DNA of 36,079 bases from a virus: the IMG/VR virus record IMGVR_UViG_3300032265_000047, positions 1 to 36,079 of that record; one strand, written 5' to 3'. Positions 1 through 36,079 of the stretch are shown piece by piece. A model generated the notes under the pieces. The model made no database searches. It saw only the letters and a list, made by a program, of their open reading frames with translations, and was not told where the DNA came from. The position numbers and the translations under genes were made by a program. The first letter of the stretch is position 1, and each line of letters opens with the position of its first letter.

Positions 1-17
1 CCCAATTACCGACAAAC

Positions 18-33
18 TAAGTTGGGTTATAGG
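18..33 (+). promoter_or_regulatory. promoter-like element upstream of terS (weak)
   Basis: The 14 bases TAAGTTGGGTTATA at 18-31 also occur, on the other strand, at 29560-29573 inside the strong leftward promoter. TATAGG at 28-33 would be the -10. No good -35 lies at 5-10. It could be a late promoter or an operator for a shared regulator. If the molecule is circular, upstream sequence at the right end of the window also matters. Confidence 0.35.
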
Positions 34-63
34 GCCTCTTATAAAATAGGGTAAGATTGAGCT

Positions 64-519
64 ATGAACAGATTACCTCCAGAACTTCATTTAGTCCACG
101 GAACGCAAGCGGCGCATAAAGGCAAGGGATTGCCTGAAAGCGTTAGGGCGCGAGTGCCTAAAGCCGATTGGCTTGATGACCCAGACGCTTGGGACAGAAA
201 TGCTTTTATTCAAGAAACCTCTGATTTCCTTTGGGAAACATACGGCATTGGCTCTAACCAAGACAAGCACGTTTTGGCGGCACTAGCTAATCAAATGGAA
301 ATTTATATTAAGTGCATGAAAGGTGTTGCCAAGGGCGGCATCGTGACTACGTTTAATAATGGGGCCACTGTAGGTACAAACCCGTATTTGGTAGCTGGCG
401 ATAAAGCACTCAGTCGTGCGGTTGTTCTAATGAATGAACTAGGGTTAACACCTCGCGGTAGGCTTGCGACTAATAAGCAGGAAGGCGGCAAGTATTCTAA
501 ATTGTTGGCTGGCCCATGA
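64..519 (+). CDS. terS: terminase small subunit (P27-like)
   Basis: 151 aa. Recognises phage DNA and recruits the large terminase for packaging. The mid-to-late section (residues about 55-140, with NPYLVAGDKALSRAVVLMNELGLTPRGR) has the layout of P27-family small terminases: a helical region, then an L-x-x-ELGLTP-x-R-like C-terminal part. The length is typical. The large subunit follows with an ATGA overlap (516-519), so the two are translationally coupled. An HNH nuclease at the other end of the window would be its upstream neighbour in a circular map, as in HK97-type cos phages. The family call comes from layout and motif. Confidence 0.85.
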   Translation: MNRLPPELHLVHGTQAAHKGKGLPESVRARVPKADWLDDPDAWDRNAFIQETSDFLWETYGIGSNQDKHVLAALANQMEIYIKCMKGVAKGGIVTTFNNGATVGTNPYLVAGDKALSRAVVLMNELGLTPRGRLATNKQEGGKYSKLLAGP

Positions 520-2177
520 ATTATGAAGATGGCATCATGTATGCCGTTCAGGTAGCAAGAGGCGAAATTGCTGTTTGCCGTAACATTCGATTGGCTTGCC
601 AGCGATTTCTAAACCAACTAGAAGACAAAACATGGGCGTATGAATTTCATACAAACTACGCTGAACACGTTTTAGACTTTATTGCTACGCTTAAACACAC
701 CAAAGGCCCAGACGCGGGAAAACCCTTGGTGCTTGAGCCTTTTCAAATTTTTACAATCTGCGCCATCTACGGGTTTCGGGCTAAAAAAGACGCGACTAAA
801 CGAATGGTCACAGATGTGATTATTTTTATTCCACGTAAAGCAGGAAAGTCCACACTTACTGCTGCAATTGCGCTTTATGAATTAGCGTTTGGTGAAGCAG
901 GCTCAGAGGTTTATTCACTAGCGACAACTCGCGACCAAGCATCTATCGTATTCCAAGCGGCAACAGGGTTTATTGATGCAATGCCGCACGACATAGCTAT
1001 GCTGTACAACGTTAGCCGCCACAACATAATGAAGGCTGGCGACACACAATCAATGTTTAAAGCCCTTTCAAGGGATGCAAAAAAGACGGGTGATGGTATG
1101 AACCCATCCTGCGCCATCATTGACGAAGCGGCTCAAATTGTAGACCGTAACTCAATTGAGGTGCTTCACTCAGGTATGGTGGCACGGCAAAACCCTTTGC
1201 GGATTTACATTACCACAGCAAGTTTCACTAAAGAAACCAAATTTTTTGAAGATATGCAAATGCTTCAAACCATGTTGACAGGAGAAGCGCAAGACAATCC
1301 GCATTGGTTTGGATTGCTGTATAGCTTGGACCCCGGCGATGATTGGCGCGACCCGTCTACTTGGGCTAAAGCCAACCCCATGCACGGCATTTCAATTTTT
1401 GAGGACGCTATCGCGCAACGGGCAGAGGAAGCCAAACACAAACCAGCGGCGTTAAATGAATTTCTTTGCAAAACGCTAAATATCTACGTTTCTGCAAATT
1501 CTGCTTGGGTAGACAGGGAATTTTGGGACAGTCCTAAATGCAAAATTGTAGAAAAACGTGAGCCTGAAGCCGTGTTTATGGGTTTTGACTTAGCGGCAAC
1601 ACGAGATTTGAACGCTGTATGCACCTTAAAACGCTATGCCGATGATGACTATGAGGCAGAATTTAAGTTCTTTTTGCCTTCCGATGGCTTTGATTTAATT
1701 CCCAAGCACTACGGCGACATTTTTCGTGTAGCTAAAAATTCAGGCATTTTGCACATTACAGAAGGCAACGTAATGGATGACCGTGAAATTAGCGACTACA
1801 TTATTTCCCAATGCTCAAAATACGATGTAAAAGAAATTGGCTTTGATGCTTATAACGCTGCAAGCCTAGTGGCACGGTTAAACGATGCTGGCCTTCCGGT
1901 TAAGAAAGTTGGGCAAGGCATGGCGGTTTTAAGCAATCCTTCAAAGCACGTAGAGAAACTTTTAATGGGTTACGGCATAAAGCATGATGGCAACCCATTT
2001 GTTGGCTGGCAGCTTGGAAACTGCGAAGTGTATGAAGATGTGAACGGAAACATCAAGGTTCGTAAGAACGAAGCAGACAAAGCGGCAAAAGTTGACGGTA
2101 TTATTAGTTTAATAATTGCGGTACACTGTTCACTGGACAATGCAACTCAATCCGGATTTGGTTTCCGCACTTTCTGA
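516..2177 (+). CDS. terL: terminase large subunit
   Basis: 553 aa packaging motor and DNA-cutting nuclease. The N-terminal ATPase has a Walker A-like loop IPRKAGKS (residues 105-112) and Walker B CAIIDEAAQ (199-207, D203/E204). The C-terminal RNase H-like nuclease shows the expected acidic residues: D358 in GFDLAATRD, D444 in IGFDAYNA and D527 near KVDGI. Length and motif order fit the Terminase_1 family used by HK97-like phages. It overlaps terS by ATGA and is followed by the portal gene after 8 nt with a GAGGTG ribosome site. Confidence 0.96.
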   Translation: MNYEDGIMYAVQVARGEIAVCRNIRLACQRFLNQLEDKTWAYEFHTNYAEHVLDFIATLKHTKGPDAGKPLVLEPFQIFTICAIYGFRAKKDATKRMVTDVIIFIPRKAGKSTLTAAIALYELAFGEAGSEVYSLATTRDQASIVFQAATGFIDAMPHDIAMLYNVSRHNIMKAGDTQSMFKALSRDAKKTGDGMNPSCAIIDEAAQIVDRNSIEVLHSGMVARQNPLRIYITTASFTKETKFFEDMQMLQTMLTGEAQDNPHWFGLLYSLDPGDDWRDPSTWAKANPMHGISIFEDAIAQRAEEAKHKPAALNEFLCKTLNIYVSANSAWVDREFWDSPKCKIVEKREPEAVFMGFDLAATRDLNAVCTLKRYADDDYEAEFKFFLPSDGFDLIPKHYGDIFRVAKNSGILHITEGNVMDDREISDYIISQCSKYDVKEIGFDAYNAASLVARLNDAGLPVKKVGQGMAVLSNPSKHVEKLLMGYGIKHDGNPFVGWQLGNCEVYEDVNGNIKVRKNEADKAAKVDGIISLIIAVHCSLDNATQSGFGFRTF

Positions 2178-2185
2178 GGTGAAAC

Positions 2186-3580
2186 ATGGCATTATTTGAC
2201 GTTTTCAAGCGAAAAGACACTAAAAACAACGAATCAAACACGCTTTTTGGGCAATCTGCGCTTGGTAATAACATTGTTTATCAAGGAAACAATAAGAATC
2301 CAAACGTCAATACGCAGATTCTATACGTCACCACGGGCAGCACTAACAATGCTGGTCGCCCTGTTGATATGTCCTTGCTTACACGCAACAGCACAATCAT
2401 TGCTTGCGTGGCGGCAAAAGCTAGGGCGCTTAGTCAATTGCCAATTTGCGTAATGAGCCAAGATGACAATGGCGTTTATGTGGACGCTATTAAGTCACCG
2501 GACGTAGGCGCACGGGATAAAGCAAAAGCCAAGCAAGTTGCTAACCTTTTGGCGCAGCCAAACAACTTTCAATCCACATATGAATTTTGGTATCAATTTT
2601 TAATGTGGTATGAACTTGCAGGGGAAGCGTTTACTTTATGGTGGAGAAAAAATCAGGATTCGGCAACTGAAACTCCATTGGAAATGTACTTGTTGGATAG
2701 CACATTGATTGCCGTCACAATTACACCAACTCGATACCCATCTTATCGGTTAAGCACTCCTTCCTACGGGTTTTCCCGTGACCAACCGTTAGCCTATAAC
2801 CAAGTCATGCACGTTAAGGAAATGAACTGGCAAGGCTCCGCTGGTTTTAATAAAGGCATTTTAGCGTCTGAACTGGTAAGCCTTGACCAAGATATTGACA
2901 TTTATGCCAACTACATCATGCAAAACGGCGCAAAGCCAAGCGGGATGTTTACTACTGAAAACGTAATTCCAGACGCAAAATACAAGGAAATTGCGGCTCG
3001 GCTTAAGGAAGCATGGTCAGCAATGGTCAATAGCAAAACCTCCGACCCGTCAAAAGCGGGTCAAGGTATGTTGCTTGACCAAGGCATGAAATACACGCCT
3101 TTGAATATGCTGACTTTGCAAGACGCTGATGCGGCAAACCTAAAACTGCAAACAATGAAGCGTATTTGCGGTTTGTTTGGTGTGCCCCCTGCAATGATTG
3201 GAATTGCCGACCAGAAATACAACAACACCCAGACAATGATGGACGAATTTTATAAATCGTCTATGTATCCGCTGACAATTAACATTCAACAAAAATTAAA
3301 GCAGCATCTTTTTGTTGGCTATCCTAATTTGTGTATTCAATTTGATACACGGGATTTCCTTAAGGGTGACCCGTTAAATCAAATGAATTTTGCCGTTGCT
3401 GGCGTAGGCGCGGGAATTATGACGCCTAATGAGGCGCGAGAATACCTAAATATGCCCAATATTGAAGGCGCAGACGAATTGAAGGATAATAACGCCAAGC
3501 CTGAACCTATTGGCAGTTCAGCACAAGATACAGGCGGCGGCGGCGGTAACCAGACAAAGAAAATGAACATTGGCAAATAA
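2186..3580 (+). CDS. portal protein, HK97 family
   Basis: 464 aa. Forms the dodecameric ring at the capsid vertex through which DNA passes. The order terminase, portal, protease, capsid is diagnostic. Sequence marks of the HK97/SPP1-type portal family include the N-terminal TIIACVAAKARALSQLP stretch (about residues 70-87), the MHVKEMNW segment, and the ICGLFGVPPAMIG motif followed by NNTQTMMDEFYKSS in the C-terminal half. The C-terminus is a low-complexity Gly-rich tail (about residues 450-457). ATG follows a GAGGTGAAAC ribosome site. Confidence 0.95.
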   Translation: MALFDVFKRKDTKNNESNTLFGQSALGNNIVYQGNNKNPNVNTQILYVTTGSTNNAGRPVDMSLLTRNSTIIACVAAKARALSQLPICVMSQDDNGVYVDAIKSPDVGARDKAKAKQVANLLAQPNNFQSTYEFWYQFLMWYELAGEAFTLWWRKNQDSATETPLEMYLLDSTLIAVTITPTRYPSYRLSTPSYGFSRDQPLAYNQVMHVKEMNWQGSAGFNKGILASELVSLDQDIDIYANYIMQNGAKPSGMFTTENVIPDAKYKEIAARLKEAWSAMVNSKTSDPSKAGQGMLLDQGMKYTPLNMLTLQDADAANLKLQTMKRICGLFGVPPAMIGIADQKYNNTQTMMDEFYKSSMYPLTINIQQKLKQHLFVGYPNLCIQFDTRDFLKGDPLNQMNFAVAGVGAGIMTPNEAREYLNMPNIEGADELKDNNAKPEPIGSSAQDTGGGGGNQTKKMNIGK

Positions 3581-3781
3581 ATGTCAACGAATTTTCAAAA
3601 AGTGGTAGCATTGCTACACAACTACAAGTCAAAAGAACGTCCGACCCGTGGGCGACCTAAGTTAATACACGACATTGACAGAACCAAAGTCGATGAGGTA
3701 ATCCATGACACAAAACTTGACGATGATTTGCGAAGCTCGGCTGATAGTCGAGAAACAGGGTCAAAAAACTGGCGCTATTGA
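3581..3781 (+). CDS. small hypothetical protein between portal and protease
   Basis: 66 aa, strongly charged, with no recognised domain. The ATG directly abuts the portal stop (TAA then ATG at 3578-3583), which favours coupled translation. It overlaps the start of the protease gene by 77 nt in another frame, so either it is a real overlapping gene or only a coupling leader that brings ribosomes to the protease start. No transmembrane segment or metal-binding motif is visible. Moderate confidence. Confidence 0.5.
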   Translation: MSTNFQKVVALLHNYKSKERPTRGRPKLIHDIDRTKVDEVIHDTKLDDDLRSSADSRETGSKNWRY

Positions 3782-4481
3782 AGCAACCGTAACCACATGG
3801 GGCGCTCGTGAAGGCGCTGACGGTAGGCGCTTTAATTATCAGCCTGAAGGCTTTATGGATTGGGCCGAAGCCTTTGCCAAGGAAAGCCGACCCCTTCCGA
3901 TGTTTGTAAATCATCAAGCGGACGCAATGCCAGTAGGCGAATGGACGCAATTTGAATTTACTGAAGCTGGAATGACTGCCACAGGGCGCATTTACACAAA
4001 TACCAGCGCAGGTGCAGACCTTTACCAAATTATGCAAGAAAGCCCCGTCATGTTTGGCGGTGTTTCTGTTGGCGCATACGCAAAAGATTATCAAATGGTC
4101 AACGCTGATGGCGAACCAGACCAAAGCGATGAAGCATATTTTCAAATCACTAAAGGTGGGCTGCGCGAAGTGTCCGTAGTGATGTACCCCAACAATTTAG
4201 AAGCAAACGTCAGCAAGTTGGAATATTTCCGACCAGATGGTTCTGCTGATTTAAAAGTATTGGAAGAAGCCTTGCGGGATGCAGGTCTGTCCAAGCAGAT
4301 GTCGGTTGCCGCCGCATCTGTGTTCAAGTCGGTAATTGAACAGCGTGATGCTGTAAAAGAGCCGATTGAAAGTGCGCCAAGTCAGAGCGATTCTGATGCG
4401 GAGGCAACCGAAGCGAAGATTCTCGCGGCTCTTGAGCAACGCGAACTTCTTAAACTCCTTGACCAACGACTTAAAGGTTAA
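3705..4481 (+). CDS. prohead protease, HK97 type (U35)
   Basis: 258 aa serine protease that processes the capsid precursor during prohead maturation. The catalytic layout of the family is present: His70 in FVNHQADAMPVGEW, Ser121 in MFGGVSVGAYA and Glu155 in LREVSVVMYP, close to H65/S114/E148 of HK97 gp4. The acidic, helical C-terminal third (residues about 180-258) may act in scaffolding or be removed, which is inference. ATG at 3705 has GAGG upstream; ATG at 3723 (MICEARL) is an alternative start. The capsid gene follows after 3 nt. Confidence 0.93.
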   Translation: MTQNLTMICEARLIVEKQGQKTGAIEATVTTWGAREGADGRRFNYQPEGFMDWAEAFAKESRPLPMFVNHQADAMPVGEWTQFEFTEAGMTATGRIYTNTSAGADLYQIMQESPVMFGGVSVGAYAKDYQMVNADGEPDQSDEAYFQITKGGLREVSVVMYPNNLEANVSKLEYFRPDGSADLKVLEEALRDAGLSKQMSVAAASVFKSVIEQRDAVKEPIESAPSQSDSDAEATEAKILAALEQRELLKLLDQRLKG

Positions 4482-4484
4482 ATC

Positions 4485-5834
4485 ATGTCACAAGTTATTC
4501 TTGAAAAACTGGACGCCATCGAAGCTAAACAAGCCGATGCCGTTGCCGCTGTTGAAGCCAAAATCCCTGCCGCCGTTGAAGCTGTCAAAGCTGAAATGCA
4601 AGAAATGGTTTCTGCTCTGGAAGCCAAAGTTGCTTCTATCAACATTCCTACAATTATTAAAGCCCCCGCTAAAACTGTTCGCCAAGATGTGAACCGTTCT
4701 GTGCGTGAGCAACTGAGCAATTTCTACAAAGCAAACAATCGCGTAGAAAAAGAACTCAAAATGTTTGAGGACGAAAGTCAATACGGCGCATACATTGCTG
4801 AAGCATCTGCTTTGACAGGTGGCGGTGACGGTAAAGGCGGTCGCACTGCTTACGATCCAACGTTTGTTGCTTTGCGTCTGATGAACCCAATGCGCGGCGT
4901 GTCTCGCACTGTTGCTACTGATGGTTCAAGCTATCAATTTCGTGTCAAGACGGGCAACGCTGGAGCCGCTTGGGGATATACCATCCAAAACAACGGTTCA
5001 ACCACAACTGAAGACACAAGCATTTGGCAATTGGTTTTGCAAGACTTGAACGTACAATTCCCAATCCGTACCGCTGCGCTGGATGACATTGATGGTTTGG
5101 AAGCAAACGTAGTTGACGATATGTTGGCTGAATTCTCACAGAGCGAAGCCCTCTCGATGATTCAAAACAACGATCAAGCCGCACAATCAAGCACAAACCC
5201 TTACGGCGGCACAAACGGTCTGCGTGGCATTGACCAATACGCTGGCGCTAACGGCACATACGCTGGCGGCACATCATCCGTTGCGGCTTTTGGCACATCT
5301 GGCACTGGTTCTTCCAGTGGTCTGCACAGCTTGGCAACTTATGACCAGTTGATTTCTAACGTCAACACTGTGGGCGCTAACGCAATCACATACAAGGACG
5401 TTATCAACACCATGTATGCTTTGCCACAGCAATACTGGACTGCAAACGCTCGCTGGATGGTTAACCCTATCTTGGCTCAAGCAATCCGTGGTCTGCAAGA
5501 CACCAACGGTCGTCCAATTTTCAACTCTGTTGAATCGTTGAACCCCGATGGCATCATTGGTCAGATGTTGGGCTTTGATGTGGTGATGAACAAGTATTTG
5601 GACAACCCATCACAAAGCACAACTGGTTCTGCTGGCACAAACAGCCTGTACCCAATGTACTTTGCTGATTGGTCGCGTTTCCACACCATCATTGATCGTT
5701 TAAACATGGTTATGCGTAGATACGACCAGACACTTCCCGGATATATAACATTTTTTGGGGAAAAACGTTTGGCAACATCGGTTCGTGACCCTAACGCTGG
5801 TGTGCGTTATCGCTCTACAGGTACTGCTACCTGA
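4485..5834 (+). CDS. major capsid protein, HK97 fold, with N-terminal delta domain
   Basis: 449 aa. Residues about 1-60 form an Ala/Glu/Lys-rich coiled coil like the HK97 delta domain (internal scaffold), expected to be cut off by the upstream protease. The HK97-fold body starts near residue 90 (ASALTGGGDGKGGRT) and runs to a C-terminal P-domain-like end with GYITFFGEKRLATSVRDPNAG. Start ATG has AAAGG upstream. A hairpin terminator follows the stop, then a second, homologous capsid-like gene. Position after portal and protease makes this the main shell protein. Confidence 0.95.
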   Translation: MSQVILEKLDAIEAKQADAVAAVEAKIPAAVEAVKAEMQEMVSALEAKVASINIPTIIKAPAKTVRQDVNRSVREQLSNFYKANNRVEKELKMFEDESQYGAYIAEASALTGGGDGKGGRTAYDPTFVALRLMNPMRGVSRTVATDGSSYQFRVKTGNAGAAWGYTIQNNGSTTTEDTSIWQLVLQDLNVQFPIRTAALDDIDGLEANVVDDMLAEFSQSEALSMIQNNDQAAQSSTNPYGGTNGLRGIDQYAGANGTYAGGTSSVAAFGTSGTGSSSGLHSLATYDQLISNVNTVGANAITYKDVINTMYALPQQYWTANARWMVNPILAQAIRGLQDTNGRPIFNSVESLNPDGIIGQMLGFDVVMNKYLDNPSQSTTGSAGTNSLYPMYFADWSRFHTIIDRLNMVMRRYDQTLPGYITFFGEKRLATSVRDPNAGVRYRSTGTAT

Positions 5835-5847
5835 TAAGCAGATGGAT

Positions 5848-5870
5848 GGGGGCTACGGCCCCCTCCTTTT
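5848..5870 (+). terminator. hairpin terminator after capsid gene
   Basis: Perfect 6-bp GC stem GGGGGC (5848-5853) and GCCCCC (5858-5863) closed by a TACG tetraloop of the very stable cUNCGg type, then TCCTTTT. This is a standard Rho-independent terminator shape between the two capsid paralogues. It may be partial, lowering expression of the downstream head and tail genes relative to the main capsid protein. Confidence 0.8.
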
Positions 5871-5890
5871 AACATCTCTTGGAAAATAAC

Positions 5891-6919
5891 ATGACCATCA
5901 CCAAACGCATCCTCACAAGCATTAAGCAAACACTAGAAACGGGCGATAAAGTCAGCATTGACTTGCGCGAAGCGTCTGCAATCACAGGCTCTGGTGACGG
6001 GGTTGGTGGTCGCACATTTTTTGATAACGCCTTTGCTGCACTGCGTTATGCAAACCCGATTCGTGAAATGTCGCGTGTTCTCTCTGCTTCTGGTTCAAGC
6101 GTGCAGTTTGTAGCCAAAACAGGTAATGCGGCAAATCAAACAAACCCGTTTGGTTATACGTTCACGCCTGATAGCGGAACACCAAACACCAACACAACCA
6201 TTTGGCAATTGCCAACGCGAGTTATTTCTGCTCAATTGCCAATTCGTTCAGCAGTTATGTCGGATGTCAATTATTTAAATGAAACAATCGTTGAAGATTT
6301 AATGCTGGAATTTGCAGCTATTGAAGGCGCATCAATGGTCTTGAACAACGACCAAAGCGGCACAACGACAACCACCACAGGCGGCACAAGCGGCTTGCGT
6401 GGCTTAAATATGTATACGACTGCAAGCGCATCAGCTTATGGCTCAAGCGGCACGGCAATCACTAACGGTATTCATTCAATTGCAACATTTAGTCAAGCAG
6501 CGGCGGCAGTAACCTATGCTGACATTGCAGATATGGCTCGTTTGTTTCCATCGCAATATTGGAATCTTCCCGGCACTGCATGGATGATGCATCCACAAAC
6601 TATTCACGAGTTGCGAAGCCTTGGCGGCGCGGCATTAATTAAACAATTTCCTGAAGTTGGTGATGGTGACGGTGGCGCTGTGGTTAATATTTTTGGTTTC
6701 CCTGTGATCCCAAATTCCAATATGCAAACCACTGGCGCTGGCAAGTTTAATATCTATTTGGCTAACTGGCCTCGTTTTGTGACCATTGCTGATGTTAAAG
6801 AAATGTCAATTCAAGCAATGGAGCAGACTGCGCCCGGTTTCATAACCCTATATGCTGAAAAACGTTTGGTCAGTACCGTCCGCGACCCGTTTGCTGGCAT
6901 CCGTTTGGTCGGTGTCTAA
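5891..6919 (+). CDS. second HK97-fold capsid-like protein (paralogue of upstream capsid)
   Basis: 342 aa, clearly homologous to the upstream capsid protein. Shared blocks are GGDGKGGRT/GSGDGVGGRT, TTIWQL-type segments, the NNDQ motif, GGTSGLRG, FPSQYW/LPQQYW and the C-terminal PGFITLYAEKRLVSTVRDPFAG. It lacks the N-terminal coiled-coil delta domain. It could be a minor capsid or vertex/decoration subunit, or an alternative shell protein. ATG at 5891 is preferred over a TTG at 5879. The stop overlaps the next start (TAATG), so it is read with the connector genes. Homology and fold are secure; the role is not. Confidence 0.88.
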   Translation: MTITKRILTSIKQTLETGDKVSIDLREASAITGSGDGVGGRTFFDNAFAALRYANPIREMSRVLSASGSSVQFVAKTGNAANQTNPFGYTFTPDSGTPNTNTTIWQLPTRVISAQLPIRSAVMSDVNYLNETIVEDLMLEFAAIEGASMVLNNDQSGTTTTTTGGTSGLRGLNMYTTASASAYGSSGTAITNGIHSIATFSQAAAAVTYADIADMARLFPSQYWNLPGTAWMMHPQTIHELRSLGGAALIKQFPEVGDGDGGAVVNIFGFPVIPNSNMQTTGAGKFNIYLANWPRFVTIADVKEMSIQAMEQTAPGFITLYAEKRLVSTVRDPFAGIRLVGV

Positions 6920-7590
6920 TGAGCGTTAACGACTATCAACAAGGTGCGCCTTTTGGGGCGCAAACCCGCAATCCGTTTAACTACGTCAAAGTTGAACAGA
7001 TTACCCGTGATAGTTCAACCGCATGGTTAACGCTGGAGCAAATCAGCCAACAATTAAACCTGTTTAATGATGAAAGCCAAGACAGCTATTTAACGGGCCT
7101 AGAAGTGGCTGTAAGACAGGCAATTGAGGATTACCTTGGTCTGTCTATCTTTCCGTTGTCTTATCGCGTCTGGTACGGTTCTGAAAGCCTTGTTGCATCC
7201 CCCGTATGCCTTGACTTGCCTGAAGTGAGTCAAAACAGCAATTCAACATTGGCTGGCGTAACAATTGATTCTGTTGGGTATTGGGATGATTCATTTCCTC
7301 CGGTATACACGACTATCACAAGCACCAATTATTACTACGATGCTTCAGGCAACAAAGTGATTTTGAACAGCTTACCGACCAGTATCAATTCGGTAATGAC
7401 TGCGCCAATCATCGTGAATTACTCCACAGTGGCTAACCCAATTGCGGCTTATCCCGTTATTAAACAAGCTGGTTTGTTGCTTTTGACCCATCTTTATAAC
7501 CAACGTTCAAACACAACGGACGGAATGTTGCGGGAAATTCCTTTTGGCGTGGCTACGCTTTTGAGAAACTATAAACCCTTAATAATGTGA
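6919..7590 (+). CDS. head-tail connector protein (HK97 gp6-like)
   Basis: 223 aa adaptor that binds the portal ring. The N-terminal helical core LTGLEVAVRQAIEDYLGLSIFPLSYRVWYG (split here as LTGLEVAVRQAIEDYLG and LSIFPLSYRVWYG) is the usual signature of gp6/gp15-type connectors. A beta-rich insert and the C-terminal LLLLTHLYNQRSN helix follow, also typical. It overlaps the upstream gene by TAATG. A homing endonuclease gene now separates it from its usual partner, the head-closure protein at 8216. Confidence 0.82.
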   Translation: MSVNDYQQGAPFGAQTRNPFNYVKVEQITRDSSTAWLTLEQISQQLNLFNDESQDSYLTGLEVAVRQAIEDYLGLSIFPLSYRVWYGSESLVASPVCLDLPEVSQNSNSTLAGVTIDSVGYWDDSFPPVYTTITSTNYYYDASGNKVILNSLPTSINSVMTAPIIVNYSTVANPIAAYPVIKQAGLLLLTHLYNQRSNTTDGMLREIPFGVATLLRNYKPLIM

Positions 7591-7594
7591 ACTT

Positions 7595-8215
7595 ATGTTT
7601 GTATATTGGATTCATTTACCAGAGCAAATTAACATAGTTGTTGAAGGCTATGTTGGTATAGCTATGAATTTTGAGCAACGTATGTTTGCCCATAAATCAT
7701 GTGCAAAAACTGGTAAAGAGCAAACTTTATACAAAGCAATTCGTAAATATGGATGGGACAATCTTGTCAAAGAAATTATTTTGATTTCAAACGAAGATTA
7801 TTGTCTTGAAATTGAGAAAAAATTAAGGCCAACGCCAAGAATGGGTTGGAACATTGCTATTGGAGGTGATTTTTCTGGGTCGCATTTAAAAGGCACAAAG
7901 CAATCTGAACAACATCTTGCAAATAAGAAAAAAGCTCTTATGGGTAGAGTGTCTGGAATGAAAGGCAAAAAAATGCCCAAAGAAGCAATAGAAAAAACAA
8001 TGCAATACGTTCGTGGCATTCCAAAAACTGATGAATGCAAAAAAAAACTTGCGGCATCAAAGAATAAGCCTTTAATGGTAAATGGTATAGTTTATGAAAG
8101 CTGGCAACAAGCAAGCAAACAAACCGGAATCCCGACTGGTAGCATTTCTTATTTGTTAAAAACAAAACCACAAAAAAGCAAATGGTCAGCTTATTCTTTA
8201 AAAGAAATGATGTAA
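7595..8215 (+). mobile_element. free-standing GIY-YIG homing endonuclease with NUMOD domains
   Basis: 206 aa coding gene. The N-terminal nuclease has degenerate GIY (VYW, residues 3-5) and YIG (YVG, 19-21) motifs, Arg29, Glu72 or Glu74 and Asn86. Lys/Gly-rich NUMOD3-like repeats lie at about 92-155 (GSHLKGTKQSEQH, GMKGKKMPKEA) and a NUMOD1-like helix-turn-helix at about 160-200 (VNGIVYESWQQASKQTGIP). The gene is AT- and Lys-rich unlike its neighbours, has no clear ribosome site, and sits exactly between connector and head-closure genes. It is therefore a selfish insertion that spreads by cutting related phage DNA at the empty site. Confidence 0.88.
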
Positions 8216-8560
8216 ATGGCAATTGCTCGGTTTGAAAACATCACGGTGAACACGCTGTCGTTTGGGCAGAGTTCATTTGGTGAGCAAAGCACAACACAGA
8301 CATTGTGGTTTGCAACTCGGGCGCGAGTTCATTCAGTGGCTAATCATGTAAAGATTTCTGACAAATACCGTGTGTATTCAGACATTGTTAACTTTACGTT
8401 GAACTACACCCCGAACACCAAAGAGATGATTGATAACCAAAATCTGTACTCAATTAACTGGCGCGGTTTTGATTGGCGTATTGATAACGTCCGTGAAGCC
8501 GATGACCGGATGACGGTAATGATTATGTGCGTCAGAAATGACCCAGTGGCGGCGGTATGA
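8216..8560 (+). CDS. head closure / head-tail joining protein
   Basis: 114 aa. Small beta-barrel-type stopper that seals the filled head, in the style of the phage head-tail joining family (SPP1 gp16 / HK97 gp7 position). The C-terminal half has the typical pattern INWRGFDWRIDNVREADDRMTVM (split as INWRGFDWRIDN and VREADDRMTVM), seen in these proteins as a buried strand followed by a polar turn and a final strand. ATG directly follows the stop of the homing endonuclease, and the gene overlaps the next by ATGA. Confidence 0.78.
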   Translation: MAIARFENITVNTLSFGQSSFGEQSTTQTLWFATRARVHSVANHVKISDKYRVYSDIVNFTLNYTPNTKEMIDNQNLYSINWRGFDWRIDNVREADDRMTVMIMCVRNDPVAAV

Positions 8561-8976
8561 CAACACAACAGAATCCCGTTCAATACGGCAAAGCAATCCA
8601 GTTTCAACTGGCAAGCATTGTCACGCCTGTGCCTGTATATGCGGCGTTTAACCGCAACTTTGCGACACAGCCCAAGTTTATAACATGGATGCTACGAAAT
8701 GTTCACCAACCCGTATATACAGGCGTTTATCAGTCGATTAAAGGCATTGATAGACCGACTTTCCAAATTTCGGTCTTCACCCAAGTAATAGAAGACGGTT
8801 TCACAATTTCAAATCAGATATTACAATCGCTACACGGTTACAGTGGTTTGTTTGGCGGCGCAACAAATGGCTTCAATATATCGAAGGCAGATGTTCAGTG
8901 GCTTTATAACAGCTACGATAACGAAGATAAATTGGGGCAAGTCTTTTTGGATTGCACCTTAGATATTCCAGCATAA
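8557..8976 (+). CDS. tail terminator-like protein
   Basis: 139 aa. In this location (after head closure, before the tail tube gene) siphophages carry the tail terminator or tail completion protein. The pattern VPVYAAFNRNF, then FITWMLRNV, then strands with RPTFQISVFTQ and a helix EDGFTISNQILQSLHG resembles DUF3168-type tail terminators, which cap the tail tube. No catalytic motif is visible. It overlaps the head-closure gene by ATGA. The assignment rests on order and general pattern. Confidence 0.6.
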   Translation: MTTQQNPVQYGKAIQFQLASIVTPVPVYAAFNRNFATQPKFITWMLRNVHQPVYTGVYQSIKGIDRPTFQISVFTQVIEDGFTISNQILQSLHGYSGLFGGATNGFNISKADVQWLYNSYDNEDKLGQVFLDCTLDIPA

Positions 8977-9010
8977 GACAGTTTTTTTAACTCTTTAAAG
9001 GAAACTCAAA

Positions 9011-9505
9011 ATGGCTCTCCCAACCAAAATCTTGCCCGGCTTTAGTGCAACACTATACGCACAGCCAACAACGACCCCTACCGCTTTGTCTACTGCGGGT
9101 TTGTCTACTTATGCAACCGTTGCTGCTTTGGCGGTTACTGGCAACGTAGTGCCTGTGGAAGCTATCCCCGCTTTCGGTCAAGATGATGCTGTTGCGTCAT
9201 TCGGTATCGCTGGCTCGCGTCAATCGGACAAAATCCCTGTGCAATCTGCTCCTACGAGCATGACCATCACAGCGGCTTGGAATCCATCAGACACCGTTTT
9301 GCTGTTGCTCCGTGGCGATGCATACAACGGCACGATTGACCGCACTTTTGTTATCAGCGCAACTGATGGTACTGGTATTGTGAACTACGCCTTTAATGGT
9401 CGTGTTTCGCAATGGCAAATTGACTCTGCTCCCGGCGCTGAAGCCAAAGTGACTTTTACCATTCACCCCCGTGGTAACCAATACGGCTGGTCTGCAAGCA
9501 CATGA
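9011..9505 (+). CDS. major tail (tube) protein
   Basis: 164 aa, rich in Thr, Ala, Ser and Val, all-beta in character. Its place directly before the tail-chaperone genes and tape measure marks it as the tube subunit. The middle part SAPTSMTITAAWNPSD and the C-terminal VTFTIHPRGNQYGW fit tube proteins with a two-sheet core. A strong ribosome site (AAAGGAAAC) precedes ATG, as expected for a highly expressed structural gene. It overlaps the next gene by ATGA. Confidence 0.82.
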   Translation: MALPTKILPGFSATLYAQPTTTPTALSTAGLSTYATVAALAVTGNVVPVEAIPAFGQDDAVASFGIAGSRQSDKIPVQSAPTSMTITAAWNPSDTVLLLLRGDAYNGTIDRTFVISATDGTGIVNYAFNGRVSQWQIDSAPGAEAKVTFTIHPRGNQYGWSAST

Positions 9506-9684
9506 CCAACCTTCAAGATGCGCTGACTTTTATGGTTAGCACTTACCTGCCTTTTGACGTTGTTGTCAGGGGCATGGTCTTGGACGCCAAAGAGGTGGCT
9601 GATGCTCTTGCAAAGGCTGACCCCGACACGGAAGAACATACCGTTCTTTTGTATTTATCTGCAAAATTCCCTGAAACAGAATAA
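9502..9684 (+). CDS. small hypothetical protein after tail tube gene
   Basis: 60 aa, acidic, predicted mostly helical. It overlaps the tail tube gene by ATGA, and its stop directly abuts the next start. No domain is recognised. Tight packing between the tube and chaperone genes suggests a small tail-assembly accessory protein, which is inference. Confidence 0.65.
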   Translation: MTNLQDALTFMVSTYLPFDVVVRGMVLDAKEVADALAKADPDTEEHTVLLYLSAKFPETE

Positions 9685-9909
9685 ATGACCACAATAAAAG
9701 ATAGTACAGACCTTTTGAGTTACCTGTTGACCCAAGCCGATACTCGCAAGGATTGGTTTGGGTTTACACAGCAACGCATGACAGCGGTCACGCTGGCGCA
9801 TCAAATCGCCAAGCAACACGCTGATAAAATGACACCTGACGAGGTGGTGGACTATGCGCTTAAACTCAATCAAACGATTTACAACAAAATAATTCGGGTA
9901 ACGACATGA
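9685..9909 (+). CDS. small hypothetical protein upstream of tail chaperone
   Basis: 74 aa, helical and soluble (DWFGFTQQRMTAVTLAHQIAKQHADKM region, written here as DWFGFTQQRMTAV and TLAHQIAKQHADKM). No known family is recognised. The start abuts the upstream stop and the end overlaps the tail-chaperone gene by ATGA, so it is part of the same coupled tail-assembly run. Confidence 0.68.
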   Translation: MTTIKDSTDLLSYLLTQADTRKDWFGFTQQRMTAVTLAHQIAKQHADKMTPDEVVDYALKLNQTIYNKIIRVTT

Positions 9910-10424
9910 CAATAGCAAACAAACTTGGCCCCTCATACGAGGCGGTACGCGCACAAGCGCGAATTAAAACAATCACAGTCACGCTCAATGATGTTGAGTG
10001 TGAATTAAAAGTTCGTATTCCTGTCAAGCGGGAAATGGACGAAATTAACACAAAAATTACCCAAGGTGATTCAACCATTGTTGACCGCATTTACACCGAA
10101 CTGTCAGCCCCGTTACTTAAAACCATTAACGAAGCCGATGAAGGGTTCATTAAGGCTTTGGGCGAAAACGATCAAAAAATTGTAGTCACAGAAAACGATG
10201 TAAACATCAACGGAACATCGGTTCGACAAATTGCATCTTTGACCGCGTTGTGGCAAACCCAAGTGCAAATTTATTTTAGTCTGTTGCAAACGCCAACAGG
10301 CGAACCAGTTAACGAATCCTATGATGAAATTGCAGAGGAATTTCCAGAGCAAATCATTCGAGAAATTGTTCAAAAAATTGATGCCGTAATTAAGCCAAAT
10401 TATAAAGACACAAAAAAAAACTAA
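9906..10424 (+). CDS. tail assembly chaperone (G-like)
   Basis: 172 aa. By position (between tube and tape measure) and by its frameshift end it matches lambda gpG-type chaperones that coat the tape measure protein before tube assembly. It is acidic with a helical second half. It ends in codons AAA AAA AAC TAA, so the A-run at 10412-10420 provides -1 slippery heptamers (A AAA AAA and A AAA AAC) right at the stop. Slipping would extend it into the open frame that continues to 10789. Confidence 0.8.
   Translation: MTIANKLGPSYEAVRAQARIKTITVTLNDVECELKVRIPVKREMDEINTKITQGDSTIVDRIYTELSAPLLKTINEADEGFIKALGENDQKIVVTENDVNINGTSVRQIASLTALWQTQVQIYFSLLQTPTGEPVNESYDEIAEEFPEQIIREIVQKIDAVIKPNYKDTKKN
10412..10421 (+). 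promoter_or_regulatory. programmed -1 frameshift slippery site
   Basis: Nine A followed by C, read in the upstream frame as AAA AAA AAC, then TAA. Both A-AAA-AAA (10412-10418) and A-AAA-AAC (10415-10421) are canonical -1 slippery heptamers. The -1 frame is open from 10406 through the site to 10786, so a slip gives a G-GT-like fusion of about 294 aa. Confidence 0.8.
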
Positions 10425-10789
10425 GGCAATCGTTGCGAAGTCAAGTTAGAGCCGCAATGATTTTTAACGGGCACACATTGGCCCAAATTGACAATTTGGA
10501 TGAGGACATTTTTACAGACATTTGCGTAATGTACGCAGATGGTGTTTTGGGAAATCGAGGGGTTTATGACGCATTAGCCCCAATTACAACGGGTGTGTTT
10601 AATTACATCCGTGACCCTAGCACAAGTGCCTTTAATGCGGATAAAATCTTCCCGTGGATAACTGAATACACACAGAATCCAGACTTTGAACCGACAGAAC
10701 AAGATAGTGTAAACAATGCGCTGTTGGCGTTTATGACATCAGCACCCGGTTTCTCTATGGAGATGATAAAAAATGTCGGTCGAGTTTAA
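10421..10789 (+). CDS. tail assembly chaperone, frameshift extension (T-like)
   Basis: About 122 codons (from CTA at 10421) in the -1 frame after the slippery site. The first possible independent start is a TTG at 10433 without a clear ribosome site, so this region is best read as the T domain of a frameshifted gpGT. It is acidic and helical (IDNLDEDIFTDICVMYADGV), and ends inside the start of the HK97 gp10-like gene (10773). In lambda the T part binds tail tube subunits and brings them to the tape measure. Role by analogy. Confidence 0.75.
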   Translation, partial: LRQSLRSQVRAAMIFNGHTLAQIDNLDEDIFTDICVMYADGVLGNRGVYDALAPITTGVFNYIRDPSTSAFNADKIFPWITEYTQNPDFEPTEQDSVNNALLAFMTSAPGFSMEMIKNVGRV

Positions 10790-11288
10790 AGTTGAAGGTT
10801 TTGATGACTTGTTCAAACGCATGGATGAAATCCGTGATGAATTTGGCAAAGGCAAAACTGATAGAAAATGGCGCGAAATTCTTGGCAAAGCCATGACTCC
10901 AGTTCTTAATTCCGCAAAAGCAAATGCACCAAAGAAAAGTGGTCAGCTTGCAGAACACATTTATATGAAAGTTCAAAAGCCACAAGCGCGGGATAAAAGT
11001 AGTAAATATTATCAAGGCGAAATGTATATGGCTCGGGTGACTTCTTCACCAATTCGAGACGATACTTTTTATGAAATGATTTTAAATAAACGGGGACGTT
11101 TTCAAACAATTACAAGAAACAAACGACCTGTTGCCATGTCTAATGAGTTTGGTAACGCCAGAACCCCTTCTCATCCGTTTTTGCGACCAGCATTAGAAAG
11201 TAACGTAAATAATGTGCTTTCTTTACTTGAAATGCAATTAAAGAATTTTATTTCCGAATTTGATCGCGCTAAAGCTCGTGGGGGTTAA
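10773..11288 (+). CDS. HK97 gp10-like tail component
   Basis: 171 aa. Resembles the HK97 gp10/tail-completion family: N-terminal VEFKVEGFDDLFKRMDEI, then APKKSGQLAEHIYMKV, and the C-terminal FGNARTPSHPFLRPALES motif, which is the family's best-known block. It has a GGAG ribosome site about 10 nt upstream and overlaps the T-like frame. In HK97-like maps this gene normally sits with the head-tail connector genes; here it lies after the chaperones and before the tape measure. Confidence 0.85.
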   Translation: MSVEFKVEGFDDLFKRMDEIRDEFGKGKTDRKWREILGKAMTPVLNSAKANAPKKSGQLAEHIYMKVQKPQARDKSSKYYQGEMYMARVTSSPIRDDTFYEMILNKRGRFQTITRNKRPVAMSNEFGNARTPSHPFLRPALESNVNNVLSLLEMQLKNFISEFDRAKARGG

Positions 11289-11290
11289 AT

Positions 11291-13678
11291 ATGTCACAAA
11301 TTGCATCGTTATCAGTAAAACTTGGCCTTGTTACAGTTGATTGGGATAAAGCAACCGACAAAGCAAAACAACAAGCCAAAGAATTACAAAAATCTTTTAA
11401 TGCTTTAGGCTCTGAATTAAAAACGCTTGCAGGTTTTTGGGCAAATCTTGGTGGCTCTGTAGGTTTGGGGTCTATTGGCCTTGGCGCATTGATTGCAGAA
11501 ACCGCTTCATTTGCAGACAGAATTGATGATTTATCTAAAGGCATGGGCATTAGTTCAGGTTTTGCACTTCAATTTAGCGATGCGCTTCAACAAGCTGGCG
11601 TTTCTGGTGATGCGGCTGGAAAAATTATTGGAAAATTGTTTTCTAGTATTGAAGAAGCAAAACTTGGCAATCAAGCATCAGTAGATCAATTTAGAAAAAT
11701 TGGTATTAGCTTTGATGAAATAAAACGTCTATCACCAGAAGATGCAATCAAACGTGTATTTTCAGCATTAAGCCAAATTGCAGACCCGATTGAACGTGTT
11801 GCAATGATGCGTAAACAATTGGGCAAAAGCGGCATTGGATTGGATGTTCAAGAAGTTGATGCAATTATTGCTGGTGGTATTGGTAATTGGCAAAAGTACG
11901 GCGATCAATTAGAAAAAGTCAGCAAAATAAAAGACAATCTTATTTCAAGTATGAATAACTTGACGATTGCTTTCAGCGCGTTTATTGCTCCATTGACTAG
12001 AGATGGCATTGTTTCGGTAGAAAAATTTCAAGCTGCTTTAGCGGGTATTGCTGTTTTCTTTGCAGTAAGCAAAATTGCGGCTGTTGTTGAAATGGGAACA
12101 GCTTTTTATGGTGTTGCAAAAGCATTGCTTGCAGTTGAGGGCGCGGCTATTGGTTTAAATTTAGCGGCTGGCGGCACTACTCCTATTGGAATACTACTTA
12201 AAGGCGGCGCGGCACTTGCGGCATTTATTGCTTATGACCAAGTATCTGGAAATGCAAAAGCAAGAGCTGAAAACAATGGTTTTCCCGGTCAGCCAACGGA
12301 TACATTAAAACGCTTGGGTATACAACCAAGTGAAGCTGGTGGCGGTAGAGGATCAATTAATCCGACTACTTCAGCCACTGGACAAGTTGACAGTTTAACT
12401 TTAGAAGAAACAAGCGCAAGCATGGCTTTGCTTGCTGAAAGAATTAAAACGCAACAAGCCGCTGTTCTTGCTTCAATTCCAATTTGGGATAAATACAAAA
12501 CACAGCTTGCATCTATTGACGCAGAAGCCATCAACGCAAGAGAGGCTTTAAAAGTTAAAACTGCTCAATTGCAAAATCAATATAAAGAAAACCCAACACT
12601 TCTTGGAATTGAACTTGCAAAATTAAAAGAACAAGGCAAACAAATTGATATAAATACTGCTCGTAAAAAACTTGAAGCTAAAACAGCGCAAGAAATTGCT
12701 TTATACGATCAAGAACGAGTCAGGCAAGAAAGTTATTTAAATGGTGTAATGACCATGAATGCAGAAACGCAACAGCGTAATCTGGAGCGCAATCAAAATA
12801 TTTTAAATGCAAATCTTAAAGAAATTGATTACGCTAAAGAATTGTTGCAACTTGAGATTGATTCAAATTCAGAATTAAGCACACATGAAAAAACTTTAGC
12901 CAAAGAATCATTAGATTATCAAAACAGTATTTCAAAATTGCAAGAACAATTAAGTGCTTTGCCTGATTATGTAACTGCATTGCCTGAAGAACAATTGTCA
13001 AAGGAAACTGAGTTAAACAATCAAAGAATTGACTCTATCAAAGCACAAATGACATTTGAAAACAAACGACATGATGCGCGGGTTACCAATTTGCAAAATG
13101 AAAGAACTTTTGAATATGGTATGAATTCAACGGTTACGCAATTGATGGATGATGCTTCTAACGCTGGAAAACTTGGTAGCGATATGGCCACATCTGTATT
13201 TGGAAACATGAATTCAGCATTGGACAATTTTACTAAAACAGGAAAACTATCATTTAAAGATTTTGCTCGAAGTGTTATTCAAGATTTAATTGCTATTCAA
13301 TTAAAAGCACAGGCTACAAGCATTCTCGGTTCTTTGTTTAAATCGCTTGGGTTTGGCGGTGGCGGTGGTTCAGGCAGCTACAGCCAAGGGGTTTCAGGTT
13401 ATGGCTCTGAATTTGCGGATGGAGGTTCTCCAACACCAAACACAATAAATCTTGTCGGTGAGCGCGGCCCTGAATTGTTTGTTCCTAAAACAGCGGGAAC
13501 AATTATTCCAAATAAAGCACTTTCAGGTATGGGTGGCACAACCAACGTGACCAACAATTACATTAATGCAATTGACACTAAGTCGTTTGAGCAACGTTTG
13601 CTTGGAAGTTCAAGCGCAATTTGGGCGGCTAACAAATACGGTGAGAAAAATCTTGCCTCAAGTTTTGGGAGAACGTAA
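11291..13678 (+). CDS. tape measure protein
   Basis: 795 aa, the longest gene before the tip region. Sets tail length and reaches the host envelope. Residues about 40-70 and 245-320 are Gly/Ala-rich and hydrophobic, as in membrane-active tape measures; residues about 370-600 are long coiled coil. The C-terminal part (KLSFKDFARSVIQDLIAIQLKAQ as two segments KLSFKDFARSVI and QDLIAIQLKAQ, then FGGGGGSGS and ERGPELFVP) is the standard lambda-type tape measure C-domain. At about 795 aa the rule of thumb of 1.5 angstrom per residue gives a tail near 120 nm. Confidence 0.93.
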   Translation: MSQIASLSVKLGLVTVDWDKATDKAKQQAKELQKSFNALGSELKTLAGFWANLGGSVGLGSIGLGALIAETASFADRIDDLSKGMGISSGFALQFSDALQQAGVSGDAAGKIIGKLFSSIEEAKLGNQASVDQFRKIGISFDEIKRLSPEDAIKRVFSALSQIADPIERVAMMRKQLGKSGIGLDVQEVDAIIAGGIGNWQKYGDQLEKVSKIKDNLISSMNNLTIAFSAFIAPLTRDGIVSVEKFQAALAGIAVFFAVSKIAAVVEMGTAFYGVAKALLAVEGAAIGLNLAAGGTTPIGILLKGGAALAAFIAYDQVSGNAKARAENNGFPGQPTDTLKRLGIQPSEAGGGRGSINPTTSATGQVDSLTLEETSASMALLAERIKTQQAAVLASIPIWDKYKTQLASIDAEAINAREALKVKTAQLQNQYKENPTLLGIELAKLKEQGKQIDINTARKKLEAKTAQEIALYDQERVRQESYLNGVMTMNAETQQRNLERNQNILNANLKEIDYAKELLQLEIDSNSELSTHEKTLAKESLDYQNSISKLQEQLSALPDYVTALPEEQLSKETELNNQRIDSIKAQMTFENKRHDARVTNLQNERTFEYGMNSTVTQLMDDASNAGKLGSDMATSVFGNMNSALDNFTKTGKLSFKDFARSVIQDLIAIQLKAQATSILGSLFKSLGFGGGGGSGSYSQGVSGYGSEFADGGSPTPNTINLVGERGPELFVPKTAGTIIPNKALSGMGGTTNVTNNYINAIDTKSFEQRLLGSSSAIWAANKYGEKNLASSFGRT

Positions 13679-14325
13679 TGTCGTTTCAAACTATTTTTGA
13701 AATCCAGCAGTCAATGACGGTGCAAAACCGAAGGACTGTTGGGCAGCAGGTAAGCCGTTCAGGGCAAATGCGTGTTGCACAATACCTTACATCTGTGCCT
13801 TGGGTGTTTACGGTCACGCCTCACAACTACTTGTATTACCCGCAAGCAAGAAACATCATCCAAGTCATTGACAATCGTGATCGTCAAATCCCTGAATCCA
13901 TTACTTTTGCAAGCACAAACCTACAATGGTTTACAGCCTATCAAGGGGGTTTGACTACGGGACAAGCGGCGGCTTTAACGCTGGCATCGGTTCCCGCTGT
14001 AAACGCCACCACCATTACGGTCGGCAATTTGCCCTCAGTGTCCAGCACGACATACATTTTTAAAGCTGGCGACTTTCTTCAGCTTGGGCTTTACCCCTAC
14101 AAAGTTACCATAGACGTTTTAAGGGGTTCAGGCTCAACGGTAAGCGTAAACCTTCACCGTTCTGTTATTGGCACTGTAAGCACCGGAACATTGACCGCTG
14201 TGGGCAATGCTTGTACGTTTTATATGTTGGCAGAACAGTGTCCAACGTATACACTTAACCCAATGACAAATGGCGCTTTTGTGCAATGGGATTCGCCGTT
14301 TGTGTTTAGAGAGGACATTACATGA
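13678..14325 (+). CDS. tail tip protein (distal-tail position)
   Basis: 215 aa, beta-rich, no catalytic motif seen. It starts in TAATG overlap with the tape measure stop and overlaps the next gene by ATGA. Directly after the tape measure, siphophages place the distal tail (Dit or gpM/L-like) proteins that join tube and tip. Aromatic-rich N-terminal part (TSVPWVFTVTPHNYLYYPQA) and a middle beta insert are visible. Function by position only. Confidence 0.6.
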   Translation: MSFQTIFEIQQSMTVQNRRTVGQQVSRSGQMRVAQYLTSVPWVFTVTPHNYLYYPQARNIIQVIDNRDRQIPESITFASTNLQWFTAYQGGLTTGQAAALTLASVPAVNATTITVGNLPSVSSTTYIFKAGDFLQLGLYPYKVTIDVLRGSGSTVSVNLHRSVIGTVSTGTLTAVGNACTFYMLAEQCPTYTLNPMTNGAFVQWDSPFVFREDIT

Positions 14326-14969
14326 CCACAACAATGAATGCTTTGGCAAGTTCATCAATCAATTACGGTGAATTTGTCAAGCTCACGACAAGCACTGACG
14401 TATATACATTTTGCAATGCTGCCGCACCCATTACGGTAAATGGAACAACTTACAGCAACTTGGGAAGCCTGTTAAGCATTGGCGACATTAAACGGGAAAT
14501 GAAAGCCACCAGCGCAGATTTAACGATGTCTTTAACTGGTGTGGATGGCTCAAACGTTGCCATTATTCTTGCGGCAAACATCAAAGGCTCTAAAGTTGAA
14601 GTTTGGCGCGGATTTTTTGATTCAAATAATCAAATTATTACAACACCAACTCAGCAATTCTTTAAACGGTATCAAGGATACGTTAGCAATTATTCAATTA
14701 CTGAAGATTGGAACGAACAATTGCGAATCAGGGTTGCAACTTGTTCAATTAGTTGCGCTTCATTTAGAACTATTTTACAAAACCGCATTGCAGGCATTAC
14801 AACAAATCCGGTAGTGTGGAAAAACTTTTATGCTAACGATACAAGCATGGACAGAGTTCCTGTTATTGCCGCCACTTATTTTGATTTTGGAAAGCCTCCA
14901 ATTGTAGGAAGTCAATCCACAACAGATGCGCCTTCTGAAGGTAATGGCGGTGGCGGCGGCGCTGAATGA
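14322..14969 (+). CDS. minor tail / tail hub protein
   Basis: 215 aa. N-terminal part YGEFVKLTTSTDVYTFCNAAA, followed by YSNLGSLLSIGDIKREMKAT and SLTGVDGSNVAIILAANIKG, resembles the DUF2163-like tail-hub arrangement: surface strand, short Gly turn, then a block describing element-by-element contacts. Cys residues at TCSISCAS may be structural. The C-terminus ends in a Gly-rich tail (GNGGGGGAE). It sits between the distal-tail-like protein and the GNAT gene, before the J-like protein. Likely part of the tip complex. Family link is tentative. Confidence 0.55.
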   Translation: MTTTMNALASSSINYGEFVKLTTSTDVYTFCNAAAPITVNGTTYSNLGSLLSIGDIKREMKATSADLTMSLTGVDGSNVAIILAANIKGSKVEVWRGFFDSNNQIITTPTQQFFKRYQGYVSNYSITEDWNEQLRIRVATCSISCASFRTILQNRIAGITTNPVVWKNFYANDTSMDRVPVIAATYFDFGKPPIVGSQSTTDAPSEGNGGGGGAE

Positions 14970-15415
14970 TAAGACAAGCTACAAGACACGATATACCAGT
15001 ATTGGTATGGATGATGAGCGAGTACGCTAAAGAAGCTCCAGTGCCTGTTTTAGCAAACCCTGAGAACCATAATGCGGCTCATGTTGGTAACTTGATATTT
15101 CAAATGCTTAACGGGCGTGGATTTATCTTGATTGATGATGATTACAGAGGCATGATTGCCGCAATCATTACCAAAAATGTGTGGTGTCCAAGAATACTTG
15201 AATTAAGAGAATTGGCTTGGTGGGTAATGCCAGAACATCGCGGCAAGTCAATTGGCGGCAGGTTGTGGGTAAAGTTTGATGAACTTGCACAAGATATGCT
15301 AAACAACAAACGGGTGGATTTTGTTTGCACAACTGTAATGGCAAACTCACCATTAATAGATTACACCAAGCGCGGATATAAACCGCTTGAAGCCACGTTT
15401 TTTAGGGATAAATAA
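14966..15415 (+). CDS. GNAT-family N-acetyltransferase
   Basis: 149 aa. A short GNAT fold: N-terminal MIRQATRHDIPVLVWMMSEY helix pair, then motif A near residues 84-101 (LAWWVMPEHRGKSIGGRLW) with the acetyl-CoA pyrophosphate loop HRGKSIGG, and C-terminal NSPLIDYTKRGYKPLE, typical of the last GNAT strands. It overlaps both neighbours (ATGA upstream; TAATG-type junction downstream) inside the tail-tip operon, in the slot where lambda carries its K (peptidase) and I genes. The substrate is unknown. Confidence 0.85.
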   Translation: MIRQATRHDIPVLVWMMSEYAKEAPVPVLANPENHNAAHVGNLIFQMLNGRGFILIDDDYRGMIAAIITKNVWCPRILELRELAWWVMPEHRGKSIGGRLWVKFDELAQDMLNNKRVDFVCTTVMANSPLIDYTKRGYKPLEATFFRDK

Positions 15416-18400
15416 TGCCAAGCACAATTATTGCGTATTTGATTATGGAGGCTAGCTTTAGCTATGCTGTAGCTTATGGCATAACGCATTTTGCAATGAA
15501 CTTTGCAATTTCAATGCTTATTACGCGAATGTTTGGGCCATCAGATTCAAGCGCACAAACAAACAACGGAGTTCGTCAACAAGTCCCCCCTGCCACATCA
15601 AATAGTATTCCCGTTGTTTATGGTGATGCTTTTCTTGGAGGTGTTTTTGTAGATGCGGTTTTATCTACAGATCAAAAAACAATGTATTACGTTTTGGCTA
15701 TTTCTCAAATTAGCCCTAATGGACAATTTTTTATTGATATTCCAACTGCCTCAACAACAGGCAAAAAAATGTATTGGTCAGATCAAACAATTACCTTTGA
15801 TTCAACCGACAACACAAAAGTTGCAAGCATTACGGATGGCGCTGGTAACGTAAACACAAAAGTCAATGGCAACATTTATATAAATCTTTATACGTCAACT
15901 GAAAGCGGTGTCATTACTTCTTTAAATGGCGCAGCAGCACCAAGCACAGTAATGGGTGGCTCTGATATTGCTGTTGCACAACGCTGGCCTTCTGCTAATC
16001 GTCAAATGAATGGCTTGGCTTTTGCCATTGTAAAAATAATTTACAACCAAGATGCTGGCACGACCAGTATGCAGCCGTTGACGTTTCACGCAAGTCAATA
16101 TTTGTATGGTTCAGGCGCTGCAAAGCCGGGCTATGTTTGGTATGACTACATTACCAATACAAAATATGGTTGCGCGATGGATGCAACAATTGTTGACGGA
16201 GCAACTGCTGATGCCTTGAATGCCTATTCTGATGAACTAATTACTTTTACATCTAACACGGGTTCACCTTCTACGCAGGTTCGCTATCGCATCAATGGTG
16301 TCTTGGACACAGGGCAATCAACGCTTTCTAACCTTGACAACATTATGTTGGTTTGTGATTCTTGGAATCAATACAATGCTGCCAACGGTAGATGGGCAAT
16401 TGTTATTAACAAAGAAGAAACGCCTTCTTATTCTTTTGATGACACCAACATCATGGGCGAGATTCGCGTCAGTGCTTACGACATTTCTTCAAGCATTAAT
16501 GAAATTCAAGCGCAGTTTCCTAACAAGCTAAACCGCGATCAATCGGACTATGTTTACATTGAAACGCCAAGTGGGTTGTTGTTTACCAACGAACCAACAA
16601 ACAAATATTCCGTCACCTACGCAATGACCAATGATTCGGTTCAGGCGCAATACCTTGCAAACCGAACACTTGAGCAAGCGCGGGAAGATTTGATTGTTTC
16701 TTTTGCCACCACATATGTGGGCATCCAAATTGATGCGGGTGATGTTATCCAAGTCACCAATGCGGCTTATGGATGGACAAACAAACTGTTCAGGGTCATT
16801 AAAGTATCCGAAGCCTCATTGCCTGATGGTAACCTTGGCGCGGCGCTTGAGTTAAACGAGTACAACGCTGAAGTGTATGACGATAAAGACGTTACGCAAT
16901 TCAGTCCATCTCCAAACAGCAATCTTGCAAACCCTAACTATTTCACAGGCTTGACCGCGCCAACGGTTTCAGGCTCTAGCCCTACTGCAACTGTTCCGCA
17001 TTTCAATGTTGTTTGTTTGGTTCCAGCAACGGGCAGAGTGACACAGCTTTCATTGTTTTACACAACCGTGTCTAGCCCTACGGTGCTTGATTGGACGGTA
17101 TGGAGTACGGAACTTGCAAGCAATTCGCAGCCCTTTACACCGTCAACAAACGTTGTGTTTACTGACTTGACTTTGCCTCAAGGTGTGTATTACTTTGCTT
17201 TTAAAGTTAACAACGATATAGGCGCATCAACCTTGTCGCCTTTGTCCGCAGCCTTTACTTGGAATCCAAGTCCCGTGTCCACGGTTGGTTCTTTCTTGGC
17301 TACCTTCAGTCCACCTATTATTCAAGTCCCTCGCACTGGCGGCACAACACCAGTATTTACCGGAATCATTACGCAGCTTTATGGTTCATCGGCTGGCGGC
17401 TCTATTGATTTTGTGACCTCGCAAACTGACAGTGATGCGGCATTTGTAAACAACTCGTGGCGAATTGGCGCATCGTCAACGACAGGCAATGCAGACATAA
17501 CGACCACAGGCGGTTTGGTGCTTGGTTCTATCACGGACGGCGGCACATACGCGCAATGGGGTGTTCCAACGGTGATGACTTCTTCACCCGCCACATTGAC
17601 TGTTCCGGTTCGCTATAAATCAAGTTCTGGCACTGTATCTCAAGGCTCCACTGCGGTGCTTCAATACACGTTTCTCGATCCCGGTCCAATAGGGACACCG
17701 GGAACAACAGCTAATCAATACGCTTATGCTTATCTGTATCAATGGGCTTCTGGCACACCAAGCGGAACAACGGGTTCATCTACATTCACTTGGGCCACAG
17801 GCGTTAATTCAGCGTATTCTGGAACAGGCGGTTGGTCGGTAACAATTCCAACAAACCCCAACACACCGCTGATTCAGCTTTGGGTAGCGGCTAAACAAAT
17901 TACAGCCCCCGGCGGCACTGCAATCACCACTGTCAGTTGGACAAGCGGTGTGGCTATCAGCGCACAAGCATTAAACGGCGCAACAGGGCCAACGGGAACA
18001 ACAGGCACAGCGGGTTTGAATGGTTTGCAAACCGCTAGGCCAACGGTTTACCAATGGGCTATTACGACCCCTGCATCCCCGACAGGTACATCCGCATACA
18101 CATGGGCAAGCACATCCTTTACGCCTACGCCTACAGGATGGAGCCAAACCATTACCACAGCACCAAGCCCCGGCTATACGCTTTGGTCTGCTGTTGCTCC
18201 AATTTCTGATTCAGCGACGGCAACCACGACAACAATTAATTGGACATCTGCGTTTATTCTTTCCAGTGGTTACGCTGGAGCAAACGGAACAAACGGAACA
18301 AATGGCTCAAACGGCACAAACGGTACACCCGGCAGTAATGGCATTGACGGGCTTTCATCTCGTATTTGTTACGCCAAGTCAACGCTCACATCGTTAAGCT

Positions 18401-19851
18401 CGACCCCTGCTTATTACGTCACCACAGGCGTGGGCGCATTTCCTCCATACAACGAATGGGGCGGTGCTGAGACTTGGCAAGCAACACCGCCAACAATTTC
18501 TGCTGGCGAGGCTTTATTTCAATCAGACGGCATTTACAACCCTGCTACTACACAGACAACTTGGAACGTTCCCTATTTGTCAAACCTCAAGGTTGGTAGC
18601 CTTTCAGCAATCACCACCAACACAGGTAATTTGTCCGTGACGGGCATTATCCAAGCTGGAAGTGCTTACATATCTGGCACGACTATTGGTTCTGGCACAT
18701 CTGGTAGTGTTATTTATAACTCCGGTGCTTTTGCGTTTGGAGACAGCACAAATAACATCACGTATAACGGCTCACAGCTTACTTTGAACGGTAACGTGGT
18801 TGCACTTGGCAACCTTCAGCAAGGCACAAGCACAACCCAAAGCGGCAACACCTTTGGTTATGGTAATGGCACAAGTCTTTATGGAATCGCTACTTGTGGA
18901 TTTTTTAGAACCACAAGAACTGATACAGCGGGTCTTGCAGTTTCCGGTATAAACAATGTGGCTTTAGCTGTTGGTGGAGCAAGTACAGATTCTGCAACAG
19001 CTTTATTTGGCAATACATACGGCAATGATTCAATTAACCCATATTACATAATTCTTGGGACAACCATTGGAGGAACTGGAGGAGGTTTCCAACAAGCTGC
19101 ATTTTTACAAAGACGATATACTTTTGCTGGTTCTGCTAGTGCATATAACCCTGATTTGTATACAACCGGATATGGGCGTATAGCTTATCTTGATGGGTCT
19201 ACAAATTATGCCGCCAAGTTTATGACTACCAGCGGCTCAACTGATGTTTTAGGAATCACAGTTGGTGGCCCTACTTATGGGTTGCAAGTTCTTGGCGCTG
19301 GTGTTTCTAATGTGGGCTTTTCTCCATTTACAGGAATGCACCTTTGTTTATTGCCAAACACAATAACGCCTGTTGTTGGTGATATTTATTACGATACTTC
19401 TATTTTCTTAAAAGCAAACGTTAATGATGTTTTAACATTTATTGATGTTTCTAATGGCCCACAAATGCAAGGCGCAATTGGAATATTTACAAATATGTCT
19501 GAAGGCTCTGTTCCTCAATATATGCAAACCACAATTGATAAGCCATATATGGAGCATGGTGTTGAGCAAATTCAAATAGTAACCATTACTAAACCAGAAT
19601 ACAAAACATTGCTTGAAGAAAACACGCTGGTGCTTGTCAATGCTTTGGGTGAAGGCTTAATTAATGTTTGCGGTGAAAATGGAAACCTTGCTGTGGGCGA
19701 CTTGATTGTTACATCTTCCATGCCCGGCAAAGGCATGAAGCAAAACGATGACATTGTGAGGTCAATTACTGTGGCCCGTAGCCGTGAAGCGGTGATGTTT
19801 TCATCTTCAACAGACGTTCAACAAGTGGCTTGCATCTATCTTTGCGGTTAA
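15415..19851 (+). CDS. J-like tail tip / host specificity protein with collagen-like segment
   Basis: 1478 aa. The N-terminus has a hydrophobic Ala-rich segment (about 10-45) then SIPVVYGDAFLGGVFVDAV, the usual J/central-fibre opening. The middle is hub and fibronectin-like beta domains with an LEQAREDLIVSFATTYVG block near 420. Two collagen-like Gly-X-Y stretches lie at about 855-870 (GATGPTGTTGTAG) and 955-979 (GTNGTNGSNGTNGTPG). The C-terminal 400 residues are a trimeric fibre domain ending KGMKQNDDIVRSITVARSRE. It forms the tail tip and probably binds the receptor. It follows the GNAT gene with TAATG overlap. Confidence 0.88.
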   Translation: MPSTIIAYLIMEASFSYAVAYGITHFAMNFAISMLITRMFGPSDSSAQTNNGVRQQVPPATSNSIPVVYGDAFLGGVFVDAVLSTDQKTMYYVLAISQISPNGQFFIDIPTASTTGKKMYWSDQTITFDSTDNTKVASITDGAGNVNTKVNGNIYINLYTSTESGVITSLNGAAAPSTVMGGSDIAVAQRWPSANRQMNGLAFAIVKIIYNQDAGTTSMQPLTFHASQYLYGSGAAKPGYVWYDYITNTKYGCAMDATIVDGATADALNAYSDELITFTSNTGSPSTQVRYRINGVLDTGQSTLSNLDNIMLVCDSWNQYNAANGRWAIVINKEETPSYSFDDTNIMGEIRVSAYDISSSINEIQAQFPNKLNRDQSDYVYIETPSGLLFTNEPTNKYSVTYAMTNDSVQAQYLANRTLEQAREDLIVSFATTYVGIQIDAGDVIQVTNAAYGWTNKLFRVIKVSEASLPDGNLGAALELNEYNAEVYDDKDVTQFSPSPNSNLANPNYFTGLTAPTVSGSSPTATVPHFNVVCLVPATGRVTQLSLFYTTVSSPTVLDWTVWSTELASNSQPFTPSTNVVFTDLTLPQGVYYFAFKVNNDIGASTLSPLSAAFTWNPSPVSTVGSFLATFSPPIIQVPRTGGTTPVFTGIITQLYGSSAGGSIDFVTSQTDSDAAFVNNSWRIGASSTTGNADITTTGGLVLGSITDGGTYAQWGVPTVMTSSPATLTVPVRYKSSSGTVSQGSTAVLQYTFLDPGPIGTPGTTANQYAYAYLYQWASGTPSGTTGSSTFTWATGVNSAYSGTGGWSVTIPTNPNTPLIQLWVAAKQITAPGGTAITTVSWTSGVAISAQALNGATGPTGTTGTAGLNGLQTARPTVYQWAITTPASPTGTSAYTWASTSFTPTPTGWSQTITTAPSPGYTLWSAVAPISDSATATTTTINWTSAFILSSGYAGANGTNGTNGSNGTNGTPGSNGIDGLSSRICYAKSTLTSLSSTPAYYVTTGVGAFPPYNEWGGAETWQATPPTISAGEALFQSDGIYNPATTQTTWNVPYLSNLKVGSLSAITTNTGNLSVTGIIQAGSAYISGTTIGSGTSGSVIYNSGAFAFGDSTNNITYNGSQLTLNGNVVALGNLQQGTSTTQSGNTFGYGNGTSLYGIATCGFFRTTRTDTAGLAVSGINNVALAVGGASTDSATALFGNTYGNDSINPYYIILGTTIGGTGGGFQQAAFLQRRYTFAGSASAYNPDLYTTGYGRIAYLDGSTNYAAKFMTTSGSTDVLGITVGGPTYGLQVLGAGVSNVGFSPFTGMHLCLLPNTITPVVGDIYYDTSIFLKANVNDVLTFIDVSNGPQMQGAIGIFTNMSEGSVPQYMQTTIDKPYMEHGVEQIQIVTITKPEYKTLLEENTLVLVNALGEGLINVCGENGNLAVGDLIVTSSMPGKGMKQNDDIVRSITVARSREAVMFSSSTDVQQVACIYLCG

Positions 19852-19890
19852 ATATCTGGCACAATTGACAAAAGATATGACAAGATTCCG

Positions 19891-19933
19891 TCCCCCGCGA
19901 GTACGTGGGGTGCGTCACCACCTGAGTACAGGG
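19891..19933 (+). promoter_or_regulatory. three tandem hairpins in the leader of the next tail gene
   Basis: In the 89-nt gap after the J-like gene, three short stems follow one another: CCCCGC/GTGGGG (about 19892-19910, one G-T pair, loop GAGTAC), GGTG/CACC (19909-19919) and CCTG/CAGG (19921-19932, loop AGTA). The last includes part of the AGGGAA ribosome site of the gene at 19941 and could limit its translation. There is no T-run, so it is not a classic terminator. The first two stems share two bases and are partly exclusive. Confidence 0.45.
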
Positions 19934-19940
19934 AATTATC

Positions 19941-20423
19941 ATGGCTTTATTCTCCCAAAACGTCATTACGCAAGTAAGTGGCTTTAACAACCCGCTTATC
20001 ACAGGCGAACTTGTCTACAACCAAGCAACTTATTGGAACTTGGTTTTTACAAACGGCACATCACCCGTTAATTTGACGGGCGCAACAATCTCAGCGCAAA
20101 TCGTTCGCAGAACAGTAACTAATCTTTTGGACACGCGAAACGGTTTGTCTTTTGACATTGGTAATTACACACCGACTCCAACGGCTGTAACGCTGTCAAT
20201 TACAAATCGAGTTGATTTGTCGGGCGCGTTCACTTTGCTGATTGATGATTCTGCGTGGTCATTGATTACAAGTGACCCTCAGTTATACATCAATGAAATT
20301 GACCCTGTATGTTTTTCAGGGCGAATTAAAATTAGTTTTCCCGCTGGTGGTGGCAACCCTGCTGATGATGGAATCATCTTTTTGATGTTCCTTGTCCGTT
20401 CGGATGGCATTGTCGTAATCTAA
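19941..20423 (+). CDS. tail fibre-associated protein (baseplate-like N domain)
   Basis: 160 aa, beta-rich. The region ATYWNLVFTNGTSPVNLTGA followed by TISAQIVRR is the common pattern of N-terminal domains in baseplate upper proteins and fibre adaptors (polar strand, GTSPVDLTGATI-type turn, then a basic strand). It lies between the J-like tip protein and the large repeat fibre, so it probably links fibre to tip. Ribosome site AGGGAA. No catalytic residues seen. Function by pattern and position. Confidence 0.55.
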   Translation: MALFSQNVITQVSGFNNPLITGELVYNQATYWNLVFTNGTSPVNLTGATISAQIVRRTVTNLLDTRNGLSFDIGNYTPTPTAVTLSITNRVDLSGAFTLLIDDSAWSLITSDPQLYINEIDPVCFSGRIKISFPAGGGNPADDGIIFLMFLVRSDGIVVI

Positions 20424-20432
20424 GGGGAAATC

Positions 20433-23400
20433 ATGCAAATAAGCGTAGCAGTCACCGATGCAAACAACATCGTTTGCACAGTAGTTCCACCACAAACACA
20501 GACCATCACAATTGATCGTGGTGTTGCTGGCAACGGCATCGTAAGCATTGTTCCGGTAACAATATCCACGTTTCAATATCTGCGAATCACATACACCAAT
20601 GGCACAGTGTCCGATGTTGGCCCGTTGACCAGTACAGCCTACACAGCAACTTCACCAATCAGCATTGTTGGCAACACCATTTCATTGCTGACTGTACCAA
20701 TTGCATCAGGCGGCACAGCGGCAACAACGGCGGCGGCAGCTATTCAAAACCTGCTACCTTCATACACTGGCAACGGCTCCAAGCGGCTTGGCCTTAATTC
20801 TGGCGCGACTGCTTTGGAATGGGTTGCAGACGGTGGCGGCACAGTGACCAGTGTGGCCCTTTCTGGCGGCTCTACGGGGCTTACTACGTCAGGTGGCCCC
20901 ATCACTAGTTCAGGCACGATTACGCTGGCTGGAACGCTTGCTGTTGCCAATGGCGGTACAGGTCAAACAACGGCGGCGGCGGCAATTACTGCTTTGACTG
21001 GTACGCAAACAAACGCATATTATTTGCGCTCTAACGGTACAAACGCTACTTTGTCTGGTTTGGCTGCTGCTGATTTAACTGGTACTGTTTCAATTGCCAC
21101 AGGCGGCACAGGTCAAAACACTGCACAAGCGGCAATGAATGCTTTTGCAGGGGCGGTAACGTCTGGTTCATATTTGCGCGGCAATGGCACAAACGTTGTC
21201 TTGACAACCATTCAAGCGGGTGACGTTCCTACGCTTAACCAAAACACCACAGGCACAGCGGCCAACGTCACAGGCACAGTAGCAATTGGCAATGGCGGCA
21301 CAGGCGCAACGACAGCAGCAGCAGCACGAACAAACCTTGGCGCAACTACGGTTGGCGGCAATTTGTTTACGCTGACAAACCCATCCGCAATTACGTTCCC
21401 GCAATTTAATGCTGATAACACTGTTTCCGCATTGACAGCATCGGCTTTCCGCACAGCTATTGGCGCGGGTACGGGTGGAGGTTCGGTTACATCGGTTAGC
21501 GGCACTGGAACTGTTAACGGCTTGACCTTGACGGGCACAGTTACCACATCGGGAAGCCTGACCTTGGGCGGTACGCTTGATTTGTCTAGCCCACCCGCCA
21601 TTGGTGGAACAACACCAAGCACAGGCAAATTCACTAGCCTGACCAACACTGGCTTGACATCGGGCCGTGTGGTGTACTCCACTACAAACGGTCTTGAAAC
21701 TGACTCTGCCAACTTGCTGTACAGCGGTACTGACCTGACTGTTTACGGCCTTACAGTAGGCCGTGGTGCAGGTGCTGTGGCTACCAACACTGCGGTGGGT
21801 GCTAGTGCTTTGGCGGCTAATACAACAGGCAATCAAAGTGTATCTTTTGGTGACCGCGCTTTGTATTCAAATACAACAGGAGCTAATCAGACGGCTGTTG
21901 GTCAGCTTGCGTTGTATTCAAATACCACTGGTGGTAGCAACACTGGCTTGGGTCACGGAACATTGTTTGCAACAACTACAGGGTCATACAACACAGCAGT
22001 AGGTGACCTTGCCCTTAATGCCAACACCACAGCATCAAACAACACTGCTGTAGGTTATCAGGCGATGTATAGCAGTACAACAAGTGGAGCGCAAGGTGTT
22101 GCTGTTGGATTTCAAGCGGGTTACTCAAATAACGCTTTGTATTTCACAGGTATAGGATATCAAGCGGGTTACTCAAACACATCTGGCGCAACTGTGGTTG
22201 CAGTCGGTTATCAAGCTCTGTTCTCAAATACAACTGGGACAGACAACCTTGCTATTGGAGGCTATCAAACCTTATACGCAAACACAACTGGGTCAAGCAA
22301 CGTAGCAGTTGGTCGTCAAGCCCTCCAAGCCAACACCACAGCCTCCAACAACACTGCTGTAGGTTATCAGGCGGCTTACTCAAACACTGCCGCCAATGTC
22401 ACAGCGTTTGGTGCGGGTGCGCTTTATACCAACACCACTGGTACGTTAAACACCGCCATTGGTCAGCAATCTCTAAACAAGAACACAACTGGTTCTTCTA
22501 ACTCCGCTTCTGGTGTTAATGCGCTATATGCAAATACTACTGGGTCATACAATACCGCAATGGGGGACTCTGCACTCACCTCCAACACTACAGCCTCAAA
22601 CAACACTGCTGTAGGGTATCAGGCTGGGTACAGTAATACCACAGCATCCTACAACACCGCTAATGGTTGGAAATCTTTATACGCAAATACCACTGGTTCA
22701 TTTTTAGCCGCATTTGGTGAAGAAGCACTGTACGGAAATACAACTGGTGCATACAACACAGCAATGGGTTCACAAGCCCTTGCATCCAACACCACAGCCT
22801 CCTACAACACTGCGGTAGGACACACGGCTGCTTATTCCACGACCACGGGGCAATTCAACACTGCTGTTGGTCAAGAAACGTTTTATAACAACACTACGGG
22901 TTCAAACAATACGGCAATTGGTCGTGATGCACTTTCTTCAAACACCACCGCCTCGAATAACACCGCTGTGGGTTATCAGGCGGGATATGTAAACACCACA
23001 GGCGCTTCTAACATTGCTTTTGGTTATCAAGCGGGGCTCAATAATACTACGGGTTCATACAACACATTTGTAGGTTATGCTGCGGGAAATAATTTAACTA
23101 CGGGATCAAGTAATACTTATTTGGGATTTAACCCAGTAGCATCTTCCGTAAGTGTAACAAATGAATTGATTGTTACTACTGGAACAATAACTGGTAAAGG
23201 AGCAAATACAGGATATATCTATGCTGGTGGCGGTGGAACATACCAAGGAAACAATTCTGCCGCTTGGTCAATTACTTCTGACCAACGTCTGAAGAAAAAC
23301 ATTGTGGACAACACTGTTGGCTTGGAAGCTATCAACAAAATCCAAGTCCGCAACTTTGAATACCGTTTGCCAGAAGAAATTACAGAACTGGACAAATCAA

Positions 23401-23597
23401 ATGCAGTCAACATTGCTGGCGTTCAATTGGGTGCAATTGCCCAAGAACTTCAAGCCATTCTTCCTGACTGCGTTAAAACAGAATCCACTGGCGTTATGTC
23501 TGTAGATACAACCAACTTGACTTGGCATCTCATCAACGCCGTCAAAGAACTTTCCGCGCAGGTAGCGCAACTTCAATCCCAACTTAAAGGAGTCTAA
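20433..23597 (+). CDS. repeat-rich tail fibre with C-terminal S74 intramolecular chaperone
   Basis: 1054 aa adhesin. Residues about 90-320 carry GGTGQTTAAAA-type fibre repeats. Residues about 449-900 hold 26 tandem copies of a 16-18-residue unit (TAVGYQALYANTTGSNN-like) that should build a long trimeric beta-helix like YadA-head or bacterial adhesin stalks. The last about 105 residues, beginning SDQRLKKNI (Ser949), are the peptidase S74 chaperone found in endosialidase-type fibres, which helps trimerisation and then cuts itself off before that Ser. Good AAGGGGAAATC ribosome site; coupled to small downstream genes. Confidence 0.92.
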   Translation: MQISVAVTDANNIVCTVVPPQTQTITIDRGVAGNGIVSIVPVTISTFQYLRITYTNGTVSDVGPLTSTAYTATSPISIVGNTISLLTVPIASGGTAATTAAAAIQNLLPSYTGNGSKRLGLNSGATALEWVADGGGTVTSVALSGGSTGLTTSGGPITSSGTITLAGTLAVANGGTGQTTAAAAITALTGTQTNAYYLRSNGTNATLSGLAAADLTGTVSIATGGTGQNTAQAAMNAFAGAVTSGSYLRGNGTNVVLTTIQAGDVPTLNQNTTGTAANVTGTVAIGNGGTGATTAAAARTNLGATTVGGNLFTLTNPSAITFPQFNADNTVSALTASAFRTAIGAGTGGGSVTSVSGTGTVNGLTLTGTVTTSGSLTLGGTLDLSSPPAIGGTTPSTGKFTSLTNTGLTSGRVVYSTTNGLETDSANLLYSGTDLTVYGLTVGRGAGAVATNTAVGASALAANTTGNQSVSFGDRALYSNTTGANQTAVGQLALYSNTTGGSNTGLGHGTLFATTTGSYNTAVGDLALNANTTASNNTAVGYQAMYSSTTSGAQGVAVGFQAGYSNNALYFTGIGYQAGYSNTSGATVVAVGYQALFSNTTGTDNLAIGGYQTLYANTTGSSNVAVGRQALQANTTASNNTAVGYQAAYSNTAANVTAFGAGALYTNTTGTLNTAIGQQSLNKNTTGSSNSASGVNALYANTTGSYNTAMGDSALTSNTTASNNTAVGYQAGYSNTTASYNTANGWKSLYANTTGSFLAAFGEEALYGNTTGAYNTAMGSQALASNTTASYNTAVGHTAAYSTTTGQFNTAVGQETFYNNTTGSNNTAIGRDALSSNTTASNNTAVGYQAGYVNTTGASNIAFGYQAGLNNTTGSYNTFVGYAAGNNLTTGSSNTYLGFNPVASSVSVTNELIVTTGTITGKGANTGYIYAGGGGTYQGNNSAAWSITSDQRLKKNIVDNTVGLEAINKIQVRNFEYRLPEEITELDKSNAVNIAGVQLGAIAQELQAILPDCVKTESTGVMSVDTTNLTWHLINAVKELSAQVAQLQSQLKGV
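21780..23130 (+). repeat. in-frame tandem repeat array encoding the fibre shaft
   Basis: About 26 copies of a roughly 51-nt unit. At protein level each is T-A-V-G-x-x-A-L-x-x-N-T-T-G-x-x-N. At DNA level some copies are nearly identical, for example AACACTGCTGTAGGTTATCA recurs at about 22039 and 22351, indicating recent duplication or gene conversion. All length changes keep the frame. Confidence 0.9.
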
Positions 23598-23599
23598 TC

Positions 23600-23911
23600 A
23601 TGACCACTTTCACCACCACCATTACAAATATGTACACAATCCCTACCCCAACAGGATACGTTGTAAACGTCCTGTACAAGGTAACAGGGGTTGACGGTAC
23701 TTACACCGCTGAGATTGACGGCAACACGCAGTTCACACCTGCTGAAGGCGCAACAGTCATTCCCTACGACCAACTGACACAAACTCAAGTTATTGGCTGG
23801 ATTCCTGAGTCCCAGATCACAAGCGCACAGCAGTGTGTGCAGGGCCAACTGGACAGCATGATTACACCGCCTGTCAGCCCATCCAACACACCCCTGCCTT
23901 GGAGCGCATAA
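23600..23911 (+). CDS. small tail-fibre-associated hypothetical protein
   Basis: 103 aa, no recognised family. Beta-rich first half (VVNVLYKVTGVDGTYTAEID) and a C-terminal Pro-rich tail (ITPPVSPSNTPLP). It starts 2 nt after the fibre stop and has the AAAGGAG ribosome site within the fibre's last codons. Proteins of this size after S74 fibres are often fibre-assembly helpers or the first gene of the lysis block; this is inference. Confidence 0.65.
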   Translation: MTTFTTTITNMYTIPTPTGYVVNVLYKVTGVDGTYTAEIDGNTQFTPAEGATVIPYDQLTQTQVIGWIPESQITSAQQCVQGQLDSMITPPVSPSNTPLPWSA

Positions 23912-24133
23912 ATGGACAATCAACAACTGTTCAACATTGTGGTTTCCGTAAGCGGGTTCTTGGCTGTATACGTTTTTAATTCGATTACATCAAAACTGCA
24001 AAAGTTGGAAGACAAAATTAATTCCATGCCGCATGACTATGTGGTCAAGGATGATTATCGCGTGGACATTGCAGAAGTAAAATCAATCTTAAAACAAATC
24101 TTCGATAAGCTCGATGGAAAAGCCGATAAATGA
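23912..24133 (+). CDS. small membrane protein with C-terminal coiled coil (holin-like candidate)
   Basis: 73 aa. One predicted transmembrane helix near the N-terminus (IVVSVSGFLAVYVFNSI, residues about 9-25), then a charged helical tail (SKLQKLEDKIN, VKSILKQIFDKLDGK). Start directly after the upstream stop. The type II topology and position at the head of the lysis block suggest a holin, pinholin regulator or spanin-like part. No family was recognised. Confidence 0.65.
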   Translation: MDNQQLFNIVVSVSGFLAVYVFNSITSKLQKLEDKINSMPHDYVVKDDYRVDIAEVKSILKQIFDKLDGKADK

Positions 24134-24141
24134 GGTGAAAT

Positions 24142-24642
24142 ATGATTCCAATCGACCCAATGGCGGCACTTGATGCCGTCCAATCAGCAATTAAGCTGGT
24201 CAAAAAAGCCTCTCAAACTGCCAATGATGTGGCAAGTCTTGGCCCCGTATTGGGTAAATACTTTGACGCCAAAGTCAACGCCATGCAAGTGGTATCCACA
24301 GCTAAATCCGGTGGGTTTAAAGGCTCTGCTATGGGTAAGGCTATTGAGCTAGAAATGGCACTGGACGGCGCTCGTGAATTTGAAGATCAGTTAAAGAATC
24401 TGTTTTTCTCTTCTGGCAAAATGGAGATCTGGGTAGCAATCAAAGCCCGTGCGACCAAGATGGAAGCTGAAGCTGCCCAACAAGCAAAGCGCGAACGTGA
24501 AGCTGCCGCCCGAAAGAAAAAAGAAACTCAGCAAGCCATTGAAATGCTTTTGTTGGTGGGTGGCCTGTTGCTGGTCCTTGGCTTGACAGCGTGGGGCGGC
24601 ATTTATTTTTATCTGCACTGCGGTAAATATGGCTGTATATGA
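24142..24642 (+). CDS. C-tail-anchored membrane protein in the lysis block
   Basis: 166 aa. Soluble Ala/Lys-rich N-terminal helix region, a basic coiled coil (AEAAQQAKREREAAARKKKE, about 110-129), then one strong C-terminal transmembrane helix (EMLLLVGGLLLVLGLTAWGG). A GAGGTG ribosome site precedes ATG. The gene overlaps the next small membrane gene by ATGA. Position between fibre and endolysin suggests a role in lysis or envelope disruption; there is no catalytic motif. Not a lipoprotein and no signal peptide seen. Confidence 0.68.
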   Translation: MIPIDPMAALDAVQSAIKLVKKASQTANDVASLGPVLGKYFDAKVNAMQVVSTAKSGGFKGSAMGKAIELEMALDGAREFEDQLKNLFFSSGKMEIWVAIKARATKMEAEAAQQAKREREAAARKKKETQQAIEMLLLVGGLLLVLGLTAWGGIYFYLHCGKYGCI

Positions 24643-24788
24643 AAGAAATCGTAGAAGGCTTTAAAGCATGGTTCAAAATAGCTTGCTACATTCTTGCTGT
24701 TATTTGGTTTCTTGACTTTGTTAAATCATTGCCTGAACCATTGGCTAAACGCGCAATGGACAAAGCGTTAACTTATTTGCCTTTTTAA
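24639..24788 (+). CDS. tiny membrane protein of the lysis block
   Basis: 49 aa, too short for simple ORF filters. ATG overlaps the upstream stop as ATGA. Amphipathic start (MKEIVEGFKAWFK), one transmembrane helix (IACYILAVIWFLDFV, about 14-28), then a basic tail ending LTYLPF. It is followed by a strong AAGGAG site for the holin gene. Coupling to both neighbours supports a real gene. It may be an antiholin or small holin partner. Confidence 0.62.
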   Translation: MKEIVEGFKAWFKIACYILAVIWFLDFVKSLPEPLAKRAMDKALTYLPF

Positions 24789-24797
24789 GGAGATTTT

Positions 24798-25292
24798 ATG
24801 GAATGGTTAAAAGCACTTGCTCCAACAATCGCTTCGGCGCTAGGGGGTCCATTGGCTGGGCTTGCCGTTGAATCGCTTTCAAAAGCTATAGGTATAGACC
24901 CAAAGGACGTTCAAGCAACCATTGATAGCGGTAAGCTGTCTGCTGAACAAATTATGTCCATCAAGCAAGCAGAAATTGCTATGGCGGCTCGTGCCCAAGA
25001 GATGGGCCTAGACTTTGCCAAACTGTCCAATGATGACCGTAAGTCAGCTCGTGATATGCAAGTAGCAACCAAAAGTTGGATTCCCGCTGTTCTTGCTATT
25101 TCGGTCACAATCGGTTTCTTTGGTATTTTGATTGGCATGATGACCGAAACCTTTAAAACGTCTGATGCTTTGATGCTTATGCTGGGCAGTCTTGCTACGG
25201 CATGGACTGGAATCATTGGGTTTTTCTTTGGGAGCAGTGCATCAAGCCAAAATAAAGACGATCTTCTTCACCAATCTACACCCACAAAATGA
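24798..25292 (+). CDS. holin, GTA-type 3TM family
   Basis: 164 aa. Makes membrane holes that release the endolysin. Layout matches the GTA holin 3TM family: N-terminal hydrophobic helix (LAPTIASALGGPLAGLAVES), a middle segment with AEIAMAARAQEMG and DDRKSARDMQVATKSWIP, then two transmembrane helices (AVLAISVTIGFFGILIGMM and MLGSLATAWTGIIGFFFG). The SAR-M motif before the second helix is typical. Very strong ribosome site (TAAGGAGATTTT). It overlaps the endolysin gene by ATGA. Confidence 0.87.
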   Translation: MEWLKALAPTIASALGGPLAGLAVESLSKAIGIDPKDVQATIDSGKLSAEQIMSIKQAEIAMAARAQEMGLDFAKLSNDDRKSARDMQVATKSWIPAVLAISVTIGFFGILIGMMTETFKTSDALMLMLGSLATAWTGIIGFFFGSSASSQNKDDLLHQSTPTK

Positions 25293-25798
25293 ACCAAAAC
25301 TTTGATAAATCATTAGCCGCCGTTCTTGTGCATGAAGGCGGTTTTGTAAACGACAGTCGAGATTCTGGAGGCATGACAAACCTCGGCTGCACAAAAGCAG
25401 TCTGGGAAGAACATTGTGGTCACCCCGTAGACGAAAAAGCAATGAGGGCGTTAACCCCTGCTGATGTTGCCCCGTTGTATAAGCGAAAGTATTGGGACAA
25501 AGTGCAAGGCGATGAACTGCCAAGCGGCGTGGATTACGTTGTTTTTGATGCTGCCATTAACAGTGGCGCTGGACGGGCCGCAAAGTGGCTACAAGCGTGT
25601 GTTGGCGTAGAACCTGATGGCGGTATAGGGCCAAAGACTTTAGCCGCTGTACGGGCGTTTAATTCAAAACAGCTAATTGAGGATTACTCAAAACGCAGAC
25701 TGTCTTTTATGATGGACATTCCATCTTGGCCCACCTTTGGGAAAGGCTGGACAAGACGGGTGCATGAAGTTGAAGCTGTTGGGCTTACGCTTCTTTAA
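25289..25798 (+). CDS. endolysin, GH108 N-acetylmuramidase
   Basis: 169 aa. Cuts the glycan strands of peptidoglycan. The family signature HEGGFVNDSRDSGGMTNLG is present near the start; Glu16 in the EGG motif is the expected catalytic acid. The C-terminal half (VGVEPDGGIGPKTLAAVRAF) is the matching peptidoglycan-binding-3-type domain. There is no signal peptide, so export depends on the upstream holin, with which it overlaps (ATGA). Its 3' end overlaps the converging leftward MazG-like gene by 14 nt. Confidence 0.93.
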   Translation: MNQNFDKSLAAVLVHEGGFVNDSRDSGGMTNLGCTKAVWEEHCGHPVDEKAMRALTPADVAPLYKRKYWDKVQGDELPSGVDYVVFDAAINSGAGRAAKWLQACVGVEPDGGIGPKTLAAVRAFNSKQLIEDYSKRRLSFMMDIPSWPTFGKGWTRRVHEVEAVGLTLL

Positions 25799-26090
25799 TA
25801 AAAACGCCATCTGGCGTTAAGTAACCTTTGCGGTTTTTTATTTGGTCGTATGCGTGTTCAAGGCAACTGACTAAATTTAAATCCGCACAAGCGCAACCCA
25901 TGATTAAAGTGACAAGAATATCTCCGTAGGCATCTTGCATTGCATCACGGTCTTTTGTAATGATGGCATCACGCAATTCAATGACTTCTTCAATTGTCTT
26001 GTTCCATTGCGCTATGGGTGTGGAGTTTTGAACAATGCCGCGAGCTTCCCCCCATTGCACAACTTTTATTTCTATGTCGGCATAACTCAT
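25785..26090 (-). CDS. MazG-like nucleotide pyrophosphohydrolase
   Basis: 101 aa, last gene of the leftward operon. The helical MazG pattern is present: QWNKTIEEVIELRDAI with Glu35 and Glu38, and MQDAYGDILVTLIMG with Asp53 and Asp57, matching the ExxE...ExxD-type magnesium-binding site. Phage MazG proteins cleave (d)NTPs or alarmone-like nucleotides to NMPs; the exact substrate cannot be told. It overlaps the upstream gene (26087) by ATGA. Its 3' end contains the operon's terminator hairpin. Confidence 0.82.
   Translation of the reverse strand: MSYADIEIKVVQWGEARGIVQNSTPIAQWNKTIEEVIELRDAIITKDRDAMQDAYGDILVTLIMGCACADLNLVSCLEHAYDQIKNRKGYLTPDGVFIKEA
25797..25818 (-). terminator. terminator of the leftward operon inside the MazG-like gene
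   Basis: On the minus strand AACGCC (25818-25813), loop AGAT, GGCGTT (25808-25803), then a T-rich tract TTTATT. It is a Rho-independent terminator placed inside the last codons of the gene (coding for GVFIK), 9 codons or fewer before the stop, and also lies at the convergence point with the endolysin gene. On the plus strand there is no T tract, so it serves mainly the leftward transcript. Confidence 0.65.
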
Positions 26091-26266
26091 CCGGTGACTT
26101 CCATCACTTCAGGCTCAGATTGCGCTGTTTGTGCCGCTTGAATTTGTGGGCCAGCTTCAGCTTGAATGCCATTGATGATTTGATTGACTTCTTGAAATGG
26201 GCGTGTACCCAAATATTGAAGAACAATATTAACCAAGTCGGTTGAAAGGGCGATGTGTTTAGGCAT
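26087..26266 (-). CDS. small hypothetical protein of the leftward operon
   Basis: 59 aa from the preferred ATG at 26266 (MPKHIALSTDLVNIVLQYLG), which has AAGGA about 5 nt upstream and overlaps the upstream gene end by 8 nt; a longer reading from 26308 would have no such site. The N-terminal helix-strand-helix is followed by a Gln/Ala/Glu-rich tail. No family recognised. Its end overlaps the MazG-like gene by ATGA. Confidence 0.68.
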   Translation of the reverse strand: MPKHIALSTDLVNIVLQYLGTRPFQEVNQIINGIQAEAGPQIQAAQTAQSEPEVMEVTG

Positions 26267-26582
26267 TAGATTCCTTGATTCGCCATTCGCGCTCAGAGCG
26301 TCCGGCATTTGATTTAACAGTCTGGCCTGTTGGTTCTATAAAATAAAGTTTTTGCATTTCCGAAAGCCGCCTAGCAATCTGGTTGCCTTCCAAATTTGTT
26401 TTGTTAGCAATACCGTCTTTGCCAAGTGGCCCATGCTTTGTCAAGCACCCAAGGATTATGTCGTAATGCTGTCCAGCAAAATCAACCTTGTCTGCGGCTT
26501 CGTATGAGGTAATGGGGTCATCTTGTCGCACTCGCGGAAAAAGTTTAAGTGGATGACCGCCAAAGATGTCTGAGAGTTTCAT
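26259..26582 (-). CDS. winged-helix DNA-binding protein
   Basis: 107 aa. Residues about 25-95 form a winged-helix pattern: HYDIILGCLTKHGPLGKDGI (helix 1 and turn), IANKTNLEGNQIARRLSEMQ (recognition helices) and LYFIEPTGQTV (wing), then a basic C-terminus (GRSEREWRIKE). Likely a transcription regulator acting on phage or host promoters; the target is unknown. It is preceded by a 174-nt structured intergenic region, and GGATAAGAC lies just upstream of ATG. Confidence 0.75.
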   Translation of the reverse strand: MKLSDIFGGHPLKLFPRVRQDDPITSYEAADKVDFAGQHYDIILGCLTKHGPLGKDGIANKTNLEGNQIARRLSEMQKLYFIEPTGQTVKSNAGRSEREWRIKESNA

Positions 26583-26638
26583 TGTCTTATCCTGTAAAGG
26601 TGGGGTACTTACGCTGTTTATCGTTTCGCCGCGTTTTT

Positions 26639-26745
26639 AGGAAAGACCCAAATGCCAACAAACTGCGCTTTCCCCCGTTATTCTTGGTAGACGCTGACCT
26701 AATAACGATGGTCTACCAGCACCGCCTTTTCCCCGGAGTTACGGG
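26639..26745 (-). ncRNA. structured intergenic RNA candidate with pseudoknot topology
   Basis: The 174-nt gap between genes ending at 26757 and starting at 26582 holds several paired segments. TGGTAGAC (26685-26692) pairs with GTCTACCA (26711-26718), 8 bp. CGTTATT (26676-26682) pairs with AATAACG (26701-26707), 7 bp. These two helices interleave (a-b-a'-b'), so they form a pseudoknot or two mutually exclusive folds. GGAAAG/CTTTCC (26640-26645 with 26668-26673) and CCCG/CGGG (26732-26735 with 26742-26745) flank them. The operon direction suggests the RNA is read leftward. No coding frame with a start crosses it. Confidence 0.55.
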
Positions 26746-26756
26746 TTAGGCCATGT

Positions 26757-26993
26757 TTAGAAGTTTATATCGGAATCGTCTTTAGGGAAACCATTATCTT
26801 TTTCTCGCGGTTCGTTCACATAAGCCCATCCAGACCAAGCACCTTCCATGACGGGTAAAACATCAATTTTTAGCATTTCTCCGTTTTTTGTATCAATAAT
26901 TGAGCCAATACGGGTGTATCGGTTCTTCTCCTGACCCTGTGCATTTGTGTATTTGCCAGTGATAACAGAGATTTCTTTAAGCAGTTTTGCCAT
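26757..26993 (-). CDS. small protein of the recombination block (possible OB-fold)
   Basis: 78 aa from ATG at 26993 (MAKLLKEISVITGKYTNAQG); the longer TTG reading from 27005 is less likely. A GAAAG ribosome site of the operon's shared type precedes the ATG. Strand pattern VITGKYTNAQGQEKNRYTRI, then GSIIDTKNGEMLKIDVLPV, and an aromatic-rich GAWSGWAYVNEP with an acidic tail (KDDSDINF) resembles small single-strand-DNA-binding or exonuclease-associated proteins. This is tentative; the gene lies directly downstream of the exonuclease gene. Confidence 0.65.
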   Translation of the reverse strand: MAKLLKEISVITGKYTNAQGQEKNRYTRIGSIIDTKNGEMLKIDVLPVMEGAWSGWAYVNEPREKDNGFPKDDSDINF

Positions 26994-27001
26994 AATTTCT
27001 T

Positions 27002-27640
27002 TCAAATAAATTCATGTTGTTTACCAATTTCGCGGCAGATTTCTTCAAAATATTGCCTTGCGGCTTCTACTTTTGATTTAATCTTTTCCTCTATTGTCCG
27101 GTCACGCTCGTAATGCACAAGCGTCACCCGCAACTCTGGAATGATATGGTCAACAGAATGCAAAGACTGTTCTTCCCACTTCATTAAATCTTCCGGAGTG
27201 CTAACCATGCAATAAGCAATTGCGGCTTTAGGTTTGTCCCAGAGCCACATATACGCTCTTAATTGCATTTCGTAACCTTTGTCTTTACCATGTTCAGCAA
27301 TGGCTGGAAAAGTGGCAAGGCTCCAACTTGATTTGATGTCAATAATTGAATCCTCGGTAACAATGTCTGCTTCTCCGGTTATCCATTCATTTGTCTTGCG
27401 TTCTTTATTTTTCTTAAAATGCTTAAGAAGCACAGAGCCAAGCAAATCAATTGATTCATCTTCTACCCGTGTGCCTTTTTCAGTGTATTTAGATGAAAAC
27501 GGTTCGTTATAGCCGTAGATGATTTCCTTGGCTATCTTGGTAATTGCAGTCTTTGCGCCTACCGAAAGCACCTCATCTTTGCTTTTTGGGTCGGTCATAA
27601 TTTCCGACAAGCTGGATGCTCTAAATTTAATCGGGTTCAT
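27002..27640 (-). CDS. YqaJ/lambda-exonuclease-like recombination nuclease
   Basis: 212 aa PD-(D/E)xK nuclease. Seen: TEKGTRVEDESIDLLG (Glu60), ITGEADIVTEDSIIDIKSSWS with Glu90, Asp92, Asp101 and Lys103 (D-x-K), and the following YEMQLRAYMWLW helix, characteristic of YqaJ-type exonucleases. It resects double-strand ends to give 3' tails for the ERF annealing protein encoded just upstream, with which it overlaps by ATGA. The shared AAAGG-TAAATTATG start context is present at 27640. Confidence 0.87.
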   Translation of the reverse strand: MNPIKFRASSLSEIMTDPKSKDEVLSVGAKTAITKIAKEIIYGYNEPFSSKYTEKGTRVEDESIDLLGSVLLKHFKKNKERKTNEWITGEADIVTEDSIIDIKSSWSLATFPAIAEHGKDKGYEMQLRAYMWLWDKPKAAIAYCMVSTPEDLMKWEEQSLHSVDHIIPELRVTLVHYERDRTIEEKIKSKVEAARQYFEEICREIGKQHEFI

Positions 27641-28242
27641 AATTTACCTTTCATTTTGTCTTTTGCTGCAATAACTTTCTTTTGCCAATCTGGTGAGCCT
27701 GACGCATAAGAATAAGCCTTGATGTAAACCTTTCGCAAATCATCTTCCGTAGTTGTTGATTCAATTGCAGAAATATGGTCAAGCATGACGCTTAAATCAA
27801 TAGGGTCAAGGGGCATTACATCATGTGTTTCGTTTTCAGAGTTATTGCCTTCCGTAGGAATTGCAAACGCTTGAAAAGCCGCATATTTGTAAGCCGCCGA
27901 CATTGCTTTGTTTGTAGCCTTGTCGCCAGAATCCATTGCCTCGCCAAAAGTCTTCACGGTGTGCTTAGAACCGTCTTCAGCGCTTACAAAATCAAACTCT
28001 GCCTCTACGGTCACATAAAACAAATTGCCGCCCTTGGCGCTGATCCTGTCGGTACATTCACGGGTCAGCATACGGGGCAAGATACACAGCCCATGTTCAG
28101 CCAACAAAGGACTGATGGCGTTATACACATCATCAATGCCTCGAAACTTGTATCCAGACCCTTGCGAATTAACACGGTCTTTGGAAATGCCTGTCTTGGA
28201 CAACGCTAACTGTATGGCATTGATGGCTTGATAAACTTTCAT
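27637..28242 (-). CDS. erf: ERF-family single-strand annealing protein
   Basis: 201 aa. Anneals complementary single strands in phage recombination and replication. The ERF core is clear: GYKFRGIDDVYNAISPLLAEHG (written as GYKFRGIDDVYNA and ISPLLAEHG, residues about 30-51) and GEAMDSGDKATNKAMSAAYKYA (as GEAMDSGDKATNK and AMSAAYKYA, about 100-122). The C-terminal third is variable and acidic-helical. It forms a pair with the downstream exonuclease. Its last codons (MKGKL) also make the ribosome site of that gene. Confidence 0.93.
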   Translation of the reverse strand: MKVYQAINAIQLALSKTGISKDRVNSQGSGYKFRGIDDVYNAISPLLAEHGLCILPRMLTRECTDRISAKGGNLFYVTVEAEFDFVSAEDGSKHTVKTFGEAMDSGDKATNKAMSAAYKYAAFQAFAIPTEGNNSENETHDVMPLDPIDLSVMLDHISAIESTTTEDDLRKVYIKAYSYASGSPDWQKKVIAAKDKMKGKL

Positions 28243-28397
28243 AATTTGACTTTCATAATCTGTTTTGCTAACAAGTGGTTTTTACCAAGGAATCGCACAG
28301 ATTTAATCCATGCGCGTATGTTGTGACGTTGCACAGGAACTGGCGTAAATTGATTGCACCAAAGTTCCCTTGCTCGTTTAAGGACAGTTGTTTTCAT
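28239..28397 (-). CDS. small basic protein upstream of ERF
   Basis: 52 aa, very basic (MKTTVLKRARELWCNQFTPV start; IRAWIKSVRFLGKNH middle). Start overlaps the upstream gene by ATGA; stop overlaps the ERF start by ATGA, and its last codons, for MKVKL, form the ERF ribosome site. Basic character and position suggest a nucleic-acid-binding helper of the recombination genes. No family recognised. Confidence 0.72.
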   Translation of the reverse strand: MKTTVLKRARELWCNQFTPVPVQRHNIRAWIKSVRFLGKNHLLAKQIMKVKL

Positions 28398-28621
28398 TGC
28401 TCCCTTGCTTTCAACATTTCATCAGCAAATGCCCATGCGCTAATTTCAATCCACCCACTATGACAGCCGCCTTGTTTAAGAATTTCATTCTGCAATTTAG
28501 GATTTGAAAGCAATCCCTGCATTGCTTTGGCAGCAAAATAGTCTCGCAAGGTCATGCCTGTAACGTGTAATCCAAGAGTTTGTGACCCGTGGTTGTGCAA
28601 CGGAAATGCTGGTTCGTTCAT
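28394..28621 (-). CDS. small phage protein with GMTLRDYFAAKAMQ motif
   Basis: 75 aa from ATG at 28621 (MNEPAFPLHNHGS), with GGAAG upstream; a longer reading from 28726 would run across the small membrane gene. The block GMTLRDYFAAKAMQGLLSNP and the C-terminal AWAFADEMLKARE are common in a widespread phage family of unknown function, often found in early regions. It overlaps both neighbours by ATGA. Confidence 0.82.
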   Translation of the reverse strand: MNEPAFPLHNHGSQTLGLHVTGMTLRDYFAAKAMQGLLSNPKLQNEILKQGGCHSGWIEISAWAFADEMLKAREQ

Positions 28622-28755
28622 AATAAATACTTCCAAACTATTTGAGACACAGTTACCCAAAAAGCTAACAGCGAGATAAACAAGCGGTTGTCTCTGGGAA
28701 CGGATGCAATAAAAGCCAAGATGCAAATCAGGGCGCTAAATTGAATGTCAGTCAT
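28618..28755 (-). CDS. tiny two-helix membrane protein
   Basis: 45 aa. Two hydrophobic helices, SALICILAFIASVP (7-20) and LFISLLAFWVTVSQIV (25-40), separated by a short charged turn RDNR. Both ends overlap the adjoining genes by ATGA, which strongly supports translation. Early-operon location suggests host takeover or superinfection exclusion rather than lysis. No family recognised. Confidence 0.65.
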   Translation of the reverse strand: MTDIQFSALICILAFIASVPRDNRLFISLLAFWVTVSQIVWKYLL

Positions 28756-28937
28756 AAAATTACGCTTAAATCATTTTCGTAAGAAAACAATTCAAAAACA
28801 AAAGTGACACCATTTTTGTCAGTGATAAAAATTTCACGCACAATAAAATTACGACCTTTGGATTTGCCGTTTTCTTGTGTGTAGTGGTCAGCAGGGCGAA
28901 CCACAATTTCTTTTACGTTATGGATTTGAAGTTTCAT
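28752..28937 (-). CDS. small hypothetical early protein
   Basis: 61 aa from ATG at 28937 (MKLQIHNVKEIVVRPADHYT). The GGAGAGGCTAATT context before ATG is a variant of the shared start motif; the longer reading from 28952 lacks it. Predicted beta-rich (REIFITDKNGVTFVFELFSY). No family recognised. It overlaps the tiny membrane gene downstream by ATGA. Confidence 0.7.
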   Translation of the reverse strand: MKLQIHNVKEIVVRPADHYTQENGKSKGRNFIVREIFITDKNGVTFVFELFSYENDLSVIL

Positions 28938-28939
28938 AA

Positions 28940-29020
28940 TTAGCCTCTCCAAGCTAAAAGGATTGCAAACACAGTGCCGATGGCAATTGCGGCTAAAACG
29001 TCAAGGATTTGATCTTTCAT
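28940..29020 (-). CDS. 26-residue single-helix membrane peptide
   Basis: MKDQILDVLAA then IAIGTVFAILLAWRG: one transmembrane helix with a charged start and Arg near the end. It carries the full shared AGAAAGACAAATTATG start context and a leader hairpin upstream, and its last codons form the next gene's ribosome site. Length is small, but the context supports a real gene. Function unknown. Confidence 0.58.
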   Translation of the reverse strand: MKDQILDVLAAIAIGTVFAILLAWRG

Positions 29021-29048
29021 AATTTGTCTTTCTGGGGGCCAAAGCCCC
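29021..29048 (-). promoter_or_regulatory. leader hairpin plus shared ribosome site (copy 3)
   Basis: Read leftward: GGGGC (29048-29044), loop TTTG, GCCCC (29039-29035), then CAGAAAGACAAATT and the ATG at 29020. It lies between the stop at 29058 and the tiny membrane gene. No T-run follows, so it is more likely an mRNA-stabilising or translation-control hairpin than a terminator. Confidence 0.6.
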
Positions 29049-29057
29049 GTTGTTGAT

Positions 29058-29261
29058 TTAGAGCAACCCAACTTTACGCATTACAGCAGAGGCTATGCGT
29101 TCGCATTTATCAGAATTAATTTCGGGAAAATTGCACTCAATGTTGTAACCAAGGTTTTCAACATCCCATCCACCGCATGACTCTAAACAATTTTCGGCGT
29201 GAGTAACCGCATTACGAGTTACTTTAAATTTATCAATTCGTTCTATTTGATATGTGTTCAT
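29058..29261 (-). CDS. small early protein, Cys-containing
   Basis: 67 aa from ATG at 29261 (MNTYQIERIDKFKVTRNAVT); the longer frame from 29324 would cross the leader hairpin and lacks a ribosome site. Cys residues at positions about 26, 30, 45 and 54 (ENCLESCGG, IECNFPE, KCERIAS) might bind metal, but the spacing fits no known motif. Start has the shared AGAAAGACAAATT context. Confidence 0.68.
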   Translation of the reverse strand: MNTYQIERIDKFKVTRNAVTHAENCLESCGGWDVENLGYNIECNFPEINSDKCERIASAVMRKVGLL

Positions 29262-29289
29262 AATTTGTCTTTCTAGGGGCCGTAGCCCC
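29262..29289 (-). promoter_or_regulatory. leader hairpin plus shared ribosome site (copy 2)
   Basis: Read leftward: GGGGC (29289-29285), loop TACG, GCCCC (29280-29276), then TAGAAAGACAAATT and the ATG at 29261. The closing C-TACG-G is an extra-stable tetraloop, the same one as in the capsid terminator at 5848-5863. Same arrangement as at 29021-29048. Confidence 0.62.
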
Positions 29290-29296
29290 ATTTGGT

Positions 29297-29512
29297 TTAT
29301 TTCTTTAAGGCCATCCGTTTGCACTCAGCGCAATCGCATGAAACAACTGAATGCTTAATGTCATCACGCAACTCTTTCATTGAGTCGTATGCAAATGTAT
29401 GGCACAAGTCCATAGCGTCATGGTTAAATTTCCAACCAGAAGGAAGATTAAGAATAAACACATCTGGTTCGTCAGTGTCTACATCACGGGCCACATCAAG
29501 TTTGTATTTCAT
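29297..29512 (-). CDS. first gene of the leftward operon, small Cys-containing protein
   Basis: 71 aa (MKYKLDVARDVDTDEPDVFI start). The C-terminus SVVSCDCAECKRMALKK has three close Cys (C-x-C-x-x-C), possibly a metal site. The middle KFNHDAMDLCHTFAYDSMKE is helical. It starts about 40 nt downstream of a near-consensus promoter and has the shared AAGAAAGCAAATT start context. As promoter-proximal gene it is probably made earliest. No family recognised. Confidence 0.75.
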   Translation of the reverse strand: MKYKLDVARDVDTDEPDVFILNLPSGWKFNHDAMDLCHTFAYDSMKELRDDIKHSVVSCDCAECKRMALKK

Positions 29513-29525
29513 AATTTGCTTTCTT

Positions 29526-29548
29526 AAAAGACCCCAAGAAGTTTAGGG
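29526..29548 (-). promoter_or_regulatory. 5' leader hairpin of the leftward operon (possible attenuator)
   Basis: Read leftward: CCCTAA (29548-29543), loop ACTTC, TTGGGG (29537-29532), one G-T pair, then TCTTTT. Given the -10 at 29563-29558, transcription would begin only a few bases before it, so the hairpin sits at the very 5' end of the mRNA. With TCTTTT it could act as a weak early terminator or protect the mRNA end. Confidence 0.5.
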
Positions 29549-29557
29549 CATGGTTGA

Positions 29558-29586
29558 ATTATAACCCAACTTATAGCCTTGTGCAA
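29558..29586 (-). promoter_or_regulatory. strong leftward sigma-70 promoter
   Basis: Minus strand: -35 TTGCAC (29586-29581), 17-bp spacer, -10 TATAAT (29563-29558). Spacer and -10 contain the shared element TAAGTTGGGTTATAAT. It drives the leftward early operon. The -35 lies in one arm of an inverted repeat TTGTGCAA (29579-29586) / TTGCACAA (29613-29620), a possible operator for the Cro-like protein encoded at 29651. Confidence 0.85.
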
Positions 29587-29628
29587 TTTATTTTGTTAGG
29601 ACAAACCCTAATTTGCACAAATACAACA

Positions 29629-29644
29629 TAAGTAAGGTTATACT
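29629..29644 (+). promoter_or_regulatory. rightward promoter of the Cro-like gene (weak -35)
   Basis: TAAGTAAGGTTATACT, a copy of the shared promoter element with -10 TATACT at 29639-29644. No good -35 at 17 bp; TTGCAC at 29613 would need a 20-bp spacer. The ATG follows only 6 bases after the -10, so the transcript would start at or inside the gene's first codon unless initiation is elsewhere. Activated, leaderless or minor promoter. Confidence 0.4.
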
Positions 29645-29650
29645 TGAGTC

Positions 29651-29848
29651 ATGGAAAAATCTACCGCTATCAGGCTTGCAGGGTCACAAACCAAGTTAGC
29701 CGCCATTCTTGGCATCAGTCAAGCCGCTATCGCGCAATGGGGTGATGACGTCCCTATGATGCGTATTTATCAACTTAAATCTTTAAGACCACAATGGTTC
29801 AAAAACCTCGAGAAAAAATCCTTGCCGCCTTTACCAATGGGCCTATGA
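29651..29848 (+). CDS. Cro-like transcription regulator
   Basis: 65 aa. Short helix-turn-helix protein of the Cro/YdaS type: STAIRLAGSQTKLAAILGIS then QAAIAQWGDDVPMMRIYQLK, with the recognition helix near residues 22-31 (SQAAIAQWGD) and a typical C-terminal aromatic pair (RPQWF). It sits next to the divergent control region with inverted repeats. Probably represses the leftward promoter or its own. No CI partner is found in the window. The next gene overlaps its 3' end by 55 nt in another frame. Confidence 0.85.
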   Translation: MEKSTAIRLAGSQTKLAAILGISQAAIAQWGDDVPMMRIYQLKSLRPQWFKNLEKKSLPPLPMGL

Positions 29849-30138
29849 CTACAGCGCAATTGATGGCTGAATTAAATTTAAGCAAAACGCAATGTAACCA
29901 TCATCGAAGGGCGCTTGTGCTTGAAAAAATAGTTGAAGAAAAAGGAATAAAAGCGCTAGACCGTGGCTTTGGACATGAAACAATCTGGGGTCTTGTTGTG
30001 CCTAAAAAAGCAATCAATGCTTTTGATTGGCGTAATTGGGAAACGCAGTGCCATACAAGCAAACGCGAGATGGCCTACAGCGTGAGCCAGTTTGACCGTA
30101 GGAATGACGGTCGCGTGATTGTTTACAGCAAGGCTTGA
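29794..30138 (+). CDS. winged-helix DNA-binding protein
   Basis: 114 aa. Residues 5-45 are a complete winged helix: REKILAAFTNGPMTTAQLMA, then ELNLSKTQCNHHRRALVLEK, and IVEEKGIKALDRG as the wing. ATG at 29794 is needed for helix 1 and overlaps the Cro-like gene by 55 nt; an internal ATG at 29845 in ATGA overlap with that gene would remove helix 1. The C-terminal half is basic. Probably an early regulator. A strong promoter for the next gene begins inside its last codons. Confidence 0.72.
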   Translation: MVQKPREKILAAFTNGPMTTAQLMAELNLSKTQCNHHRRALVLEKIVEEKGIKALDRGFGHETIWGLVVPKKAINAFDWRNWETQCHTSKREMAYSVSQFDRRNDGRVIVYSKA

Positions 30139-30150
30139 TTGGTTTATAAT
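30122..30150 (+). promoter_or_regulatory. strong rightward promoter ahead of the structured leader
   Basis: -35 TTTACA (30122-30127), 17-bp spacer, -10 TATAAT (30145-30150). It starts in the last codons of the winged-helix gene. The spacer end (TTGATTGGTTTATAAT) partly matches the shared promoter element. The predicted transcript begins near 30157 and runs into the structured RNA and the replication gene. Confidence 0.85.
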
Positions 30151-30156
30151 TTTTGA

Positions 30157-30263
30157 CATCCCTTGGCGGGGAATTGCAATAAGACTTAGATGGAACTCTG
30201 CTGGTATTGCCCAGTCCGCCAACAACCCAAAAGGTTGAGAGTTCCACCTAAGTCTTTTTTTTT
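30157..30263 (+). ncRNA. structured leader / small RNA ending in a terminator-like stem and U-tract
   Basis: A 17-bp closing stem: AAGACTTAG (30181-30189) with CTAAGTCTT (30248-30256), one A-C mismatch, TGGAACTC (30191-30198) with GAGTTCCA (30239-30246), followed by a run of nine T (30255-30263). Inside are two hairpins, CTGG/CCAG (30201-30214) and CAACC/GGTTG (30223-30237), giving a three-way junction. With the promoter just upstream this is either a stand-alone phage small RNA of about 100 nt or an attenuator controlling the replication gene at 30276. Confidence 0.75.
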
Positions 30264-30275
30264 GGAGACTTAACA

Positions 30276-31094
30276 ATGAAGCGACCGTCGTTTCAGTTTT
30301 ATCCAGCCGATTGGCTGCGGGATACAGCACTTAGATCATGTTCAACAGGTGCACGGGGATTGTGGATAGACATGATCTGTTTCATGCACGAAGGTAATCC
30401 CTATGGACATCTTAAGGTTGGCAACAAGGTTATCCTTCCGCCCAACCTTGCAGGCATGGTCGGGGCAACTTTACTAGATGTTCAAGGTTGGCTAGATGAA
30501 TTACATCAGTCTGGCGTTTACGAATTGGGTGAAGATGGAGAAATCTTTTCTAAGCGCATGGTCAGAGACGAATGCTTGCGAAACAAGAGGGCAGAAGGTG
30601 GAAAGCTAGGTGGTAACCCCGCATTGAAGGTTAACCATGAGGATAACCCCAAGGTTGAAATTGAGGATAAACAAAAACCAACCCCTTCATCTTCATCTTC
30701 TTCTTCATCTTCTTCTTCATCTTCAGATATTGAAGAAGGTAAACCTTCTTTGTCCACAGCAAAGCTGATGGCCTGTCCGCAAAAGGAAATTTTGAATCTT
30801 TGGGCAAAGCATCTGCCGCACTTGGCACAGCCGCGAAGTTGGGAAGGAACTCGCAGAGCCAACACTAAGCAACGGTGGAATCAGGCCAGCAAGCCGAGCG
30901 CATACAGCCCAGAGGGTTACCAGACCGAGGAGGCGGGAATTAAGTGGTGGGATAGTTTTTTTGGCTACATTGCAAAAGACACGAGTTTGTCTAACGGGTT
31001 TGAATCGCAAGGCAGAACATGGCGACCAGACCTTGAATGGGTAGTCAACGCAACAAATTTTCAAAAAATCATTGATGGGAAATATTCAAAATGA
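30276..31094 (+). CDS. replication initiator, lambda O-like / DUF1376-like
   Basis: 272 aa. N-terminal DNA-binding domain opens with FQFYPADWLRDTALRSCSTG, then ARGLWIDMICFMHEG and PYGHL, the usual pattern of phage O-like initiators (winged helix, residues about 5-115). A 13-Ser linker (about residues 138-150) joins it to a C-terminal domain (about 160-272) that would contact host replication proteins. Ribosome site GGAG at 30264. No phage helicase, helicase loader or polymerase is recognised, so host enzymes are probably used. It overlaps the next gene by ATGA. Confidence 0.82.
   Translation: MKRPSFQFYPADWLRDTALRSCSTGARGLWIDMICFMHEGNPYGHLKVGNKVILPPNLAGMVGATLLDVQGWLDELHQSGVYELGEDGEIFSKRMVRDECLRNKRAEGGKLGGNPALKVNHEDNPKVEIEDKQKPTPSSSSSSSSSSSSSDIEEGKPSLSTAKLMACPQKEILNLWAKHLPHLAQPRSWEGTRRANTKQRWNQASKPSAYSPEGYQTEEAGIKWWDSFFGYIAKDTSLSNGFESQGRTWRPDLEWVVNATNFQKIIDGKYSK
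30627..30727 (+). other. candidate replication origin inside the O-like gene
   Basis: Two adjoining 22-nt direct repeats (30627-30648 and 30651-30672), sharing AAGGTT at the start and GAGGATAA near the end (17 of 22 bases equal, 24-nt period), are followed by a nearly pure pyrimidine/A tract of TCA and TCT codons (about 30685-30727). Iterons plus a skewed, easily opened tract in the middle of an O gene recall the lambda origin. The tract also codes for the Ser linker, so this is a hypothesis. Confidence 0.35.
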
Positions 31095-31315
31095 CATTTG
31101 CTAAACCAACTCCAAAGCCTGAAGAAGACGTTTCTTATTCACGTTATTGCTCAATTAACAATTGTCAAAACATTTGGGCGATTCACATAAGCGGAGACAA
31201 GCCAAAATGTTCTTACCATCAATGGCTGAACAGCGGTAAAGCAAAGCCAGCGCCAATTCTTGCAAATTATCCAAAAAAAGTTAAAAAAGCATGGTATGAC
31301 GAGGTGGAATTTTGA
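31091..31315 (+). CDS. small zinc-finger-like protein after the replication gene
   Basis: 74 aa. Cys20, Cys25, His32, Cys40 and His43 (YCSINNCQNIWAIHISG and PKCSYHQW) look like a small zinc site. Pro/Lys-rich ends. It overlaps the O-like gene by ATGA and the next frame by TTGA. Probably a DNA-binding replication accessory; no known family recognised. Confidence 0.72.
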   Translation: MTFAKPTPKPEEDVSYSRYCSINNCQNIWAIHISGDKPKCSYHQWLNSGKAKPAPILANYPKKVKKAWYDEVEF

Positions 31316-31590
31316 CCAATGAACAAGCCAACCGAATCCTTGACCGAGCCAAAGAAGGCCAGCAATTTAGCCCTTTTGTCATTAACCGAGCGCTTGAACT
31401 TACGGGAGACTATGAACCAAATGGAAGCGGTGGAATGGATACGCCGTTACAAAAAGAAAATAAGGGAGGACGGGAAGAAAGAAGCCTTTTATTGGTGGCA
31501 AACAACATTAGAAGACATTGCGAAAAAACGGGGCCAGAAAGCGGCAGAGGAATTACGGGAACGCATGAACGCACTGAAGGAACAAAATGA
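31312..31590 (+). CDS. hypothetical replication-region protein (overlapping frame A)
   Basis: Up to 92 aa from a TTG that overlaps the upstream stop (TTGA). The first 45 residues (TNEQANRILDRAKEGQQFSP, then FVINRALELTGDYEPNGSG) read like real protein with a helix-turn-helix character. After about residue 45 the frame overlaps the better-looking frame B (31412-31594) and turns Gly/Arg-rich and less convincing. The true gene may be short, dual coding, or joined to frame B by frameshifting. Confidence 0.5.
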   Translation: MTNEQANRILDRAKEGQQFSPFVINRALELTGDYEPNGSGGMDTPLQKENKGGREERSLLLVANNIRRHCEKTGPESGRGITGTHERTEGTK

Positions 31591-31594
31591 TTAG
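31412..31594 (+). CDS. small helical charged protein (overlapping frame B)
   Basis: 60 aa from ATG at 31412 with GGGAG about 5 nt upstream. MNQMEAVEWIRRYKKKIRED, then GKKEAFYWWQTTLEDIAKK and RGQKAAEELRERMNALKEQ form amphipathic helices with a WW pair, a plausible small phage replication-region protein. It overlaps the VRR-NUC gene by 8 nt. An in-frame upstream ATG (31319) adds a stretch that looks like a shadow of frame A, so it was not chosen. Confidence 0.62.
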   Translation: MNQMEAVEWIRRYKKKIREDGKKEAFYWWQTTLEDIAKKRGQKAAEELRERMNALKEQND

Positions 31595-31856
31595 ACGGGC
31601 AGCAAGGATAGACGCTAATCAAACAGCGGTGGTCAGCGCATTGCGAGCCGCTGGCGCATACGTCTGGATTATTGGCCTGCCAGTTGACCTTTTGGTCGGC
31701 TACAAAGGCCACAGCTTTCTGGTTGAGGTTAAAAATGGCCCTAGAAAGCGTTTAACGGCGCTACAAGAGGACTTTTTTGATAATTGGTCTGGTAGTACGT
31801 TGGCAAGGATTGATGGCCCTGAAGCGGCTTTAAGAATGATTGGAGTTATCAAATGA
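31587..31856 (+). CDS. VRR-NUC domain nuclease
   Basis: 89 aa, a complete minimal VRR-NUC domain of the PD-(D/E)xK superfamily. DANQTAVVSALRAAGAYVW is the opening helix, GLPVDLLVGYKG gives Asp34, FLVEVKNG gives Glu47-x-Lys49, and LTALQEDFFDNW is the usual helix with Gln. Stand-alone phage members cut branched DNA such as Holliday or flap structures. It overlaps both neighbours by short ATGA-type junctions. Confidence 0.9.
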   Translation: MIRRAARIDANQTAVVSALRAAGAYVWIIGLPVDLLVGYKGHSFLVEVKNGPRKRLTALQEDFFDNWSGSTLARIDGPEAALRMIGVIK

Positions 31857-32530
31857 TTCACTATCACGGAACACCAATCAGTCCCATTAAAGCCATTGAG
31901 ACAATGGGCGGCAAACACTTTTGTGTTTCTTATGCCCGTCCTGATGATCTTAAAAGATGTTTGCGTTTGGGGCAGTCTTTAATGTTAGACAACGGTGCAT
32001 TTAGTGCCAAAACACGGGGATTACCATTTGACATAAATGGATTTTATGAATGGGTTGAGCCATTGTTGGCACATCCACATTGGGCAGTTGTTCCTGATGT
32101 GATAGATGGCACAGTTGAGCAACAAAAAGAAATGGTCAAAACTTGGCCTTTTCGCAAAGAATTTGGAATTCCTGTTTGGCATTTGGGTATGCCAATTTCG
32201 TACCTTTTGGAATTGTCAGATACATGGGGCAAAGTTTGCTTTGGTTCAAGTGGCGAGTATTGGCAAATTGGAACGCCCAAATGGTCAGGAAAAATGGATG
32301 AGGCTTTTAATATTTTGACCAAAACTTTTGGGAAACTGCCTTGGATTCATGGTTTGCGAATGCTTGGTTTGTCTGCTGGCCCGTGGCCTTTAGCAAGCGC
32401 AGATTCAACAAATGTTGCATTGCACCATGCAGAAGGTATTGTTTGTGCTGGTTGCATGACAAAAAGGATTGATTCAACCAACCCCACAAGTCTTTGGGAA
32501 CAAAAACCTTTACAGGAAATACTTTTATGA
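31853..32530 (+). CDS. DpdA-like 7-deazaguanine DNA transglycosylase (compact)
   Basis: 225 aa with the TGT/DpdA-fold landmarks in order: LMLDNGAFSAK (Asp46, like the DSGGF Asp of tRNA-guanine transglycosylases), VVPDVIDGT (Asp82), IPVWHLGMPISYLLE (like the VPVLQG-YL block), VCFGSSGEY (like GLGSVCRR), IHGLRML, then LASADSTN with Asp184, the likely nucleophile, and CAGC (198-201). Such enzymes swap guanine in phage DNA for a deazaguanine base, protecting it from restriction. It is shorter than most DpdA proteins. The next gene is a preQ0-type transporter, which supports the call. Confidence 0.68.
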   Translation: MIHYHGTPISPIKAIETMGGKHFCVSYARPDDLKRCLRLGQSLMLDNGAFSAKTRGLPFDINGFYEWVEPLLAHPHWAVVPDVIDGTVEQQKEMVKTWPFRKEFGIPVWHLGMPISYLLELSDTWGKVCFGSSGEYWQIGTPKWSGKMDEAFNILTKTFGKLPWIHGLRMLGLSAGPWPLASADSTNVALHHAEGIVCAGCMTKRIDSTNPTSLWEQKPLQEILL

Positions 32531-33015
32531 TTTTGGCTTTAATTACTTATGCTGTGGCAATGACCTTGGCAAACCTATTAGTGGCAACATTTGGCCCATC
32601 AATCAGTCCTATAAACGCTTTTTTCTTTATTGGATTAGACCTGACGTTAAGGGATTGGCTTCATGTTCGCCTTAAAACATGGCAAATGGGCGGGTTGATT
32701 GTAGGAACAGGGGCATTGACTTACTTGTTAAACCCTGCTGCTGGAATGATTGCAATTGCTTCTTCTGTTTCGTTTACTGCCGCATCTGTTGTTGATTGGG
32801 CTGTGTTTGCAAAACTAACAGGCACATGGATTAAACGAGCAAACGGTAGCAACATTGCTGGTGCTGCTGTTGACAGCGTTGTGTTTCCAACATTGGCTTT
32901 TGGTGTGCTGATGCCGCAAATTGTTGTTATGCAATTTTTTGCCAAAGTTGTTGGCGGCGTTTTTTGGGCTTACGTTATTTCCAAATCGTCACGTTTGATT
33001 GGGGTTGTTAAATGA
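32527..33015 (+). CDS. VUT/YhhQ-family queuosine-precursor transporter
   Basis: 162 aa membrane protein from ATG at 32527 (ATGA overlap with the DpdA-like gene, AGGA upstream); a longer reading from 32494 is less likely. Five to six hydrophobic helices. Family marks: ANLLVATFGPSISPINAFFF, GLDLTLRDWLHVRL, NPAAGMIAIASSVSFTAAS, and GSNIAGAAVDSVVFPTLAFG. Bacterial YhhQ imports preQ0/preQ1 bases. Next to a DpdA-like enzyme, and with no preQ0 biosynthesis genes in the window, it would supply the modified base. It overlaps NinB by ATGA. Confidence 0.83.
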   Translation: MILALITYAVAMTLANLLVATFGPSISPINAFFFIGLDLTLRDWLHVRLKTWQMGGLIVGTGALTYLLNPAAGMIAIASSVSFTAASVVDWAVFAKLTGTWIKRANGSNIAGAAVDSVVFPTLAFGVLMPQIVVMQFFAKVVGGVFWAYVISKSSRLIGVVK

Positions 33016-33434
33016 TTTTTCATCTGCAAACACCTGAACAAGCATCCGCATTGATGGCAAAGATTTGGCCCAAGGTCAAAGACAGTTTAAAAGCCGGAAA
33101 ACTGTTGCGGATGGAGATCAAAGCCGAGTCCAAAAGCCGTGACCAAGAGGAAAAATATCACGCAATGCTTGGGGAAATAGCCGAGCAAGCTAGTCACATA
33201 GGCGCTAAGTGGGACGCTGAAGATTGGAAACGCTTGCTTGTGGATAAGTTTGTTAGGGAAGAATTAAGTGAAGTTACTAAAGTTATCCCAAATCTTGATA
33301 ACAATGGAATTGTGCAATTAGGATTGCAAACCCGCAATTTCACCAAAGAGCAAGCAATGGATTTCATTACGTTTTTGGAAGCATGGGGAGCCAACAACGG
33401 AATTATTTTTAAAAATGTTGTACAAACCGTATAA
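33012..33434 (+). CDS. ninB: NinB-like recombination protein
   Basis: 140 aa. Matches lambda NinB (Orf): N-terminal basic strand-helix, then SKSRDQEEKYHAMLGEIAEQ, the family-typical ALLGDIA-like block, GAKWDAEDWKRLLVDKF, and C-terminal FTKEQAMDFITFLEAWGANN. Lambda Orf binds single-stranded DNA and SSB and aids RecF-type recombination. It overlaps the transporter gene by ATGA and ends just before a promoter at 33419-33447. Confidence 0.92.
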   Translation: MIFHLQTPEQASALMAKIWPKVKDSLKAGKLLRMEIKAESKSRDQEEKYHAMLGEIAEQASHIGAKWDAEDWKRLLVDKFVREELSEVTKVIPNLDNNGIVQLGLQTRNFTKEQAMDFITFLEAWGANNGIIFKNVVQTV

Positions 33435-33447
33435 GTGTGCTTATAAT
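33419..33447 (+). promoter_or_regulatory. rightward promoter after ninB
   Basis: -35 TGTACA (33419-33424, 4 of 6), 17-bp spacer, -10 TATAAT (33442-33447). The spacer-to-minus-10 part TAAGTGTGCTTATAAT is a copy of the shared element. It drives the small-gene block from 33487. Downstream, CCTC (33456-33459) / GAGG (33466-33469) with TCTTTTT forms a weak terminator-like leader. Confidence 0.65.
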
Positions 33448-33486
33448 CCATCATGCCTCTATGTTGAGGTCTTTTTGGAGTAAGTG

Positions 33487-33696
33487 ATGAAATACTATTT
33501 TGACACGTTGTTAGAGGGAACCGTGGTTTCAGTAACATGGGAATTTGAGTGCGATAACGATGGGATTTACAACACCGAGGTTACGCAAGTTATGTACCAA
33601 GGAATTGACGTTTTGCCAGTTTTAAGCGAGTTGGTGGTTTACGAACTTGACGAAGCAGGTCATCGGCTAATTGCAGAGGAAAAAGAACATGAGTAA
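33487..33696 (+). CDS. small acidic hypothetical protein
   Basis: 69 aa from ATG at 33487 with GGAG 6 nt upstream (a GTG at 33484 is less likely). Beta-rich: YYFDTLLEGTVVSVTWEFEC then IYNTEVTQVMYQGIDVLPVL. Acidic end EEKEHE. No family recognised. The first gene after a promoter; it overlaps the next gene by 8 nt. Confidence 0.7.
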   Translation: MKYYFDTLLEGTVVSVTWEFECDNDGIYNTEVTQVMYQGIDVLPVLSELVVYELDEAGHRLIAEEKEHE

Positions 33697-33859
33697 TTAC
33701 ATCCCTGTTCTTATGATTGGCATTGGGTCTATGTTTGTGCTGTTTGCTCCACCTGCAACCACTATCTTCAAGCAGCATCCCGAATGTTCAATTGTCGGGT
33801 TTAGCCCTGATTTAACCCAAAAACAACGTAAATTTTGCCGTGAATGGAATAAGACATGA
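33689..33859 (+). CDS. small membrane-anchored protein
   Basis: 56 aa from ATG at 33689, GAGG upstream within the preceding gene. One N-terminal hydrophobic helix, NYIPVLMIGIGSMFVLFAPP (3-22), then a soluble tail with two Cys (PECSIVG, RKFCREW). It could be a signal-anchored envelope protein. It overlaps the next gene by ATGA. No family recognised. Confidence 0.65.
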   Translation: MSNYIPVLMIGIGSMFVLFAPPATTIFKQHPECSIVGFSPDLTQKQRKFCREWNKT

Positions 33860-34248
33860 TTACAAATAATTTGCAAGCTGTAAAAACGTTTACAGATTTT
33901 ATTAATGTTAATCCAAGATTTTTTAAGAAAGAAAAAGAATGGTTTATTGAGAATTGGCACGTTTTTGAAGCATTTGAAAAAATTGCTTTAAAACTCATAT
34001 CAATGAAACGAAGCCATTATTCAGCAAGAACCATTGTTGAAGTGTTAGTACATCAAAGCGCGGTCAGGGAAATAAACGGAACATATAAAATTGGAAACGA
34101 CAATGCTCCAGACTTGGCGCGAGTGTTTGTTGTGCTTCACCCTGAGTATGTAGATTTTTGGGAATACCGCCGTCCAGATTGGCATGATTTTAAAAACACA
34201 ATTAACAAAAAGCAAGGGGACAAGCATGACACCAGAAGAAATCATTGA
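33856..34248 (+). CDS. conserved phage protein of unknown function
   Basis: 130 aa. Layout FTDFINVNPRFFKK, then WHVFEAFEKIALKLIS, HYSARTIVEVLVHQSAVRE, and IGNDNAPDLARVFVVLHPEY-VDFWEYR is a frequent phage family: a helical protein with a conserved hYSAR-ii-v block and an N-x-P-x-LARxF segment. Its role is not known. It overlaps neighbours at both ends (ATGA at 33856; 23 nt with the next). Confidence 0.78.
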   Translation: MITNNLQAVKTFTDFINVNPRFFKKEKEWFIENWHVFEAFEKIALKLISMKRSHYSARTIVEVLVHQSAVREINGTYKIGNDNAPDLARVFVVLHPEYVDFWEYRRPDWHDFKNTINKKQGDKHDTRRNH

Positions 34249-34771
34249 GATGGCTAGACAGGCTGGCTTTTCTTTTTCCGAAGGCATTGTGACTGGTGGC
34301 GTTACTGACGTTAAACGCTTTGCCGCGTTGGTGCGTGCTGATGAGCGTGAAGTGTTGGCACAGCTTGCACCGTATATGGCTGTATCAACCGACAGAATGA
34401 GTGTTGACCCGCATACAGGCAATGTAAGCATTGGCACTGTGGCACAGCCAGCACCCGCACAGAAGCGTCCTCAGAACTGTGGCACAGGCTATTGCAGTTG
34501 CGTTGAGTGCGTAATGGAACCCGCAGCACCTGTGCAGGAGCCTGTGGCGTGGATGCAGTCAGACGAGGTGCATATATCGCTATGGAAAGATGACTACCAC
34601 ACCATCCCACTCTACACCACTCCACCCGCACAGCGCACATGGGTAGGGCTGACTCAAGAAGAAAAAGACTCATGGGTGGATGCAATGCCTGACCACGTAC
34701 AACCTTGGCATTTAATGAATCTCGTCAATGTAATTGAAACCAAACTTTGGAGCAAAAATGAAAACTTATGA
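34226..34771 (+). CDS. hypothetical phage protein with Cys-rich middle and YTTPP motif
   Basis: 181 aa from ATG at 34226, with AGGGGA 6 nt upstream; the longer reading from 34184 lies inside the preceding gene. N-terminal helix MTPEEIIEMARQAGFSF, a linker rich in Pro/Ala with CGTGYCSCVEC, then EPVAWMQ and DDYHTIPLYTTPPA, a block frequent in phage early genes of unknown function, and a C-terminal helix. The DNA of the middle part is GC-richer than its surroundings, suggesting a mosaic origin. Confidence 0.75.
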   Translation: MTPEEIIEMARQAGFSFSEGIVTGGVTDVKRFAALVRADEREVLAQLAPYMAVSTDRMSVDPHTGNVSIGTVAQPAPAQKRPQNCGTGYCSCVECVMEPAAPVQEPVAWMQSDEVHISLWKDDYHTIPLYTTPPAQRTWVGLTQEEKDSWVDAMPDHVQPWHLMNLVNVIETKLWSKNENL

Positions 34772-34901
34772 AGACGATGAATTTGAACGCATAGAAAACG
34801 AAATGAAATGGCGAAAGTTTCTTGACGAAAACCCTCCAGTTTCAATCCCTCTAATTACAGAAGAAGAATGGCAAACCCTCAATGCAACGCCCGAAGCATA
34901 G
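34758..34901 (+). CDS. tiny acidic protein
   Basis: 47 aa, MKTYEDDEFERIENEMKWRK, then FLDENPPVSIPLITEEEWQT. GGAG lies about 6 nt before ATG. It overlaps the previous gene by 14 nt and the next by 20 nt. Strongly acidic, so possibly a DNA-mimic or inhibitor, which is speculation. No family recognised. Confidence 0.58.
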   Translation: MKTYEDDEFERIENEMKWRKFLDENPPVSIPLITEEEWQTLNATPEA

Positions 34902-35199
34902 TTATGTCAGAAGCCCAACACTACTCCGCAACGCTAGGGAAATCCCTTGCCAACATTGCGGGGTAGACAACGGGACTGTCGTAGCGGCTCATACTAATTG
35001 GGGTGGTGGCAAAGGCAGAGCAGTAAAAGCGGATGACAATTTAATTGCCTCGCTTTGCTATGAATGCCACATGGAAATGGATATGGGCTATCACATGACT
35101 AAAGAGCAACGTCAAGAAATGTGGCAAAAAGCACATATCAAAACCGTGGACAAGCTGATAAGATTAGGTTTATGGCCTGACAACGTAGGAAAACCATGA
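34882..35199 (+). CDS. DUF1364-like HNH-type nuclease
   Basis: 105 aa. Cys23-x-x-Cys26 (PCQHCG), His37 in VVAAHTNW, a Gly/Lys stretch GGGKGRAVKADDNLIASLC, then Cys59-x-x-Cys62-His63 (CYECHMEMD) form the metal-binding HNH-like core of DUF1364 phage proteins (Ref/NinG neighbourhood). It probably cuts DNA during recombination or replication. It overlaps the next gene by ATGA. Confidence 0.83.
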   Translation: MQRPKHSYVRSPTLLRNAREIPCQHCGVDNGTVVAAHTNWGGGKGRAVKADDNLIASLCYECHMEMDMGYHMTKEQRQEMWQKAHIKTVDKLIRLGLWPDNVGKP

Positions 35200-35582
35200 A
35201 ATTTAGTGTTGAAAAAAAATCTGACCCAGTGATGCAATTCACAATGTGCCTTTTGCACAGCGTTACCAATGGGCACATCCTTCATCTAACGACTAAAAGT
35301 TATTCAGAGCATAAAGCGCTGGAAACCTTTTACACTGAAATTGGCGATCACGTAGACGATTTTGTGGAGGCTTTTCAAGGTAAATACGGTTTGCTGCACG
35401 ACTTTACATTAGATTATCAATTGCCATCGCCGCCAGTTGCATATCTAACTTATTTAAAAGATGAAGTGGCAACATTGCGTAAAACCGAGGGTTTTCCCGA
35501 AGATAGCGAACTCCAAAACATTACGGATGAAATTGCACAACTAATTGATTCAACGTTATATAAATTGCGTTTTTTAAAGTAA
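35196..35582 (+). CDS. DUF5856-like protein (ferritin-like/Dps-like helical bundle)
   Basis: 128 aa, mostly helical. MCLLHSVTNGHILHLTTKSY, then SEHKALETFYTEIGDHVDDF and VEAFQGKYG match the pattern of DUF5856 phage proteins (H-x-x-HL-T-SYa-H-aL-x-FY..D...E..QG), a ferritin-like bundle with conserved His/Glu that may bind metal. Function unknown. Family call from memory of the pattern, so moderate. It is followed directly by the HNH gene with a GTG start. Confidence 0.6.
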   Translation: MKFSVEKKSDPVMQFTMCLLHSVTNGHILHLTTKSYSEHKALETFYTEIGDHVDDFVEAFQGKYGLLHDFTLDYQLPSPPVAYLTYLKDEVATLRKTEGFPEDSELQNITDEIAQLIDSTLYKLRFLK

Positions 35583-36011
35583 GTGCCAACATACCCGTCT
35601 AACAAGAAGTGTTCAGAACTAGGATGCAAGGAGCCAAGGTCAAGGCTTAACAATTACTGCATTAAACACGGCGGCAAGGACAACTTAGCCTCAAGAGATA
35701 CAGACAGCATTTACCAAACACCTGCATGGAGAACAGTAAGGCAGAGACAGCTATCTATCCAACCTCTATGCCAAGCCTGTCTGAGTAGGGGTAAGATAGA
35801 GCAAGCCCAACACGTTGACCATGTGTTTGCGTGGAAGCATATAGGGCGACACGCTTTCCTAAACAACATCTTTCAAAGCCTATGTCATGCAGACCATAGC
35901 CACAAGACAGGGCTAGAGAAGCAAGGCATTTACACCCACTACACCCCTGAAGGTGAACGCGCATACACACAGCACGACTATGCCTATGTCCTGCGCCAAA
36001 GCACCAAATAG
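35583..36011 (+). CDS. HNH endonuclease (terminase-associated)
   Basis: 142 aa from a GTG that abuts the upstream stop. Zinc-binding pairs Cys63-x-x-Cys66 and Cys101-His102...His105 flank the catalytic VDHVFAW (Asp79/His80) and NNIFQSLCH segment, typical of phage HNH proteins encoded next to terS. In HK97-type phages this HNH works with terminase for cos cutting. On a circular map terS (64) would be the next gene, 130 nt away. An N-terminal Cys/His cluster (KCSELGC, YCIKHG) may be an extra zinc ribbon. Confidence 0.9.
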   Translation: MPTYPSNKKCSELGCKEPRSRLNNYCIKHGGKDNLASRDTDSIYQTPAWRTVRQRQLSIQPLCQACLSRGKIEQAQHVDHVFAWKHIGRHAFLNNIFQSLCHADHSHKTGLEKQGIYTHYTPEGERAYTQHDYAYVLRQSTK

Positions 36012-36079
36012 TAGGGGAAAACCCTAAAAATGGCCAAAAAAATGGCGAGAAACTTAAATTTTGGGCGTTTATTAAAAAG

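Follow-up and report, generated by a model that had tools for sequence, protein, structure and literature searches.

The closest described systems are those of phages with a DpdA, an enzyme of the 7-deazaguanine DNA transglycosylase family. DpdA chemistry, phages in which DpdA is the only gene of the pathway and Vut_1-type transporters in preQ0-making phages are all already known (PMC6884629, PMC8306585, PMC6266253, PMC8310023). In phage CAjan, dpdA is required for modification (PMC6884629). The validated DpdA of phage 9g is 317 aa long and is accompanied by a full local pathway (FolE, QueD, QueE and Gat-QueC-type genes); its His196 is a residue that DpdA keeps and DpdA2 lacks (Hutinet 2019, PMC6884629). 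Phage MED16 has dADG in its DNA with DpdA as the only pathway gene, at ~0.13% of G, and the restriction enzymes tried on this DNA were not visibly hindered (PMC8306585). According to Hutinet 2019, dpdA phages without synthesis genes are the largest group whose modification cannot be predicted, and YhhQ homologues occur in some phages without correlation with any phage group (PMC6884629). Phages Vid5 (PMC6266253) and EC151 (PMC8310023) carry a Vut_1-type transporter alongside most or all of the preQ0 synthesis genes.

We have analysed IMG/VR virus record IMGVR_UViG_3300032265_000047, the whole of which (36,079 bases) is called the window here. The record is classed as linear, and an end may be missing. 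Its early genes include, on the plus strand, one for a predicted compact DpdA of 225 aa (31853-32530) and one for a Vut_1/YhhQ-type membrane transporter of 162 aa (32527-33015), a probable importer of 7-deazaguanine precursor. The two frames overlap by ATGA (32527-32530), as the original prediction, made from the sequence, had described when it named them a possible pair for salvage-only 7-deazaguanine DNA modification. A two-gene salvage module for the modification of phage DNA is, to our mind, the best explanation of the locus, with a probability of roughly 0.72, and the pair is a real and conserved module, probably of this kind. Like Vid5 and EC151, the window has a Vut_1-type transporter with a 7-deazaguanine gene; unlike them, it belongs to a group with no preQ0 synthesis gene.

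Against the PHROGs, the 225-aa protein matches phrog_887 (queuine tRNA-ribosyltransferase; E=1.5e-44), a family that also takes in the validated DpdA of 9g (E=2e-98) and the DpdA of MED16 (E=3e-70). No match to the protein was found in Pfam, in NCBIfam or in sequence searches of the PDB, and the Pfam TGT model PF01702 has no match in the record or among 57 diverse members of the family, which were aligned and are 39-81% identical to the window protein. MED16-type DpdAs are its closest characterised relatives (~38-40% identity over 83-100% of the query; hhalign E=1.6e-50 for MED16 DpdA); they too come with no reported biosynthesis genes, but no transporter is annotated beside the MED16 dpdA (PMC8306585). 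Profile alignment to 9g DpdA pairs LDNGAF with LDSGAF, PVWH with PCFH, WIHG with KVHG and ASADST with SCDSS, so that D46 and D184 fall on LDSGAF and SCDS, H110 on H141 and H166 on His196. Every landmark named in the original prediction is present, and D46, D82, H110, G131, S132, H166, R169, D184 and S185 are invariant across the 57 sequences, H166 being the DpdA-type histidine. By analogy, D46 and D184 are putatively the two catalytic aspartates of the TGT superfamily. The protein differs from 9g DpdA in its length and in its company, which is a transporter and no synthesis gene. Its small size had been taken for a special reduction. We dropped this idea, since subgroup relatives are of similar length (~220-260 aa; 261 aa in MED16 DpdA) and 225 aa is normal for this DpdA subgroup.

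An AlphaFold model built with the diverse 57-sequence alignment (pLDDT 91.8) is a TIM barrel with eight strands in barrel order, and it places D46, H110, H166 and D184 on strands 3, 5, 7 and 8; an earlier run with 25 close relatives reached a pLDDT of 41 and was discarded. Foldseek comparison of the model with the PDB gave weak generic barrels only. Upon realignment with VIA-align, TGT-family structures came out on top (Z 13.7-14.8 over ~200-214 residues), with Cap10, an archaeal TGT and the Zymomonas TGT as the leading rows, in agreement with a (beta/alpha)8 barrel of the TGT type. Absence of such a barrel, or of any TGT/DpdA hit, had been named beforehand as counting against the reading; the barrel and the phrog_887 match were both found, and the reading is not refuted. 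By sequence and modelled fold, the 225-aa protein is thus classed as a DpdA, which by analogy with its relatives would act on DNA.

The partner protein has several hydrophobic segments and scores 38.6 bits against Pfam Vut_1 (PF02592), above the curated cut-off of 27.2; among the PHROGs it matches phrog_4899 (E=2.8e-34). The profile of its family aligns with E. coli YhhQ (QPTR, COG1738), also a PF02592 protein, over 119 columns (probability 90%, E=1.5e-6), in line with the VUT/YhhQ-type assignment first proposed for it. It is distantly related to this importer of preQ0 and preQ1. It differs from YhhQ in length (162 versus 221 aa) and in falling below the cut-off of NCBIfam TIGR00697, the queuosine precursor transporter equivalog (14 bits versus 50.95). 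Substrates differ among members of the Vut_1 family, and import of preQ0 or preQ1 is our best guess from the sequence relationship.

The pairing of the two genes was assessed in loci gathered with dpdA alone as the query: 80 viral loci near the window (clade I), 80 viral loci in clade II and 32 loci in bacterial genomes, which are probably prophages. A locus was taken as informative if it extended 900 bases or more to each side of dpdA, and a neighbour was counted if it lay within 1.2 kb on the same strand. The transporter is beside dpdA in 54 of 63 informative loci of clade I and in 62 of 67 of clade II, and more than 100 related viruses have both genes together, with no genes for making the base. 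The other neighbours of dpdA in the window, NinB (18/63) and a small nuclease (16/63), accompany it less often in clade I and never in clade II (0/67 each). In clade I the transporter is downstream of dpdA; in clade II it can be on either side of it. Some phages with DpdAs 82-91% alike have transporters that share as little as 42-50% identity, which indicates that the transporter has been exchanged while the pairing was retained. Adjacent copies are also found in isolated phages, namely Pectobacterium PEAT2, siphovirus Tbat1_6 and Acinetobacter AB3P2; one small gene separates the two in Pseudanabaena Pam5, and in Rhizobium RHph_X2_30 a DUF165 gene (DUF165 being the older name of Vut_1) lies upstream of dpdA, two small genes away. 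Both genes are under purifying selection (dN/dS 0.02-0.13 for dpdA and 0.11-0.21 for the transporter, where dS is unsaturated), and so are not a product of chance. Thus, dpdA and transporter form a conserved module among otherwise variable neighbours.

The ATGA overlap, which the original prediction had read as coupling, is real, and yet it is not specific to the pair. The same type of overlap joins 30276-31094 to 31091-31315, 31587-31856 to 31853-32530 and 32527-33015 to 33012-33434. Since neighbouring genes overlap alike, the overlap is a property of the early-gene run and no evidence for the pair as such, and we dropped it as proof of coupling.

Loci without the transporter are informative in another way. 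In four of them (Caulobacter phage DMCA, L099, L184 and L210) QueD abuts dpdA, and other exceptions have the small nuclease or a RusA-like resolvase (named from sequence) after dpdA. That precursor uptake and precursor synthesis can trade places at one position is our strongest argument for a transporter working on behalf of the enzyme. Among the transporter-less loci, a frame for a 6-carboxytetrahydropterin synthase-like QueD was located directly upstream of dpdA at L099:1424-1855, L184:1397-1912, L210:887-1255 and L267:3705-4001. Other transporter-less loci of clade I have a PP-loop (PAPS-reductase-like) protein with a CISFSGGRTS motif between dpdA and NinB (L038:5711-6562, L040:5550-6398, L045:2464-3282). 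A DNA cytosine methyltransferase-like gene with an ELALFAG motif also occurs upstream of dpdA where the transporter is missing (L038:3392-4183, L039:4751-5575, L040:3342-4163, L045:289-1083); there it shares its stretch of DNA in part with a further long ORF that is read in a different frame.

With regard to precursor supply, models for QueC, QueD, FolE and radical SAM proteins (PF06508, PF01242, PF01227, PF04055) have no match in the 36-kb record, which is linear and may be incomplete; FolE, QueD, QueE and QueC are accordingly all missing from it, as had been noted at first for preQ0 biosynthesis genes. No QueD was found in 49 related records. QueC-like matches in three of the related records are weak and partial: they span no more than the 59-66 leading positions of the model, within frames that are longer, and were read as PP-loop/PAPS-reductase-like rather than QueC. 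Proteins similar to the PP-loop protein of the clade I loci give these hits.

The supply on the host side was considered in 31 genomes that carry a relative, six of which have neither QueD nor a full-length QueC. The transporter is beside dpdA in 5/6 of these genomes versus 6/25 of the others (Fisher p=0.013 overall; p=0.033 for Alphaproteobacteria only). The transporter is therefore commoner where the host is without preQ0 synthesis genes, a trend that is suggestive only, given that the genomes are non-independent and several are MAGs. Searching 385 genomes from a single class in order to enlarge the test returned the centre genome only, and the test stays at 31. The genome locus closest to the window is on a 9.7-kb contig of a betaproteobacterial MAG with QueC and TGT, in which QueD was not found, so that the window phage may infect a host with some precursor synthesis of its own. 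The salvage-only description fits the record, in which no synthesis gene was found. Among relatives, the transporter is also carried in genomes with QueC, where it would boost supply and not be the sole source.

Under the salvage reading, the Vut_1 protein would sit in the inner membrane of the host and raise the level of preQ0 or preQ1 as the free 7-deazaguanine base. The compact DpdA would then put this base into phage DNA in place of guanine, through a base exchange of the TGT type; by comparison with TGT, Asp184 is the likely nucleophile and Asp46 probably serves as the acid/base. The DNA would thereby be protected against host nucleases, even if the modification is perhaps as sparse as in related phages that have DpdA only. 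The MED16 analogy suggests that the level of modification may be low, and the little dADG and lack of visible protection in that phage leave the benefit of modification unclear.

The fold would also suit an enzyme that puts the imported base on another target, either tRNA, in the manner of TGT, or protein. The leading structural row, tied with tRNA TGTs (Z ~14), is Cap10 of type IV CBASS (9ntn; Z 14.8 at 3.4 A over 214 residues), which belongs to the TGT family and attaches a deazaguanine to a protein (PMC11996544). We consider another target unlikely because the sequence groups with the DpdAs of 9g and MED16 and keeps the DpdA histidine, and because the record has no Pfam TGT match. Cap10 moreover acts within a defence operon, whereas PHROGs and Pfam models matched no CBASS-like gene in the neighbours covered, and nearly all bacterial genomes carrying relatives have a full TGT of their own. 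The location of both genes in a run of overlapping early genes, the varied substrates of Vut_1 members and the occurrence of dpdA without the transporter in ~14% of clade I loci could instead mean that the two are independent early-region accessories, in which case the transporter would import an unrelated nutrient and the pairing would reflect shared transfer. This explanation is rated lower still: it does not account for a pairing that two distant clades share, that occurs in either gene order and that outlasts both the swapping of transporter variants and changes in the other neighbours, nor for the same-pathway QueD beside dpdA in some transporter-less loci.

Least probable of all, and in our estimate quite improbable, is that the transporter mainly raises queuosine in host tRNA during infection, with DpdA retaining a minor or decayed activity. 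A tRNA-queuosine role has been proposed for phages that have pathway genes and no DpdA (Hutinet 2019, PMC6884629). Here, strong purifying selection on DpdA and the invariance of its active-site residues argue against decay; the transporter is the gene that varies, and dpdA, having served as the query, is present in every locus. The salvage module for phage DNA modification is accordingly the reading that we prefer.

Three things appear to be new, part of which recent literature may already cover: in a compact DpdA subgroup that has no synthesis genes, dpdA and the transporter are almost always paired; QueD can take the place of the transporter; and the presence of the transporter shows a trend with the host. 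Somewhat short of an even chance is given to a broader proposal: that DNA modification run wholly on scavenged base, through a mobile module of DpdA and importer, is a widespread strategy, with DpdA plus QueD or DpdA alone replacing the module according to the ability of the host to make preQ0. If true, the chemistry of phage DNA would depend on 7-deazaguanines shared within the microbial community. The linkage found here also directs attention to many environmental phages whose DNA may contain 7-deazaguanines obtained by cross-feeding. Whether a phage imports a base for the modification of its own genome is now a direct and testable question.

The rest of the record has the layout of a lambda-like tailed phage. 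The terminase gene (64-2177) is accompanied by portal, protease and head genes, and genes for a tape measure protein (at 11291), a tail fibre (at 15415) and an endolysin (at 25289) are also present. An exonuclease and an Erf-like protein are encoded on the minus strand (27002-28242), a repressor gene lies at 29651, and an HNH endonuclease lies at the end of the record. An O-like replication protein (30276-31094) is encoded ahead of the dpdA/transporter pair and NinB (33012-33434) after it. One tail protein (20433-23597) carries an S74 endosialidase-type chaperone at its C-terminus, and its gene contains many 51-nt repeats. The gene of a GNAT acetyltransferase-like protein (14966-15415; PF00583 over the cut-off) has baseplate-type genes on one side and tail-fibre genes on the other. 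A 36-nt direct repeat (29016-29051 and 29257-29292, 89% alike) in the control region that lies upstream of the repressor is a possible operator or terminator pair. A run of ~13 serines is located inside the O-like replication protein.
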